In this document: in pieces, positions 1 through 61,704 of the stretch
Numbering within the stretch: the first letter of the stretch is position 1
Layout of the letters: each line of letters begins with the position of its first letter
Assembly (NCBI GenBank): GCA_021776685.1
Contig: JAJFFJ010000154.1
Span: 1 to 61,704 of the forward strand
From: Alphaproteobacteria bacterium
GTDB taxonomy: Bacteria; Pseudomonadota; Alphaproteobacteria; Bin65
Length of the DNA stretch: 61,704 nt
Direction: 5' to 3'
The notes under the pieces: generated by a model
Database searches by the model: none
Seen by the model: the letters and a program-made list of their open reading frames with translations, nothing else
What the model was told of the DNA's origin: nothing
Translations under genes and position numbers: made by a program

Positions 1-140
1 GCCGCTTATGCGGCGTAGCCAAGCGGCACAGCGGCGCCCGGCGACTGAGGGAACAACATATACTCGCCGGGACGTGCGTCTCCGACAAGCACCGCTCTAA
101 CCGGAGTGCCGCCTGCCAGCGCCCGGCGATTGAGGGAACA
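1..140. repeat. 22-nt direct repeat pair with a short inverted repeat, at the window edge
   Basis: A 22-nt sequence occurs at 34-55 and again at 119-140 with one mismatch (21/22 identical), 85 bp apart. The second copy ends just before the stop of the YkgJ-like gene. Bases 1-7 and 21-27 form a 7-bp inverted repeat (gccgctt/aagcggc). The period and lack of an open frame argue against coding. It could be a dispersed intergenic repeat of this genome, cut by the window edge. No other copy was noticed in this window. Confidence 0.5.
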
Positions 141-144
141 CAAA

Positions 145-543
145 CTACGTGTTGTTTGTGATCGAGATATAATCCGGATCTTCCAGCGCCCGGCGCTCGA
201 AGCTGAGGAAATCGTAGTAGCCGCAGCGCCGGGTGCCGGGGAAGTCGCGGCAGATGGCGGGCCTGGCTTCGTAGATGGTGCAATGGCGCTTTTCCGCGTG
301 CAGGAACCGGCAGGCGGTGCCGAAGTGTTCGTCCAACTGGTGGCGCAGAATCACCTCGCCCTTTTCGTGACCCTTCTTGGTGAAACGCTCGGCGGCAACC
401 TCAAGGGAGAGACCGAAGTGCTTGGCCAGGCGCTTGATGTCGCGCTTGGTGACGCAGATACGGGGATAGCTGCAGCAATAGCTCGGGCACCGGTCGCAAT
501 TGTACGAATTCTTCGGCGGTTTCTTCTCGGTCTTCTTGGGCAT
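145..543 (-). CDS. YkgJ-family cysteine cluster protein
   Basis: 132 aa, a normal length for the small YkgJ (zinc/iron-chelating domain) family. Cysteines are arranged as CDRCPSYCCSYPRICVT near residues 18-32, then a Cys in the middle (TACRF) and a C-terminal CTIYEARPAICRDFPGTRRC-type cluster. This pattern is typical of proteins thought to bind Zn or an Fe-S cluster. The N-terminus is Lys/Pro-rich, with no signal peptide. The biochemical function of the family is not established. It lies in the same direction as the SixA-like gene 51 bp upstream, so co-transcription is possible. Family membership is confident; role unknown. Confidence 0.85.
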   Translation of the reverse strand: MPKKTEKKPPKNSYNCDRCPSYCCSYPRICVTKRDIKRLAKHFGLSLEVAAERFTKKGHEKGEVILRHQLDEHFGTACRFLHAEKRHCTIYEARPAICRDFPGTRRCGYYDFLSFERRALEDPDYISITNNT

Positions 544-594
544 GGGGGCTCGCTTCGTTGGTGGTGCCGGGGCGGTGCCGGGGTGGGGTCGGGC

Positions 595-1062
595 TCAGCC
601 GCCCAACAGCGCGGGCGAGGCGTGCCAATGCATCACCCAGGCGCCGGCGTCAAGTCGTGCCAGGCAGCAGACGGCGGCGGTGGGAAAGGCGGCGACGGGC
701 ATGCCGTCGCGGCCGGCCAGCATGCGCGACACCACGCGTTCCATGAAGGGGTTGTGGCCGACCACCATGGTGTCGTCGGTCCAGCCGGCCACGGCCTCGA
801 TCAGGGGTGCCGGATCGTCCATCGGCGACAATCCCGTCATCTCCTCGATCAGTCGTCCCGGGCCCAGCACCTCGGCCAGCAGCAGCGCCGTTTCGGCCGC
901 CCGGGTCTTGCCTGAATGCACGACCCGGACCGGTGCCGCGCCGGAGCGTGCCAGGAACGACGCCATGCGTTCCACGTCGGCGCGACCGCCGGCGCTCAGC
1001 GCCTGCTGCGGGTTCTCATCCTTCGGCATGGCGCGGCCATGGCGCACCAGATAAAGACGCAT
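595..1062 (-). CDS. SixA-type histidine phosphatase
   Basis: 155 aa when started at the ATG at 1062, which begins MRLYLVRHG and is preceded by a purine-rich GGGAGGGGAA ribosome site. An in-frame start at 1107 only adds an unrelated 15-residue leader. It shows the histidine-phosphatase signature RHG at residues 7-9 and the second catalytic His in VGHNPF at about residue 103. It is short and lacks the large insertions of phosphoglycerate mutase, as in SixA, which removes phosphate from phosphohistidine in phosphorelay or PTS proteins. The true substrate is unknown. It sits between the YkgJ-like and GNAT genes on the same strand. Confidence 0.88.
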   Translation of the reverse strand: MRLYLVRHGRAMPKDENPQQALSAGGRADVERMASFLARSGAAPVRVVHSGKTRAAETALLLAEVLGPGRLIEEMTGLSPMDDPAPLIEAVAGWTDDTMVVGHNPFMERVVSRMLAGRDGMPVAAFPTAAVCCLARLDAGAWVMHWHASPALLGG

Positions 1063-1137
1063 GGCGGGTGTTCCCCTCCCGGATGGCCACTCACGTTTAT
1101 CGGCCACGCCACAGACTAGAGTGTCCAGCAGCCGATG

Positions 1138-1641
1138 TCATGACTTGTGCCGGGTGGCGTAAAGCAACCGACCCGCGACGCCATCCAGGCAGTCACTCTC
1201 TCGCACCATGCCGATGCCTTCCAGCACCCGGCGGCTGGCTTCGTTGATATCGCGAGTGACGGCGACGACGCGGTTCAGACCGTGCATCCGAAGCGCGTGG
1301 TCGAGCGCCGCGCCGGCCGCCTCGCGGGCGAAGCCGAGGCCCCGGTGGTCCGGGTCGATGGCGTATCGGAGTGCCCAGCCTTGTCCGTCCTCGCGCATCC
1401 AGAGGCCGGCGATGCCGAGGTAGAATTCGTCCGACCGGCGCAGCACCGACCAGATGCCGATGCCGTGCGCCTGCCAACTGGCGCGGTACTCGGCGTAGAG
1501 CGCCTCCACCTCGGCGGTGTCCAACACGCCATGCTTCATGCCGCCGACCACGCGCGGATCCCCGTGCAGACGTCGGAAGGCGTCCAGATGGATGTCGCAC
1601 ACGGGCGTCATGCAGAGCCGTTCGGTGGTGATGTCGACCAT
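1138..1641 (-). CDS. GNAT-family N-acetyltransferase (RimJ/RimL type)
   Basis: 167 aa. The N-terminus (TTERLCMTPV) and the body match RimJ/RimL-like GNATs. The acetyl-CoA-binding region is visible as YAIDPDHRGLGFAREA around residues 93-108, followed by the helix with AAGAALDHAL and the NEASRRVLEGIGM motif near residues 133-145. It would transfer an acetyl group from acetyl-CoA to an amine; the acceptor cannot be told from sequence. It starts just downstream (minus strand) of the atp terminator, so it probably has its own promoter in the short gap 1642-1723. Confidence 0.88.
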   Translation of the reverse strand: MVDITTERLCMTPVCDIHLDAFRRLHGDPRVVGGMKHGVLDTAEVEALYAEYRASWQAHGIGIWSVLRRSDEFYLGIAGLWMREDGQGWALRYAIDPDHRGLGFAREAAGAALDHALRMHGLNRVVAVTRDINEASRRVLEGIGMVRESDCLDGVAGRLLYATRHKS

Positions 1642-1658
1642 GTTTCATGCTCCTCGCC

Positions 1659-1693
1659 AAAACAAAAAGCGCGGCTCCCGAAGGTGCCGCGCT
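1659..1693 (-). terminator. Rho-independent terminator of the atp operon
   Basis: Read on the minus strand, an 8-bp perfect stem (AGCGCGGC/GCCGCGCT, 1693-1686 and 1675-1668) with inner C-C/G-G pairs around a ttcg tetraloop is followed at once by a T-rich tract (TTTTTGTTTT, 1667-1659 region). It lies 31 bp after the atpC stop, in the right place to end atpHAGDC transcription. Confidence 0.88.
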
Positions 1694-1723
1694 GGGTCGA
1701 AAAATTCCAGTGGGTTGGATCGG

Positions 1724-2137
1724 TTAGCCCGAACCCGCCCCGTCGGCGGCTGCCTTCAATTGTTGTGCGATGCCCAAACGTCGCTCTGCCTCGGCACGGC
1801 CGTCGTCGTCGGCGCCGGAAAGCGCTTCCTCGGCGGCGCGCACACGTTCATCGGCCTCGGACCGGTCGATGTCGGTGGTGGCGACGGCTTCCTCGGCCAG
1901 CACCGTGCAACGCTCCGGCGAAACCTCGCAGAAGCCGCCGCCGATGAAGATGCGCTCCTTCACCGAGCCGCCCTCGTGGATGTCGATGACGCCCGCCCGC
2001 ACGGTACAGATCAGCGGCGAGTGGCCGGGCAGCACGCCGATATCGCCCTCGGCCCCCGGCACGACGACCATCTCCACCGGCTCCGACTTCATCAGTCGTT
2101 GCGGCGAGACCAGTTCGAATTCGATGGTGTCGGCCAT
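1724..2137 (-). CDS. atpC: F1F0 ATP synthase epsilon subunit
   Basis: 137 aa. The N-terminal beta-sandwich is clear: IEFELVSPQRLMKSEPVEMV at about residues 5-24, then the conserved PGAEGDIGVLPGHSPLI stretch near residues 27-43. The C-terminal helical part is present and Ala/Glu-rich. Epsilon belongs to the central stalk and can inhibit ATP hydrolysis by the enzyme. It is the last gene of the operon, 38 bp after atpD, and is followed by a strong terminator. Start ATG at 2137 gives the normal family N-terminus. Confidence 0.97.
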   Translation of the reverse strand: MADTIEFELVSPQRLMKSEPVEMVVVPGAEGDIGVLPGHSPLICTVRAGVIDIHEGGSVKERIFIGGGFCEVSPERCTVLAEEAVATTDIDRSEADERVRAAEEALSGADDDGRAEAERRLGIAQQLKAAADGAGSG

Positions 2138-2175
2138 TCAGGATGTCTCCTCGTCGCGTGTCCGCCCGAAACGCC

Positions 2176-3621
<1,446 letters not shown>

Positions 3622-4521
3622 CTACAACGCTTCCGCGCCGGAGATGATCTCGATCAGTTCTTTCGTGATCATCGCCTGGCGTGTGCGGTTGTAGGTGAGC
3701 GTGAGTTTATGAATCATATCGCCCGCGTTGCGGGTTGCGTTGTCCATTGCTGTCATCCGCGCACCATGCTCACCGGCCTGGTTCTCCAGCAGCGCTCGAA
3801 ACATCTGCACTGCCAGATTGCGCGGCAGCAGGTCATCGAGAATTTCTGCCTCGTCCGGCTCGAAATCATAGACCGACCGGTCCGCTTCGGTATCGCTGGC
3901 AGCCTCGTCTGACTCGTCCGCCTCGGGAATAGCGAACGGCACCAACTGCTGTTCGGTCACGATCTGGGCGATGGCAGACTGGAACTTGTTGTATATCAGA
4001 GTGCAAACATCGAATTCGCCTGCATCGAACAACTCGCTGATCTTGTCGGCTACCTGATCGGCCGCATCAAACGTCAGTTTGGGCCGGTCAAGTTCCGAGT
4101 AGGACTCGATAATCTTGTCGCCATGGTCGCGGCGCATCAGGTCCCGCGCCTTTCGGCCAACGCACATCAGCTTCACCTGCTTGCCATCACTCAGAAGCTG
4201 GCTGATTTTTCGCCGTGCGCGCCGGGCGACCGAGCTATTGAAGCCACCACAGAGACCGCGATCAGACGTCACCAAAACCAACAGGTGTACGTCTTCCTTG
4301 CCGGTGCCCGACAGCATGGGCGAAACACCTTCGCGCCCCTGTACTGCCGAGGACAGTGAGCCGAGCATGCGTTCCATACGCTCTGCGTAAGGACGCGCCG
4401 CCACGGCGGACTCCTGAGCGCGCCGCAGTTTCGCCGCCGCGACCATCTTCATGGCCGACGTGATTTTTTGCGTCGACTTGACGCTCGCAATGCGGTTGCG
4501 GAGTTCCTTCAGGCTGGACAT
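3622..4521 (-). CDS. atpG: F1F0 ATP synthase gamma subunit
   Basis: 299 aa. The N-terminal rotor helix ([20 protein letters not shown], residues 4-23) and the C-terminal helix ending [20 protein letters not shown] are both the conserved coiled-coil halves. The middle Rossmann-like region includes [12 protein letters not shown] near residues 88-99. An acidic insert (about residues 203-225, rich in Asp and Glu) makes it slightly longer than the E. coli protein, as in several alphaproteobacteria. It forms the central shaft of F1. It lies 22 bp after atpA. Confidence 0.98.
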
Positions 4522-4543
4522 GGCCGCCTATCCCCTGCCCGGC

Positions 4544-6079
4544 CTAAGCAAATGCTTTGACGAAGTCGTCAAGGAAGCCCTCGAGCTTGGCCTTGTTGTC
4601 GTCTGACAACTCACCTGTATCCCGGATGCCGGCAAGGATGTCTTTGCCCTTTTCCCGGATCTCGGAAAGATACTCCGCCTCGAACCGTGTCACGTCGCGC
4701 ACGTCTATGCCGGCGAGATAGTTCTTGTCGCTGACGCCTGCGAAAATCACGACGACCTGCTCTTCCATCGGCAGAGGCGAATACTGGTCCTGCTTCAGCA
4801 GCTCGGTCAGCCGGGCGCCTTTGGCCAGCAATTGCTGGGTGGCGGCATCAAGATCCGACGCGAACTGGGAAAAAGCTTCCATCTCACGATACTGCGCCAA
4901 CTCCAGCTTGATCGAACCGGCCACCGACTTCATCGCCTTGGTCTGAGCCGCAGAGCCCACACGCGACACCGACAGGCCGACGTTAATCGCCGGGCGGATG
5001 CCTTTGTAGAACAGGTCGGTTTCAAGGAAGATCTGACCGTCCGTAATCGAAATCACGTTGGTCGGGATGTAAGCGGACACGTCATTTGCCTGGGTTTCAA
5101 TGATCGGCAACGCCGTCAGCGAGCCCGAGCCATTATCGTCGTTCAACTTCGCCGCACGCTCCAGCAAACGGGAATGCAGATAGAAAACGTCGCCCGGATA
5201 AGCCTCGCGCCCCGGCGGCCGGCGCAGCAGCAATGACATCTGCCGGTAGGACACTGCCTGCTTGGACAGATCGTCATAGACGATCACCGCGTGCATGCCA
5301 TTATCGCGGAAATACTCGCCCATGGCGCAGCCGGTATAGGGTGCCAGAAACTGCAGCGGCGCCGGCTCGGAGGCCGTGGCGGCGACCACGATGGAATATT
5401 CCATCGCGCCCTGTTCCTCGAGGGTTTTGACCACCTGCGCAACAGTCGAGCGCTTCTGGCCAATGGCGACATAGATGCAATAGAGCTTCTTGCTCTCGTC
5501 GTCGCTGCTGTTGTTGTGCTTCTGGTTGATGAAGGTATCGATCGCCACCGCAGTCTTGCCGGTCTGGCGATCGCCAATGATCAGCTCGCGCTGGCCGCGG
5601 CCCACCGGCACCAGAGCGTCGAGCGCCTTGAGACCGGTCTGGACCGGCTCATGCACCGATTTGCGCGGAATGATGCCCGGCGCCTTTACCTCGACCAGAC
5701 GGCGTTCCACGTCTTCGAGCGGGCCCTTGCCGTCAATGGGGTTGCCCAAGCCATCGACCACGCGGCCCAACAGGCCCTTGCCCACCGGCACATCGACGAT
5801 TTCGCCGGTGCGTTTGACGATGTCGCCTTCCTTGATGGTGCGATCATCACCAAAGATCACGACGCCCACATTGTCGACTTCCAGGTTCAGGGTCATGCCC
5901 TTGATGCCACCGGGAAACTCGACCATTTCACCGGCCTGGACATTGTCCAGTCCATAGACACGGGCGATGCCGTCACCGACGGAGAGAACCTGGCCGACCT
6001 CTGCGACGTCAGCATCAGAATCAAAATCCTCAATCTGCTTCTTGAGGATTGCAGAGATTTCAGCGGCCTGGATGTCCAT
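4544..6079 (-). CDS. atpA: F1F0 ATP synthase alpha subunit
   Basis: 511 aa, full length. The P-loop GDRQTGKT is at residues 169-176. The arginine-finger region ([20 protein letters not shown]) lies near residues 364-383, and the C-terminal helical domain ends [10 protein letters not shown]. Alpha binds nucleotide at non-catalytic sites and supplies the arginine finger to beta. It follows atpH by only 12 bp, which suggests translational coupling. No frame problem is visible. Confidence 0.99.
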
Positions 6080-6091
6080 GCCTCAACTCCC

Positions 6092-6652
6092 CTAGGCGGT
6101 CGCGCGCATGGCGCGCCCCATACGTTGAATTTTGCTGCGAATTGATGTGTCGACCATGCGCGAACCTACGCGCACGACCAGGCCGCCCAGCAGACTCTCG
6201 TCCACTTCGGCCTCGATATTCACCTTGTTGCCGACGATGCTGCGAAGCTTCTCCGTCAGCGCATTGATCTGTTGATCGCTGAGCGTCCGTGCAGAGGTGA
6301 TATGAGCCGTCACTTCACCGCGGCGCGTGGCAAGGATCTGCAAGAACTGATCGATAACGGCGCCCAGTGCGAACAACCGACGGTTCTGTCCGACGACGCC
6401 CACTAAACGGCGCGTCATGTCAGTGACGCCAGCGGCGGCAACAACGGCGAGGACCGCGGAAGTTTGCTGGCTGCGGTCCAGCAGGGGCGAACTAAGGAGG
6501 TAGCGCAAATCCTTGCTGTCACCCAGAAGGCCTTTCAGGCCGCGTAGATCGTCCGCCACGGCATCCAGGCTGTTATGTTCGTCGGCGAGGTCGTAGAGCG
6601 CGGTCGCGTAGCGACCTGCAATCCCACTCAGTCCTGTTGCATCTGAGGCCAC
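6092..6652 (-). CDS. atpH: F1F0 ATP synthase delta subunit (OSCP-like)
   Basis: 186 aa, starting with a GTG at 6652. The N-terminal helical domain begins GIAGRYATALYDLADE (residues 10-25), and the C-terminal signature ESLLGGLVVRVGSRMVDTSI is at about residues 153-172. It ties the top of F1 to the peripheral stalk. It is the first gene of the atp operon. The absence of atpB, atpE and atpF here is normal, because alphaproteobacteria usually encode F0 elsewhere. Confidence 0.97.
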   Translation of the reverse strand: MASDATGLSGIAGRYATALYDLADEHNSLDAVADDLRGLKGLLGDSKDLRYLLSSPLLDRSQQTSAVLAVVAAAGVTDMTRRLVGVVGQNRRLFALGAVIDQFLQILATRRGEVTAHITSARTLSDQQINALTEKLRSIVGNKVNIEAEVDESLLGGLVVRVGSRMVDTSIRSKIQRMGRAMRATA

Positions 6653-6998
6653 TGACGAAGGTCCTGATCGGCGTTGTTGTTACCCGGGGCCACGCGGCCC
6701 TGACTCCCCGCGCAAACGGTCAAAACGTCCGGTATTTGCTTGAAATCCAGCAGCCACGAGCAGAACGCCCTCTGGCTGATGCGCGGCGGTTTCGTAACAT
6801 GGCGATTTGGGCCATGCAACCAAGCGACGCCATCCGTTTTGCCGCACCTTTTCCGCCATATTGGGGGCTTTTGACGTCGGGAACGCCACCCTGCCTCAAT
6901 GCGTAAAATCATTGAACCAGATAGCGCCGTCAAAACGGCGCAGAAAACCGTTTCCCGGGGACATCCCTGATGGGAAGCGGCGTGTCGAGGGAGACACA
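6653..6998. other. Divergent intergenic region between atpH and the first FHA gene
   Basis: About 346 bp with no convincing gene. It must hold the promoters for atpHAGDC (leftward) and, unless it is transcribed from elsewhere, the FHA gene set (rightward). I could not pick out a clear -35/-10 pair or a palindromic operator. Open frames pass through it but carry no recognisable motif or ribosome site, so I do not call them. Confidence 0.5.
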
Positions 6999-9137
6999 AT
7001 GGGCGTTACAACGGTTTTTCGAATTGGCCGCGGCGAAATCAACGACATCGTCATCGACGATCCGTCGATCTCGCGCGAGCACGCAGAATTGCGCCGCAAG
7101 GGCAAACGCGAATTCACCCTGGTGGATCTCAACAGCACCAATGGCACCTGCGTGCGGGCGGGCAGCAAATGGATCGAGATAGAAAGCGCCACGGTCGACA
7201 ATGACGAGCGGGTGCTGATTGGCGAGGTTGTGACCACGGTGGACGGGCTTTTGGAGACCTGCGCGGTCGAGCCACAGCCGGAAGAAAAGCACGCGCTTTT
7301 TGGTCTGAAACTGCCTTCACGACTTCAGCGTACCGATTTTGACGCGCCCACCAATGATCAAGCAGGCAACCGTCGTGGCGAATTGGAACGAAGCGCCCAA
7401 CGTCTGACGGATCGTGATGTGGCCCAACTGATCGGCCCCTACAGATCGGCGCATCTGTCGGCCGGCCCCGTTGAAGCAGCGTTTGAAACGGAGCGGTCAG
7501 GCGCCGAGCCCGCCTTCGCCCGCGGCCGCCCCTCGGCGAATGAAGTGACAGAGCCGCGAGGCCCCGCCTTTGCAAACAGACCTGCCGTATATGACGGTCT
7601 GGAAGCTGACCCGAAAGTTGCCCCTGAAATTGGCCCGGAAGTTGGCCCGGAAGTTGCCCCTGAAATTGACAGTGCATCAATCGTGGTGGGGCGCTCTGGC
7701 AGCTTTCGCGCCAGCACGCCCCGTCCTGATTGGACACCGCCACGGGAACGCCGGTTCCGCGGACGGGGCATCAGCAAGTGGGCGGCCATCAGCCTGGGGT
7801 CGATCTTCCTTGTCTCCGCCGCTGCCGCCGGGGTTGTGGTCTACACAACCGAACCTGAAGACAAGGCCAGTGAGCGCGGCAACGACGTCACGCCAGCAAT
7901 CTTTGCCCGCGTGGTAACGGCGAAGAAGCCCGTCACCGGCCGGCGCGCCGTAGCCCCTCCCGCGATCAAGCCTGCCGCGGTGCCGGCCAGCCTGATTGGC
8001 ACAGAGGAGTCCCGCACGATCAGCGCCATGAACAAGTCTGGCGCCAAATATTGGGCCCGCACCTATGGCGGCGAGGGCCAGAGACGGCTGATGGCGATAA
8101 CGCCGGCGCGTGGCGGCGGCGCCTTTGCCGCCGGTTCGGTCAAGGATCCTGTGACCGGCGACCACAACGCGTGGCTGATGCGTCTCGACTCCTACGGCAA
8201 TGTAATCTGGCAGAAGAAGATCGGCGGCGCCGGTGATGACCATGCGCTCGCGCTCCGCGCCACCCGGAAGGGCGGCGTGGTTGCGGCCGGTTCTGTTGAC
8301 GGCGGCAAATCAATCTGGATTGGCCGCTTCGACAAGGTGGGCGAACAGATGTGGCGCCGCACGGTGCCCACCACCAAGGGCGGGCACGCCACAGCAGTCA
8401 TCCGCCTGGGCAAGAGCTTTGTCGTCAGCGCCATTGACCGGACCGGCAACGGCGTCCGTTCTCTGTTGATCCGCCTGAAAGGCGATGGCGAGATTGTTTG
8501 GCAGCGGCAAATTGGCGGCGCTTATACCTGGGTGAGCGATATTGCACGCGCCGGCCGCCGCGGCCTGCTTCTGGTCGGCGTCACCCGGGAGACTGCTGCG
8601 GCACCCCGGACACTCTGGGTCATGCGCACTGACGGAAAAGGCCTCAAGGTATGGCAACAGACCTATGCCCGGACCGAGGGCGTGGCATCGTCGGCTTTTG
8701 TGCGGCGGGCACGACGCAAGTCCTTCATTATCGCAACGACCCTTGAAGGCAAGCCGGGCGCGGCGAGCGCGCGGGTAATGCGGATCAAAAAAGACGGCAC
8801 TGTGCTTTGGGACCACGTGCTTCCTTCCCAACGGTCTGACAGGGTTGCGGGCCTGGAGCTGCAGCGGGGCGGTGTAATTCTGGCCGGGTCGACCGGGACG
8901 GACGGTAAAAAGGGACGCGACCTATGGATTGCGCGCCTCAATGTGGACGGCACTCTGGACTGGCAACGCCGGTACGGTGGAAAGCAGCATGACGGCGCAG
9001 CGGCATTAGCCCAGGGCCGGCGTGGTGTTCTGTTTGTCGCCGGCGCCACCACCGCGGCCAAAGGTCAGGGTTGGGTGCTGAAGCTCAATCGCCGAGGCCA
9101 GCTTTCACCTGCCAACAAGGCTGCGGTCGGTCAATAA
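6999..9137 (+). CDS. FHA domain / transmembrane / seven-repeat propeller protein
   Basis: 712 aa from the ATG at 6999, which follows a GAGGGAG-type site and starts directly at the FHA domain; the frame is open upstream but that part is unlike FHA proteins. The FHA core covers residues 1-85: FRIGRGEINDIVIDD, SISREHAEL (the Ser/Arg/His phosphothreonine-binding signature) and NSTNGT near 45-50. A disordered stretch (90-255) contains five P-[KE]-[VI]-x tetrapeptides (205-224). One membrane segment, about 261-282, follows a basic run. The C-terminal part, predicted periplasmic, has seven units of about 46-50 aa, each with a W near the start and a WIxRLD..G-like end, so a seven-bladed beta-propeller is likely. 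First of three FHA genes in a row. Function unknown; inside-to-outside sensing or scaffolding is inference. Confidence 0.85.
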   Translation: MGVTTVFRIGRGEINDIVIDDPSISREHAELRRKGKREFTLVDLNSTNGTCVRAGSKWIEIESATVDNDERVLIGEVVTTVDGLLETCAVEPQPEEKHALFGLKLPSRLQRTDFDAPTNDQAGNRRGELERSAQRLTDRDVAQLIGPYRSAHLSAGPVEAAFETERSGAEPAFARGRPSANEVTEPRGPAFANRPAVYDGLEADPKVAPEIGPEVGPEVAPEIDSASIVVGRSGSFRASTPRPDWTPPRERRFRGRGISKWAAISLGSIFLVSAAAAGVVVYTTEPEDKASERGNDVTPAIFARVVTAKKPVTGRRAVAPPAIKPAAVPASLIGTEESRTISAMNKSGAKYWARTYGGEGQRRLMAITPARGGGAFAAGSVKDPVTGDHNAWLMRLDSYGNVIWQKKIGGAGDDHALALRATRKGGVVAAGSVDGGKSIWIGRFDKVGEQMWRRTVPTTKGGHATAVIRLGKSFVVSAIDRTGNGVRSLLIRLKGDGEIVWQRQIGGAYTWVSDIARAGRRGLLLVGVTRETAAAPRTLWVMRTDGKGLKVWQQTYARTEGVASSAFVRRARRKSFIIATTLEGKPGAASARVMRIKKDGTVLWDHVLPSQRSDRVAGLELQRGGVILAGSTGTDGKKGRDLWIARLNVDGTLDWQRRYGGKQHDGAAALAQGRRGVLFVAGATTAAKGQGWVLKLNRRGQLSPANKAAVGQ
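7611..7670 (+). repeat. Five 12-bp in-frame tandem repeats coding P-[KE]-[VI]-x
   Basis: Five consecutive 12-nt units of the type ccggaagttggc, each coding a Pro-(Lys/Glu)-(Val/Ile)-(Ala/Gly/Asp) tetrapeptide, within the linker of the first FHA protein. Codon choice alternates between near-identical copies, as expected for slippage-type expansion. Copy number may vary between strains. Confidence 0.8.
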
Positions 9138-9278
9138 TTCCCCATAATTAGACAATTGGCCGGGATTTCGACAAGCTGACACTGTGCCGACTGCCAGACT
9201 TGGGATATAGTCTGGGAAGACAGGCACTGGCGTTACCGCCTATACGTGCCGGATCGTTGCCGGGACAAAGGCGAACCC

Positions 9279-9914
9279 ATGACCGGTTCGGGGACCAAGC
9301 GCTATCAGATCGGGCGGGACGAGGGGAATGATATTATCATTCGCCACGCCTCGGTTTCTCGGCTGCACGCGCTTTTGGACGAATTGGGCGGCAACCAGTA
9401 CCTCCTCACAGACATGAGCAGCACATTTGGGTCGGGCATCGAGCGCAATGGCAACTGGGTGCAGATCCAGAAGGCTGTTGTGGCCCATCATGACCAGGTT
9501 CGCCTGGGCGACGAAGTGGTCACCGTCGCGGGATTGTTGTCCCTGGCGGGCGCGGCCGAAGCACCGCCCCCTACAGGACGGGCAACCACAATCATGGCGC
9601 GGAGCCGCCGGCGCAGTCCCCTTGGCGCCATGGCGGCCGTGGCCGTTGTTCTGGCGTTGGTTGCCGGCGGATTATGGTGGCTGACCCGGGGCGAGAGCAG
9701 CACACCACAACAAGCGTTTGTTGCCGAATGCATCGCCAATGGGCACAAGACCACAACGTGCCGCTGCCATGCGAAGGTTCTTGATGCCCGCCTGACCGAC
9801 CGGGAACTCAAGACCTACACTGCCCATTTGCGCGACCGGTTGAGTATGCCGGTTACCCTGATTGCCAAGGTATTGCCGGCATCAGGTTCCCTGCGCGCCT
9901 GCGACCGCCGGTAA
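9279..9914 (+). CDS. FHA-domain single-span membrane protein with periplasmic CxC motif
   Basis: 211 aa from the ATG at 9279, which has AAAGGCG about 9 nt upstream; an in-frame GTG at 9246 is a weaker choice. The FHA domain occupies residues 8-85: YQIGRDEGNDIIIRHASVSR, then HALLDELGG and a modified SSTFGSG in place of the usual S-N-G turn. After a basic stretch (RSRRRS) a membrane segment spans about 117-136. The short C-terminal part, predicted periplasmic, has C151, C161, C163 and C208 (C-x9-CxC-x44-C). Same architecture as the next gene. No close functional relative is recognised. Confidence 0.8.
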   Translation: MTGSGTKRYQIGRDEGNDIIIRHASVSRLHALLDELGGNQYLLTDMSSTFGSGIERNGNWVQIQKAVVAHHDQVRLGDEVVTVAGLLSLAGAAEAPPPTGRATTIMARSRRRSPLGAMAAVAVVLALVAGGLWWLTRGESSTPQQAFVAECIANGHKTTTCRCHAKVLDARLTDRELKTYTAHLRDRLSMPVTLIAKVLPASGSLRACDRR

Positions 9915-9993
9915 GCCATCATCCGCTGATGCGGCGCAATTCGCGGCATGCTAGGTTCCGCACAACACAGACGACGAAGGGGATCCCTCCGCC

Positions 9994-10788
9994 ATGGCCC
10001 GTTACAGCATTGGCCGCAGCCGCGAAAACGATATTGTTTTGTCCGACACGACAGTGTCCCGCCAGCATGCCGAAATAGAGGATCTCGGCGGCGGGCGCTT
10101 CATTGTGCGCGACGTCGGCAGCAGCCGGGGCACATTGGTGCAGCGGGGCGGCAACTGGGAAGATGTGACGGAAACGGAAATCACCGCCGATCAACCCATC
10201 CTCCTGGGCGAGCTTGAAACCAATGTGGGCGCATTGTTGCAGGAGGCCGGCATTGCGGTAAGCGCGCCAGCCGCAGGGGCCGATGCCTCTGTAGCGTCGG
10301 CGGCGTCAGCGACGCCATCCAGCGCTGCCCAAGCTTCATCAGGTGGCGGACTTTCACCTGCCGCCAAATGGACTCTTATCGGTGGCGGCATTTTCTTTGT
10401 TGTTGCCGTGGTCACCGCGGTTGTTCTGGTCCTGGTTCTGGGTGACGGCAAGGGCGGCGGCCTGGCCGGTGGCAGTGGCGGCGGCACGGGCGGAACATCC
10501 ACCGGTACGGGGGGTGGTGGCGGCACGACCAGCAGCAATACCGCCTTCCAGCGCGCCTGCGAGACGCGCATGGCGCGCAACCCGAGCACGCAGGCCATCG
10601 CCGGCAAAATCTGCACCTGCATCGTTGACGGAGTGCGGAAATCCAGTGCGATCAGCGATGCCGACCGGAGCCGAATCCTGAAGATCAAGAATTTGAACAG
10701 CCAGCCACAGCAGGTTTCGCCTCAATCCCAACAGGCCTTCCTGAAGATCGTGATCGCCTGCGCCAAGCGCTTCCGGCGCAGTCAATAG
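9994..10788 (+). CDS. FHA-domain single-span membrane protein with Gly-rich linker and CxC motif
   Basis: 264 aa. The FHA domain starts at the first residue: YSIGRSRENDIVLSDTTVSR, QHAEIEDLGG, then GSSRGT near residues 42-47. An Ala/Ser linker (88-118) precedes a membrane span at about 126-149. A Gly/Thr tract (152-180) leads to a predicted periplasmic tail with C189, C207, C209 and C256 (C-x17-CxC-x46-C). The cysteine plan matches that of the preceding protein, so they are probably paralogues. The ATG at 9994 follows a GAAGGGGAT-like site. It ends 6 bp before the convergent priA stop. Confidence 0.8.
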   Translation: MARYSIGRSRENDIVLSDTTVSRQHAEIEDLGGGRFIVRDVGSSRGTLVQRGGNWEDVTETEITADQPILLGELETNVGALLQEAGIAVSAPAAGADASVASAASATPSSAAQASSGGGLSPAAKWTLIGGGIFFVVAVVTAVVLVLVLGDGKGGGLAGGSGGGTGGTSTGTGGGGGTTSSNTAFQRACETRMARNPSTQAIAGKICTCIVDGVRKSSAISDADRSRILKIKNLNSQPQQVSPQSQQAFLKIVIACAKRFRRSQ

Positions 10789-10794
10789 CCTGCC

Positions 10795-12990
10795 TCAATA
10801 GAAGCTGAGCGGGTCGATATCGACCTTGATGGTGACACCGGACGGGCTCTTGGCGGCGCCGAGCCAGTCCGTGATTACTGCCTGCACATTCACTTCCCGC
10901 GCCGCCTTCACCAAAAAGCGCTGCCGGTGATGCCCTCTCAGGATCGCCATCACCGCAGGCGCCGGGCCCAGTATCGACACGTCGGTCAACCGGGGTGCGG
11001 TGCGTAGCAGGTTGCGGCACGCCGCCTGCACCCGTGCCTGATCCCGCCCGGAAACGATGAGCGACGCGAGCCGGCCAAATGGCGGCAACCCCTGGATGGA
11101 CCGCGCCTCCAATTCACCATCCAGGAATGCGTCCACATTGCCTTCCGCCAGCGCCTTCAACACCGGCTGCTCGGCAAGATAGGTTTGCAGCAGGACATGC
11201 CCGGGGCGCTCGCCGCGGCCGGCGCGACCACCCACTTGCGACAGCATTTGCCATGTACGCTCCGCTGCCCGCGGGTCGGCGCCGGCAAAGCCCAGGTCCG
11301 CATCCACCACCACGACCAGCGTCAGCTGCGGGAAATGGTGCCCCTTGGCCATCATCTGGGTGCCAATCAGGATATCCACTTCCTGCGCCTCCACCCTGCC
11401 GACCAGTGCCGCCGCCGCGTCCGCGCCGCGGACCGTATCGCTTGTCATCAGCGCCAATTCGGCATCCGGGAACAGGGTCTGCACCTCTTCCGCCAGACGC
11501 TCAACGCCCGGTCCGCAGGCGACCAATGCATCTTCGTCATCGCACACCTGACAGCGGCGCGGACGGGGTTCGGCGTGGCCGCAATGATGGCACACGATGC
11601 GCCCTGCCAGCCGGTGATCCACCAGCCAGGCGGAGCATTGCGGACACCCATAGCGGTGGCCGCACGTGCGGCAGAGCGTAAGCGGCGCGTATCCCCGCCG
11701 GTTCAGGAACAACATCACCTGGTCGCCGGCGTCCAGCGCACGGGCAATGCCCGCCTGAACCACCGGTGACAACCAATGCTGTGGGGGCGGCGGATCGCGG
11801 CGCAGATCAACCAGGGCAATCTTCGGCATCGCGGCGCCGGCGTGGCGGTCCGGCAGCATCACATGGCCATAGCGGCCCGCTTCCACATTGGCCTGGGTTT
11901 CCAACGACGGCGTCGCTGACGCCAGCACAACCGGGCAGCCGGCCAAATGCCCGCGCAGCACTGCCATATCGCGTGCGTGATAGCTGACACCATCCTCCTG
12001 CTTGAACGAGCCGTCATGTTCCTCGTCCACAACGATCAGGCCCAGATCCTGAAATGGCAGAAAAAGTGCCGACCGCGCGCCCACAACCACAGCAGGACCA
12101 CCTTCGGCGACTTGCCGCCACAGCTGCCGCTTTTCGGGTCGGCGCACATCGGAATGCCAGCAGGCCGGCGCCACGCCGAATCGATCTTCGAAGCGATTCA
12201 GCCACTGAGCGCTGAGTGCGATTTCCGGCAGCAGCACCAGGCATTGCCGGCCCGCATCCAGCGCCGCGGCAATGGCGTCGAAATAGACCTCGGTCTTGCC
12301 GGAGCCGGTCACGCCTTCCAGAAGGGTCGTGCTATAGCCGGCCCCAACATGATCTCGCAACACACCAGCCGCCGACGCCTGGTCAGGCGACAGCTCAGCC
12401 GATGTATAGGCAAAGCCTGGATCGCGCGATCCCGTGGGCGTCACGTCTTCCCGGCGCAGGGCGCCCGCCACCACCAACCCCTTGATGACGGCTGACGACA
12501 CGCCGGCCTTGCGCGCCAGATCCGCGGCCTGGAACCGGCTGCCATCCGCCACCGCCGCCAGCACCCGTTTTCGGGCGTCCGTCAGCTTCAGCCCCTGCGG
12601 CAGCGGCGCGCCCGAAAAATAGGTCACCGCTCGGGGCGGCTGAAGCGCCTCCGGTACAGACATGGCCATCCGCAGCACCGCGCCGGGCGGTGAGACGGTA
12701 TAGGCCGCCACCCGGTCAATGAACCGCCGATGCTCGTCTGACAGGGGCGGTGCCGGGAGAAGGTCGACCACGGGCTTCAGCCTGCCTGCTGCAATGTCAC
12801 CATCACCGGCACCCCAGACCACACCGGTGCGCTCCCGCGGCCCGAGCGGAACCGTTACGAAATCACCAGGGCTTAGGGTCATCCCGGGCGGCACCGCGTA
12901 GTCATAGGCGCCAGTCAGCGGAAGCGGCAGCAGGACGCTTATCCTCTCTGTCAACGTTGTTTCATCCGGCGGTGAGGAATTCAGGTTCAT
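10795..12990 (-). CDS. priA: Primosomal protein N' (replication restart helicase PriA)
   Basis: About 731 aa from the ATG at 12990; an alternative upstream start at 13020 adds 10 residues. The 3'-DNA-binding domain (RISVLLPLPLTGAYDYAVPP) is followed by the helicase P-loop GVTGSGKTE near residues 226-234 and the DExH box VDEEHDGS. Paired zinc-binding cysteines (CRTCGHRYGCPQC, CHHCGHAEPRPRRCQVC) are all present. PriA recognises stalled forks and reloads the replisome. It is convergent with the third FHA gene and divergent from fsa. No unusual feature. Confidence 0.97.
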   Translation of the reverse strand: MNLNSSPPDETTLTERISVLLPLPLTGAYDYAVPPGMTLSPGDFVTVPLGPRERTGVVWGAGDGDIAAGRLKPVVDLLPAPPLSDEHRRFIDRVAAYTVSPPGAVLRMAMSVPEALQPPRAVTYFSGAPLPQGLKLTDARKRVLAAVADGSRFQAADLARKAGVSSAVIKGLVVAGALRREDVTPTGSRDPGFAYTSAELSPDQASAAGVLRDHVGAGYSTTLLEGVTGSGKTEVYFDAIAAALDAGRQCLVLLPEIALSAQWLNRFEDRFGVAPACWHSDVRRPEKRQLWRQVAEGGPAVVVGARSALFLPFQDLGLIVVDEEHDGSFKQEDGVSYHARDMAVLRGHLAGCPVVLASATPSLETQANVEAGRYGHVMLPDRHAGAAMPKIALVDLRRDPPPPQHWLSPVVQAGIARALDAGDQVMLFLNRRGYAPLTLCRTCGHRYGCPQCSAWLVDHRLAGRIVCHHCGHAEPRPRRCQVCDDEDALVACGPGVERLAEEVQTLFPDAELALMTSDTVRGADAAAALVGRVEAQEVDILIGTQMMAKGHHFPQLTLVVVVDADLGFAGADPRAAERTWQMLSQVGGRAGRGERPGHVLLQTYLAEQPVLKALAEGNVDAFLDGELEARSIQGLPPFGRLASLIVSGRDQARVQAACRNLLRTAPRLTDVSILGPAPAVMAILRGHHRQRFLVKAAREVNVQAVITDWLGAAKSPSGVTIKVDIDPLSFY

Positions 12991-13141
12991 TGTGGCTGGT
13001 CTGCAACTGGTACGGCGCACCTTGATGGGTTATACATCGCCTTGCCCGGCCATGCGTATGGCTGATGGCGCAAGAGTAACGAAATTTAGCGGAGTCCTCG
13101 CCTGATCCATGCCCCGGCTCGGGGTTCAGGAAAGGGATGGA

Positions 13142-13837
13142 ATGAAGTTCTTTATCGACACGGCAGACTTGGACGAAATTCGCGACCTGGCGGCCACCGG
13201 CCTCTTGGATGGGGTCACGACCAACCCGTCGCTGATCGCGAAATCGGGCCGCGACATGCTGGAAGTAATCCGGGAAATCTGCGACGTGGTTCCCGGCGAC
13301 GTCAGCGCCGAAGTGACGGCGATGGACTATCACAACATGGTCCGCGAAGGGCAGAGGCTTGCCAATATTGCGGATAATGTGGTGGTCAAAGTGCCGTTGA
13401 CCATGGATGGCCTCAAGGCCTGCCGGACACTGAGCAACGAGGGCACGAAGGTCAACGTCACGCTCTGTTTCTCCGCCGCACAGGCGCTGCTTGCCGCCAA
13501 GGCCGGCGCAACCTACATCTCGCCCTTCGTCGGCCGGCTGGACGACATCGGAACGCCGGGCATGCAGCTCATCGAAGACATCGTCGACATCTACCTCAAC
13601 TATCCGGACCTGGAGACGGAAGTGCTGGTGGCGTCGATCCGCAGTCCCATGCACCTGGTGGACGCGGCCAAGGTGGGCGCCCATGTGGCAACCCTGCCGC
13701 CAAGCGTCCTGCGCCAGTTGTTCAGCCATCCGCTGACTGACAAGGGCCTGGCCGACTTCATGGCCGACTGGGAGAAAACCGGCCAGTCGATCATGGATGC
13801 GGGCGGGCAGGATGCTGCATCGGAAAGCACTGGCTAG
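13142..13837 (+). CDS. fsa: Fructose-6-phosphate aldolase / small transaldolase
   Basis: 231 aa from the ATG at 13142, preceded by AGGAAAGG; the family N-terminus [13 protein letters not shown] confirms the start. The motifs GVTTNPSLI (about 24-32) and NVVVKVPLT (the Schiff-base lysine strand, near 81-89) are intact. Short TAL enzymes of this size are either transaldolases or fructose-6-phosphate aldolases, and sequence inspection alone does not settle which. They move carbon between glycolysis and the pentose phosphate pathway. The stop meets the start region of the next gene, suggesting an fsa-DUF484-xerC operon. Confidence 0.93.
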
Positions 13838-13882
13838 GTGGTCGGCGATGGCGCATACACAGATAATGGTGAGTACGGCATT

Positions 13883-14596
13883 GTGAGCAGACCGAAGCCC
13901 ATCGCCACCGAATTGCGGCGCCCGCCTACCGGAGATCAGGTCGCTGACTTCCTGCGACGCAATCCGGATTTCCTGCAGCGCCACCCGGACCTTGTGGAAG
14001 TGCTGCAGCCACCGACGCGATCGCCCGATGGCAACGTGGTCGACATGCAGCATTTCATGATCGAGCGGCTGCAAACCCGCCTGAATGATCTGGAACAAGA
14101 CCATCGCGACCTGGTGCAGACCACGCGCAACAATATTCAGACCCAGGGCCAAATTCACGCTGCGGTTCTGGACATTCTGGATGCCCGCACCTTCGAGCAT
14201 TTTGTGCAGGCGATCACGTCGGAAGTGGCGATGCACATGAGGCTGGACGTGATCGCCCTGTGTATCGAACGGGAAAAGGGCGACCGACCCACGACCCGCA
14301 CCGGCATTCGTTTCCTGCATCCGGGTGAGATAGACACCTATATCAACCCGGATGAACCGGCGGCCCTGCGCAATGACATCCGGGCCGAGCGGCGCGTCTA
14401 TGGTCCTGGCGCTGCACTTGTTCGCTCGGACGCCTTGCTGCGCCTGTCGATCAGCGAGGAATCGCCCCGCGGCATGCTCGCGCTCGGCTCGCGCGAACCA
14501 GACAACTTCCCGGATGACCAAAATCTCGACATGCTGGTTTTCCTTGGCAACGTAATCGAAAGCACCGCTCGCGCATGGCTGGACCTGCCGCGGTAA
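13883..14596 (+). CDS. DUF484 family protein
   Basis: About 237 aa from GTG 13883; a GTG at 13838, directly after the fsa stop, is the alternative and adds 15 residues. The hallmark N-terminal stretch VADFLRRNPDFLQRHPDLVE is followed by a coiled-coil helix (FMIERLQTRLNDLEQDHRDL) and a GAF-like C-terminal domain. DUF484 proteins are commonly encoded directly upstream of xerC, as here, where the two genes overlap by 22 bp. The role is unknown; a link with XerC or chromosome segregation is suggested only by neighbourhood. Confidence 0.88.
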   Translation: MSRPKPIATELRRPPTGDQVADFLRRNPDFLQRHPDLVEVLQPPTRSPDGNVVDMQHFMIERLQTRLNDLEQDHRDLVQTTRNNIQTQGQIHAAVLDILDARTFEHFVQAITSEVAMHMRLDVIALCIEREKGDRPTTRTGIRFLHPGEIDTYINPDEPAALRNDIRAERRVYGPGAALVRSDALLRLSISEESPRGMLALGSREPDNFPDDQNLDMLVFLGNVIESTARAWLDLPR

Positions 14597-15528
14597 TCTT
14601 CGAATTCGACGACGCGGCGCTACACCAGGCCGCAACTGACTGGTACGGCTGGATCAGGAGCGAGCGCCGCCTGGCAGACCACACGCTTGAGGCCTATGTC
14701 CGCGACCTGCTCGGGTTTATCGACTTTATCAGCGGCCATGTGGGCGACACCCCAACACTGAAGAATTTCGCGGATTTGAAGGCCGCAGACTTTCGTGCCT
14801 GGCTGGCCCGGCGCGCGATGGGCGGACTGGCAAAATCTTCAACGGCGCGGGCACTGTCCGCGGTCCGTAGCTTTTACCGATTTCTCGACCGGCGCGACCT
14901 TGCCCACAATGCGGCCATCGGCACGGTCCGGACGCCAAAGCAGGACCACGCGGTCCCAAAGCCGCTGACCACCGGAGAGGCGGCCTCGCTCATCGGCCAC
15001 GCCTCCGCATCTCACCCCGAGCCGTGGATCTCGCTGCGGGACACCGCCGTTCTGCTTCTGCTCTATGGGTCTGGGTTGCGGATTGCCGAGGCGCTGGATC
15101 TCGACCGCGGACAGGCGCCGATGGGCGACACCCTTATCGTGCGGGGAAAGGGTGGCAAGGAAAGGTTGGTCCCGGTCCTCCCGGTGGTGCGCGAGGCAAT
15201 CGATGCCTATCTGGCCGCCAGCCCCTATGAGTTGGGTGAGGATGAACCCCTGTTTGTCGGCGCCAAGGGTGGCCGGCTCAATCCCCGGTTGGTCCAGAAG
15301 CTGGTGCAGCGGCTTCGTGGGCTGCTGGACCTGCCGGACACCGCGACACCCCACGCCCTCCGTCATTCTTTTGCGACCCATCTGTTGAGCGACGGTGGCG
15401 ACCTGCGTGAGATCCAGGAATTGCTGGGCCACGCCTCGCTGTCCACCACGCAGCGCTATACCGCCGTGGATGCCAGTCAGATGATGAAGGTCTATGAAGG
15501 CGCCCACCCGCGGGCAGGCAAGCGCTAG
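14575..15528 (+). CDS. xerC: Tyrosine recombinase XerC
   Basis: 317 aa. The N-terminal SAM-like core-binding domain (WYGWIRSERRLADHTLEAY) precedes the catalytic domain with all six active-site residues: R169 (GSGLRIAEAL), K192 (RGKGGKERLVPV), H260 and R263 (HALRHSFATHLL), H286 (LLGHASLSTTQ) and Y295 (RYTAV). With XerD it resolves chromosome dimers at dif. The housekeeping context (fsa, DUF484) and length point to the chromosomal XerC, not a phage or integron integrase. It ends 4 bp from the convergent methyltransferase gene. Confidence 0.93.
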   Translation: MAGPAAVIFEFDDAALHQAATDWYGWIRSERRLADHTLEAYVRDLLGFIDFISGHVGDTPTLKNFADLKAADFRAWLARRAMGGLAKSSTARALSAVRSFYRFLDRRDLAHNAAIGTVRTPKQDHAVPKPLTTGEAASLIGHASASHPEPWISLRDTAVLLLLYGSGLRIAEALDLDRGQAPMGDTLIVRGKGGKERLVPVLPVVREAIDAYLAASPYELGEDEPLFVGAKGGRLNPRLVQKLVQRLRGLLDLPDTATPHALRHSFATHLLSDGGDLREIQELLGHASLSTTQRYTAVDASQMMKVYEGAHPRAGKR

Positions 15529-15532
15529 GGAT

Positions 15533-16243
15533 CTACCCCGCCGATGACGGTTCCCGGAAAAAGACGCCGTCAAATTGCAGCATGCGGGCGATATGCCGGC
15601 TGAAATAACCCGGGATGATCAGGTGCGGTTCGTACCCCAGGTCGATCAGCACATCCGCCACTTCGCGCCAGGGCGGTTCACCTTCATACATCTGGACCAG
15701 AGACAGTTCCAATTGCCAGCCATCGATGCGCGGCATGCTTTCCATGGCGCCCAACAGGACGGCGGACTCATAGCCCTGGGTATCGACCTTGACGAACACC
15801 CGGTCATCCGGGCTGGCGTAGCGGCTAAATACTTCGTCCAGGGTCGTAAGACCGACCTCTTCCGTCGCCGTCATTTTCGACGACGGCGTAAAGCCGAGCG
15901 CTTCTTGGGTCAGTGGCAGGATCGAGCTCATGTCCGATTCGGCGGAGCGGTTGATCGTCGCCTTGCCGATGCGGTGACCCAGTGCCATGCGCGGCGCCAC
16001 TGTCCATTTGCCATCGCCGGCAGCCGCGTCCTGCAACATCGCGTGGGCATCGGACAGGGGCTCGAATGATACCAGATGACCGGTATAGCCTGACTGGCGC
16101 AGCCAGGTTGCGTATTGGCCGGTATTGGCGCCGATATCGAAGACCGTGGTGACCGCGTTGGCCTTGAGGATGGCCGCCAGATGCGCCCAGTGAGACGACA
16201 GCTTCGCCTCTTTCGCCTTCTTCGGTTTTCCGCCGCTGGCCAT
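15533..16243 (-). CDS. FkbM-family methyltransferase
   Basis: 236 aa. After a basic start (SGGKPKKAKEAK) the SAM-binding motif I is TVFDIGANTGQYATWLRQ near residues 33-50, followed by VSFEPLSDAHAML and later VFVKVDTQGYESAVLLGA, which are FkbM hallmarks. Such enzymes O-methylate sugars or polyketide-like acceptors; the acceptor here is unknown. It lies 26 bp upstream of the end of lpdA on the same strand, so it may be read through from lpdA. No cell-surface gene cluster is present. Confidence 0.9.
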   Translation of the reverse strand: MASGGKPKKAKEAKLSSHWAHLAAILKANAVTTVFDIGANTGQYATWLRQSGYTGHLVSFEPLSDAHAMLQDAAAGDGKWTVAPRMALGHRIGKATINRSAESDMSSILPLTQEALGFTPSSKMTATEEVGLTTLDEVFSRYASPDDRVFVKVDTQGYESAVLLGAMESMPRIDGWQLELSLVQMYEGEPPWREVADVLIDLGYEPHLIIPGYFSRHIARMLQFDGVFFREPSSAG

Positions 16244-16269
16244 GATGTCGTTGTTCTGCCCTGGGGCCG

Positions 16270-17676
16270 CTACATGTTGATCGGTCGACCGTCGACCGCG
16301 AGAGCCGCCTCTTTCACTGCTTCATTGTAGGTAGGATGCCCATGGAAGCAGCGGGCCAGGTCTTCAGCCGAACCACCGAATTCCATCACATTGACGACCT
16401 CATGGATCAGGTTCCCGGCCTCAGCGCCAATAATGTGGGCGCCCAATATCCGGTCTGTCTTCGCGTCGGCCAGAACCTTTACGAAGCCGTCTGTCTGATC
16501 GTTGCAGATGGCGCGGCTGTTGGCGCTCATGGGGAACTTGCCAGCCCGATACTCGACGCCCGCTTCCTTCAATTGTTCCTCCGTCTGGCCGACAGAGGCC
16601 ACCTCTGGCCACGTGTAGACGATGCCAGGCACCGTACCGTAATTCACATGCCCTGCCTGCCCGGCCAGTATCTCCGCCAGGGCCACGCCTTCCTCTTCGG
16701 CCTTGTGCGCCAGCATGGGCCCCGGGATGACGTCGCCGATGGCGTAGATTCCGTCGACGGCCGTCTTGTAATGACTGTCGACCTGGATAAAGCCACGGTC
16801 ATCCGTGGCTACTCCCGCACTGTCCAGCCCCAGGTCGTCGGTATAGGGGCGCCGGCCGATAGCCAGCAGCACCACGTCTGCCTCGATCGCCTCCGCGTCG
16901 CCGCCGTTTGCCCGCTCGATCGCCAAGCTGACTTTGTCGCCAGCGACAGTCGCACCGGTGACCTTCGCACCGAGGCGGAATGTCAGGCCCTGCTTTTTCA
17001 GGATACGCTGGAAATTCTTGGCGACTTCGCCGTCCATGCCCGGGGTGATCCTGTCCAGGAATTCGACGACCGTCACCTTTGCGCCCAGGCGCGCCCAGAC
17101 CGAGCCCATTTCGAGGCCGATATAGCCGGCGCCAATCACCACCAGGTGATCGGGCACCTTTTCAAGCTCCAGCGCGCCGGTGGAGGTCACGATCCGCTTT
17201 TCGTCCACTTCAACGCCTTTGAGCGGCATCGAATCGGAGCCGGTGGCAATGATGATGTTCTTCGCGGAATAGGTCGCGTCACCCACCTGGACCTTGCCGC
17301 CACCGGCGAGTTTCCCGTGGCCGTCGATATGATCGATCTTGTTCTTCTTGAAGAGATAGGCGACCCCACCCGTCAGTTGCTCGACGACCTTGGTCTTGCG
17401 GGCCAGCATCTTTTTGAGATCGAGCGAAACCTTGGCGTCGATCCCGTGGTTTGCGAAATCATGCTGCGCTTCGGCATAGAGGTGCGAACTTTGCAGCAGG
17501 GCCTTCGACGGGATGCAGCCCACATTCAGGCAGGTGCCGCCCAGGGTCTTGCGCTTTTCAACGACGGCCACCTTCATGCCCAGCTGCGCCGCACGGATCG
17601 CGCAGACATAACCGCCGGGGCCCGCCCCAACGATGATCACGTCGTAGGATTTGCCGTCTGAACTAGTCTCCGCCAT
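16270..17676 (-). CDS. lpdA: Dihydrolipoyl dehydrogenase (E3)
   Basis: 468 aa from the ATG at 17676, which has AGGAAAG at proper spacing; an earlier in-frame ATG adds only MRQERS. FAD-binding VIIVGAGPGGYVCAIRA is at residues 13-29, the redox disulfide GGTCLNVGC at C49/C54, NAD-binding VVIGAGYIGLEMGSVW in the middle, and the C-terminal catalytic His in HGHPTYNEAVKEA. It reoxidises the lipoyl groups of 2-oxoglutarate dehydrogenase and related complexes. Usually it directly follows sucB; here NmrA-like, protease and DUF350 genes lie between. Confidence 0.97.
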   Translation of the reverse strand: MAETSSDGKSYDVIIVGAGPGGYVCAIRAAQLGMKVAVVEKRKTLGGTCLNVGCIPSKALLQSSHLYAEAQHDFANHGIDAKVSLDLKKMLARKTKVVEQLTGGVAYLFKKNKIDHIDGHGKLAGGGKVQVGDATYSAKNIIIATGSDSMPLKGVEVDEKRIVTSTGALELEKVPDHLVVIGAGYIGLEMGSVWARLGAKVTVVEFLDRITPGMDGEVAKNFQRILKKQGLTFRLGAKVTGATVAGDKVSLAIERANGGDAEAIEADVVLLAIGRRPYTDDLGLDSAGVATDDRGFIQVDSHYKTAVDGIYAIGDVIPGPMLAHKAEEEGVALAEILAGQAGHVNYGTVPGIVYTWPEVASVGQTEEQLKEAGVEYRAGKFPMSANSRAICNDQTDGFVKVLADAKTDRILGAHIIGAEAGNLIHEVVNVMEFGGSAEDLARCFHGHPTYNEAVKEAALAVDGRPINM

Positions 17677-17861
17677 GGATCTTTCCTGCCGCATTGCGCC
17701 TGTCGCTTACAGGGAGACATAGCGCATGAAAGAGCGGGCGCAAGCGCAAACGTGCAGCAGGCACGGGCCTGCGTCCTGCTTGCTTGGCCTGGTCCGATGA
17801 AAGAGATAGATTCGGGCCAGCAAATGAAACCAGCCCCCGAAGCCGGGCAACGAGGCGATTG

Positions 17862-18287
17862 ATGGATAAAATCTGGACGGCAGTGTGGAGAAGCTTGGAA
17901 AACGGTGTGCCCAACGTATTGTTGGACGTGGGCATCTGCACCGCTTTGCTGATCGTGGCCGTCGCCATCTACATCTGGATGACGCCTTGGGAGGATCTGA
18001 AGCTGGTGCAGTCGGGCAATACCGCCGCCGGCGTGGCGCTGGGCGGCATGATCCTGGCCATGGCGATCCCCCTAGCATTCAGCCTCAAGCTATCCACCCA
18101 CTGGATCGACCTTGTGGTGTGGGGCACCTTCAGCCTGATCCTGATGATTGTGGTCTTCTTCGCAATAGACCTGCTTTTGCGCGGCCTGCCGGCGCGAATT
18201 CGGGACGGTCATGTGGGCGCGGCTATCGTCCTGGCCAGTGCCAAACTGGCAATGGCCGCGCTGATTGCCGCCGCGGTCTCCGGTTAA
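17862..18287 (+). CDS. DUF350-like inner-membrane protein
   Basis: 141 aa from the ATG at 17862 (GAGG upstream). It has four hydrophobic segments at about residues 18-38, 55-73, 80-105 and 118-140. The loop patterns (GNTAAGVALGGMILAMAIPL, then HWIDLVVWGTFSLILMIVVF) fit the DUF350 family, whose function is unknown. It sits 21 bp before a secreted-type serine protease gene on the same strand, and the two probably form a bicistron. The pair is placed in the opposite direction between lpdA and sucB. Confidence 0.75.
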   Translation: MDKIWTAVWRSLENGVPNVLLDVGICTALLIVAVAIYIWMTPWEDLKLVQSGNTAAGVALGGMILAMAIPLAFSLKLSTHWIDLVVWGTFSLILMIVVFFAIDLLLRGLPARIRDGHVGAAIVLASAKLAMAALIAAAVSG

Positions 18288-18308
18288 GCAGCCGGCAGGG
18301 CCAGCATC

Positions 18309-19241
18309 GTGTATCGCGTCGTTCCGCTCATCATTGTCGTGGTAGCGATTGCCTTCGGTTTCCTCGCCGGCGGCGGCGAGAATAAGGGCCGCGGCGCCCG
18401 CGACGGGGCCCAAAAGCCGTGGAAGCAGCGCCGGCGCGGCAGCGCGCCAGACTATGGCAAGACCAAGCCATGGAAGCCGGGTGACCGGCGGGTAGCACGA
18501 GGCGGCCGCGCTTTGCCGCCGCCATCCTCCCGGGATCCGGCGGTGTTCGTCGAAATATCGCAGGAAAAGCGCAACAGTTCCGGCACCGCCTTTTCGATCA
18601 GCGCCAACGGCGTCTGGATGACCGCCCGGCACGTGGCCGATGGCTGCGAGCGCATGTACATCCTGACTGCGCCTCGCAAGGGCATGCGGGTACGGCGGAT
18701 ATATATCCACCCGCAGGCGGATATCGCGCTTCTGAAGACAGACAGGGGGGCGCCGCCACTGGCGTTCTCCGAGGCCGTTCTGCGTGTCGGCCAGGATGGT
18801 TTCCACATGGGCTTTCCCAAGGGCCAGCCGGGTGATGTCAACTCACAGCTGATGGGCCGGAGCGTCATGCGGGTGCGTGGCCGCTATCGCACCGCAGAAC
18901 CGGTCGTCGCCTGGGCGGAGCAGATCCGCGTTCCGGACACCTCTGGCGGCCTGGGCGGTATCAGCGGCGGGCCGGCCTTTGATCAGTTCGGGCGGGTCAT
19001 CGGTGTGAATGTGGCCGGCAGCAAACGGCGCGGCCGCGTGTTCACCGCGGCGCCCCGCTCGATTCGCGCTGCTATCCAGCGCGCCGGATTTGCACAGGCA
19101 TCGAACACAAAGCCTGCATTTGGTGAAATCGACCGGCGCAATTTTGCGAATGTGGGCCGCCGCCTGCGCAGCAGCCTGCAGATCGCCAAGGTCCTGTGCT
19201 TTGCGCCCAAGCACCGGCGCCGCCGGCCCAGGTGGAACTAG
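18309..19241 (+). CDS. Trypsin-like serine peptidase, membrane-anchored or secreted
   Basis: 310 aa with a GTG start. An N-terminal hydrophobic segment (RVVPLIIVVVAIAFGFLAG, residues 3-21) is a signal anchor or signal peptide, followed by a basic, disordered stretch to about residue 75. The chymotrypsin-fold triad is visible: His in WMTARHVADGC, Asp in QADIALLKTD and Ser in GGISGGPAF. The basic tail has no PDZ domain, so it is not a standard DegP. Its stop overlaps the convergent NmrA-like stop by 4 bp. It probably acts in the periplasm together with the DUF350 protein; substrate unknown. Confidence 0.82.
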   Translation: MYRVVPLIIVVVAIAFGFLAGGGENKGRGARDGAQKPWKQRRRGSAPDYGKTKPWKPGDRRVARGGRALPPPSSRDPAVFVEISQEKRNSSGTAFSISANGVWMTARHVADGCERMYILTAPRKGMRVRRIYIHPQADIALLKTDRGAPPLAFSEAVLRVGQDGFHMGFPKGQPGDVNSQLMGRSVMRVRGRYRTAEPVVAWAEQIRVPDTSGGLGGISGGPAFDQFGRVIGVNVAGSKRRGRVFTAAPRSIRAAIQRAGFAQASNTKPAFGEIDRRNFANVGRRLRSSLQIAKVLCFAPKHRRRRPRWN

Positions 19242-20104
19242 TCGGCCTGTTTTGCGGCGACGAACTTCTCTGCAAAATTACGATAGCTGGAGGGCGTCCG
19301 GCCGAGAATCGCCGTGAGCGCCAGCGGATTGCCGCCTGCCAGCCCGTGGCTGTCATAGTGGGCACACATCTTGGCGTAGGCTTCGACGAAATAGTCCGTC
19401 GCGCCGCGGCCGCGGGCTGCGGCCTTCCAGTCTTCCAGGCTGCGCTTCTCCGCTGTGACGGTCCGGCCCAATACATCCGACAGGATCGCGGCCATCTCGC
19501 TGTGGGTCAGACGGTCGCCACAGAGGTCGTAGCAGCCGCCGTGTAACGCGGGATCCAGCACCACCTTGGCGGCGGCCTCCCCCAGATCGTTCGTATCGAT
19601 CGCCGCCATCACCCGGTCCGGCGAATAGGGGCGTGGATAGACGCCGCCCTCCGTTACCTGTTGCCACTCCATGTTGAGATTCTGCATGAACATGGCCGGG
19701 CGAAGGATGGTGAAATTCAGCCCCGACTCGATCAGGTGTTCCTCGACGTCGAGCTTGCGCGCATGATGGTCGAGCCCACGGACCTGCGGGTTGAAGACGG
19801 AGCAGTAAATGAAATGAGCGACGCCGGCGGCTTTGGCGGCATCAATGATACGACTGCCCGCTTCCGCTTCGTCGGCCTGAAAGCGCGGCATGACGAAAAA
19901 GACGGTCTCGACACCGTCCATGGCGCGCGCAAGATCACCTGGCTCCCGAAGGTCGCCCATGATCGTTTCTGCTGCGCCCAGCGCCTTCAGTGTTCCGGCA
20001 GACTCATCATTGGACGTAAGCGCCCGGATCTGCGCCCCTGCGCCCACAAGCGCCTTCATGGTCGGCTTACCCACGGCGCCGGACGCACCAATCATCAGTA
20101 TCAC
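19238..20104 (-). CDS. NmrA-like NAD(P)-binding protein (atypical SDR)
   Basis: 288 aa. The N-terminal Rossmann motif is MIGASGAVGKPTMKALVGAG, starting at residue 4. The downstream patterns (GVETVFFVMPRF, AGVAHFIYCSVFNP, LNFTILRPAMFMQN) are typical of NmrA/QOR2-like atypical SDRs, which act either as NAD(P) sensors or as oxidoreductases. No Ser-Tyr-Lys triad is evident, and the Tyr of the IYCS strand could be the only equivalent. It lies 29 bp after sucB in the same direction, so it may be the distal gene of the suc operon. Confidence 0.82.
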   Translation of the reverse strand: MILMIGASGAVGKPTMKALVGAGAQIRALTSNDESAGTLKALGAAETIMGDLREPGDLARAMDGVETVFFVMPRFQADEAEAGSRIIDAAKAAGVAHFIYCSVFNPQVRGLDHHARKLDVEEHLIESGLNFTILRPAMFMQNLNMEWQQVTEGGVYPRPYSPDRVMAAIDTNDLGEAAAKVVLDPALHGGCYDLCGDRLTHSEMAAILSDVLGRTVTAEKRSLEDWKAAARGRGATDYFVEAYAKMCAHYDSHGLAGGNPLALTAILGRTPSSYRNFAEKFVAAKQAD

Positions 20105-20133
20105 GCTGTTACTCCCTCAGGGAATTTGGCCGG

Positions 20134-21438
20134 CTACATATCCAGCAGGATGCGCTCTGGTTCCTCGACGCATTCCTTGATGCGTTTCAGGAATGTCACC
20201 GCCTCGCGGCCGTCGATGATGCGGTGGTCGTAACTGAGCGCGATATACATCATCGGCCGGATCACCACCTCACCATTAATCGCCATGGGCCTGTCCTGAA
20301 TCTTGTGCATCCCCAGGATACCCGACTGAGGTGGATTGAGGATCGGCGTCGACAGCAAGTTGCCGAAAATCCCGCCATTTGTGATCGAGAAGGTGCCACC
20401 TGTCAGGTCGTCAATGGCCAGCTTACCATCCTGGGCGCGGCTGCCCAGCTCTGCAATCGAGCCTTCGATTTCGGCAAAGCTCTTTGCGTCGCAATCGCGA
20501 ACCACCGGCACTACCAGACCCGAGCCGGTGCCTACGGCCACGCCGATGTCATAGTGATTCTTGTAGACGATTTCGTCGCCGTCGATTTCCGCATTGACTG
20601 CTGGCACTTCCTTGAGCGCCACGACGCAGGCTTTGACGAAATAGGACATGAACCCGAGCTTGACGCCGTGCTTCTTTGCGAAAGCGTCTTTGTGGCCGCT
20701 GCGGGATGCCATGACATTCGTCATGTCGATCTCGTTGAATGTGGTCAGCAACGCCGCCGTGTTCTGCGCCTCCTTCAGGCGCTCGGCGATACGTTGGCGC
20801 AGGCGGGACATCTTCACCCGTTCTTCGCGCGCGCCCGGCTCGCGACGGGCGGCAGGCGCTGGGGTTGGTGTGGGCGCTGGTGTTGGTGTCGGCGTCGGGG
20901 CTGGCGCGGCAGGAGCTGCCGGCGCGGCCGCTGAGGCTTTCGCCGCTTCCAAATGGGCAAGAACATCGCCCTTGGTCAGCCGGCCATCCTTTCCAGTACC
21001 GTCGATGGCAGCGGGGTCAAGATTGTTTTCTTCGATCAACTTGCGCACCGCGGGCCCGCTGTCGTCCGCCGCTGCTGGAGCGTCCTGACTTACCGCAGGC
21101 GCCTCTGCAGGTTCCGGCGTTGGCTCGGGCGTCGGTTCTGGCGCGGGAGCCTTTTGTGCTTCCGAACCACTATCGGAAGTGACCGTCGCTTTGCCATCCG
21201 CGTCCACCACACCCAGAACGGCGCCAACTTCCACATCCTCGCCTTCCTCAGCGGTGATGTTGGCAAGCACGCCGGCCACCGGCGCGCCAACTTCGAGCGT
21301 CACCTTGTCGGTTTCCAGCTCCACCACCGGCTCGTCGAGTTCGACGGCTTCGCCGACCTTCTTGAACCATTTGGCGACTGTCGCCTCGGTCACCGATTCG
21401 CCGAGTACGGGTACGACAATATCCGTTGCCATTTTCAT
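20134..21438 (-). CDS. sucB: 2-oxoglutarate dehydrogenase E2, dihydrolipoyl succinyltransferase
   Basis: 434 aa. The N-terminal lipoyl domain has the modified lysine in [11 protein letters not shown] (K45). It is followed by acidic Pro-rich linkers, the E3-binding domain ([20 protein letters not shown], about 128-147), a Pro/Ala/Thr-rich linker, and the catalytic domain with [13 protein letters not shown] near the C-terminus carrying the active His and Asp. It transfers succinyl groups to CoA in the 2-oxoglutarate dehydrogenase complex. The start could be M1 or M3. It is 48 bp after sucA. Confidence 0.98.
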
Positions 21439-21486
21439 GTTCCTGTTGGCGGGCCGGAAAGGCCCCGCAGTTGGAGTCTCTATCAG

Positions 21487-24399
21487 TTATGAAAGGCTGA
21501 GGGCCTGGTCCACAAGGGCTTCCTGTTCGGCCTTGTGGCGGGCGGCAATTCCAGTGGCGGGAGAAGCCGATTCGGCACGCCCCACATACCGGGGACGTGC
21601 GTGGGACATACCAACCTGCCCCATCACCGCCTCCAGTCGTCTGTCAGCGAAGTGCCAGGCGCCCATATTCTGGGACTCTTCCTGGCACCAAATCACTTCC
21701 GCCTGCTTGAAGCGGGCAAGCTCCTCGCTCAACGCCTCGACCGGGAAGGGATAGAGCTGTTCCAGGCGCATCAAATAGACATCCTTGATGCCCCGCTTCT
21801 CACGCTCTTCCAAAAGGTCGTAGTAGACCTTGCCCGAACACAGCACGACCCGCTTGATCTGGTCGTCAGCGGCCAGATCGCCGTCATCCCACAAGACCCG
21901 GTGGAACGACGTACCCTCGGCAAATTCCGACAGCTTCGACACCGCCAGTTTGTGACGCAGCAATGACTTGGGGGTCATCACCACCAATGGTTTGCGGATT
22001 GACCGGCGCACCTGCCGCCGCAACACATGGAAAAAGTTGGCCGGCGTGGTGCAGTTGACGACCTGCATATTGTCTTCGCCGCAGAGCTGCAGGTAGCGCT
22101 CAAGCCGGGCTGATGAATGTTCCGGCCCCTGGCCTTCATAGCCGTGGGGCAGCAGCATGACCAGGCCCGACAGGCGCAGCCATTTGGATTCACCGGAGGC
22201 GATGAACTGATCGATGATGATCTGTGCGCCGTTGGCAAAGTCGCCGAACTGTGCTTCCCAAAGCACCAGGCAGTTGGGCTCGGCCAGACTGTAGCCATAC
22301 TCGAAGCCCAGCACCGACATCTCCGCCAACGGCGAATCGATGACCTCGAAGGTCCCCTGTTTGTCGGATAAATTATCAAGCGGCAGGTATTTTTCTTCCG
22401 TTTCCTGATCCGTCAATACCGCATGCCGATGGGAGAAGGTTCCCCGGCCGCTGTCCTGGCCCGAGAGCCGCACCGGAGTCCCCTCCGCGAGCAATGTGCC
22501 AAATGCCAGTGCTTCGCCAGCAGCCCAGTTCAGCCCCTCGCCGCTGTCAAACATCTTCTTCGTTGCCTTGTGCTGACGGGCGATCTTGCGATTGAGATTA
22601 AAGTCGGCAGGCACTTGAACCAGCTTCTCGCCCAGCGCCTTCAGCGTCTCCAGGTCTACCGCCGTGTCGCCGCGGATATATTCGCCACGGGATGGCTCCA
22701 GCCCTGTCCAGGCGCCTTCCAGCCAATCTGCCTTGTTGGGCTTGTAGCCAGAGGCCGCGTTGAATTCTTCCTCCAGCATGGCCTCGAATTCGGTCATCAT
22801 CCTGGCGGCTTCGTCAGCCGTCGTCACATTTTCCGCCGCCAGAAGTTCGGCATAGAGCTGCCGGACGGTCGGGTGCCCGCCGATTTTCGCGTACATCTTT
22901 GGCTGGGTAAACGCGGGCTCGTCGCCCTCGTTGTGGCCGAACCGGCGATAACAGAACATGTCGATGACGACATCCTGCTGGAATTCGTGCCGGAACTCGG
23001 TGGCGATGCGCGCCACGTGAACCACGGCCTCCGGGTCGTCGCCATTCACATGAAAGATTGGCGCCTGGATGATCTTCGCCATTTCCGTGCAGTAGGGGCC
23101 GGAGCGGCTGTGCACGGGATTGGTGGTGAAACCAATCTGGTTGTTGACGATGAAATGAATGGTGCCGCCGGTGCGGTAGCCGCGAAGGTGGGCGAGGTCG
23201 AGAGTCTCCGGCACCAGCCCCTGGCCGGAAAAGGCCGCGTCGCCATGAAGCAATAATCCAGCCACCTGTTGGCGGGCCACCTCCAGGTCGCCAGCGCCAT
23301 TCTGTGCGCGCTGTTGCTGCTTGGCGCGTACTTTACCAACGACCACAGGATTCACTGCTTCCAGATGCGAAGGATTTGCCGTCAGCGACAGATGCACATT
23401 GTTGCCGTCAAATTCACGGTCGGACGATGTGCCCAGATGGTACTTCACATCGCCGGAGCCATAGTCGATCTCGGGCCCGACCGCGACGCCGGAAAATTCG
23501 TTGAAGATGGCGCGAAATGGCTTGCCCATCATATTCGCCAGCACATTCAGCCTGCCGCGATGGGGCATGCCGATCACCATTTCCTTGAGGCCCAACTGAC
23601 CGCCGCGCTTGAGAATCTGCTCAAGCGCCGGGATTGTCGCCTCACCTCCATCCAGGCCAAAGCGTTTGGTTCCGGTGTATTTTTTGTCGAGGAAATTTTC
23701 GAAGGCTTCCGCCGCCGTCAGGCGTTCCAGAATCGCTCTGCGGCCATTGACCGAGAACTCGGTGCGGTTCTCGATCTCCTCAATGCGCTCCTGGATCCAG
23801 TTCTTCTGATCCGGGTCCTGGATGTGCATGTACTCGACGCCAATATTACTTGAATAGGTCGCCTTGCAGCGCTCGACAATTTCCTTGAGCGTCGCGGTGT
23901 CGCCCAATCCCAGGTAATTGGCGATGTAGATCGGACGGTCCAGATCCGCATCTGAGAATCCGTAGGTGCGATAGTCGAGCTCCGGATGGTCTTCGCGATG
24001 TTCCAGGCCGAGCGGGTCGAGGTCGGCAAGCAGGTGGCCACGCACGCGGTAGGAGCGGATCAGTATCAGCACGCGGATTGAATCAAGCGCCGCTGCTTTG
24101 ACCTGATCGTCCGGCGCGCCCGCCGCAGACGTCTGGGTCGCAGTTACAACGGCATCTGGAATGGCTTCCGCCGCGACGGCATCACCGTTTGCGAGTCCGC
24201 CTTCCCGCGGCGCCCAGCTGGCGCCAGTCAGATCGGCCAGCGCCTCTAGCTCGCTGTCGCCCAGGTCGGCAAAGAAGCTGCCCCAGCTGCCGTCCACACT
24301 TTTGGAATCGGCCAGCCAGCGTTCATAAAGGTCGGCGATAAATGGCGCATTGGCCCCGTGCAGAAACGAGGTGCGTTCAAATTCGGCTGTCGTCGTCAT
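21487..24399 (-). CDS. sucA: 2-oxoglutarate dehydrogenase E1
   Basis: 970 aa, full length. The N-terminal segment FLHGANAPFIADLYERWLAD matches the E2-binding region of OdhA/SucA. Thiamine-diphosphate domain motifs include GMPHRGRLNVLANM and the GDAAFSGQG variant seen here as HGDAAFSGQGLVPETL, plus NNQIGFTT. The C-terminal part has LPHGYEGQGPEHSSARLERY. It decarboxylates 2-oxoglutarate and passes succinyl to SucB. It sits 57 bp after sucD. No frameshift seen. Confidence 0.98.
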   Translation of the reverse strand: MTTTAEFERTSFLHGANAPFIADLYERWLADSKSVDGSWGSFFADLGDSELEALADLTGASWAPREGGLANGDAVAAEAIPDAVVTATQTSAAGAPDDQVKAAALDSIRVLILIRSYRVRGHLLADLDPLGLEHREDHPELDYRTYGFSDADLDRPIYIANYLGLGDTATLKEIVERCKATYSSNIGVEYMHIQDPDQKNWIQERIEEIENRTEFSVNGRRAILERLTAAEAFENFLDKKYTGTKRFGLDGGEATIPALEQILKRGGQLGLKEMVIGMPHRGRLNVLANMMGKPFRAIFNEFSGVAVGPEIDYGSGDVKYHLGTSSDREFDGNNVHLSLTANPSHLEAVNPVVVGKVRAKQQQRAQNGAGDLEVARQQVAGLLLHGDAAFSGQGLVPETLDLAHLRGYRTGGTIHFIVNNQIGFTTNPVHSRSGPYCTEMAKIIQAPIFHVNGDDPEAVVHVARIATEFRHEFQQDVVIDMFCYRRFGHNEGDEPAFTQPKMYAKIGGHPTVRQLYAELLAAENVTTADEAARMMTEFEAMLEEEFNAASGYKPNKADWLEGAWTGLEPSRGEYIRGDTAVDLETLKALGEKLVQVPADFNLNRKIARQHKATKKMFDSGEGLNWAAGEALAFGTLLAEGTPVRLSGQDSGRGTFSHRHAVLTDQETEEKYLPLDNLSDKQGTFEVIDSPLAEMSVLGFEYGYSLAEPNCLVLWEAQFGDFANGAQIIIDQFIASGESKWLRLSGLVMLLPHGYEGQGPEHSSARLERYLQLCGEDNMQVVNCTTPANFFHVLRRQVRRSIRKPLVVMTPKSLLRHKLAVSKLSEFAEGTSFHRVLWDDGDLAADDQIKRVVLCSGKVYYDLLEEREKRGIKDVYLMRLEQLYPFPVEALSEELARFKQAEVIWCQEESQNMGAWHFADRRLEAVMGQVGMSHARPRYVGRAESASPATGIAARHKAEQEALVDQALSLS

Positions 24400-24456
24400 T
24401 CTCGTACCACCTGGTGCACCCCTATATGGCGCTGCCGTCAGGTGGCAGCGGCCTGG

Positions 24457-25332
24457 TCAGGCGCCCATCGCCTCCAACATTGTCTCGCCCAGGCGCGCCG
24501 GCGAATCCGCCACCACCATGCCTGCGCCTCGCATTGCCTCGATCTTAGCCTCTGCCGTGCCCATGCCGCCGGAAATAATTGCGCCAGCATGGCCCATACG
24601 TTTGCCGGGAGGCGCCGTGACACCGGCGATGAAGCCGGCAACCGGTTTCTTGACCGGCGAGTTCTTCAAAAACTCGGCTGCGTCTTCCTCGGCGCTGCCG
24701 CCGATCTCGCCGATCATGATGATCCCTTCGGTTTCGTCATCGCCAAGAAACAGATCGATACAATCGATAAAGTTCGTGCCGTTGACGGGATCACCGCCGA
24801 TGCCGATGCAGGTGCTTTGCCCCAGGCCGGCCGCCGTCGTCTGGGCGACCGCTTCGTACGTAAGCGTGCCAGAGCGGGATACAATACCGATCTTGCCACG
24901 CCGGTGGATATGGCCTGGCATGATGCCGATCTTGCACTCGTCAGGAGTGATAATCCCAGGACAGTTGGGACCGATCAACCGCGAACCCGAACCCTGAAGC
25001 GCGCGTTTGACACGCACCATGTCGAGCACCGGAATCCCCTCGGTTATGCAGACGATCAGCTCGACCCCGGCGTCAATTGCTTCCAGGATTGCGTCGGCTG
25101 CAAATGGCGGCGGCACATAGATGACGCTGGCGTTCGCGCCCGTCGCTTTCACAGTTTCAGCAACCGTATTGAAAATCGGCAGGTCCAGATGGGTGCCACC
25201 GCCCTTGCCAGGGGTGACGCCGCCGACCATTTGCGTGCCGTAGGCGATTGCCTGTTCCGAGTGAAATGTGCCTTGGGCGCCGGTAAAGCCCTGGCACATC
25301 ACCTTGGTATTCTTGTCGACCAGAACTGCCAT
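24457..25332 (-). CDS. sucD: Succinyl-CoA synthetase alpha subunit
   Basis: 291 aa. The CoA-binding N-terminus ([20 protein letters not shown], residues 8-27) and the phosphohistidine loop [10 protein letters not shown] near residue 250 are intact, with INREPEP-type glycine-rich turns absent as expected. With SucC it converts succinyl-CoA to succinate with formation of a nucleoside triphosphate. Only 2 bp separate it from sucC, so the two are translationally coupled. Confidence 0.98.
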
Positions 25333-25334
25333 AA

Positions 25335-26531
25335 CTATGCCGCCTCCTTCACTGCGGTGACAATTTTTTCCGCAGCGTCCGCCAGATTGTCGGCGGAGGT
25401 GATCGGCAACCCCGATTCCGCCAGAATTTTCTTGCCCAGATCCACATTGGTGCCTTCAAGGCGCACCACCAGGGGCACGTGCAGGCTGACCTCGCGCGCA
25501 GCAGCGATGACGCCTTCCGCAATCACGTCGCAGCGCATGATCCCGCCGAAGATGTTGACCAGGATGCCCTCGACGTTCGGATCGCTGAGAATGATCTTGA
25601 ACGCCGTGGTCACCCGTTCCTTGGTCGCGCCACCGCCCACATCCAGGAAGTTGGCCGGCGCGCCGCCATACAGCTTGATGATATCCATCGTCGCCATCGC
25701 CAGACCCGCACCATTGACCATGCAGCCAATATCGCCATCCAGCTTGATGTAATTGAGGTCGTGGTTGGCGGCCTCAAGCTCCATCGGGTCTTCTTCGTCT
25801 TCGTCGCGCAGCTCGGCCACATCCTTGTGGCGGTACATGGCGTTGTCGTCGAAGTTCATCTTCGCGTCGAGAGCGATGACTTCGCCTGCGCCAGTGACCA
25901 CCAAGGGGTTGATCTCGAGCATTGATGCGTCGAGTTCGTTGAACGCCTTGTACATGGCGGACAGAAACCTGGTGGCCGATTTGATCTGGTCGCCTTCCAG
26001 ACCGAGCCCAAAGGCGACAGTGCGGCAATGATGGCCCTGCAGGCCGGTAGCCGGATCGATATCCAGGGTGATGATTTTTTCAGGGGTGGCCTCTGCCACC
26101 TCCTCGATTTCCATGCCGCCCTCGGTCGAGGCCATAATGGTGACGCGGCTCGTGGCACGGTCAACAAGCATGGAAAGGTAGAGTTCGCGGGCGATGTCGC
26201 AGCCATCTTCCACATAGATGCGTTTGACTTCTTTACCGTCAGGGCCGGTCTGTTTGGTGACCAGCACCTGACCCAGCATCTCGGCGGCGTTTTCCTTGAC
26301 CTCGTCCGCGGATTTGACGACGCGCACGCCACCTTTGCCGTCGGGATTATCTTTGAAGCGTCCGGCGCCGCGGCCACCAGCGTGGATCTGCGACTTCACC
26401 ACCCAGACGGGGCCGCCCAGATCGTTTGCTGCTGAAATTGCTTCGTCCGGCGTATAGGCGACCTTGCCGTCCGGCACGGCTACGCCGTATTTCCGGAGCA
26501 GCTCTTTCGCCTGATATTCGTGGATATTCAT
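25335..26531 (-). CDS. sucC: Succinyl-CoA synthetase beta subunit
   Basis: 398 aa. The ATP-grasp N-terminus [20 protein letters not shown] is canonical. [15 protein letters not shown] follows near residues 46-60, and the C-terminal CoA-ligase part has [17 protein letters not shown] and [17 protein letters not shown]. It provides nucleotide and succinate binding in the synthetase. It lies 30 bp after mdh and forms part of the mdh-sucCDAB transcription unit. Confidence 0.98.
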
Positions 26532-26561
26532 GGCTTCTCCCCCCTGGCGTCGCCGGGCGTT

Positions 26562-27536
<975 letters not shown>

Positions 27537-27581
27537 CTATCCTCAGCCCGCCAAGGCGCAAACCGACAGGATTTCCACGCG

Positions 27582-27600
27582 GTTTCACCCTGGGTGAAAC
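27582..27600. promoter_or_regulatory. Perfect 19-bp palindrome upstream of mdh
   Basis: gtttcaccc-t-gggtgaaac is a perfect 9-bp inverted repeat with one central base, 70 bp upstream of the mdh start in the mdh/mscS divergent gap (27513-27792). It has no following T-run, so it looks more like a dimeric regulator site than a terminator. A second small palindrome, gcaccggtgc, is at 27694-27703. The rest of the gap shows nothing I can name. Confidence 0.45.
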
Positions 27601-27792
27601 GCGCCAGCCTGCGGGCGCGGCGGGGAATGCAACAATTTCGCGGTGTAGCGCGTTTCCCAGGGGCGGGCAAGGCTGCGGCTCGCGCGATATGGCGCACCGG
27701 TGCAGGTTGAACGGCGGTAGCTCACCCGAGTATCTCTGCGCCTTGGATTTAGCCGGCATGCTGGCCCGAACGCGCAGCAGAAGGACCCCCCG

Positions 27793-28608
27793 ATGGAAAG
27801 CTTTACCAAAACACTTATCGAAACCGGCACCGAATATGGCCTCAACCTGATAGGCGGCCTCTTAATCCTGATCGTCGGCTGGATAGTCGCGAGATGGGCG
27901 GCCGGTCTAACCCGCCGGACACTGGCCAAAAACAAAAATATCGACGGACTTCTGGCTGGGTTTCTGGCCAATCTGGTCAAGTATCTGATCTTGGTCGTTG
28001 CGATTGTCGCGATGCTCAATCGGTTCGGCATTCAGACCGCCAGCCTGTTGGCCGTTCTCGGCGCCGCCGGCCTGGCGATTGGCCTGGCGCTGCAAGGCAC
28101 CCTCAGCAATCTGGCCGCAGGTGTCATGCTGCTGATATTCCGGCCCTTCAAGCTCGGCCAGTTCATAGAGGTTGCCGGCCACAGTGGCACGGTAAAGTCA
28201 GTGCGCCTGTTCACAACAGAGCTTGCCACCGGTGACAATCGGCAGATCATCCTGCCCAACGCCAAGGTCTGGGGAGACGCGATCGTAAACTTCAGCTACC
28301 ATGACACCCGGCGGGTAGACATGGTCTACGGCATTGCTTACGGCGATTCGATCGACCGGGCGATGGAGATCATCAAGGCGCAAGCCGATGCTGATAACCG
28401 CAGCCTCAGCGAGCCTGCCCCCCAAATCGTCGTCGGCGAACTGGCCGACAGCTCGGTCAACATCATCGCCCGGGTGTGGTGCGAGGCTGGCGACTATTGG
28501 GGGCTCAAATTCGACCTGACCAAGAACATCAAGGAGGCGTTTGACGCCGCGGGAATTTCGATCCCGTTCCCGCAGCAGGATGTCCATATGCACCAGGCTG
28601 CCGCCTGA
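27793..28608 (+). CDS. mscS: Small-conductance mechanosensitive channel, MscS family
   Basis: 271 aa. Three N-terminal membrane segments lie at about residues 14-37, 55-78 and 81-110. The pore helix has the signature LGAAGLAIGLALQGTLSNLA, followed by the beta-domain start FRPFKLGQFIEVAGHSGTV. Length and topology match E. coli MscS, so it should be a heptameric tension-gated channel that releases solutes on hypo-osmotic shock. It is divergent from mdh. Confidence 0.95.
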   Translation: MESFTKTLIETGTEYGLNLIGGLLILIVGWIVARWAAGLTRRTLAKNKNIDGLLAGFLANLVKYLILVVAIVAMLNRFGIQTASLLAVLGAAGLAIGLALQGTLSNLAAGVMLLIFRPFKLGQFIEVAGHSGTVKSVRLFTTELATGDNRQIILPNAKVWGDAIVNFSYHDTRRVDMVYGIAYGDSIDRAMEIIKAQADADNRSLSEPAPQIVVGELADSSVNIIARVWCEAGDYWGLKFDLTKNIKEAFDAAGISIPFPQQDVHMHQAAA

Positions 28609-28694
28609 TTTAACTGGCCCAAGTGCGCGTCGGGCTTGACCTGGCGCGCTGAATGCCGATTTTGCCTCAACCCCCGCCGCCCGAGAGTGTCTTC

Positions 28695-29348
28695 ATGTAC
28701 TGGAAAACCGACGAACATCACGGCCTCAAGCACAATCCGTTCACCGCACTTGTGGCGCCACGTCCGATCGGCTGGATTTCCAGCTATGGCCCCGATGGCG
28801 AGCCGAATCTGGCGCCGTATTCCTTTTTTAATGGCGTTGGGTATTCGCCACCACAGGTGATCTTTTCTGCGGGTGCCCGGGGCGCCGGCGAAGAAGCAAC
28901 GGCAAAGGATAGTTTGGCCAATGTCGAACGCACCGGCTGCTTCGTCGCCAATCTGGTGACATGGGACCTGCGGGAAGCCATGAACATCACATCGGCCGAA
29001 TGCCCGCCGGAGGTGAATGAGTTCGAACTTGCGGGCCTGACCATGGAAGAAGCGCAGATGGTGGCGGCGCCGCGCGTCAAGGAAAGCCCGGTGCATTTCG
29101 AATGCGAACTGGTGGATATCTTCCCCACCAAAAGCCGCGATGGCACGTCGCCCAACATGATCGTTCTGGGTGAGGTTGTCGGCATCCATATCGATGAATC
29201 GGTAATCACCGAGGACGGCATGATCGACTACGCCAAGACCCAGCCCGTCGCCCGCCTCGGCTATCTCGCCGACTACGCGGCAACCACAGATCTATTCCAG
29301 ATGCGCCGGCCTGATTGGCCGTTGAAGGCAGAAGAAGCGGCGGAGTAG
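28695..29348 (+). CDS. Flavin reductase-like (FMN-binding split-barrel) protein
   Basis: 217 aa from ATG 28695. The N-terminus MYWKTDEHHGLKHNPF fits the family better than the upstream ATG at 28653, which adds a Pro-rich leader. The FMN-binding pattern ALVAPRPIGWISSYGPDGEP and NLAPYSFFNGVGYSPPQVIF follows, then NLVTWDLREAMNITSAECP. Members reduce flavin with NAD(P)H or act as flavoproteins of unknown substrate. It is 8 bp from the MAPEG gene, so the two are probably co-transcribed. Confidence 0.88.
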   Translation: MYWKTDEHHGLKHNPFTALVAPRPIGWISSYGPDGEPNLAPYSFFNGVGYSPPQVIFSAGARGAGEEATAKDSLANVERTGCFVANLVTWDLREAMNITSAECPPEVNEFELAGLTMEEAQMVAAPRVKESPVHFECELVDIFPTKSRDGTSPNMIVLGEVVGIHIDESVITEDGMIDYAKTQPVARLGYLADYAATTDLFQMRRPDWPLKAEEAAE

Positions 29349-29356
29349 AAACCTAT

Positions 29357-29746
29357 ATGACTTTTGAACTCTGGATGCTGCTGGGGGCGGCGGCGTGGGG
29401 GCTGGTGCACATTTCCGTGGCATCGTTTGCCTTCAAGGCGCAGGTGGGCAACAGATACACGGTGGGCGCCCGCGACGAGGCGCGGGTCCCCACGGGCATG
29501 GCTGGCCGTCTGCACAGGGCACAGGTCAATTTTCTGGAGACGTTTCCGGTCTTTGTGGCTGCGGTACTGGTGATCCACCTGGCGGGCATCAGCGGTGATT
29601 TCAGCCGCGGCGGCGCGCTCCTCTATGTCGCCAGCCGAATCGTCTACCTGCCCCTCTACGCCATGGGCGTGCCCTGGTTGCGCAGCCTCGCCTGGGACAT
29701 TGCCACTCTCGGCATTGTCCTTATCGGCCTACAGACAGTGCTTTAG
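29357..29746 (+). CDS. MAPEG-family membrane protein
   Basis: 129 aa from ATG 29357. Four hydrophobic segments are visible, with the MAPEG signature GRLHRAQVNFLETFPVFVAA around residues 52-71 (the RaxxNxxE pattern). The family includes glutathione-dependent membrane enzymes, but small bacterial members are mostly uncharacterised. It follows the flavin reductase gene, and its stop overlaps the convergent aldolase stop by 4 bp. Confidence 0.88.
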   Translation: MTFELWMLLGAAAWGLVHISVASFAFKAQVGNRYTVGARDEARVPTGMAGRLHRAQVNFLETFPVFVAAVLVIHLAGISGDFSRGGALLYVASRIVYLPLYAMGVPWLRSLAWDIATLGIVLIGLQTVL

Positions 29747-30561
29747 CTCAAAAAGCCAGGGTCCTTGCGCTCCATCATGCGCACCAGCGCCGGCCATTCC
29801 AAGGTGCCGTAGTTGTCCAGCCGCGTGCCAGCGTCGTCCTGGTGCCACTGACTGAAGGTATGCCGCCGGACGTCTTCTGACGGCTGGACGATTTTCTGTC
29901 CCGAGGCCAACACATCCACCTGCACACGGCAGGCCATTTCCAGATAGTAGATATGGCGGAATGCTTCGGCGACGCTGCGGCCACAGGACAGAAGCCCGTG
30001 GTTGCGGAGGATCAGCACATTCCTGTTGCCCAGATCCTCGACCAACCGCGCCTGCTCGTCGAGGCTCAGCGCCAACCCTTCATAGTCGTGATAGGCGATG
30101 GCGTCGTGGAACTGATAGCCCTCCTGGTCCATCACCACGAGCCCGCCGTCCATGGCGGAGACGGCAATGCCGGCGCGGGTGTGGGTGTGCAGCACGGAGC
30201 GTACGTCGTCCCGCGCGCCGTGGATGCAGCCATGAATGATGTAGCCGGCAGGGTTGATCCGCGCGTCCCGGTCCAGCGCCGCCTCGTCAATGATCGTGCC
30301 ATCGAGGTCGATCTTCACCAGGTTCGACGCCGTGATCTCGGAATAGTGCAACCCGAATTCGTTGATCAGGATCTGGTGCTTGCCGTCCGACGCATCTTCC
30401 GGCACGCGGGCAGTGATGTGGTTGTAGATCAGGTCGGTCATGCCGTAGTGGTCGATCAGCCGGTAGCAGGCGGCAAGATCAACACGCGCCAGCCATTCGG
30501 CCTCGGAAATATGGGCGGGACGGGCAGCGGAATCAGCGATAGGCGGGGTTGCGATGTTCAT
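29743..30561 (-). CDS. Class II aldolase/adducin family protein
   Basis: 272 aa. Metal-binding histidines are in SVLHTHTRAGIAVSA (near residue 120) and in ILRNHGLLSCG (near residue 195), with the phosphate-loop-like NHITARVPE near the start. The family contains fuculose-phosphate aldolase and related enzymes, but this longer version is typical of the adducin-like group of unknown substrate. It lies 48 bp downstream of zapE on the same strand. Confidence 0.88.
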   Translation of the reverse strand: MNIATPPIADSAARPAHISEAEWLARVDLAACYRLIDHYGMTDLIYNHITARVPEDASDGKHQILINEFGLHYSEITASNLVKIDLDGTIIDEAALDRDARINPAGYIIHGCIHGARDDVRSVLHTHTRAGIAVSAMDGGLVVMDQEGYQFHDAIAYHDYEGLALSLDEQARLVEDLGNRNVLILRNHGLLSCGRSVAEAFRHIYYLEMACRVQVDVLASGQKIVQPSEDVRRHTFSQWHQDDAGTRLDNYGTLEWPALVRMMERKDPGFLS

Positions 30562-30609
30562 CAGAAATCTCCTTGAAGCACTCCAGTATTGCGCGGGATG
30601 CCGCTGTTG

Positions 30610-31746
30610 TCACGCCGCCTCGGCCTGCTCGGATATGTATTCCACGCTCTGCATTTCCATCAGGCGTGAGACGGTGCGCTCAAATTCGAAACTGTGGGCG
30701 CCCTCGGCATAGAGATCGGGGGGCGAAACGGCGGCAGAGCAGATCAGCTTGACGCGCCGTTCGTAGAGCGCGTCGATCAGTGTTGCGAAGCGTTTGGCCT
30801 CATTTCGTTGCTCAGGCTTCAGGCGTGGAATATTGGCGACGATGACCGTGCGATAGGCCACTGCAATGGCGATATAGTCCGCCGCGCCCAGGGGCTGCTG
30901 GCACAAATCTGCAAACGTGAACCAGGCGACCCCGCGGGCAGCCTTCGCCACCGGCACCGTCCGCCCCTTTACCGTCAGGGACGATGGGTTGGCCGGCGCG
31001 CCATCCGTCAGATCCTGGAAGGCTTGCGCCAACGCCGTGTCCGCAACCGGGCCCAGCGGCAGGTGGTAAACCTGCATGGTCATCAGGCGGGCCAGGCGAT
31101 AGTCCCGTTCGGCTTCCAGGTGCAGCACGTCCAGCTTCTGCTGGATCAGCGCAATAAAGGGCAGGAACAGCTCTCGTTGCAAGCCGCCTTTGTAGAGATC
31201 ATCCGGCGGCCAGTTGGATGTGGCGATGACAATGACACCGCGCGCAAACAGCGCCTCGAACAGGCGCCCGAGAATCATGGCGTCAGCGATATTCGTCACA
31301 TGGAATTCATCGAAACAGAGCAGCCAGGCGTCCTCGGCGATCTGCGCGGCCACTTCCGGCAATACGTCGTCCACCCTGGCGGCGCCGCTGCGTAAAGCGT
31401 GCAACCGGTCATGGATCTCCAGCATGAATTCGTGGAAATGCACCCGGCGTTTGCGTTTCACGGGTGCTGTATCGAAGAACAGGTCCATCAGCATGGATTT
31501 GCCGCGGCCGACGCCGCCATAAATGTAGAGCCCACACGGCGGCTCCTCGTTGCGGCGGCCCAGGCCCAGCCGGTCAAGCCAGGATCGTTCAACCAGGGGC
31601 TCGTAGCCGTTCAGCGCACGATGCAGGCTCTGAAGCTTTTCCGCCGCGAGTTCCTGAACCGGGTCATGATCCAGCCCGCCTTCCCGCACCCGGGCGCGCC
31701 AGGCTTGAAGGGGGCCCACGCCAGCAGTTGCAGCTACGTCATTCAT
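30610..31746 (-). CDS. zapE: Cell division protein ZapE (AFG1-like ATPase)
   Basis: 378 aa from the ATG at 31746, one base after the stop of the preceding nitronate monooxygenase gene, so re-initiation is likely. The Walker A motif GGVGRGKS is at residues 77-84, Walker B is LLCFDEFHV, and the sensor region is IVIATSNWPP. The RRVHFHEFM motif is typical of AFG1/ZapE. In E. coli ZapE acts at the FtsZ ring, and the mitochondrial relative acts in protein quality control. It is often found next to mdh in alphaproteobacteria; here 3-4 kb of other genes lie between. Confidence 0.95.
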   Translation of the reverse strand: MNDVAATAGVGPLQAWRARVREGGLDHDPVQELAAEKLQSLHRALNGYEPLVERSWLDRLGLGRRNEEPPCGLYIYGGVGRGKSMLMDLFFDTAPVKRKRRVHFHEFMLEIHDRLHALRSGAARVDDVLPEVAAQIAEDAWLLCFDEFHVTNIADAMILGRLFEALFARGVIVIATSNWPPDDLYKGGLQRELFLPFIALIQQKLDVLHLEAERDYRLARLMTMQVYHLPLGPVADTALAQAFQDLTDGAPANPSSLTVKGRTVPVAKAARGVAWFTFADLCQQPLGAADYIAIAVAYRTVIVANIPRLKPEQRNEAKRFATLIDALYERRVKLICSAAVSPPDLYAEGAHSFEFERTVSRLMEMQSVEYISEQAEAA

Positions 31747-31747
31747 G

Positions 31748-32716
31748 CTAGAGCCGGAGATATTTTTCCGGTGCGCCAATCAGCAGATCGGCCGCCTCGG
31801 TCACAACGCGTTCCACCAGCACGGCCGCGTCGGGAATATCCTGGATGAGGCCCGTGCCTTCGCCCGCAATCACCGGCGCAACGCTGAAATCATGCTTCAT
31901 CGCCGCCTGCTTGTATCTTTCGCGCTCCCCTTCCAGATTTTGGATCAATTCGTCGTCGCGGCCTTCCCACTGACGGGCGAAATCATTGCGCAACACGCGG
32001 CCGGTATAGGTTTCAGGCCAGCCCACATCCCGAAGAAGATCGAACAGCTTGCCGCGAATCGTGGCATCGCCGTCTGCTGCAACAATTTCAGCTTTCGCTT
32101 CAGGGCGGCCGCCAGCCTCCTGGGTCGCATAAAACCGGGTGCCCATCAGCACACCTGCCGCGCCCAACATCAACGCCGCAGCAAGGCCCCGGCCATCGGA
32201 GACGCCGCCGGCCGCCACGACGGGGATATCTCCCACTGCATCAACAACCTCTGGCACCAGGGTCAAGGTGGCCCGGCGCTGACCGTGACCGCCGCCCTCC
32301 GTCCCTTGGGCAACGATGATGTCGGCGCCATTGTCGGCGGCACGGCGAGCCTGCCCGACGGTCTGGATCTGGCAGATCAGTTTCGCGCCGGCATCCTTGA
32401 TTTTGCCGGCAAAGGGTTCCTCGTCGCCGAATGACAGCATGACCGCAGGCGGCGCGTGATCGAGCGCGGCGTCGAGCAGGCCAGGGTTGAGCGCCAGGCT
32501 CCAGGTGATGAAGCCGACGCCGACGCGGGTATTGCCGGCGGCACGCCATTGTGTGTCGAGCCAGTCCGCCTGGCCGTAGCCGCCGCCAATCAGGCCGAGC
32601 GCCCCTGCATCCGTCACTGCCGCAGCCAGTTCACCCGTGGCGACGACATCCATCGGCGCCAACAAAATCGGGTGCTCTATCCGCAGAATTTCCGTGAGGT
32701 CTGTGGTGAGATTCAT
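31748..32716 (-). CDS. Nitronate monooxygenase-like (2-nitropropane dioxygenase) protein
   Basis: About 322 aa from ATG 32716. Longer in-frame starts would run into the divergent rhodanese gene and add an unrelated leader. The FMN TIM-barrel pattern is clear: HPILLAPMDVVATGELAAAV, GALGLIGGGY, IVAQGTEGGGHGQR, VVAAGGVSDGRGLAAALMLG and GVLMGTRFYATQEA. The family oxidises nitronates, but many members act on other substrates. It is coupled to zapE by a 1-bp gap. Confidence 0.88.
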   Translation of the reverse strand: MNLTTDLTEILRIEHPILLAPMDVVATGELAAAVTDAGALGLIGGGYGQADWLDTQWRAAGNTRVGVGFITWSLALNPGLLDAALDHAPPAVMLSFGDEEPFAGKIKDAGAKLICQIQTVGQARRAADNGADIIVAQGTEGGGHGQRRATLTLVPEVVDAVGDIPVVAAGGVSDGRGLAAALMLGAAGVLMGTRFYATQEAGGRPEAKAEIVAADGDATIRGKLFDLLRDVGWPETYTGRVLRNDFARQWEGRDDELIQNLEGERERYKQAAMKHDFSVAPVIAGEGTGLIQDIPDAAVLVERVVTEAADLLIGAPEKYLRL

Positions 32717-32830
32717 GGCGCACTTCATACCGTCCGGCGTAGGTGAAGACCAGCAGGCAAGTGCGTCTCCTAGCGGCATTGTGAAATGCTCAATCTTGCA
32801 AGCGCAGCCGAAACACCCCAAATTGTCGAT

Positions 32831-33259
32831 ATGAAACAGATCCTTATTTTCACGTATCTGGTCTTCGGTTTTGCCGGCACGGCGTCAGCGGGTGACCTGA
32901 CCGCCCCTGATGCCTGGGTGCAGGCGAAGGCGGGTACGCTCATCCTGATAGACGTGCGCTCGCCGGGCGAATGGCGCCAAACCGGTATTCCGAAAGGCGC
33001 CAAAGCGATCACCATCCACGACCCCGGCGGCATGGCCGCTTTCGTCGCCAAAGTGAAGGCGGCTGTGGGCGATGACCGGTCCGTTCGAATTGGCCTGATC
33101 TGTGCCGCGGGTGTCCGCTCCCATCGGGCGCAAGCAATGTTGCGGCTGGCAGGATTTACCAATGTGGTCAATGTGCGGGAAGGCATGATGGGACGCAGCG
33201 CCGAATCCCCCGGTTGGCTACGGCGCAGCTTGCCCACCCAGCGATGGTCGCCCGAATAG
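32831..33259 (+). CDS. Periplasmic rhodanese-like protein
   Basis: 142 aa from ATG 32831. It starts with a signal peptide (MKQILIFTYLVFGFAGTASA, cleavage near residue 20). The rhodanese domain shows ILIDVRSPGEWRQTGIPKGA and the active loop CAAGVRSHRA with the catalytic Cys, so it is probably a sulfurtransferase or other thiol-handling protein in the periplasm. One base separates its stop from the next start, so it forms an operon with the solute-binding-like protein. Confidence 0.88.
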   Translation: MKQILIFTYLVFGFAGTASAGDLTAPDAWVQAKAGTLILIDVRSPGEWRQTGIPKGAKAITIHDPGGMAAFVAKVKAAVGDDRSVRIGLICAAGVRSHRAQAMLRLAGFTNVVNVREGMMGRSAESPGWLRRSLPTQRWSPE

Positions 33260-33260
33260 T

Positions 33261-34004
33261 ATGGCCGGACAGGGGCCCAATCTGGACAGCGTGCGCGCAG
33301 CCCTCGTACCCACGGGCGATCTCAGGGCGGCAATCAATCTCGGCAACCCGCTGCTGGTGACCGGTGAGACGGCGGGCGGCGAGCCTGTGGGCGTCAGCCC
33401 GGACATGGCGGCCGAGATCGCCAGGCGTCTGAATGTGGGACTCCGCTATGTACCCTACCCTTCGCCCGGGGAACTGGGAGATGATGCAGGTGCGGACGCC
33501 TGGGACATCGGCCTGATCGCCGCCGAGCCCAAACGCGCCGAAACCATCGACTTCACCGCGCCCTATTGCGAGATCGAAGCGACCTATCTGGTGCCGGAGG
33601 GATCGCCCCTGACCAGCGTCGACGTGGTGGATCAGCCGGGTGTGCGCATCGCGATTTCCGCGCGCAGCGCCTTCGACCTCTATCTCACGCGCACCCTGCA
33701 GCATGCGGAGCTGGTCCGAGCGGAAGGACTCTCCGCCAGCCTGGACCTGTTCAGGGCAGAAGGACTGGACGCCCTCGCCGGCCTGCGTCCCGGGCTGCTG
33801 AAGAATGCGACGGACCATCCCGGCACCCTGGTGCTGGACGGCCATTTCACCACTGTTCAGCAAGCCATCGGCGCGCCGCGCGGCCGGGCGCCCGAAGCAG
33901 CGGTTTTCCTGGAAGCATTTGTCGCCGAGGCCAAATCCAGCGGCCTTGTTTCCGACCTGATCGCGCGTCACGGCGTCACCGGACGGCTGTTGGTCGCCGG
34001 CTAA
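33261..34004 (+). CDS. Solute-binding protein family 3-like domain, no signal peptide
   Basis: 247 aa. The fold is like the amino-acid-type binding proteins: GDLRAAINLGNPLLVTGETA, VGVSPDMAAEIARRLNVGLR, WDIGLIAAEPKRAETIDFTA and YCEIEATYLVPEGSPL. There is no signal peptide or lipobox, and no ABC permease gene next to it, so it may be a cytoplasmic sensor or enzyme-like relative of the binding proteins. It is joined to the rhodanese gene upstream. The stop overlaps the convergent SDR stop by 4 bp. Confidence 0.8.
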   Translation: MAGQGPNLDSVRAALVPTGDLRAAINLGNPLLVTGETAGGEPVGVSPDMAAEIARRLNVGLRYVPYPSPGELGDDAGADAWDIGLIAAEPKRAETIDFTAPYCEIEATYLVPEGSPLTSVDVVDQPGVRIAISARSAFDLYLTRTLQHAELVRAEGLSASLDLFRAEGLDALAGLRPGLLKNATDHPGTLVLDGHFTTVQQAIGAPRGRAPEAAVFLEAFVAEAKSSGLVSDLIARHGVTGRLLVAG

Positions 34005-34744
34005 CGCCCGCCAGACACATTCAGCACGGCGCCGGTGATGTAGCTCGCCCGGCCCGACAACAAATACATGACCGCATCTGCGACCTCTTCCGGCGGTGCC
34101 GCACGGCCCATGGGCACGGTCGCGGCCATGCGGTCGACCCGCCCCGGATCACCAGCTGCCGCGTGAATGTCAGTCTCGATGATGCCCGGCGCAACCGCAT
34201 TGATGCGGATGCCCTCCTGGGCCACCTCTTGAGCGAGCCCGTGGGTCACCGTCTCAACCCCCGCCTTGGAAGCTGCATACCAGACATAATCGCCGGCGCT
34301 GCCCAACTCCGCCGCTCGGGAAGAAATATTGACGATGGCGCCGCCCTGGCCGCCATGACGGGTCGACATCCGCTGCACGGCCGCCCGCAGGCAATAGATC
34401 AGGCCGGTCAGGTTCAGGTCGACGACCTGGCGGATCATGTCCGGATCGGCCTCGTCCAGCCGGCCCGCGAGCCCTGTTGCGCCGGCATTGTTGACCATCG
34501 CCGTCACGGGGCCCAGATCGCGCTCTGCCGTCTCGAATAAAGCCGCCACATCGTCGACCACCGCCATGTCTCCCTGGCAGGCGACGGCCCGGCCGCCGTC
34601 GCTGGCGATATCTGCACAGATGCTGCCCGCAGCCTCCGCATCGCGCAAATAGTTGACCACGACGCCGTAACCGGCGAGCCCGGCGGCTCGCGCCACAGCA
34701 GCGCCAATGCCCCGGCTACCGCCCGTCACGATCATCACACTCAT
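34001..34744 (-). CDS. SDR-family oxidoreductase
   Basis: 247 aa. Classical SDR motifs are present: VTGGSRGIGAAVARAAGL for NAD(P), NNAGATG near residue 87, IVNISSRAAELGSAGDYVWY with the catalytic Ser and the YxxSK element WYAASKAG, and PGIIETDIH. Likely a 3-oxoacyl-ACP-reductase-like enzyme with unknown substrate. It is 3 bp after the SAF-domain oxidoreductase and so is the last gene of a phyH-SAF-SDR operon. Confidence 0.92.
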   Translation of the reverse strand: MSVMIVTGGSRGIGAAVARAAGLAGYGVVVNYLRDAEAAGSICADIASDGGRAVACQGDMAVVDDVAALFETAERDLGPVTAMVNNAGATGLAGRLDEADPDMIRQVVDLNLTGLIYCLRAAVQRMSTRHGGQGGAIVNISSRAAELGSAGDYVWYAASKAGVETVTHGLAQEVAQEGIRINAVAPGIIETDIHAAAGDPGRVDRMAATVPMGRAAPPEEVADAVMYLLSGRASYITGAVLNVSGGR

Positions 34745-34747
34745 GAG

Positions 34748-36109
34748 TTATTCCGCCGCCTGAGCGAAGGCGCCGCCGAAGGTTTCTTCCATCTCCTTGC
34801 GGACGCGGACGGCGGTGTCCGTATTGTCGACCTGTACATCTGCCCAGGTGACAGTCTGGTCTTTTGCCACCGGCCGGATGACCTTGACGTTGCTGGCGAG
34901 GCCGATTGGTAAGGCACCATCGGCGAGCGAGGCGGCGGCAGGCATCAGTTTTGCAGATACGGTGTAGCCGCCTTCGCCGTCCAGCATGTCGCCTACAGCC
35001 AGATCCCGCTTCGCCGTGGCCACCGCATCTGCGCGCCACCCCGTGGCGGAACCTGTAGGCTCCCGCCGGATACCGACGCTCGCGACGCTGATGCCCAACT
35101 CCAATCCGATCAGGTGCCAGCGTTTGTACATGACCGCGTAGCGGCCGGAATCGTCGGTCGCCAGACCATATTCCCGGAAGCAGCGCGCTACATAATCGTT
35201 GGCCGCCTCGAAGGCCACGAAGACGCCGTAGCGGATGTTGTAGTCGATCAACTCGCCGGTCTCGTCGAGCGAACTGATGACCTCCACCTGGCCCTTGTGA
35301 TCGAGAACGCCGCCTTCCGCCATCGGGCGGCAAAGGTTCGGAATCTGGTCAATGCGTCCCGGCGGAAAGTTGAGGCCGTGGGGCGCGGGCGTGAGGCCCG
35401 TAACATTCGCCACGGCGGTGCTTTCGATGGCAGGCTTGGTGCCGTCCAGAAACGAAGTGAACATCTTCGGGTTCATCCCGCCCAGCGCCGCCTGCTCCGG
35501 GCTGAGGCCGTAGCCGTCCCAGACATTGTCCGGCGTGTAGTAGCGGAACTCCGGCTTCCACTTGTGGCCGCGGCCGGCGGCGACCACGTCGAAGCCGGCC
35601 GCCCGCGCCCAGTCCACCAGATCGCAGATCAGCGCCGGCTGGTCACCATAGGCGAGCGAATAGACGATGCCCGATTCCCGCGCCTTCTTCGCCAGCAGGG
35701 GTCCGGCCAGCACGTCCGCTTCCACGTTGACCATGATGATCGATTTACCTGCCTCGCACGCCATCAGCGCGTGACGCACGCCGGCCGGCGGATCGCCGGT
35801 GGCATCGATCACAACTTCAATGGTGGTGCTTGCGAACAGAGCACTCACATCGTCGGTGATCCAGGTGCCACCGGTGCGGCGGGCATCGTCGAAATCCCGC
35901 GCTGCATATTGTTCGGCGGGCCACTCAATCCGCGCCAGATTCTCGCGTGCATTGTCCGGGTTGAGATCGGCAATCGCCACCACATGCATGCCCGGCGTCC
36001 GCAACGCCTGCGCCAGATACATCGACGCGAACTTGCCACAGCCGATGACGCCCACGCGCACCGGGTTGTCGTTGGCCTCACGCTGCTGGAGAAGAGTGTA
36101 GAGGTTCAT
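34748..36109 (-). CDS. NAD(P)-binding oxidoreductase with C-terminal SAF domain
   Basis: 453 aa. The N-terminal Rossmann fold has RVGVIGCGKFASMYLAQAL near residues 18-36, followed by a GFO/IDH- or homoserine-dehydrogenase-like domain (VVIDATGDPPAGVRHALMAC). The C-terminal SAF domain has LAVGDMLDGEGGYTVSAKL and ALPIGLASNVKVIRPVAKDQ. This combination is usually annotated only as an oxidoreductase of unknown substrate. It lies 5 bp after phyH and 3 bp before the SDR, so the three probably work on one polyol, sugar acid or similar compound; that is inference. Confidence 0.85.
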   Translation of the reverse strand: MNLYTLLQQREANDNPVRVGVIGCGKFASMYLAQALRTPGMHVVAIADLNPDNARENLARIEWPAEQYAARDFDDARRTGGTWITDDVSALFASTTIEVVIDATGDPPAGVRHALMACEAGKSIIMVNVEADVLAGPLLAKKARESGIVYSLAYGDQPALICDLVDWARAAGFDVVAAGRGHKWKPEFRYYTPDNVWDGYGLSPEQAALGGMNPKMFTSFLDGTKPAIESTAVANVTGLTPAPHGLNFPPGRIDQIPNLCRPMAEGGVLDHKGQVEVISSLDETGELIDYNIRYGVFVAFEAANDYVARCFREYGLATDDSGRYAVMYKRWHLIGLELGISVASVGIRREPTGSATGWRADAVATAKRDLAVGDMLDGEGGYTVSAKLMPAAASLADGALPIGLASNVKVIRPVAKDQTVTWADVQVDNTDTAVRVRKEMEETFGGAFAQAAE

Positions 36110-36114
36110 TTGCC

Positions 36115-36912
36115 CTACTCCGCCGCGGCCGCAGGCGCCAGTTCCCTGAGGCAGCCGTCCGGCAGTGGTTCAATCGGTGCAAAATCCCGGTGGGCGATCC
36201 ATTCCGGGCGTTTGAACTGGCGGATGTGATTGTCCACGTGGCAGAGCGACAGATATACAATGGAGCGGCCCCAGGGAGACATGTTGGGCGAGGAGGCGTG
36301 CACCATTGTTGAATAGAACATGAGCACGGTGCCGGCCTCGCCTTTGGCGGAGAAGATGCCGGCCTGCCCGGCCAGTTCCGCCACCTTGGCGTTGTCGAGG
36401 GTCCAGAGCGGATAACTGGTGGTCTGCAGGTCGTGCCCTGCTTCGTAGACCCCTTCCCGGTGGGAATGGGGAATCAGCCAGAGCGGGCCGTTGAATTCCG
36501 TCACGTCATCGATAAAGACAGCGATGTTCATGGCGCGGGCCTCGGGCATCAGGTCATCCCGGGCCCAGGTGCCATAGTCCTGATGCCACTGCCAGACATC
36601 ACCGTCGAAGGCCGCCTTGGCGTTGACCTTGTACTGGTGCATGTAGACCGGCCCGTCGAGCAGTTGCATCACCGGTTCCACCAACCGCGGGTGACGGCCC
36701 AGGCGGGCGAAGGCCTCGTTATACTGATGGGCCGCGAAGGCGGTGCGGGCGCTCTTGCTGCCCTTCTCCCGCACTACCTCTTCCCGGTCGAGCGCGTAAA
36801 CCGCCTCGGCATTTTCCGCCAGGACAGCCGCCTCCTGCGCATCGAACAGGTTCGGCAGCATCAGATAACCGTCGCGATGGAAATCCTCGATCTGGGTGTC
36901 GGTAAGTTTCAT
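36115..36912 (-). CDS. Phytanoyl-CoA dioxygenase (PhyH) family protein
   Basis: 265 aa. The Fe(II)/2-oxoglutarate facial triad appears as HQDYG (H-x-D, near residue 107) and a distal His in TMVHASSPNMS. The start TDTQIEDFHRDGYLMLPNLF is the typical PhyH N-terminus. It should hydroxylate a small organic substrate with 2-oxoglutarate and O2. It is the first gene of the phyH-SAF-SDR operon. The promoter should lie in the 138-bp gap to the divergent alcohol-dehydrogenase-like gene. Confidence 0.9.
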   Translation of the reverse strand: MKLTDTQIEDFHRDGYLMLPNLFDAQEAAVLAENAEAVYALDREEVVREKGSKSARTAFAAHQYNEAFARLGRHPRLVEPVMQLLDGPVYMHQYKVNAKAAFDGDVWQWHQDYGTWARDDLMPEARAMNIAVFIDDVTEFNGPLWLIPHSHREGVYEAGHDLQTTSYPLWTLDNAKVAELAGQAGIFSAKGEAGTVLMFYSTMVHASSPNMSPWGRSIVYLSLCHVDNHIRQFKRPEWIAHRDFAPIEPLPDGCLRELAPAAAAE

Positions 36913-37050
36913 ATGTCGCTTCCCGGGGGCTCGACCTTGGGGTCGGGTAGTCTATCTTGACGTCAAAGGTAGCGCGGGCATCCCAATGGAGCAATTGGGG
37001 CGGACCATCAAGCCCGGCGCTTCAGCAATTCAATTCTTGGGGGGAAGAAC

Positions 37051-37977
37051 ATGAAAGCAGCCTATATCGACCGCCACGGCGGACCGGACGTGTTCATCTA
37101 CGGCGACCTGCCGGACCCGATAGCCGCGCCCGGCGAGGTGGTCGCGGATATCCACGCGTCCACCGTGAACGCCGCCGACTGGAAGGTGCGGTCTGGCGAA
37201 TATGGCAATCCGATCCAGACCTTCCCCTATATCCTGGGCCGGGATTTCTCGGGCGTGGTCACGGAACTGGGCGACGGCGTCAACGACTTCGCCATTGGCG
37301 ACGCAGTTTTCGGCGTGCTGGTGCCGGGCCACGAAGGCACCTATTGCGAAAAGGTGGCGGAAAAGGCGAGTGTTCTGGCGCGGAAGCCTGACAGTTTAAG
37401 CCATGCCCAGGCAGCGGCACTGGCGCTCACCGGGCTGACCGCCATCGTCTCCATTGAGCACACCATCAACCTGCAACCCGGCGAATCCATCCTGATCCAG
37501 GGCGGCGCGGGCGGCGTCGCCAGCTTCGCGATCCAGCTTGCCAAGCACATTGGGGCGACGGTCATCACCACCGCAAGCCCGGCCAACCATGATTATGTCA
37601 CGGCCATGGGGGCGGATCAGGTGATCGACTATCACAGTCAGGACTTCACCGAGGTGCTGTCCGGCATCGACGCTGTCTTCGACACGGTGGGCGGCGATGT
37701 GGAGCAACGCTCATTCGCCGTGCTGCGCCCCGGCGGCCGCGCCGCCTTCATCGCCTCTGGCATGACCGCACCGGATTGCCCGCGGGATGATGTGGAGTCC
37801 CTCCGCCCGGCCGTCGGCCGCGACCGGCCCTTTCTGGATCGAATCGTCGAACTTTATGAGGCAGACGCCATCCAGATCCCGGAGATCACAACCTATCCCC
37901 TGAGCGATGCTGCCGAGGCCCACAAGGTTAGCGAAGCGCGCCACCTGAAGGGCAAGTTGGTCTTCAAGCTGCGGTAG
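37051..37977 (+). CDS. NADPH:quinone reductase-like zinc-independent dehydrogenase (MDR)
   Basis: 308 aa. The N-terminal GroES-like domain (YIDRHGGPDVFIYGDLPDP) lacks the Zn ligands of alcohol dehydrogenase. The NADP site is SILIQGGAGGVASFAIQLAK near residues 148-167. Other motifs (FPYILGRDFSGVVTELGDGV) fit the quinone-reductase group. It would reduce quinones or enones with NADPH. It is monocistronic and convergent with the nitronate monooxygenase gene (2 bp apart). ATG 37051 follows a GGGGGGAAGAAC-type site. Confidence 0.9.
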   Translation: MKAAYIDRHGGPDVFIYGDLPDPIAAPGEVVADIHASTVNAADWKVRSGEYGNPIQTFPYILGRDFSGVVTELGDGVNDFAIGDAVFGVLVPGHEGTYCEKVAEKASVLARKPDSLSHAQAAALALTGLTAIVSIEHTINLQPGESILIQGGAGGVASFAIQLAKHIGATVITTASPANHDYVTAMGADQVIDYHSQDFTEVLSGIDAVFDTVGGDVEQRSFAVLRPGGRAAFIASGMTAPDCPRDDVESLRPAVGRDRPFLDRIVELYEADAIQIPEITTYPLSDAAEAHKVSEARHLKGKLVFKLR

Positions 37978-37979
37978 GT

Positions 37980-38993
37980 CTATTCGGCGGCTTCCGCGGT
38001 GACTTGATACGGCGCGCTCTGGCCGGCGAGGCGAGCCTTGGCGGCGTCATACTCGGCGCGGAGTTTGGCGACCACCTCGCCCGCCGGCGCCACTTCCTTG
38101 ACCATGCCGGCGCTTTGCCCGGCGCTCCAGATATCCTTCCAGACCTTTTTGACGTCGCCGTCGCCGCCGAGGCCGGTGGAGCCGAAGTTCATCTTCGACT
38201 TGTCGCCCTCGGGCAGATCCTTCGGATCCATGCCCAGTTCCTCGACGCTTTTCGACAGATAGTTGCCGTGCACACCGGAGAAGAGGTTGGTGTAGACGAT
38301 GTCTTCGGACGTGCTCTCAACCACCATGTCCTTGTGGCGCTGTTCCGCATTGGCTTCTTTGGTCGCGATGAAGCGGGTGCCAAGATAGGCGAGGTCCGCG
38401 CCCATGGCTTGCGCTGCCAGCACCTGGTCGCCGGTGGCCATGGAGCCTGAAAGGATGATCGGTCCGTCGAAGAATTCACGCACCTCCGCCACCAGCGCGA
38501 AAGGGCTCAACGTGCCCGCATGACCGCCCGCGCCAGCGCACACAAGAATGAGGCCGTCCGCCCCCTCCGCCAGCGCTTTCTTGGCGTGGTAAATGTTCGT
38601 GACATCGTGGAACACCAGGCCGCCATAGCTGTGGATCGGGCCCGCGACCATTGTGGGCGCCTGCAGGCTGGTGATCACCACCGGCACCTTGTGCTTCACG
38701 CACAATTCCACGTCATGCTCCAGCCGGTCGTTCGACTTGTGCACGATCTGGTTCACCGCAAAAGGCGCCACCGGCTTGTCCGGATTGGCGGTTTGATAGG
38801 CGTCGAGCTCCGTGGTGATCCGGGTCAACCACTCGTCCAGCATTTCTTTCGGCCGGGCATTGAGCGCTGGAAAAGAGCCGATGATCCCCGCCTTGCACTG
38901 CTCGATCACAAGATCAGGATTCGAGACAATGAAGAGCGGCGCGCCGATCAACGGCAGCGACAGACGGCCTTCAAGGGAAGCGGGGAGTGACAT
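37980..38993 (-). CDS. Nitronate monooxygenase-like protein (second copy)
   Basis: 337 aa from ATG 38993, which has GAGG upstream; longer in-frame starts overlap the CoA-ligase gene. The FMN-barrel pattern includes LPLIGAPLFIVSNPDLVIEQ, HVTNIYHAKKALAEGADGLI-type helices, GGHAGTLSPFALV, and DLAYLGTRFIATKEAN. It differs clearly from the copy at 31.7 kb, so it is not a recent duplicate. It follows the CoA ligase by 10 bp, and the two are probably translationally coupled. Confidence 0.9.
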   Translation of the reverse strand: MSLPASLEGRLSLPLIGAPLFIVSNPDLVIEQCKAGIIGSFPALNARPKEMLDEWLTRITTELDAYQTANPDKPVAPFAVNQIVHKSNDRLEHDVELCVKHKVPVVITSLQAPTMVAGPIHSYGGLVFHDVTNIYHAKKALAEGADGLILVCAGAGGHAGTLSPFALVAEVREFFDGPIILSGSMATGDQVLAAQAMGADLAYLGTRFIATKEANAEQRHKDMVVESTSEDIVYTNLFSGVHGNYLSKSVEELGMDPKDLPEGDKSKMNFGSTGLGGDGDVKKVWKDIWSAGQSAGMVKEVAPAGEVVAKLRAEYDAAKARLAGQSAPYQVTAEAAE

Positions 38994-39003
38994 GGGAACC
39001 TCG

Positions 39004-40524
39004 TCAGATTTTGCGGGCCTGGCCTTCCCAGAAGGGATCGCGCAGTTTTCGTTTGAATATCTTGCCTGAGTCTTCACGCGGCAGACTGTCGTGGAATTCC
39101 ACAACACGAGGCGCTTTATATCGGGCCAGCTTCTCCGTCACCAGAGCCTGAATGGCCTCGCTGGTCACGTCGCCATCTGCCTCCACCGCGGCGGCAATCG
39201 CTTCGCCATACTCCGGATCGGGAATCCCGAAGACGGCGCAGTCCCGAACCTGCGGATGACCGATGATCACCGCCTCGATCTCGCTGGGGAAGATATTGAC
39301 GCCGCCGGAGATGATCATGTCTTTGGCGCGGTCACACAGATACAGAAAGCCGTCTTCGTCGAAATACCCCACGTCGCCGTTGGAAAACCAGACCCCGCCC
39401 TGGGTCTCCGGGTCGAGATCAGGGCGGTTGCGGTAGGTGAACGCCGTGTTGTCGGTCAGCTTGATGAAAATCTCGCCTTGCTCGCCCATCGGGAGCGCAT
39501 CGCCGCCCTCGTTCCGGATTTCCACATCACGTCCCTCGAACAGCGGACCAACGGAGCCGGGTCGTTCCAGCCAGTCCTGGCTGCCGATAATGGTCGAGAT
39601 GCTGGCTTCCGTGGAGCCGTAATATTCCCAGATCACCGGGCCCCACCATTCGATCATGGCGCGCTTTACTTCCGGCGGACAGGGCGCAGCGCCGTGAATG
39701 ATGTGCTCGAGGGAACTCAGATCGTGACGGCTGCGCACCTCTTCCGGCAGGCGGAGCAGGCGCGTGAACATGGTCGGGACCATGTGCATATGGCTGAGCC
39801 CGCGCAGTTCGATCAGGCGCAGTAATTCCGCGGCGTCAAACCGTGGCATCAGGGTCATGTCGCCTTCCAGCCGCAGCGAGCTGGTCATGTAGGAATAAGT
39901 CGCGGAGTGATAGACAGGGCCGGTTAACGCCGCACTCATGCCGTGGCGCAGGCCAAACATTTCCGCCGCATACCTGCCGCCGAGTGCCAGCATCGCCGGG
40001 TCGGTCACTGCCCGGGTGACGCCCTTGGGCTGCGCCGTGGTGCCGGAGGTGTAGATCATCGTGAAGCGGCCGGTTACCGGATCGGCGAGCGGGGCGTTAT
40101 CATCAATCAGCGCCTGCCAGTTCAGAAAGCCGTCCGGCACCGGGGTTGCCGCCTGACCATAGGCGGCGGCTACCTCTACAGGCGTCTCGGCAACGATCAA
40201 CCGGGTGCCTTCCGGTACATGCCCTTCGACCACCGGCAGCAGATCCGCCTGGATCACCAGCGCCGCTGCACGGCAGTCGGCCAGGATCGCCGACACTTCG
40301 TCACCGCGCAGATGCCAGTTGATCGGCGTCGCATAGGCGCCGGCCAGATTGGCGGCCGTCACCGCCGTGGGAAACGGAAAATCATTGCGCATGAAGACGG
40401 CGACCACATCGCCGCCGCCAATGCCGAGCGCGCGCAGCCCTGCCGCGGCGCGCTGAGCATCTTCGCCCAGGGCCGGCTTTGTAATCGAGCGATTACCCAG
40501 CCAGATTGTGCCGTCAGGCAGCAT
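39004..40524 (-). CDS. AMP-binding acyl-CoA synthetase
   Basis: 506 aa. The adenylation motif is TMIYTSGTTAQPKGVTR (near residues 168-184), followed by YGSTEASISTIIG (A5), NGDVGYFDEDGFLYLCDRAK (A7/A8) and the C-terminal lysine motif REDSGKIFKRKLRD (A10). It activates a carboxylic acid to its CoA ester; the chain type is unclear. It is the third gene in a GST, monooxygenase, ligase, nitronate-monooxygenase operon. Confidence 0.93.
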   Translation of the reverse strand: MLPDGTIWLGNRSITKPALGEDAQRAAAGLRALGIGGGDVVAVFMRNDFPFPTAVTAANLAGAYATPINWHLRGDEVSAILADCRAAALVIQADLLPVVEGHVPEGTRLIVAETPVEVAAAYGQAATPVPDGFLNWQALIDDNAPLADPVTGRFTMIYTSGTTAQPKGVTRAVTDPAMLALGGRYAAEMFGLRHGMSAALTGPVYHSATYSYMTSSLRLEGDMTLMPRFDAAELLRLIELRGLSHMHMVPTMFTRLLRLPEEVRSRHDLSSLEHIIHGAAPCPPEVKRAMIEWWGPVIWEYYGSTEASISTIIGSQDWLERPGSVGPLFEGRDVEIRNEGGDALPMGEQGEIFIKLTDNTAFTYRNRPDLDPETQGGVWFSNGDVGYFDEDGFLYLCDRAKDMIISGGVNIFPSEIEAVIIGHPQVRDCAVFGIPDPEYGEAIAAAVEADGDVTSEAIQALVTEKLARYKAPRVVEFHDSLPREDSGKIFKRKLRDPFWEGQARKI

Positions 40525-40547
40525 GACAGGTCCGCGGTGTCGCCGGC

Positions 40548-40865
40548 CTATTCGGCAGCCAGATCGATATTTCCGCTGGCATTATCGACAATCACGGGCG
40601 TCTGGAAGTAGCGCACGTCGGGGCTGGCGCCGTATTTTTCTTTCAGCAGCGCGCGCCAGTCGTCGTTGAAGATGGCTTCCGCCGCGGCCCGGTCCTCGAA
40701 CAGATAGCAGCCGCCGCCGATGCCGGTCTCCGGATCGTGCAGATAGTATTTGCGGACCAGACCGGCCATGCCTTGATAGCGGGGGGCGGTTTCCTGGAAC
40801 AGTTTGGCAGCCGAGTCTTCGGTCAGACCGTCCGGCAGCTTGAAATTCACGATGGCGGTGATCAT
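40548..40865 (-). CDS. YdhR/ABM-like putative monooxygenase
   Basis: 105 aa from ATG 40865, which has a strong GAGGAG site 7-8 nt upstream; the frame is open further but that part only shadows the GST gene. The fold pattern (AIVNFKLPDGLTEDSAAKLF, then QGMAGLVRKYYLHDPETG, GGCYLFEDRAAAEAIF) matches the small dimeric ferredoxin-like YdhR family. Members are annotated as putative monooxygenases without a known substrate. It lies 23 bp before the CoA ligase. Confidence 0.88.
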   Translation of the reverse strand: MITAIVNFKLPDGLTEDSAAKLFQETAPRYQGMAGLVRKYYLHDPETGIGGGCYLFEDRAAAEAIFNDDWRALLKEKYGASPDVRYFQTPVIVDNASGNIDLAAE

Positions 40866-40915
40866 AGGTCTTCTCCTCTCAGGCGGTTTATTTTGTTCAA
40901 GGCATTCTAACGGGT

Positions 40916-41554
40916 TCAGGCTTTTTCCGGTAGCGGGTGGCCGGGAAGGATCTCGTAGGGGTGTTCCCAACCCGGCAGCGTCTTGACCCGGTCCAGCCAC
41001 GCCGCGATGCCTGGATAGGCGGCAAGATCGTAGCCCACTTCCTCCGGCCAGTAGAAATAGCCCGTCATGGAAATGTCCGCGATGGTCGGTCGGTTTCCGA
41101 CGATCCAGTCCCGCCCGGTCAGGTGTTTGTCGAGGACTTCCTGGGACTGGGTCATGCGGCCGTGCAGGAATTGCACCACATCGGTCTCGCCCGCCTTCAA
41201 AATCGTGCGCAGGAAACGAAGCGGCCCCATATAGCCGGCGCATTTCTGGTTGTCGAACAGCAGCCAGCGCAGGATTTCCCGGCGCTCATCCTCGCTCTCC
41301 CAGCGGAACTTGCCGAATTTCTCCGCCAGAAAGTCGAGGATCACACCCGACTGGCTGATCTTCGTATCGCCAAAGGCCAGGACCGGCGCCTCGCCCATTT
41401 CGTTGACATTTTCGCGGTACTCGGCGGAGCGGGTCTCGCCGGCAAAAAAGTCGACAAAGCGCGGCTCCCAGTCCGCACCCACCAGATTAAGCATCAAGGC
41501 GGCCCGGTAGCTGTTGCCGGACTGCGCGAAGCCGTAGAGCGTGTATTCGGCCAT
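40916..41554 (-). CDS. Glutathione S-transferase family protein
   Basis: 212 aa. The N-terminal thioredoxin-like domain begins YTLYGFAQSGNSYRAALMLN, with Ser at the catalytic position (SGNSYR), the cis-Pro strand GEAPVLAFGD, and the glutathione-binding Ser in ISQSGVILDFLAEKFG. The helical C-domain has the N-cap motif in NRPTIADISMTGYFYW. It conjugates or reduces with glutathione. First gene of the four-gene operon running to 37980. Confidence 0.93.
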   Translation of the reverse strand: MAEYTLYGFAQSGNSYRAALMLNLVGADWEPRFVDFFAGETRSAEYRENVNEMGEAPVLAFGDTKISQSGVILDFLAEKFGKFRWESEDERREILRWLLFDNQKCAGYMGPLRFLRTILKAGETDVVQFLHGRMTQSQEVLDKHLTGRDWIVGNRPTIADISMTGYFYWPEEVGYDLAAYPGIAAWLDRVKTLPGWEHPYEILPGHPLPEKA

Positions 41555-41584
41555 GAGTGTTCCTTCTCCCGGTGTGCTGAACGA

Positions 41585-41615
41585 CGTAGGGGCGGGTTTG
41601 AAACCCGCCCCTACG
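41585..41615. repeat. 31-bp perfect palindrome (REP-like)
   Basis: A 15-bp inverted repeat with a single central base: cgtaggggcgggttt-g-aaacccgcccctacg. It lies in the 84-bp gap between sdhB (ends at 41639) and the GST start (41554). It can form a very stable hairpin on both strands. It has no T-run, so it is not a classical terminator, but it is well placed to end or stabilise sdh mRNA. Palindromes of this kind occur as dispersed REP-like elements in many proteobacteria. Confidence 0.75.
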
Positions 41616-41638
41616 CTATCTCGACTTGTGCAAAAGGC

Positions 41639-42415
41639 CTACCGCCGCATCACCATCAGTTTCTTGATCTCGGCAATCGCCTTGGCCGGGTTCAAGTGCT
41701 TGGGGCAGGTCTTGGTGCAGTTCATGATCGTGTGGCAGCGGTAGAGCCGGAAGGGATCCTCCAGCTGGTCCAGCCGCTCGCCGGTAAATTCGTCCCGGCT
41801 GTCCGCGATCCAGCGATAGGCTTGCAACAGGACGGCAGGGCCCAGATAGCGGTCGCCGTTCCACCAGTAGCTCGGGCAGCTGGTTGAGCAGGAGAAGCAA
41901 AGGACGCATTCCCACATGCCGTCCAGCTTGGCGCGCTCTTCCTCGCTCTGCAGCCGCTCCCGCTCCGGCGCGGGCGTATGGGTCTTGAGCCACGGCTCGA
42001 CCGAGGCGAGCTGGGCGTACATCTGGTTCAGGTCCGGCACCAGATCCTTGATCACCGGCATGTGGGGCAGCGGATAGATCTTCACGTCACCCTTGATGTC
42101 CGACAGATGTGTCGTGCACGCGAGCGTGTTGGTGCCGTCGATGTTGAACGCGCAGGAGCCGCAGACCCCTTCCCGGCAGGAGCGCCGGAAGGTAAGCGTC
42201 GCGTCCATCTCGTTTTTGATCTTGATAACCGCGTCCAGCACCATCGGCCCGCAGGTGTCCATGTCCAACTCATAGGTGTCGAGGCGCGGGTTGGCGTCCT
42301 GGTCCGGGTCGTACCGGTAGATATGGAAACGGCGGATATTGGTGGCGCCCTGAGGCGCCTTCCAGACCTTGCCCTTGCCGACTTTCGAGTTTCGCGGCAG
42401 TGAGAATTCAACCAT
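41639..42415 (-). CDS. sdhB: Succinate dehydrogenase iron-sulfur subunit
   Basis: 258 aa. All three cluster motifs are present: [21 protein letters not shown] for 2Fe-2S split as CREGVCGSC plus a downstream Cys, [17 protein letters not shown] for 4Fe-4S, and [17 protein letters not shown] for 3Fe-4S. It passes electrons from SdhA to ubiquinone at the inner membrane. It is the last gene of sdhCDAB, 51 bp after sdhA. Confidence 0.98.
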
Positions 42416-42466
42416 GCGTGTTTCCCAAGTCGTGACCGTCGCCCAATTTACTGGTGCCGGTCAAAA

Positions 42467-44254
42467 TCAATACACCCGTTCTTTCGGCGGGATCGGCTGC
42501 ACCTCGTTGGTCAGCGTATTCATGTGCACGGGGCGATAGTCGATGCGGACGCCGCCGCCCTCGTCGCACCAGCTGACCGTATGCTTCATCCACTGGTCGT
42601 CGTTGCGGTCCGGGAAGTCTTCGCGGGCATGGGCGCCCCGGCTCTCCTCGCGATTGACCGCGGACTTGATCGACACCATGGCCTGATAGATCAGATTGTC
42701 GAATTCCATGGTCTCCACCAGATCGGAGTTCCAGATCATCGAACTGTCTTCCACCTTCAGGTCCTGACGCATGGCCCAGACCTGCTCCAGCTTCTCGACG
42801 CCTTCCTGCAACACCTCGCCGGTGCGGAAGACGGCGCAGTGATTCTGCATCACCCGCTGCATCTCCAGCCGCGCATGGGATGTGGAGGTGGAACCCTTGG
42901 CGTAACGGAACCTGTCCAGCCGGTCCAGCGCCAGGTCAGCAGCGCCATTTTTCAGCGGCTTGTGGCTTTCGCCGGGCTCGATGGTCTCTGCGCAGTGGAT
43001 CGCGGCCGCGCGGCCAAAAACCACCAGATCAAGCAGCGAATTTGAGCCGAGCCTGTTGGCGCCATGGACGGAGACGCAGGCTGCCTCGCCAATGGCCATC
43101 AGCCCCTGCACGGTCGTATCCGGGTTGCCATCCTTGGGGATCAGCGCCTGGCCTCTGTAGTTGGTCGGCACACCGCCCATATTGTAGTGGCAGGTGGGCA
43201 GGACGGGGATCGGCTCTTTGGTGACGTCGACACCCGCGAAGATTTGGGCGCTTTCAGAAATACCAGGCAGGCGTTTGCCGATGACCTCAGGGTCCAGATG
43301 GTCGATATGCAGGAAGATGTGGTCGCCATCCTCGCCCACACCGCGCCCCTCGCGGATTTCCATGGTCATGGATCGGCTGACCACGTCCCGCGATGCGAGG
43401 TCCTTCGCGGATGGCGCATAGCGCTCCATGAAGCGCTCGCCCTCGCTGTTGGTGAGGAAACCGCCCTCCCCGCGCACGCCTTCGGTGATCAGCACGCCGG
43501 CGCCATAAATGCCGGTGGGATGAAACTGGATGAACTCCATGTCCTGGGCCGGCAGGCCGGCGCGCAGCGCCATGGCCGTGCCGTCGCCAGTCTGGGTGTG
43601 CGCGCCCGTGCAGGAGAAGTAGACCCGGCCATAGCCGCCGGTCGCCAGAACAGTCTGGTGCGCCCGGAAGATATGGATGGAGCCGTCGTCCAGGTTCCAC
43701 GCGACAACGCCCATCACCTCGCCATCCTCGACCAGCAGGTCGAGGGCGAAATACTCGATGAAGAACTCGGCATTATGCTTGAGCGACTGCTGGTAAAGCG
43801 TATGCAGAATGGCGTGACCGGTACGGTCGGCTGCAGCGGCGGTCCGCTGGGCAATGCCCTCGCCATAATTGGTGGTCATGCCGCCGAAAGCGCGCTGGTA
43901 GATCTTTCCCTCGGGCGTGCGGCTGAAGGGCACGCCATAATGCTCCAGCTCGATGACGGCCGCGGCCGCCTCCTTGCACATATATTCAATGGCGTCCTGG
44001 TCGCCGAGCCAGTCCGAGCCCTTGACGGTGTCGTACATGTGCCAGCGCCAGTCGTCGTCGCCCATGTTGCCAAGCGCCGCCGAGATACCGCCCTGGGCCG
44101 CCACGGTGTGGGACCGGGTTGGAAAGACCTTGGTGATGCACGCAGTCTTCAGGCCTTTTTCCGCCATGCCGAAGGTGGCGCGCAGACCCGCACCGCCGGC
44201 GCCGACGACAACGACATCATATTCGTGGGTAGTGATTTCGTAGGCTTTCGCCAT
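42467..44254 (-). CDS. sdhA: Succinate dehydrogenase flavoprotein subunit
   Basis: 595 aa. FAD-binding [20 protein letters not shown] is near residues 15-34, with the covalent flavin His in [11 protein letters not shown]. Substrate-site motifs are [13 protein letters not shown], the ARDVVSRSM-type Arg loop ([13 protein letters not shown]), PTCHYNMGG, and [13 protein letters not shown]. It oxidises succinate to fumarate. Compared with the paralogue at 57.0 kb it keeps every succinate-site residue. It is separated from sdhD by a 195-bp gap filled with tandem repeats. Confidence 0.98.
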
Positions 44255-44265
44255 GTTGAGTCTCT

Positions 44266-44437
44266 CTTTGGTCTACCGCTTCGCTGCTTGAGACCGGTTT
44301 CTTTGGCCTACCGCTTCGCTGCTTGAGGCCGTTTCTTTGGCCTACCGCTTCGTTGCTTGAGGCCGTTTTCTTTGGTCTACCGCTTCGCTGCCTGAGCCGC
44401 TTTCATTAGCCTATCGCTGCGTTGCCTGAGACTGGTT
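44266..44437 (-). repeat. Five tandem 34-35-bp repeats between sdhD and sdhA
   Basis: Copies start at 44266, 44301, 44335, 44370 and 44404. Plus-strand consensus: ctttggcctaccgcttcgctgcttgaggccgtt, written here in two parts as ctttggcctaccgcttcg + ctgcttgaggccgtt. Copies 1-4 are near-identical; copy 5 is more diverged. Each unit carries flanking ggcct/aggcc arms able to pair. The 34/35 period is not a multiple of three, so it is not coding. It fills almost the whole sdhD-sdhA gap on the operon mRNA. It has no unique spacers, so it is not CRISPR. Confidence 0.85.
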
Positions 44438-44449
44438 CCTGCTTTTTCT

Positions 44450-44854
44450 TTATCCGCCGGCGACCGGTGCTGCCCGGCCAAACACGATCCAAAGCTGCGC
44501 CAGGATCGCTGCCAGGCCAAGGACAATAGCCGCGTAGCGGATGCCGACGATCAGGGTCAGTTTCAGCCACTCTTTATGGACGTAGTCCTCAATCACGGCC
44601 TGCATACCCAACTGTCCGTGATGAAACGCCGCGACAATAAACAGGATCATCAATCCCGCGTTCCAGGGCTGGCCCAGCCAGGCAAGCGCCGCAGCATGAG
44701 GCGCGCCCACATGGGTGACCACACCAACGACGAACCAAAGGGTCAGCGGGATCAAAGCGATCGCCGTCAGGCGCTGCGCCCACCAATGCTCGACGCCTTC
44801 TTTCGCTGCACCGAGGCCGCGCACGCGGCCCATGGGAGTCCGAAAATCTGTCAT
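44450..44854 (-). CDS. sdhD: Succinate dehydrogenase membrane anchor subunit
   Basis: 134 aa. Starts TDFRTPMGRVRGLGAAKEGV, followed by HWWAQRLTAIALIPLTLWFV, typical of alphaproteobacterial SdhD. Three membrane segments lie at about residues 27-50, 60-83 and 101-125. The haem-ligand-type His is in the second helix region (FHHGQLGMQAVIEDYVH). With SdhC it forms the quinone site. It is 9 bp after sdhC. Confidence 0.95.
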   Translation of the reverse strand: MTDFRTPMGRVRGLGAAKEGVEHWWAQRLTAIALIPLTLWFVVGVVTHVGAPHAAALAWLGQPWNAGLMILFIVAAFHHGQLGMQAVIEDYVHKEWLKLTLIVGIRYAAIVLGLAAILAQLWIVFGRAAPVAGG

Positions 44855-44863
44855 CTCTGCCTC

Positions 44864-45268
44864 CTACAACAGGCCATAGGCGATGACCCAGGCGACCACC
44901 GTCAGCAACACTGCAGCCAGCAATGCCAGAATCCCGGTGGCCTTCGCCGGACCCAACGCCAGCGCGCCGCCGGCGTCCCAGATCAGATGTCGGATGCCAT
45001 TACACAGGTGATAGAAGAGGCAGAGGGTCCAGCCGAACAGCATGATCCGGCCCAGCCAGGTACCCCAGAACCATTGCGATGTTGCGTAATGTTCGCCGCC
45101 GGCTGCCGCGGCAATGATCCACCAGCCAAAGGCAACCGTGCCGATGACGAGCGCGATGCCGGTGAGCCGGTGCAGAATTGACAGCGCCATGGTCCACTGC
45201 CAGCGGTAAATGCCGATATGCGGTGACAGCGGCCGCGGCCGCGCCACCGGCGCGTCGTTCGATGCCAT
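44864..45268 (-). CDS. sdhC: Succinate dehydrogenase cytochrome b556 subunit
   Basis: 134 aa. RPLSPHIGIYRWQWTMALSI and SILHRLTGIAL near residues 30-40 are the SdhC signature, and the haem His is in FYHLCNGIRHLIWDAG. Three membrane segments. It anchors the complex and binds haem b and ubiquinone. First gene of sdhCDAB; the 139-bp gap upstream (45269-45407) should hold its promoter. I see no clear operator there. Confidence 0.97.
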   Translation of the reverse strand: MASNDAPVARPRPLSPHIGIYRWQWTMALSILHRLTGIALVIGTVAFGWWIIAAAAGGEHYATSQWFWGTWLGRIMLFGWTLCLFYHLCNGIRHLIWDAGGALALGPAKATGILALLAAVLLTVVAWVIAYGLL

Positions 45269-45407
45269 AGGGTGTTCTCCCTCAGGAGCGCCAATGCCGG
45301 CAAACCGAGCCAGCGCGGCAGTAGAATTCGTGCTTTGGGTTTAGTGCCCACCCCCACCCAAGTCAACGCGACGGCGTGGCTTCAACCGCTGGGCGGGGAT
45401 GGATGGA

Positions 45408-46313
45408 TCAGACCGAGGCAATCTTCACGGCGAGGGCCAACAATCGATGCGCCTCCGCCACATGGAGATTTTCCACCAACCGGCCGTCAACAACGACCAC
45501 GCCCTTGCCGTCAGCCGCCGCAACCTCGAAGGCGGCGATGATCTTGCGCGCGTCGGTCAACTCCTGCTCTGACGGCGCGAAGGCGTCGTTGGCGGCGGCG
45601 ATCTGCTTTGGATGGATCAGGGTTTTGCCATCGAACCCCAGTTCACGTCCCTGGCGGCAGGCGCGCGCCAGGCCGTCGTCGTCTTCCAGGTTCAGATGCA
45701 CGCCGTCGACGATGGCCAGACCATTGGCGCGTGCCGCCATAACAGCCATGCTGAGAGGCGCGAGAAGCGGAAGCCTGTCCGCCGTATGCAGCGTGCGCAT
45801 GTCCTTCGCCAGATCGGAGGTCCCCATGACGAAGGCGGTCAACCGGGACGACGCCGCGGCGATCTCTGCCGCATGGAGCACTCCCAGAGGCGTCTCGATC
45901 ATGCACATGATGGCCATATCCGCAGGCGCGCCCCACTGGTCCATCAGGCTTTCCAGGTGCCAGACCTGATCTTCACTCTCAACTTTGGGCAGGAGGATCG
46001 CGTCGGCGCCGCTGACCGCCACCTTGGGCAGGTCGAAATGCCCCCACGCTGCATCGAAACCGTTGACCCGGATAATCACCTCGCGCTGGCCATAGCCACC
46101 GGCCTTCACCGCCGCCACGGCCTGTTCCCGGGCCCGTTCCTTTTCCGCCGGCGCCACCGCGTCTTCCAGATCGAAAATCACGCCATCCGCTGGCAGATCC
46201 CGCGCCTTCTCCAACGCCCGCGCGTTGGATGCCGGCATGTAGAGGAGCGAACGACGAGGCCGAGCCGTCGGGTTATCAAGGTTTTCAGATACCAGGGGGT
46301 CAGGTGAGGTCAT
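45408..46313 (-). CDS. CoA-ester lyase (CitE/malyl-CoA lyase family)
   Basis: 301 aa from ATG 46313; an earlier in-frame start adds 23 residues that extend into the divergent pdxY leader. HpcH/HpaI aldolase-type motifs: RSLLYMPASNARALEKAR, DGVIFDLEDAVAP, MCMIETPLGVLHAAE, FVMGTSDLAKDM and GKTLIHPKQI. Members cleave malyl-CoA, methylmalyl-CoA or citramalyl-CoA. Context next to sdh suggests a link between glyoxylate/acetyl-CoA and TCA carbon, but the substrate is not proven. Confidence 0.9.
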   Translation of the reverse strand: MTSPDPLVSENLDNPTARPRRSLLYMPASNARALEKARDLPADGVIFDLEDAVAPAEKERAREQAVAAVKAGGYGQREVIIRVNGFDAAWGHFDLPKVAVSGADAILLPKVESEDQVWHLESLMDQWGAPADMAIMCMIETPLGVLHAAEIAAASSRLTAFVMGTSDLAKDMRTLHTADRLPLLAPLSMAVMAARANGLAIVDGVHLNLEDDDGLARACRQGRELGFDGKTLIHPKQIAAANDAFAPSEQELTDARKIIAAFEVAAADGKGVVVVDGRLVENLHVAEAHRLLALAVKIASV

Positions 46314-46392
46314 GGTAAATGGATCGTTAACGCTTTCGGTGATAGAGCATGACGCTAACCTTTTGCGCCAGAGCTGTCTCAATCATCTGCAG

Positions 46393-47241
46393 ATGAGCAT
46401 ACTTTCTATCCAGTCTTTCGTCTCCTATGGCCGCGTCGGCAACCGCGCGGCGTCCTTTGCGCTGGAACGGCTGGGTCACGAGGTCTGGCCGATCAACACG
46501 GTGACTTTTTCCAACCACCCGGCCTTCGGCAGCCATAAAGGCGGCATTCACCATCCAGACGACATCCGCGATATTGTCAGCGAGCTGGAGGCCAGAGGCG
46601 CCTTAGAGCGTTGCCGCGCGGTGATCTCCGGCTATCTGGGCGACCCGAAGACCGGCGAAGCATTGCTCGAAGTGGTCGACAAGGTGCGCCGGGCGAACCC
46701 GGAGGCGCTGTTCATTCTGGATCCGGTGATGGGCGAGAAAGACGGCGGCGCCTATGTGCCGGAAGCGCTGCAGGAATTTTATAAAGACCAGGCCGCCGCC
46801 CGGGCGGATGTGCTGATGCCCAACGCCTGGGAGCTCTCCTACCTGACCGGTGAAGAATTCGACGACGTCGACGCCGCCGCCAACGCCGCCAAAAAACTCC
46901 TGGAGTTGGGCCCGAGCGCGGTGGTCGTCAGCGGCATCCGCCATGATGATGAGGTGAGCGTTTTGCTGGTGGCCGGCGATCAGGCCTTCCAGGCGACCAC
47001 ACCTTATGTGGATGTGAAAAGCCACGGCGCAGGCGATCTGTTCGCCGCCATGTTCCTCGGCAACTATCTGAACCGCGGTGACGCCCGCTGGGCAGTCGCC
47101 CGGGCCATGTCGGCCACTTACGGTATCCTGCGCCGAACCAAGGAATCCGAAGCCGATTCTCTGGCCATCGTTCCTGGCCAACGCGAGATCATCAGCCCCA
47201 CCGAACGGGTGGCTGCACTGCCGCTTTGGGCGACGCCCTAG
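46393..47241 (+). CDS. pdxY: Pyridoxal kinase PdxY
   Basis: 282 aa from ATG 46393, the family start SILSIQSFVSYGRVGNRAAS. Later motifs are FSNHPAFGSHKGGIH, FILDPVMGEKDGGAYV, MPNAWELSYLTGEEF and the anion-hole region KSHGAGDLFAAMFLG with its catalytic Asp. It phosphorylates pyridoxal for PLP salvage. It is divergent from the CoA-ester lyase and convergent with the CPBP gene, 9 bp away. Confidence 0.95.
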   Translation: MSILSIQSFVSYGRVGNRAASFALERLGHEVWPINTVTFSNHPAFGSHKGGIHHPDDIRDIVSELEARGALERCRAVISGYLGDPKTGEALLEVVDKVRRANPEALFILDPVMGEKDGGAYVPEALQEFYKDQAAARADVLMPNAWELSYLTGEEFDDVDAAANAAKKLLELGPSAVVVSGIRHDDEVSVLLVAGDQAFQATTPYVDVKSHGAGDLFAAMFLGNYLNRGDARWAVARAMSATYGILRRTKESEADSLAIVPGQREIISPTERVAALPLWATP

Positions 47242-47250
47242 TCCCCTGTC

Positions 47251-47880
47251 TCACATGAAATTCGTGGCCACCAGGCCGATGAAAGTGAAGGCGTTGACGC
47301 CCATGTGGCTGATCACCGTCCAGCCGATACGCTCTGTGCGCCAGGCGATCACGGCCCAGACCGCGCCGAGGAACGCTGCACCTCCCACCATCGCCAGCGG
47401 CCCGCCTTCGACGACGACGCCGTGGGCAAAGGTCAGCGGCACGTGCCAGGCGACAAACAACACCCAGCCGAGCGCCTGAAACGGCCATCGGCCAACCGAT
47501 TGCTCCAACCACGCGCCGCGCCAGAAAAACTCCTCGAGCACACCGTTGATGGCGGCGGCGGCGAACGCGATGCCCACGACCACCGCTGTGACACCGGGCG
47601 GCAGTTTGGCGATGCTGACCACACCGATCAGCACGACGAGCCCGACGGCGAGCCACGGCACCCACCGGTATTGGCCCACAGCCAGACCAAACCGCGTGCG
47701 CAAGCTGCGCCGCGACTGGAAGATCAACCCCATGGGCAGGCAGAAGGCGAACCAATAGATGCAGAACACCGCCAGATAACCGTGTGCCGGCCCCAGCCTT
47801 TTGGTCAGCTCCGGCACCAGCCAGAACATCACAGCGATCATCACCGCCGACGCGAACACCAAAGCGAATGGTTTCTGCAA
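47251..47880 (-). CDS. CPBP-family intramembrane metalloprotease
   Basis: 209 aa. Six or so hydrophobic segments. The CPBP/Abi active-site motifs are all there: EEFFWRGAWLE (EExxxR) near residue 115, HVPLTFAHG about 30 residues later, and ISHMGVNAFTF near the C-terminus. The family resembles Rce1 and includes both proteases and immunity-like proteins. No bacteriocin gene is next to it. It starts 27 bp downstream of the HsaA-like gene on the same strand. Confidence 0.9.
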   Translation of the reverse strand: MQKPFALVFASAVMIAVMFWLVPELTKRLGPAHGYLAVFCIYWFAFCLPMGLIFQSRRSLRTRFGLAVGQYRWVPWLAVGLVVLIGVVSIAKLPPGVTAVVVGIAFAAAAINGVLEEFFWRGAWLEQSVGRWPFQALGWVLFVAWHVPLTFAHGVVVEGGPLAMVGGAAFLGAVWAVIAWRTERIGWTVISHMGVNAFTFIGLVATNFM

Positions 47881-47907
47881 GGCCCCTCCCCTTAGATAAT
47901 CGGGCGC

Positions 47908-49098
47908 TCAGATATTCGGGTTATCGGTGGGCAATCCGAGCGCGATGCGGCCCCAGGTGGCGCCATTCATATTCATGCTGAAGCCCACATGGCTGCAGAT
48001 CGCCTGTATATCCCGAAAATAACGCTGCATCGCGCTGGAGTCGTAAAGCGCGGCCGCACCGCTGGCCTCGAACAGCCGGGTGACCGATTTGCGGCACAGG
48101 TCAGTGGCGAAAGCCGCGTCACGCCGCCAGCGCGCGCGGGTTGCCAAATCCGCTGTTTGCACCCCGGTGGCCATCGCCATGGCTTCATCGGCATTTTTTC
48201 GTAACAGGGCGCCGGCAGCATCGATCATCGCGGCGGCTTCCGCCAGATTGACCTGCAAAACCTGCTGATCCGCCAGCTTTTCCCCCGTATAGCTGCCGAC
48301 ACGCGCACCCGTGGCCTCGGTATAGGTCTCCAGCGCGCCTTCGGCCGCGCCCAAGGCAACGCCGGCCAGGATGTAGGGAAACACCGCGAAAGTCGGAATA
48401 CGGTAGAGCGGTCCCGGATTGACTGCCGTGCCCGGCGCCGTGCCATCGCGCATGGCCGCCGCGGACACGGAATAATCCTCCGGCACGAAGACATCCGCGC
48501 ATTCCACATCCTTGCTGCCGGTGCCGCGCAGGCCGGCCGCGTGCCAGGTATCAATCACCGTGTAGTCCCCAGCAGGCACCAGAAACACACGTGGTTCCGG
48601 CGGGTCGTCCGCCACCAGGCCGGCCAGCATGTTCCAGGCGCTGTTGTCGACGCCGCTGGAAAATGGCCACCGACCTGACAACAAATAGCCGCCATCCACC
48701 CGCCGCGCCTTGCCTGCAGGAAAGATGAAGGCGGATGCAATCAGGGCATCGGGGTCTTCATTCCAGATGTCGTCCTGGGTGTCTGACGGCCACATGGCCA
48801 GCATCCAGTGATGACTGCCGAGATTGACCAGGTTCCAGGAACTGGAGGGACACCCCCGCGCCACCACTGCACCTGCATCGATGAACATGCGCAAATCCAG
48901 CTCTGCGCCGCCCATCCGGGCCGGCTGGTGAATGCGAAACAGCCCGGTGCGATGGAAGTCCTGAACCGTCTCGTCCAGCAGGGTCCGGTGCGTCTCGCAG
49001 GCCGCAGCGCGCTCGCGCAGCACCGGCACCAGCGCTTCCGCGGCAGCAAGATAGTCTTCGCGGTTTGGGGACAGGTTCGTGACGCCAAGCTTTTTCAT
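47908..49098 (-). CDS. Acyl-CoA-dehydrogenase-fold flavin-dependent monooxygenase (HsaA-like)
   Basis: 396 aa. The fold is that of acyl-CoA dehydrogenases, but the motifs (ARMGGAELDLRMFIDAGAVV, CPSSSWNLVNLGSHHWMLAM, GYLLSGRWPFSSGVDNSAWN, AGLRGTGSKDVECADVFVPE) match the HsaA/HpaH group of two-component flavin monooxygenases, which use reduced flavin and O2 and lack the catalytic Glu of acyl-CoA dehydrogenases. The partner flavin reductase could be the gene at 28.7 kb, but it is not linked. Likely substrate: an aromatic or steroid-like ring; unproven. Confidence 0.85.
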   Translation of the reverse strand: MKKLGVTNLSPNREDYLAAAEALVPVLRERAAACETHRTLLDETVQDFHRTGLFRIHQPARMGGAELDLRMFIDAGAVVARGCPSSSWNLVNLGSHHWMLAMWPSDTQDDIWNEDPDALIASAFIFPAGKARRVDGGYLLSGRWPFSSGVDNSAWNMLAGLVADDPPEPRVFLVPAGDYTVIDTWHAAGLRGTGSKDVECADVFVPEDYSVSAAAMRDGTAPGTAVNPGPLYRIPTFAVFPYILAGVALGAAEGALETYTEATGARVGSYTGEKLADQQVLQVNLAEAAAMIDAAGALLRKNADEAMAMATGVQTADLATRARWRRDAAFATDLCRKSVTRLFEASGAAALYDSSAMQRYFRDIQAICSHVGFSMNMNGATWGRIALGLPTDNPNI

Positions 49099-49201
49099 GA
49101 GAGCGATTCCTACGCTGTCTCGGCCGGAACTTCAAACCGGCGTCGCCTGTGCGGAATGCCCGTGCTAGACCGGCAGCGCACCAGACAAGGGGGAGGCAAC
49201 C

Positions 49202-49993
49202 ATGTCCAAAGACCAACCGGGACGCCTGTCAGGCCGCAGGGCATTGATCACGGGAGCAAGCCGCGGCATTGGCCGCGCAATTGCCGAGGCCTATGCGCGC
49301 GGCGGGGCTGATCTGTTTCTCACCGCAACTTCTGAGGCCAATCTAGCCGATACCCAAAAGGCGGTGGCCGGCCATGGCGGCCAGGTGGTGTGCCATGGCG
49401 CGGAAATCAGCGACGAGGCTGAAGTGGACGCCATGTTTGCCGCCGCGGTCGATGCCCTCGGGCAGGTGGATATCGTCGTCAATAATGCCGGCGTTTATGT
49501 GGGACGCCCTTTTGCTGAATACACAGCCAACGAATTCGACTCCGTCATGAAGGTCAACGTCTATGGGGTCTTCCACGTGATGCAGCGGGCGCTCCGCCAC
49601 ATGCAGGAGAAGGGCGCCGGCAAAATCGTCAACATTGCGTCCACTGCCGGCAAATGGGAAAGCCCGAACCAGGCTGCCTATAACGCGTCCAAGCATGCAG
49701 TCGTGGCGCTCACCCGGTGTGCGGCTCTCGAAAATGCCGGCATCCCAATCAACGTGAACGCGATCTGCCCAGGATTCGTCGAGACGGACATGATCAACGA
49801 GTTTAAGGCCCACGCGGACCGCCTCGGCGTCGAATTCGAGGATTTCAAGGCGGCAGCCATCTCTCGGGTGCCTATGGGCAGGGCGCTTCAGCCCGAAGAA
49901 ATCGCAAACATCGCCGTCTATCTGGGGTCATCCGAAAGCGATGGCATGACCGGTCAGACGATCACCATTTCCGGGGGCATGCGGATGGGCTAA
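49202..49993 (+). CDS. SDR-family oxidoreductase (FabG/3-hydroxybutyrate-dehydrogenase-like)
   Basis: 263 aa from ATG 49202 with GGGGGAGG upstream. SDR signatures: RALITGASRGIGRAIAEAYA, NNAGVYVGRPF, NIASTAGKWESPNQAAYNAS with the catalytic Ser and YNASK, CPGFVETDM and the C-terminal GMTGQTITISGGMRMG. Sequence suggests reduction of a 3-oxoacyl compound. Divergent from the HsaA-like gene; the 103-bp gap between them may carry a shared regulatory region. Confidence 0.92.
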   Translation: MSKDQPGRLSGRRALITGASRGIGRAIAEAYARGGADLFLTATSEANLADTQKAVAGHGGQVVCHGAEISDEAEVDAMFAAAVDALGQVDIVVNNAGVYVGRPFAEYTANEFDSVMKVNVYGVFHVMQRALRHMQEKGAGKIVNIASTAGKWESPNQAAYNASKHAVVALTRCAALENAGIPINVNAICPGFVETDMINEFKAHADRLGVEFEDFKAAAISRVPMGRALQPEEIANIAVYLGSSESDGMTGQTITISGGMRMG

Positions 49994-50138
49994 GGCCGGA
50001 ATACGAGCCGGAATTTGGGGCAAAATCCCAATCCCCACGAAATATCCGGCAAAAGTTCATGAATCCCTCAAGCGACCATGACGCCCCACAGTCAGTATCG
50101 GGACGTCATCAAAACCGCACCTTAAAGGGAACCGCACC

Positions 50139-50540
50139 ATGAACAGCCTGAGCAAAGACAAACTTCTACGCATCGCGCTCGTTGCCTTCGGCGTCATCTT
50201 TTTCTGTATCTATCCGATGGGCCTGATCTGGCCGGCCGGCTGGATCTGGCACGGCGGCCAGGGCGAGTACTATTTGCAGATGATCTGCGGCGTCTACGCT
50301 GTGCTCGGGCTTTTCCTGATCCTTGCCGCCCGCGATCCGGCCAAACACCAGAGCCTGATCGATTTCACCATCTGGTCGAGCATCGTGCACGCACTGATCA
50401 TGGCCGCGCAGGCGATCACGGACGGTCATGAACTCGGACATCTGATCGGCGATGTCCCTGCCCTGTTGCTGGTCGCAGGTGTGTTGTGGGTGCTGTCACG
50501 ATCCCCCGCGACGAAAACCGCACTCCAGGCCGCTGAATAG
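50139..50540 (+). CDS. DUF6632-like membrane protein
   Basis: 133 aa. Four hydrophobic segments at about residues 9-30, 45-65, 75-97 and 103-121. The sequence pattern FFCIYPMGLIWPAGWIWHGG, then YYLQMICGVYAVLGLFLILA, ARDPAKHQSLIDFTIWSS and HALIMAAQAI, fits a small integral-membrane family that I recall as DUF6632. Function unknown. A 12-bp perfect hairpin follows the gene and probably ends its transcript. Confidence 0.75.
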   Translation: MNSLSKDKLLRIALVAFGVIFFCIYPMGLIWPAGWIWHGGQGEYYLQMICGVYAVLGLFLILAARDPAKHQSLIDFTIWSSIVHALIMAAQAITDGHELGHLIGDVPALLLVAGVLWVLSRSPATKTALQAAE

Positions 50541-50552
50541 CACAGACACGAA

Positions 50553-50591
50553 ACGGACAGCGCCCCAGCCAGTAGCTGCGGCGCTGTCCGT
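50553..50591 (+). terminator. 12-bp perfect hairpin after the DUF6632-like gene
   Basis: acggacagcgcc (50553-50564) pairs with ggcgctgtccgt (50580-50591) around a 15-nt loop. It lies 13 bp after the stop codon. The stem is strong but is followed by ggttctggcttc rather than a T-run, so it may act with Rho or as a 3' stabiliser. Confidence 0.6.
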
Positions 50592-50679
50592 GGTTCTGGC
50601 TTCTGCCAGGTTTCGCCTCCCAAGATTGATTCAACTCAATGTATCCCGCTCTGCCCGGGTGAATAATTTACCTAAGGCA

Positions 50680-50713
50680 AGTTGGCATTGCCGCAACAGC
50701 CGGGGTGCCAACT
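50680..50713 (+). promoter_or_regulatory. Hairpin in the leader of the Cys-rich protein gene
   Basis: agttggca (50680-50687) pairs perfectly with tgccaact (50706-50713). Flanking ggc/gcc extends the stem through one bulged base. The hairpin ends 30 bp before the start codon at 50744 and just before the strong GAGGAGG ribosome site, so it could modulate translation or mRNA stability. No known riboswitch is recognised. Confidence 0.4.
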
Positions 50714-50743
50714 GCCGGGATGACCACAATGAGGAGGTGTCTC

Positions 50744-51844
50744 ATGTTACGCGTGCAATCTATCCGCCGAAATCCAGCCCGCATGTTGGCGTTGCTGGGT
50801 GTTACCACTGCGATCGGCGCGCTGACCCTTGTCGGGAGCGCAGACAGTGCGAACGCACAAGGCGTTCTTGGCACCCAATGGGCCGAAAGCGAAGTGGGAT
50901 GGACTGGCCGATGGCGGCGGCGCGGCCGCTCCAACGTCTTCGACGCGACCTGGACGCACCCCCGGCACAGGGTGGTTCGCGCGATTCTGCGTATGCGCGT
51001 GACCGGCAACGTGGTCACCATTATCCGGCGCGACACCTTCGGCCCGGGCCTTGGCCGCGGCTGCCGATATCGGGGCGTGATTCGCGGCAACTTCGTCTCT
51101 GGCACCTATAGCTGTGATTGGGCGCGCGGGCCCTTCCGCTGGACCGCGCGAATATACGGCCAGTCCCGAGGTGGCAGTGGCGGCAACGCTGTCCGGATTT
51201 GCAGGAACTATGCCTCGGCTGCGGTCAATCATCAGCGGGCAAATGTCGTGCGTCGGTGCGGCTATCGCGGCGCGCGGTGGCACGGCAGTTACGCCAACCA
51301 CTACAACTGGTGCATACGCTCGCCTCAACACGCCCGCAACAGGGAGCACAACGCCCGCCTCGTCTCGCTCCGGCGCTGCACCGGCGGCGGCAATGCAGCA
51401 GCCTATTGCCGAAACTACGCCAGGGCCGCAGTCAACCATCAGCGGGCCAACGTTGCACGCCGGTGTGGCTATCGCGGTTCACGCTGGCAGGCCAACTACG
51501 GCAACCACTACAACTGGTGCATCAGGACTTCGCAGAACGCGCGCAACTATGAGCACAGCCAGCGGGTCGCAGCCCTCCGACGCTGTGGCGGCGGCGGTGG
51601 TGGGGGCGGCGCGATCCGCCGCTTCACCTACCCGCGGGTAAATGGCGCGATTCTCGACCATTGCTGGACATGGGCGCGAAACTGCGGCGCAGCGCGTGCG
51701 AACTGGTACTGCCGCACGCGCGGGTATCGTCAGGCCGGCGCCTACGGGCGCTACCGCCCCGGCCGCACCTACGTCGTCGGTTCCCGCCGCTTCTGCAATG
51801 GCTCGCACTGTGTCGGCTATAACTACATTACCTGCCGCCGCTAG
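50744..51844 (+). CDS. Secreted Cys/Arg-rich protein with two 60-aa repeats
   Basis: 366 aa from ATG 50744, set by a strong GAGGAGG site; the in-frame ATGs further up lack one. Signal peptide about 1-38 (ALTLVGSADSANAQ). A beta-rich region (40-140) is followed by two repeats, residues 153-212 and 222-281. In each, four Cys sit at equal spacing (C153/172/190/212; C222/241/259/281) within CRNYAxAAVNHQRANV, RRCGYRGxRW and NHYNWCIR. The C-terminal region (about 296-366) has six more Cys (307, 314, 323, 351, 356, 364). All fit a disulfide-rich extracellular or periplasmic protein with high positive charge. The repeat type occurs in other alphaproteobacteria from memory, without a known function. 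Confidence 0.85.
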   Translation: MLRVQSIRRNPARMLALLGVTTAIGALTLVGSADSANAQGVLGTQWAESEVGWTGRWRRRGRSNVFDATWTHPRHRVVRAILRMRVTGNVVTIIRRDTFGPGLGRGCRYRGVIRGNFVSGTYSCDWARGPFRWTARIYGQSRGGSGGNAVRICRNYASAAVNHQRANVVRRCGYRGARWHGSYANHYNWCIRSPQHARNREHNARLVSLRRCTGGGNAAAYCRNYARAAVNHQRANVARRCGYRGSRWQANYGNHYNWCIRTSQNARNYEHSQRVAALRRCGGGGGGGGAIRRFTYPRVNGAILDHCWTWARNCGAARANWYCRTRGYRQAGAYGRYRPGRTYVVGSRRFCNGSHCVGYNYITCRR

Positions 51845-51862
51845 CGATTGGCCTGTACAAAT

Positions 51863-51897
51863 AAGGAGCGCCCTTTTCGGGGCGCTCCTTTCATTTA
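51863..51897 (+). terminator. Rho-independent terminator after the Cys-rich protein gene
   Basis: aaggagcgccc (51863-51873) and gggcgctcctt (51880-51890) form an 11-bp perfect stem with a ttttcg loop, followed by ttcattt. It lies 18 bp after the stop. The reverse strand also has a T-rich tail, so it may serve the Sec-GST transcript that ends at 51928 as well. Confidence 0.88.
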
Positions 51898-51927
51898 GGC
51901 GCTCAGCTTCGAAACCAAGTCACGGCC

Positions 51928-52623
51928 CTACTCTGCCGCGGCACGGCCTTCCTGCATCAGAGACCAGACGTAGCTGTCGCGTCGCCTGTGGTTGTCCTCC
52001 CAGGCCTGGGGGAACTCGTCCGGGACGGCCTTCGAGACCAGATCACTGGCGAGCAGCGCGTCGGTCCAGGCGCTGACGAGGGGAAACCCGTCGAGCAAGC
52101 CGGTATTCGCCACCGCGTCGTTCATGCGGAAGCGTTGCAAAAGCGGCGCGTAGGCAGCGTCCACCAGGCAGATTTCCGGACCATTGAAGAAGGGACCGGT
52201 TTCCCGTTCTTTCTCCAGCGCCTCCTCGATCAATTCCAGCGCCTTGCGGGCGGCGGGCAGCGCCGCCTCGACATCCGCTGCGTTCTTGGCGTAGCCAATT
52301 TTGCCGAGCGCGCCGGAGAAGTCGTGCACGAAGTCGGTCCAGGCCCGGTTGCGCGCCCGCTTGATCGGGTCGGCGGGATGAAGCTGCGGGGCCACAATCT
52401 CATCGAGATATTCGCAGATGGCGCTGGATTCGAAGAGGATGTCATCATCCACCTTCAGCACCGGCACCTTGCCCCGGGGTGAAATTTCCAGGAACCAGTC
52501 GGGCTTGTCCCAAAGATCAACATAGGTGACGTCGAACTCGACATCTTTAGCGCGCATCAGAATGACAGCGCGCTGTACCCACGGTCAGGTGAAGGAACTG
52601 ATCAGGTGATATTTCTTGGTCAT
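51928..52623 (-). CDS. Putative selenocysteine-containing glutathione S-transferase (in-frame UGA at codon 13)
   Basis: Read from ATG 52623, with AGGAA 8 nt upstream, the gene codes 231 aa with one internal TGA at 52587-52585 (codon 13). The residues before it (MTKKYHLISSFT) are a normal GST first strand and those after it (PWVQRAVILMRAKDVEFDV) are a normal GST helix 1, so the TGA sits exactly where GSTs of this type have Cys in CPxxQR. The rest is a complete GST: EISPRGKVPVLKVDDD, LFESSAICEYLDEIV, then the helical domain. Starting at Met 23 (52557) instead would remove strand 1 and the catalytic residue. A SECIS-like hairpin follows the TGA. Alternatives: sequencing error or a nonsense mutation. 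No sel genes are in the window. Confidence 0.8.
52549..52587 (-). promoter_or_regulatory. Candidate bacterial SECIS element
   Basis: On the minus strand, ten bases after the TGA (52587-52585), AGCGCGC (52574-52568) pairs perfectly with GCGCGCT (52555-52549) around the 12-nt loop TGTCATTCTGAT. The loop begins 18 nt after the TGA and has G as its second base. From memory, this fits the accepted bacterial SECIS layout (loop roughly 16-37 nt from the UGA, G among the first two loop bases). A shorter internal TCA/TGA pairing within the loop is possible. Confidence 0.65.
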
Positions 52624-52677
52624 GGGGGATTTCCTGAAAGGTTGTTATCGCCCGAAGGCCCGCATGGTAAGCGGGGA

Positions 52678-54648
52678 TCAATATCTGGTCAAAGTCTGAT
52701 CCGTATGCCGCCACAGCATATACTCCTTCACCGCCACGGCGACGCCCAGAACCAGGCCGGCCACATCGGTCCATTCCCCGCCGGGGAAGGCGTTGGCCGG
52801 CACCATCAGCGCCAATCCGGCAACGCCGGCCGCCAGTCTGGTCGGTGCATCCATTACGCGGAACATGTAGCCGGTGACAGCTGCAGAAACGAGCGCGACC
52901 CCGACCACTGCGGTCGCCGCCGCAAGCGCGATCTGGCCGGCTGATCCCTGCATCAGCAATGCCGGCGAAAAGACGAACAGGACCGGCACGACGAAGGCGA
53001 TCCAACCGAACCTCACGGCGGCGATCCCCGTGGCCATGGCGTTTGTACGGGCGAGGCTGGCGGCAGTGAATGCCGCGATCGCCACCGGTGGCGTGATCAT
53101 CGACATCATGCCGAAATACATGACGTAGAGATGGGCCGCCATCTTGTCGACGCCAGCCTTTTCGATCGATGGCGCCACCAGGGTTGCCAACAAAACATAG
53201 ACGCCGGCCGTGGGCATGCCCATGCCCAGGATGATGCAGACCACCGCGGCGAGCGCCAGTAGCAGGAACAGGTTGCCGCCGGCCAGGTCGATCAGGACCT
53301 GGGCCAAGGCGTGGCTGAATCCCGTGAGGTTGAGGACGCCGATAATCATGCCGGCTCCGACGCAAATCATCAGGATATCGACGCTGGCGATGCCCGTCCG
53401 TCGCAAGGCGTCGTAGACTGCCCGCACCGGCATGCGTTTGCCGCCGTAGCCGAACAGCACCCCTGTGACCAGGATGGTCGCCGAGGCGTAGAGCGCGGAT
53501 GTCTCCGGCTCTGCATTCAGCCAGAAGAGCGTGCCGATCAGCACGGCGAAGGCGAGCGGGTAGTGCCAGCCCATCAGAATGACACGGCCGATGCGCGGGA
53601 TGAGTGATGGATCCACAGGTCTGAGGCCACTTCGCGCCGCAACCAGATCCACCTGGATAAACAGCGCCACGTAATAAAGGATCGCCGGCAAAAGCGCCGC
53701 CAGCACAACGGTGCCGTAAGACTCTTCAACGAACGTGGCCATCAGAAAGGCCGCTGCGCCCATGATGGGCGGCATCAATTGTCCGCCGGTGGATGCGACG
53801 GCCTCGATTGCCGCTGCGAGGCGGGGCGTAAAGCCGCCCTGTCGCATCAGCGGAATGGTGATGACACCGGTGGACACAACATTTGAAACGGCGCTGCCAG
53901 AGATGGAGCCGAACAGGCCCGACGCGACGATGGCGATCTTTGCCGAGCCGCCGCGGAACCGGCCCATCAACGACACCGCAAAATCAGTGAAGAAGGCGGA
54001 GCCGCCGGACCGTGACAGCAGATTGCCGAAAAAGATAAATGCGATAACGATGGTACAGGCCACCGTGGTCGGCAGGCCGAGCATGCTCTGCGTATCCCAG
54101 GTGACGTAATAGATGGCGTGGTCGGCGCTGGTCGGCAGACCTTGCAACCCACCGGGCATGATGTCCGCCACCTGGGTGTAGAGCAGGAAAAACACCACAA
54201 TCGAGAACAGCACCCAACCGGTGGTGCGGCGCAGCCCTTCCAGACAAACCACCACCAGGATCGACGCAACGATCAAACCGTCGAGCGGGCGTTCGGTAAC
54301 CAGCTCTGACAGGGTCGTGTGATTGTAGGCGACGTAGGCTGAAGACAGGAAACCGGCCGCGGCAAACACCCAGTCAAACCAGGGCACATGCCCTTTCGGC
54401 TGTTTCCGGCTGAAACGAAAGCTGAGGAACAGCACCGGCAGGGCCAACCCCAGGATCGCCGCGAGAAACTGCTGGGTGGTGAAGGCAAGATCGAGCGTCA
54501 CCCGATACAAATCTGCCGCCCACCCCAGAGACGCCAGGGTCACCAGCGTCGCGAACAGGGCGACGACAATACGTGCCGCCGGTCCAGCCGGTCCGTCAAT
54601 GTCGTCGCCTGGTGACTCGGTCCCCGGGTCGAGGCCGGGGTCAGTCAT
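52678..54648 (-). CDS. TRAP transporter fused permease (DctQ-DctM type, TAXI-associated)
   Basis: 656 aa, strongly hydrophobic with about 16 membrane segments. The N-terminal third is the small-subunit-like part (GWVLFSIVVFFLLYTQVADI), and the rest the large DctM-like part (FFGNLLSRSGGSAFFTDFAV, GSISGSAVSNVVSTGVITIP, STGGQLMPPIMGAAAFLMAT, GMGMPTAGVYVLLATLVAPS). Fused permeases of this size pair with TAXI binding proteins, as here: the TAXI gene ends 6 bp upstream. They import organic acids with an ion gradient; substrate not predictable. The Sec-GST gene starts 54 bp downstream in the same direction. Confidence 0.95.
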   Translation of the reverse strand: MTDPGLDPGTESPGDDIDGPAGPAARIVVALFATLVTLASLGWAADLYRVTLDLAFTTQQFLAAILGLALPVLFLSFRFSRKQPKGHVPWFDWVFAAAGFLSSAYVAYNHTTLSELVTERPLDGLIVASILVVVCLEGLRRTTGWVLFSIVVFFLLYTQVADIMPGGLQGLPTSADHAIYYVTWDTQSMLGLPTTVACTIVIAFIFFGNLLSRSGGSAFFTDFAVSLMGRFRGGSAKIAIVASGLFGSISGSAVSNVVSTGVITIPLMRQGGFTPRLAAAIEAVASTGGQLMPPIMGAAAFLMATFVEESYGTVVLAALLPAILYYVALFIQVDLVAARSGLRPVDPSLIPRIGRVILMGWHYPLAFAVLIGTLFWLNAEPETSALYASATILVTGVLFGYGGKRMPVRAVYDALRRTGIASVDILMICVGAGMIIGVLNLTGFSHALAQVLIDLAGGNLFLLLALAAVVCIILGMGMPTAGVYVLLATLVAPSIEKAGVDKMAAHLYVMYFGMMSMITPPVAIAAFTAASLARTNAMATGIAAVRFGWIAFVVPVLFVFSPALLMQGSAGQIALAAATAVVGVALVSAAVTGYMFRVMDAPTRLAAGVAGLALMVPANAFPGGEWTDVAGLVLGVAVAVKEYMLWRHTDQTLTRY

Positions 54649-54654
54649 GTGGGC

Positions 54655-55608
54655 CTATTTCCACATGCCTTTCTCTTTGTAGAACTTGATCGCACCCGGG
54701 TGATATTTGACCGGGCCGAGCTCGGTGACCATGCGTTGTGGGCTGAAGCCCGCCATGGCCCGGAACGACCCGATCATTCCCTTGCGATTGTCATGCATCG
54801 CCTTGGCCACCTTGTAAGCCATGTCATCCGAGACCTTCGCACTGGTCAGCACCAGATAGGGATAGGCCATCACATAGGTGGGCTTGACGATGCCAGCCAT
54901 ACGCTTGCCGGGCTTCACTTTCAGGGCATAAGCCACCGGCACAAACTTTTTCAGCCGCGCCATCGCGGCCGGCGACGGATCGATCGGCAGGGCGCGGATG
55001 CCACCCACTTTTGCATTCACCTGCAGCACCTTGCCGGAGCCGACGGCGAAGAAGAACACGTCCGACTTGCCGGCCATGAAATCATTGGCGTTGCCGATAA
55101 TGCCGGCGGCCTTGACAATCTGAACGTCCTTGTAGGTCATGCCTGCATTCGCAAGCTGGCCGTCCATCAGCACCTTGAGCGTGCGCGCCGCGCCAAAGAC
55201 GCCCGGGACTCGCTTGCCCTTCAGGTCCGCGATGGATTTGATCGGCGAATCCTTGCGCGTGAAGATCGCCACGCGCAGCGGCAGCATCACGGCGACGACA
55301 CGAATGTTCGGCTGCTGGCGATCCTTATAGGCGCCGGTGCCGGTGACCGCGTAGCGCGTCTCCAGCGCATTGGCGAGGGCGAACTGGATCTCGCCCTTGT
55401 TCACCGCCGGTACATAGACGCCGCTGCCACCATAGGGGCGCACCAGCATGCGCAGCCCTGCAGCGCCGACGACCTTGGCGATGGCGGCGCCCGCAGAATA
55501 GGTGAAACCGCCCTGTTTGGACGTGCCGATGCCAACCACCTGGGCATGGGCAACGCTTGTGGCTGCCATGGCTGCAGCGGATACAATCATCAAAATCGAG
55601 CTTCTCAC
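54655..55608 (-). CDS. TAXI-family TRAP transporter solute-binding protein
   Basis: 317 aa from a GTG at 55608, chosen because GGAGGAAA lies just upstream and it gives a clean signal peptide (MRSSILMIVSAAAMAATSVA-HA). An ATG at 55677 would add a non-secretory leader. TAXI pattern: VVGIGTSKQGGFTYSAGAAI, LRMLVRPYGGSGVYVPAVNK, IKSIADLKGKRVPGVFGAAR, DFMAGKSDVFFFAVGSG. It captures the substrate in the periplasm and delivers it to the fused permease. The gene is divergent from the amidohydrolase. Confidence 0.95.
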   Translation of the reverse strand: MRSSILMIVSAAAMAATSVAHAQVVGIGTSKQGGFTYSAGAAIAKVVGAAGLRMLVRPYGGSGVYVPAVNKGEIQFALANALETRYAVTGTGAYKDRQQPNIRVVAVMLPLRVAIFTRKDSPIKSIADLKGKRVPGVFGAARTLKVLMDGQLANAGMTYKDVQIVKAAGIIGNANDFMAGKSDVFFFAVGSGKVLQVNAKVGGIRALPIDPSPAAMARLKKFVPVAYALKVKPGKRMAGIVKPTYVMAYPYLVLTSAKVSDDMAYKVAKAMHDNRKGMIGSFRAMAGFSPQRMVTELGPVKYHPGAIKFYKEKGMWK

Positions 55609-55753
55609 AGTTTCCTCCACGAAATTCCCTGATCCGCGATCAGGATGCCGTTGTTTCAGCGTTTTGACGTGGCGCATATCTAATCCGAAATGCCATCACT
55701 GGGAAGCCAAACCATGCCTTATCTGCTGATCGGCAAGGCAAAGGAGCCAAGAT

Positions 55754-56827
55754 ATGAACGGACTTTTTTCATGTGGCGCACGGGCCCCGGCTGATGCCGC
55801 CAGCGGCGCACAGGCGCGGGCGCAGATCAACGGTCCCGTGGTGGACATGCATTGTCATGCGCAGATTGGAGCTGCCCAGGTGCTGGTGGCTGACGTCTTC
55901 GATCCGGCCAAGGATCCGCTGCTGCACTTCGCGAGCGGGCACACGAGCGCCGTCAACCGCGCCCAGATGGAAACCATCCTGCCACAACTGACCTCGGTCG
56001 ACCGGCGCCTGGCGGACATGGACACTGCCGGAATCGACATCCAGCTCATTTCGCCTTCGCCCTTCCACTATTGCTATTGGGCGGACCCGGATCTGGGCCG
56101 TCAGGTAGCTCAGACAGTGAATGACGGGATCGCTGAAATGGTGGCGACCACGCCGGACCGATTCGTCGCCCTTGGCACCGTGCCGGCACAAGCGCCCGAG
56201 TTGGCGGTGGCCGAAATGGAACGGTGCGTTAACGAGCTCGGATTCAAAGGCATCGAACTCAATCCCAATGTCATGGGGACCGAACTGAGCCGCGCAGGCC
56301 TCGACAAATTCTTCGCCCGGGCGGAGGAGCTGGACATCATCCTGTTCCTGCATCCCAACGGATATTCAGATGGCCAGCGCCTGGCTGACCACTATTTCAT
56401 CAACATCATCGGCAACCCGCTCGACACGACCGTCTGCGTCAGCCATCTGATTTTCGACGGGGTGCTCGACAGGCATCCTGGCCTCAAGATCTGCGTCGCC
56501 CATGGCGGCGGCTATCTCGCTGCCTACGGCGCGCGCATGGACCATGCCTGGGGCGCCAGGGAGGATTGCTGTCGGGAGATCAAGCACCCGCCGACCAGCT
56601 ATCTGAAGAAGCTGTATTTCGACACGGTGGTCTTTGCACCGGATCAGCTGGCGTATCTGGTGCAGCAGTATGGCAGTGACCATATCGTGCTCGGCACCGA
56701 CTATCCCTTCGACATGGCGGAGGACGACCCGGTTGGTCTGCTCGCCCGCACACCGGGGCTCAGCGACGCCGACCGAGACGCCATCGCCGGCGGCAATGCT
56801 GCGCGATTGTTGAAGCTGAAGGGTTGA
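55754..56827 (+). CDS. Amidohydrolase family protein, ACMSD-like
   Basis: 357 aa from ATG 55754 (AAAGGAG upstream). Metal motif HxH is VVDMHCHAQIG near residues 29-39. Further ligands lie in CVAHGGGYLAAYGARMDHAW and the Asp in LGTDYPFDMAEDDP. NPNVMGTELSRAGLDKFFAR and FLHPNGYSD match the amidohydrolase-2 / aminocarboxymuconate-semialdehyde decarboxylase group, which decarboxylate or hydrolyse ring-derived acids. Divergent from the TAXI gene, so it may be part of the same catabolic locus. Confidence 0.9.
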   Translation: MNGLFSCGARAPADAASGAQARAQINGPVVDMHCHAQIGAAQVLVADVFDPAKDPLLHFASGHTSAVNRAQMETILPQLTSVDRRLADMDTAGIDIQLISPSPFHYCYWADPDLGRQVAQTVNDGIAEMVATTPDRFVALGTVPAQAPELAVAEMERCVNELGFKGIELNPNVMGTELSRAGLDKFFARAEELDIILFLHPNGYSDGQRLADHYFINIIGNPLDTTVCVSHLIFDGVLDRHPGLKICVAHGGGYLAAYGARMDHAWGAREDCCREIKHPPTSYLKKLYFDTVVFAPDQLAYLVQQYGSDHIVLGTDYPFDMAEDDPVGLLARTPGLSDADRDAIAGGNAARLLKLKG

Positions 56828-56870
56828 CCTGCAACGCCCGAGAATCAATTTCTGCGCCATAGACATCACT

Positions 56871-56898
56871 GGCCGACCGGGGGTCGACCGGGTCGGCC
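56871..56898. other. 8-bp perfect hairpin after the amidohydrolase gene
   Basis: ggccgacc (56871-56878) and ggtcggcc (56891-56898) pair around a 12-nt spacer that itself contains ggtcgacc. It lies 44 bp after the stop. No T-run follows, so a terminator role is only possible. Confidence 0.45.
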
Positions 56899-56904
56899 TA
56901 GTCC

Positions 56905-56957
56905 CTTGTAAAAAGCAATTGTTTTTGACAAGTTGCTGGCAATTAGGACAGTAGCAT
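56905..56957 (+). promoter_or_regulatory. Possible promoter with palindromic operator ahead of the SdhA-like gene
   Basis: A -35 match TTGACA is at 56925-56930. The -10 is weak (acagta with 17-bp spacing at 56948-56953, or tagcat further down). An inverted repeat cttgtaaaaa-gcaattg-tttttgacaag (56905-56932, one bulged g) overlaps the -35, the usual place for a repressor site. The remaining gap to 57042 holds nothing else I recognise. Confidence 0.35.
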
Positions 56958-57042
56958 AGGAAAACCCACTTAAAGGTCCGGATTCAACCGGGTACTTTCG
57001 AGGATAGGGCCGTGGCTGCAATGGCCCGCGGTCGGAGGGCAG

Positions 57043-59019
57043 ATGATGACAATCGAAATCGAATGGCAGGACTATGACGTGATCGTGGTGGGCTCTGGCG
57101 GCGCCGGTGCCCAGGCAGCCCGCGCGGCGGCGGAAGCCGGCGCCCGCGTGCTGTCGGTTTCGAAGGATCCGATTGGTGCTTCCGATACCAAGATTTCGGA
57201 AGGTATCGCGACAGTGCGCGGATCAGGCGCTGATGACGATACGGAGGAAGTGCTTTCGGAAAATCTCAAGATGGCCGGCGGCGATCTTCCGGTGCGGGCG
57301 ATTACCGACGCCTTCGCGAAGGACAGCGAGTCGGCCTATGACCGCTTTCGCGTCCAGGGCCTGCGCCCGACCATCAAGGAAGATGACTCCGGTCCTGAAG
57401 CCCGGCCCCTGCCTTTTGGCGGGCACAACCGGAGGCGCTCGGTCGGTCACAAGAACAGCGGCATCGCCTTTGGCCACGCCAACTGGAACGCAGTCGTCCA
57501 GGGCAAACGCGTCGATTACCTGGAGGATGCCTGGTTCCTCGACCTTGCCACCGAAGATGTGTCCAACGGGTCGGGCCCGAAAAAGCGCATTGTCGGCGGA
57601 TTGGTCTACGACGCAGCGCGGGGCGTGCTGATCGCCGTGCGCGCACCCTCGGTGGTGATCGCTGCCGGCGGCCTCGCCACCCTCTACTTCCCAAAAACCG
57701 ACACCATGCGCGGCAATACGGGCGACAGCTACGCGGTTGCCGCCCGCGCCGGGGCTGACCTGGTGGACATGGAACAGGTCCAGTTTCTGCCCTTCTGCCT
57801 CGCCTCGCCGCCGGCCTATGAGGGGCTCTGCGCCGGCGAGCCGGTAATGGCCAGCTATCTCGGCGTGTTGCGCGACAAGAATGGCAAGGTGATCCTGGAC
57901 AGCGTTTTTCTGCGGACACGCGCCGAATGCGCGGCGGCGATCATGCGCGCTGTTGAAGATGGCCGTGGCAGCCCCAACGGCGGCGCCTATCTGGACATGA
58001 CCGCCAACAAGGAACTGCCGCTTTCCGGTCCTTACTTCCAGCGGTTCGTGGAGACAGTCCTGCCCAGCTCCTTCAACAACGCCCGCCTGGCGTTGGGCAA
58101 GAAGGCTGCGAAGATTGAGGAATCCTGGGAGGTGCGTCCGGGCGCCCACTATTGCATGGGCGGAATTCGCGCCGATGCCAATGGCGCCTCGGCTGGTGGC
58201 CTGGGCGATGGCGACGTGGCCCACGGCATTGCCGGTCTCTTCACCGCCGGCGGGGCGATGGGTGGCGTCTTTGGCGCCAACCGGCTCGGCTCCACGTCTT
58301 TGACGGAAGCAGGGGTCTTCGGCACTCGCTCCGGCGAGGCGGCGGCGACCCATGCGCGCGAGAGTAAGAGTGAAATCAAGGATGCCGCTTTCCAACCGCT
58401 GATCGATCAGGTCAACAAGCGGTTTGGCCAGAAGGGAACCCTGGCCGCCGCGACGCTTAAACTCGAGCTGCAGAAGGAGGCCTGGACAAATATTGGCCCG
58501 ATGCGGACTGCGGAGAAACTGGACCGGATGGACCAACTGATCGCCGAGTGTGTCGCCAAGCTCGACGAGGTGGCGATCCCGGCCTATGGCATGTGGAATC
58601 AAGCGTATATTGAGTTCGAGGAATTGCGCAATTTGCTGGATTGCGCGAAAACCGTCGCCGCCGCCGCACGGGAGCGCGACGGCAGCTTGGGCGGCCATGT
58701 GCGCTACGACAAAAAGAATATCTCGGCATTCTCAAAGCCCTACTCGACAGTGGTCCGCCTCAATGACGATGGCTGGCAGGTTGCCCGTCTTGAACGGGAC
58801 CGCACACCAATGAAGCGCCTGATCTCCTATAAAATGCGGGAGACCAAGCAGAAGATGCAGTTGAAATGGCTGCGCATGTTGCCCAAGGGCGTGCAGGACA
58901 AAAAGCTGCTGGCGCGCTATCAGGCGATCATGGGCAAGGGCGCGGTGGAAGAGATCAGCGCGCCCGAAATGTCGACAGGCAGCGCGGAAGCCGCCATCGG
59001 CGAAAGCACCAGAGCATAA
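57043..59019 (+). CDS. SdhA/FrdA-like FAD-binding oxidoreductase, non-succinate type
   Basis: 658 aa from ATG 57043 with GGAGGG upstream. FAD site VIVVGSGGAGAQAARAAAEAG near residues 10-30, without the covalent-flavin His: the region reads GASDTKISEGIATV. The succinate-site FHPTG of SdhA is here FLPFC (MEQVQFLPFCL), while GAHYCMGGI and FGANRLGSTSLTEAG keep the conserved His and Arg. The C-terminal region is extended. It should be a soluble flavoprotein acting on an unsaturated or dicarboxylic acid other than succinate. The 2Fe-2S partner gene follows after 10 bp; no membrane-anchor genes are nearby. Confidence 0.9.
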   Translation: MMTIEIEWQDYDVIVVGSGGAGAQAARAAAEAGARVLSVSKDPIGASDTKISEGIATVRGSGADDDTEEVLSENLKMAGGDLPVRAITDAFAKDSESAYDRFRVQGLRPTIKEDDSGPEARPLPFGGHNRRRSVGHKNSGIAFGHANWNAVVQGKRVDYLEDAWFLDLATEDVSNGSGPKKRIVGGLVYDAARGVLIAVRAPSVVIAAGGLATLYFPKTDTMRGNTGDSYAVAARAGADLVDMEQVQFLPFCLASPPAYEGLCAGEPVMASYLGVLRDKNGKVILDSVFLRTRAECAAAIMRAVEDGRGSPNGGAYLDMTANKELPLSGPYFQRFVETVLPSSFNNARLALGKKAAKIEESWEVRPGAHYCMGGIRADANGASAGGLGDGDVAHGIAGLFTAGGAMGGVFGANRLGSTSLTEAGVFGTRSGEAAATHARESKSEIKDAAFQPLIDQVNKRFGQKGTLAAATLKLELQKEAWTNIGPMRTAEKLDRMDQLIAECVAKLDEVAIPAYGMWNQAYIEFEELRNLLDCAKTVAAAARERDGSLGGHVRYDKKNISAFSKPYSTVVRLNDDGWQVARLERDRTPMKRLISYKMRETKQKMQLKWLRMLPKGVQDKKLLARYQAIMGKGAVEEISAPEMSTGSAEAAIGESTRA

Positions 59020-59029
59020 AGGCAGGGAA

Positions 59030-59773
59030 ATGAAAGTAGAGATCGTCACCGTCCGAGACGGCGAAGAGGCCGTCGTTGAGTTTGACTATGCCCGCCGCTC
59101 GGAGGACGAGAAACCGATGGTGCTTGATGTCCTGCTGCAGGCGCAGGCGACGACCATGCCGGACCTCGCTTTTCGCTACGGCTGCCGGGCCCGCAACTGC
59201 GGTGTCTGCACGGTCGATATCAACGATCTCCCGCGCATCGCATGCCGTGCCCGCGCCCGTGAGGGCGACAAGATCAGCCCGATGGCGACCCTGCCGGCGG
59301 TGGGCGACCTTGTGGTGCGCCGCGATGGTATCGCCCGGCAGATGCGAGGGCGGCTGCAGACGACTCAGGGAAACGACCTGAATGTCGAGGCGCCGGAGGG
59401 ATATCATGAGCTGACGTCATGCATCGAATGCTACGCCTGCCTCAACAACTGCCCGATGCACCAGCGCAATTTTGACGGCGGACTGCCCGGCGATATGGAC
59501 CCGGCCGACCAACCCGACCCGGCGGAGGGCTATCGCTGGGGCAACCCCTTCTCGCTCCTCAAGCTTCAGATGATCCGTATCGACCCGCTGACGACGGAGG
59601 CCGGGCGCGAGACGGCGCTCGACAACGCGATCGATCTGGGCCTCGACGCCTGCGTCGGCTGTCCGGGCTGCAAGTGTGGCGTTGGCATCGACCTCAAAGG
59701 TCAGGTGGTAAAAGCGCTTGTCGATGCTGCCGGCGACCGCCTGCCCGCGCCGGAGCAAAACGCAGCGGAATAG
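59030..59773 (+). CDS. SdhB/FrdB-like iron-sulfur protein, partner of the SdhA-like flavoprotein
   Basis: 247 aa. N-terminal 2Fe-2S ferredoxin-like motif CRARNCGVCTVDINDLPRIAC (given as CRARNCGVC plus a downstream Cys), then CIECYACLNNCPMHQ for 4Fe-4S and CVGCPGCKCGVGIDL for a third cluster. The layout is that of SdhB, but the last motif is changed from the CxxxxxCxxxCP 3Fe-4S form of the sdhB copy at 41.6 kb. Probably passes electrons to or from the flavoprotein; the electron partner is unknown because no SdhC/SdhD-like gene is adjacent. Confidence 0.9.
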   Translation: MKVEIVTVRDGEEAVVEFDYARRSEDEKPMVLDVLLQAQATTMPDLAFRYGCRARNCGVCTVDINDLPRIACRARAREGDKISPMATLPAVGDLVVRRDGIARQMRGRLQTTQGNDLNVEAPEGYHELTSCIECYACLNNCPMHQRNFDGGLPGDMDPADQPDPAEGYRWGNPFSLLKLQMIRIDPLTTEAGRETALDNAIDLGLDACVGCPGCKCGVGIDLKGQVVKALVDAAGDRLPAPEQNAAE

Positions 59774-59786
59774 GCGCTCCCGGAAT

Positions 59787-60182
59787 TCAGCCGTCCAACC
59801 TGGCGACCGCTTTGATCTCGATCAGCGCGTCCTTGCGAATCAACCCTGCCACCAACACGCCGGTCGCCGCCGGATAGGGTGGGCCCTGAAAGAATTCCCG
59901 GCGCACATCAGCCGTCTCACGGTAGCCATCCAAGGTCAGAAAATAGTCCGTCGTCTCGACGATGTTGCCGTAGCCTGCGCCGACCGCTTCCAGGATGGGG
60001 CCCATCTGGCGAAAGATCTGCCGGGTTTGCTCGGCGATGTCGCCGAAACCGACGATTTCGTGATTATCGTCTATCGCCGTCATCCCGGAGATGTACAAAA
60101 ATTCCCCGGCGCGCACTGCTGGGGAAAAGGTCATTTTGTCGGGCCAGCCGGGGGTCGGATAGATCGGCTCGTAAGCGGTCAT
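59787..60182 (-). CDS. RidA-like (YjgF/YER057c/UK114) family protein
   Basis: 131 aa from the third ATG of a run at 60182; GGAG about 7 nt upstream favours it, and 60188 or 60185 are alternatives. Fold motifs SPAVRAGEFLYISGMTAIDD, GDIAEQTRQIFRQMGPILEA and LIEIKAVARLDG are those of the Rid family. The Arg that binds the imine substrate in true RidA is replaced: the strand reads PAATGVLVAGLIRKDAL. So it is more likely one of the Rid4-7 groups than an imine deaminase. Ends 13 bp from the SdhB-like stop, convergent. Confidence 0.85.
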   Translation of the reverse strand: MTAYEPIYPTPGWPDKMTFSPAVRAGEFLYISGMTAIDDNHEIVGFGDIAEQTRQIFRQMGPILEAVGAGYGNIVETTDYFLTLDGYRETADVRREFFQGPPYPAATGVLVAGLIRKDALIEIKAVARLDG

Positions 60183-60233
60183 CATCATCTCCAAAAGTCA
60201 GGTGTAAGGGGCGCGGTTTCAGGGAAGCGGGGG

Positions 60234-61704
60234 TCAGGGGGTGTGGCGCAGGCGGAAACGTTGAATCTTGCCCGTCTCGGTCTTGGGCAGGCTGTCGACG
60301 AACGTAATCTCCCGGGGATACTGGTGCTTACCAAGGACCGCCTTCACGGTGTCTACAATTTCGGCGCGTAAGGTCGGCGTTTCCACGGCCCCTGGATTGA
60401 GGATCACGAAGGCGGCTACGTTCTCGCCCCGCACCGGATCCGGGCGGCCAACCACAGCGGCCTCGGCCACCGAAGAATGGCGGAGGATCGCGCTTTCCAC
60501 CTCGAAAGGGCCGATGCGATAGCCGGCACTGTTGATGACATCATCGGCACGGCCTTCGAACCAGAAGTAGCCGTCTGCCTCCTGCCGTCCCAAATCGCCG
60601 GACATCAGCCAGTCGCCGCGAAGTTCCCCGTCCGGCATCGCCGGATTGTTCCAGTAGCCGAGCGAATAGTACCCCTCCTCCGAGCGGCGCTGGCCGATAT
60701 GGCCCACGGTGCCCACCGGTACAGGATGGCCGAGGTCGTCTACGATCGCCATGTCCGACCCCGGCGCGGGGCGGCCCATTGACCCGGGCTTGACCGGCAA
60801 ATCGATGGTGCTGAAATTGCAGATCGGCATCCCGGATTCACTCGATCCGTAGGCGTCCAGCGGCGTAACCCCCCAGACCTTGGGAAAGAATTCGACAACC
60901 TCTGCATTCAACGGCTCGCCGACGCTGCCGATACAGCGGAGCGCCACCGGATGTTGCGCGATCTCCTCTGCACCGAGCGCCATGATGCCCCGCAGCAATG
61001 TTGGCACCGTCGCCAGGTTGGTCACGCCTTCCCGCGCCAGAAACGGCAGCACAAAATCCACGGCCGGGTCCGCCTCGACCGAGATCACCGGAACACCCAT
61101 GGCCATCGCCACCATGTAGCAGATCAGGCCATAGCCCCAACCAGGGTCACCGGTGGGCCAGAAGCGGTCGCCCGGGCGCAGGTCGAGGCTGTATTTGAGA
61201 TACGGCCAAACGGCAGCGGGGAAGTTGCTGGAGATGCGGACGCCCTTGGGCTGCCCGGTAGATCCGGAAGTGTAGAGCAGGATCGCGGTGGCATTCCGCG
61301 GTCCCCGCATTGGCTCATAGCGATCGGACTGTCCGTCGAGCACCCGCCAGAAATCGAGGTCGCCAGGAAGCAGGCCGCCGCCAGCGGCGTCAGATACGCC
61401 AACAACCGTTCCCGCGCCCTCAATTGGTTGGGGCAATCGGGTTCGAAAGCGGTGATGGGTAATCAACGCCTTCGCGCCGCTGTCGGAAATGCGATACTGG
61501 ATCGCCTCCGAACCGAAACCGGTGAAGACCGGCACGTAGACCACCCCGGCTTTGAAACAGCCAAGCATGGCGACCATGGTCTCCGGCACCCGGGGCAGAA
61601 CACCCACCACCCTGTCGCCCTGGCGTATGCCCAGGCTGTCGAGCAGGTTGGCGAACCGGCTGCTGAGGTCGCTCAGCTCGCCATAGGTGAATGTCTTTGT
61701 CTCG
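60234..61704 (-). CDS. AMP-binding acyl-CoA synthetase, 5' end outside the window
   Basis: About 490 aa visible, and the frame runs off the right edge; the residues there (TFTYGELSDLSSRFANLLDS) are typical internal ones, so the start is missing. Motifs: AILLYTSGSTGQPKGVRIS (A3), DAYGSSESGMP (A5), SGDLGRQEADGYFWFEGRAD (A7/A8) and the C-terminal SLPKTETGKIQRFRLR (A10) near the stop. Resembles acetyl-/short-chain or benzoate-type CoA ligases. It ends 51 bp from the RidA-like start, same strand, so the two may be co-transcribed. Confidence 0.93.
   Translation of the reverse strand, partial: ETKTFTYGELSDLSSRFANLLDSLGIRQGDRVVGVLPRVPETMVAMLGCFKAGVVYVPVFTGFGSEAIQYRISDSGAKALITHHRFRTRLPQPIEGAGTVVGVSDAAGGGLLPGDLDFWRVLDGQSDRYEPMRGPRNATAILLYTSGSTGQPKGVRISSNFPAAVWPYLKYSLDLRPGDRFWPTGDPGWGYGLICYMVAMAMGVPVISVEADPAVDFVLPFLAREGVTNLATVPTLLRGIMALGAEEIAQHPVALRCIGSVGEPLNAEVVEFFPKVWGVTPLDAYGSSESGMPICNFSTIDLPVKPGSMGRPAPGSDMAIVDDLGHPVPVGTVGHIGQRRSEEGYYSLGYWNNPAMPDGELRGDWLMSGDLGRQEADGYFWFEGRADDVINSAGYRIGPFEVESAILRHSSVAEAAVVGRPDPVRGENVAAFVILNPGAVETPTLRAEIVDTVKAVLGKHQYPREITFVDSLPKTETGKIQRFRLRHTP

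Follow-up and report, generated by a model that had tools for sequence, protein, structure and literature searches.

Glutathione S-transferases (GSTs) containing selenocysteine (Sec) are already known from surveys of ocean sequence. The Sargasso Sea selenoproteome of 2005 reported a Sec-containing GST with four unique sequences (PMC1088965), and the table row for Sec-GST in the GOS survey of 2008 reads 12, 8 and 1,036, of which we take 12 to be the Sec sequences (PMC2398784). Reviews of 2022 and 2026 also include the protein, and name PPR62222.1 and MEK9676863.1 as Sec-GST accessions (PMC9312934, PMC13188914). The initial annotation of our locus had pointed to such reports from bacterial selenoproteome surveys, and the two surveys bear this out. 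In their GST passages the protein is a member of COG0625/PF13409 with a Sec codon, a description that our predicted gene fits. It is well supported that our gene belongs to this known type, and its evolutionary pattern is informative: the clade, the reversions and the second gain of Sec presented below come from this analysis and are absent from those survey passages. A further point of comparison is SeSh14, an engineered seleno-GST in which Sec replaces the active-site Ser13 of the scaffold, giving strong glutathione peroxidase activity. It is a chemically modified, shuffled tau-class enzyme and not a natural one (PMC10812501); its peroxidase gain shows that selenium-glutathione chemistry is feasible on a GST fold. 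Among open-licence papers, searched by titles and the beginnings of abstracts, no functional study of a natural Sec-GST was found.

The window, the whole stretch of 61,704 nucleotides that was analysed, carries the gene on its minus strand together with the following features.

51928..52623, minus strand: predicted Sec-containing omega-like GST of 231 amino acids, read through TGA codon 13
52585..52587, minus strand: in-frame TGA at codon 13, predicted to encode Sec in place of the catalytic Cys of the CPWVQR motif
52631..52635, minus strand: AGGAA, Shine-Dalgarno-like, 7 nt before ATG 52623 (read from the sequence)
51928..52557, minus strand: truncated open reading frame of 209 amino acids starting at Met 23 (ATG 52557), from the program-made ORF list

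Translation of the frame from 52623 to 51928 gives 231 residues with an ATG start, a final TAG and a single internal stop, the TGA at codon 13. With this TGA taken as a residue the motif reads U-P-W-V-Q-R. The claims that the frame has only this one internal stop, that a ribosome site precedes ATG 52623 (AGGAA at 52635-52631) and that the gene is otherwise complete and intact all agree with our reading. The upstream neighbour gene itself terminates in TGA (52680-52678), so this genome uses TGA as a normal stop codon. As the initial annotation expected of an ordinary gene call, the program-made list opens the gene at 52557 and loses the active site, and the same holds for all TGA loci compared: in 26 of 26 the program-made ORF begins beyond the TGA. 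The gene very probably encodes a selenoprotein, a GST-fold enzyme whose UGA 13 would be decoded as Sec under the direction of a hairpin lying directly after it. Codon 13 of the homologues, the sel genes and a codon-constrained hairpin support the Sec-containing GST reading put forward earlier. We computed the frame, its conservation, the machinery, the codon constraint in the hairpin and a fold model.

Homologues were collected as 65 loci from a scan of named genomes and by searching 61 genomes (our own and 60 relatives), of which eight had matches, our own included. The ten same-family genomes searched gave no GST match at E 1e-20, so the gene is patchy among near kin. Codon 13 is readable in 73 of 74 loci, the window's included (L093 lacks the N-terminus), and is TGA in 27 and Cys in 46, with nothing else; thirteen further loci show 11 TGA and 2 TGC. 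In a draw of 385 genomes of the class (own included), 14 match at E 1e-60, 12 with TGA and 2 with TGC. The in-frame TGA is thus aligned with the Cys of homologues, which places it at the catalytic position as had been proposed, and the alignment suggested as a check gave Cys or the same TGA, with no random stops. The genome search lists one TAA inside the L024 match; our own translation, which ignored the last 30 bases of each match, showed no other stop in any row.

These counts bear on several other explanations. A one-base sequencing or assembly error at codon 13 might be considered given that the source assembly is in 158 contigs (at 98.85% completeness), but other public records, with proteins approximately 50-66% identical to the window protein, carry this TGA too, and it accompanies sel genes; an error is extremely improbable. 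Scarcely any more credible is a pseudogene, that is, a former Cys-GST with a nonsense mutation in its catalytic codon. A single base change does turn TGC or TGT into TGA, and an unrecoded product would lack the active site, yet the same TGA stands at codon 13 in 38 of 86 tree rows (36 of them in one clade), with TAA or TAG never at that place, and the codons downstream of it are constrained. Finally, the protein might start at Met 23, as the 209-residue ORF from ATG 52557 has it. It would then be short and GST-like but lack the active-site motif, and the region upstream would be untranslated. Against this, the amino acids of codons 4-12 are mostly conserved and the changes in their codons are silent: among 26 TGA genes, Tyr5 is TAT in 13 and TAC in 13, and His6 is CAC in 10 and CAT in 16. 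This silent variation with the residues kept indicates that the part upstream of the TGA is translated in the same frame. Moreover, the ORFs of the Cys orthologues L039, L053 and L059 open at the codon equivalent to codon 1, the L045 and L050 ORFs extend further upstream, and AGGAA precedes codon 1, which leaves the Met 23 start with next to no probability.

We built the tree from 86 rows with the Sec/Cys residue masked and L093 left out for its unreadable N-terminus. It is a quick tree with SH-aLRT support only, and 34 of its 81 inner branches are drawn open as weak. The 38 TGA rows include alphaproteobacterial, gammaproteobacterial and SAR324-titled records. The window gene falls inside a clade of 41 rows (SH-aLRT 98) with 36 TGA and 5 Cys, and the nearest rows outside it, L142 and L143, have Cys. 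Two pairs among the 36 TGA rows are identical, so the first 26 and the later 10 are not fully independent. Since the five Cys rows of the clade fall into two groups, the fewest changes there are one gain of Sec and two reversions to Cys, although the two reversions rest partly on weak inner forks. Over the whole tree the fewest Sec/Cys changes are four, and the starred branches by themselves require two. The treekit program warns of long branches that come together at two points of the tree, one of them beside the SAR324 group.

That group consists of L084 (2971-3594(+), in a record titled SAR324) and a relative, L145, approximately 70% identical. Both belong to another GST subfamily and carry TGA at the equivalent position; in L084 it stands before PYAQR. 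The two are predicted to form a second, separate group of Sec-GSTs. Overall the tree fits one gain of Sec with two Cys reversions in the clade and a separate gain in the SAR324-type GST.

Immediately downstream of the TGA lies the element that would direct Sec insertion.

52549..52574, minus strand: predicted SECIS hairpin with a 7-bp stem (AGCGCGC/GCGCGCU) and a 12-nt loop (52567-52556)

As in bacterial SECIS elements, the stem-loop follows the TGA directly and its small apical loop contains a G, here at the second position. In the minimum-energy fold of the window sequence four more pairs form within the 12-nt loop. The loop starts with UGUCAU in the window gene and with CGUGAU in the other 35 of the 36 clade TGA rows; the five Cys orthologues have CGUCAU (2), CGCGAU (2) and GGUGAU (1). 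A stem of at least 6 consecutive pairs is found in 34 of the 36 TGA genes and of 5 pairs in the other two (L138 and L141, which form a bulged 6-pair stem when folded rather than simply scanned), against at most 5 pairs in the five Cys orthologues. The usual stem is GCGCGC/GCGYGC. Variation is mostly one-sided (GC to GU); in L136 both arms are changed (AAGGGC/GCCCTT).

Folding energy was tried as proof of a SECIS element and is weak alone. The 60-nt stretch has a z of -0.71, and compared with synonymous shuffles 26 TGA genes average a z of -0.73 and the 5 Cys orthologues one of -0.22; the window gene reaches z -2.37 (P 0.004), and the shuffles of single genes often equal the observed pair count (P 0.03 to 0.46 among TGA genes). 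The informative test is the codon constraint over many genes, measured as the excess of the commonest codon over the gene's own usage in 32 conserved degenerate columns. For the 36 TGA genes codons 24, 20, 18 and 19 rank first to fourth (z 11.2, 8.3, 7.8 and 7.1), and together they account for a large part of the hairpin arms and for the beginning of the loop. The same four codons also lead among 40 columns in the first 26 TGA genes, where Arg18 is CGC in all 26; the five Cys orthologues use four codons for it. Rfam gave four matches near or over the GST gene, all below the gathering score, and none to the hairpin at that score.

The genome itself holds the Sec machinery that the initial annotation asked to be searched for. 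On contig C84 (L121 in the coordinates below), selA (583.6 bits, cut-off 267.9), selB (403.6, cut-off 242.25), tRNA-Sec (68.5, cut-off 47; called by ARAGORN as tRNA-SeC with anticodon tca) and selD (304.2, cut-off 125) lie in one run on one strand, and two more TGA-containing genes flank them.

L121:447-1550, plus strand: AhpD-related protein with in-frame TGA
L121:7621-8728, minus strand: AhpD-related protein with in-frame TGA

In this pair the TGA stands in the contexts CVY-U-TTSH and CYY-U-TVSH (CxxU-xxxH). Both match the (seleno)protein model NF041238 (AhpD_rel_CFYUT) with 471.1 and 412.1 bits (cut-off 175), a family other than GST. With two such members beside selABCD, the genome appears to make use of UGA decoding quite apart from the GST. 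Formate dehydrogenase was considered as the reason for the Sec machinery and rejected: the best TIGR01553 match has 129.9 bits, below the cut-off of 814.2, and none of the 11 listed matches has an internal stop, which covers the TIGR01553 type of the enzyme only. Two details of the cluster are of separate interest. SelD is fused with an N-terminal Pyr_redox_2 flavoprotein domain (L121:1609-3885(-)). The tRNA-Sec gene (L121:3985-4080(-)) lies 13 nt past the end of the selB ORF (4094-6052(-)) and is not nested in it; nesting inside selB is reported for some alphaproteobacteria (PMC8124441).

Across genomes the machinery goes with the TGA form. A search of 49 genomes at E 1e-60 (50 less that of L046) detected selA in 24 of 26 TGA-GST genomes against 5 of 23 Cys-GST genomes (Fisher p 4e-7) and selB in 22 of 26 against 4 of 23 (p 3e-6), where the p values treat related genomes as independent, which they are not, and absence from a bin may reflect incompleteness. 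The sample leaves out the genomes of L024-L030, L076-L081, L083, L085-L090, L092-L095 and L145, and those of the loci from the 385-genome draw except G000 and G021. Neither selA nor selB was matched in the TGA genomes G021 (77% complete) and G080, nor selB in G064 and G086. It might be argued that UGA 13 is read as another amino acid, by a near-cognate tRNA or as Cys through the Sec machinery, with no selenium involved. Readthrough of UGA and Cys insertion are known in principle. Nonetheless, selA, selB, tRNA-Sec and selD are all present here, selA and selB accompany the TGA form, and the TGA stop of the neighbour gene means that recoding is not general; such a reading is very unlikely.

The predicted selenoprotein can be placed by family and fold. 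It matches five GST models of Pfam (PF13409 at E 3.3e-21) and a CLIC-like one, and it is a member of COG0625/PF13409. Four N-terminal models start at residues 5-12, run across the TGA and end at residues 75-79, in line with the claim that GST sequence lies on both sides of codon 13. Eight NCBIfam models match at E 0.001 and none reaches its curated cut-off; the best is NF011693 (PRK15113) with 56.2 bits against 150. The AlphaFold model (38 aligned sequences, mean pLDDT 95.3) has strand 5-9 and helix 14-25 flanking position 13. The best sequence matches are Leishmania TDR1 (phmmer E 1.2e-25), pyrimidodiazepine synthase and omega GSTs (human GSTO1, E 4.6e-20), whose CP motif aligns with residues 13-14. 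In structure, tau, omega and DHAR GSTs and TDR1 score Z 22-25 among the 50 entries listed: TDR1 24.3 (4ags), GSTO1 22.6 (1eem) and LigG 22.3 (4g10). Plant tau-class GSTs reach 24.8, matching the omega-type scores, so that the fold does not fix the GST class. Omega-type GSTs (human GSTO1/GSTO2, Leishmania TDR1, LigG) have their catalytic CP motif at the same place, with Cys where our protein has predicted Sec, and the omega trait of a catalytic residue opening helix 1 in this motif is present. An N-terminal extension before strand 1 is another omega-class feature. The window protein lacks it: its strand 1 is residues 5-9, and in several of the GSTO1 chains listed the counterpart of its residue 8 is residue 26 to 31, GSTO1 having an N-terminus approximately 19 residues longer. 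By sequence, then, the protein is a GST-fold enzyme nearest to omega-type (Cys) GSTs among solved structures.

We infer both the incorporation of selenium and its chemistry in the window protein. UGA 13 would be decoded by SelB with Sec-tRNA(Sec), guided by the hairpin, and Sec would take the place of the catalytic Cys of omega-type GSTs, immediately ahead of helix 1, at whose start GSTs bind glutathione. The selenol would then attack an oxidised substrate (a disulfide, hydroperoxide or electrophile), a Sec-Se-S-glutathione intermediate would form, and a second glutathione would reset the enzyme. The genome encodes a glutathione synthetase (415.1 bits, cut-off 299.05). Judging from the omega-like Cys-GST relatives, which also underlie the peroxide, disulfide or electrophile chemistry proposed initially, the protein is probably a thiol transferase, reductase or peroxidase rather than a classical conjugating GST.

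As to evolution, neither selA nor selB was matched in the Cys genomes of L039, L045 and L050. The L053 genome gave selA alone, and the L059 genome combines selA with a selB match that contains an internal TAG. We tentatively suggest, while regarding it as somewhat less probable than the contrary, that the GST fold acquired Sec at least two times, in the proteobacterial CPWVQR clade and in the SAR324-type CPYAQR group, that Cys returned on two occasions within the CPWVQR clade, one of them in genomes where neither selA nor selB was detected, and that the enzyme may be a naturally occurring GST-fold glutathione peroxidase or thiol reductase. If so, the GST fold would join classical GPx as a second structural basis for selenium-glutathione catalysis. 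The 36 TGA rows of the clade and their natural Cys relatives offer a yardstick for what selenium adds, and the window contributes a complete predicted Sec-GST from a 98.85%-complete assembly that also holds the Sec machinery. The results also expose an annotation gap, with ORF calls dropping the active site in every TGA locus compared and no NCBIfam model at cut-off. As a separate observation, the selB match with the internal TAG (L108, in the genome of L059) comes from a genome whose GST has Cys, and this selB is possibly decaying.

Conserved gene neighbourhood was tried as a clue to function and rejected. We clustered the ORFs lying up to 4 kb away from 31 loci and looked at the 16 largest clusters; after the GST itself, the next large ones mostly overlie the GST gene, in another frame or on the opposite strand, and the context therefore gave no function. 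In the window two transport genes precede the Sec-GST.

52678-55677, minus strand: genes for a DctM transporter and an NMT1-like binding protein, directly upstream of the Sec-GST

The GST gene begins 54 nt after the DctM gene, which is itself preceded by the NMT1-like gene; neither is among the 16 largest clusters. A downstream ORF starting at approximately +590 to +720 recurs in six of the 31 loci.
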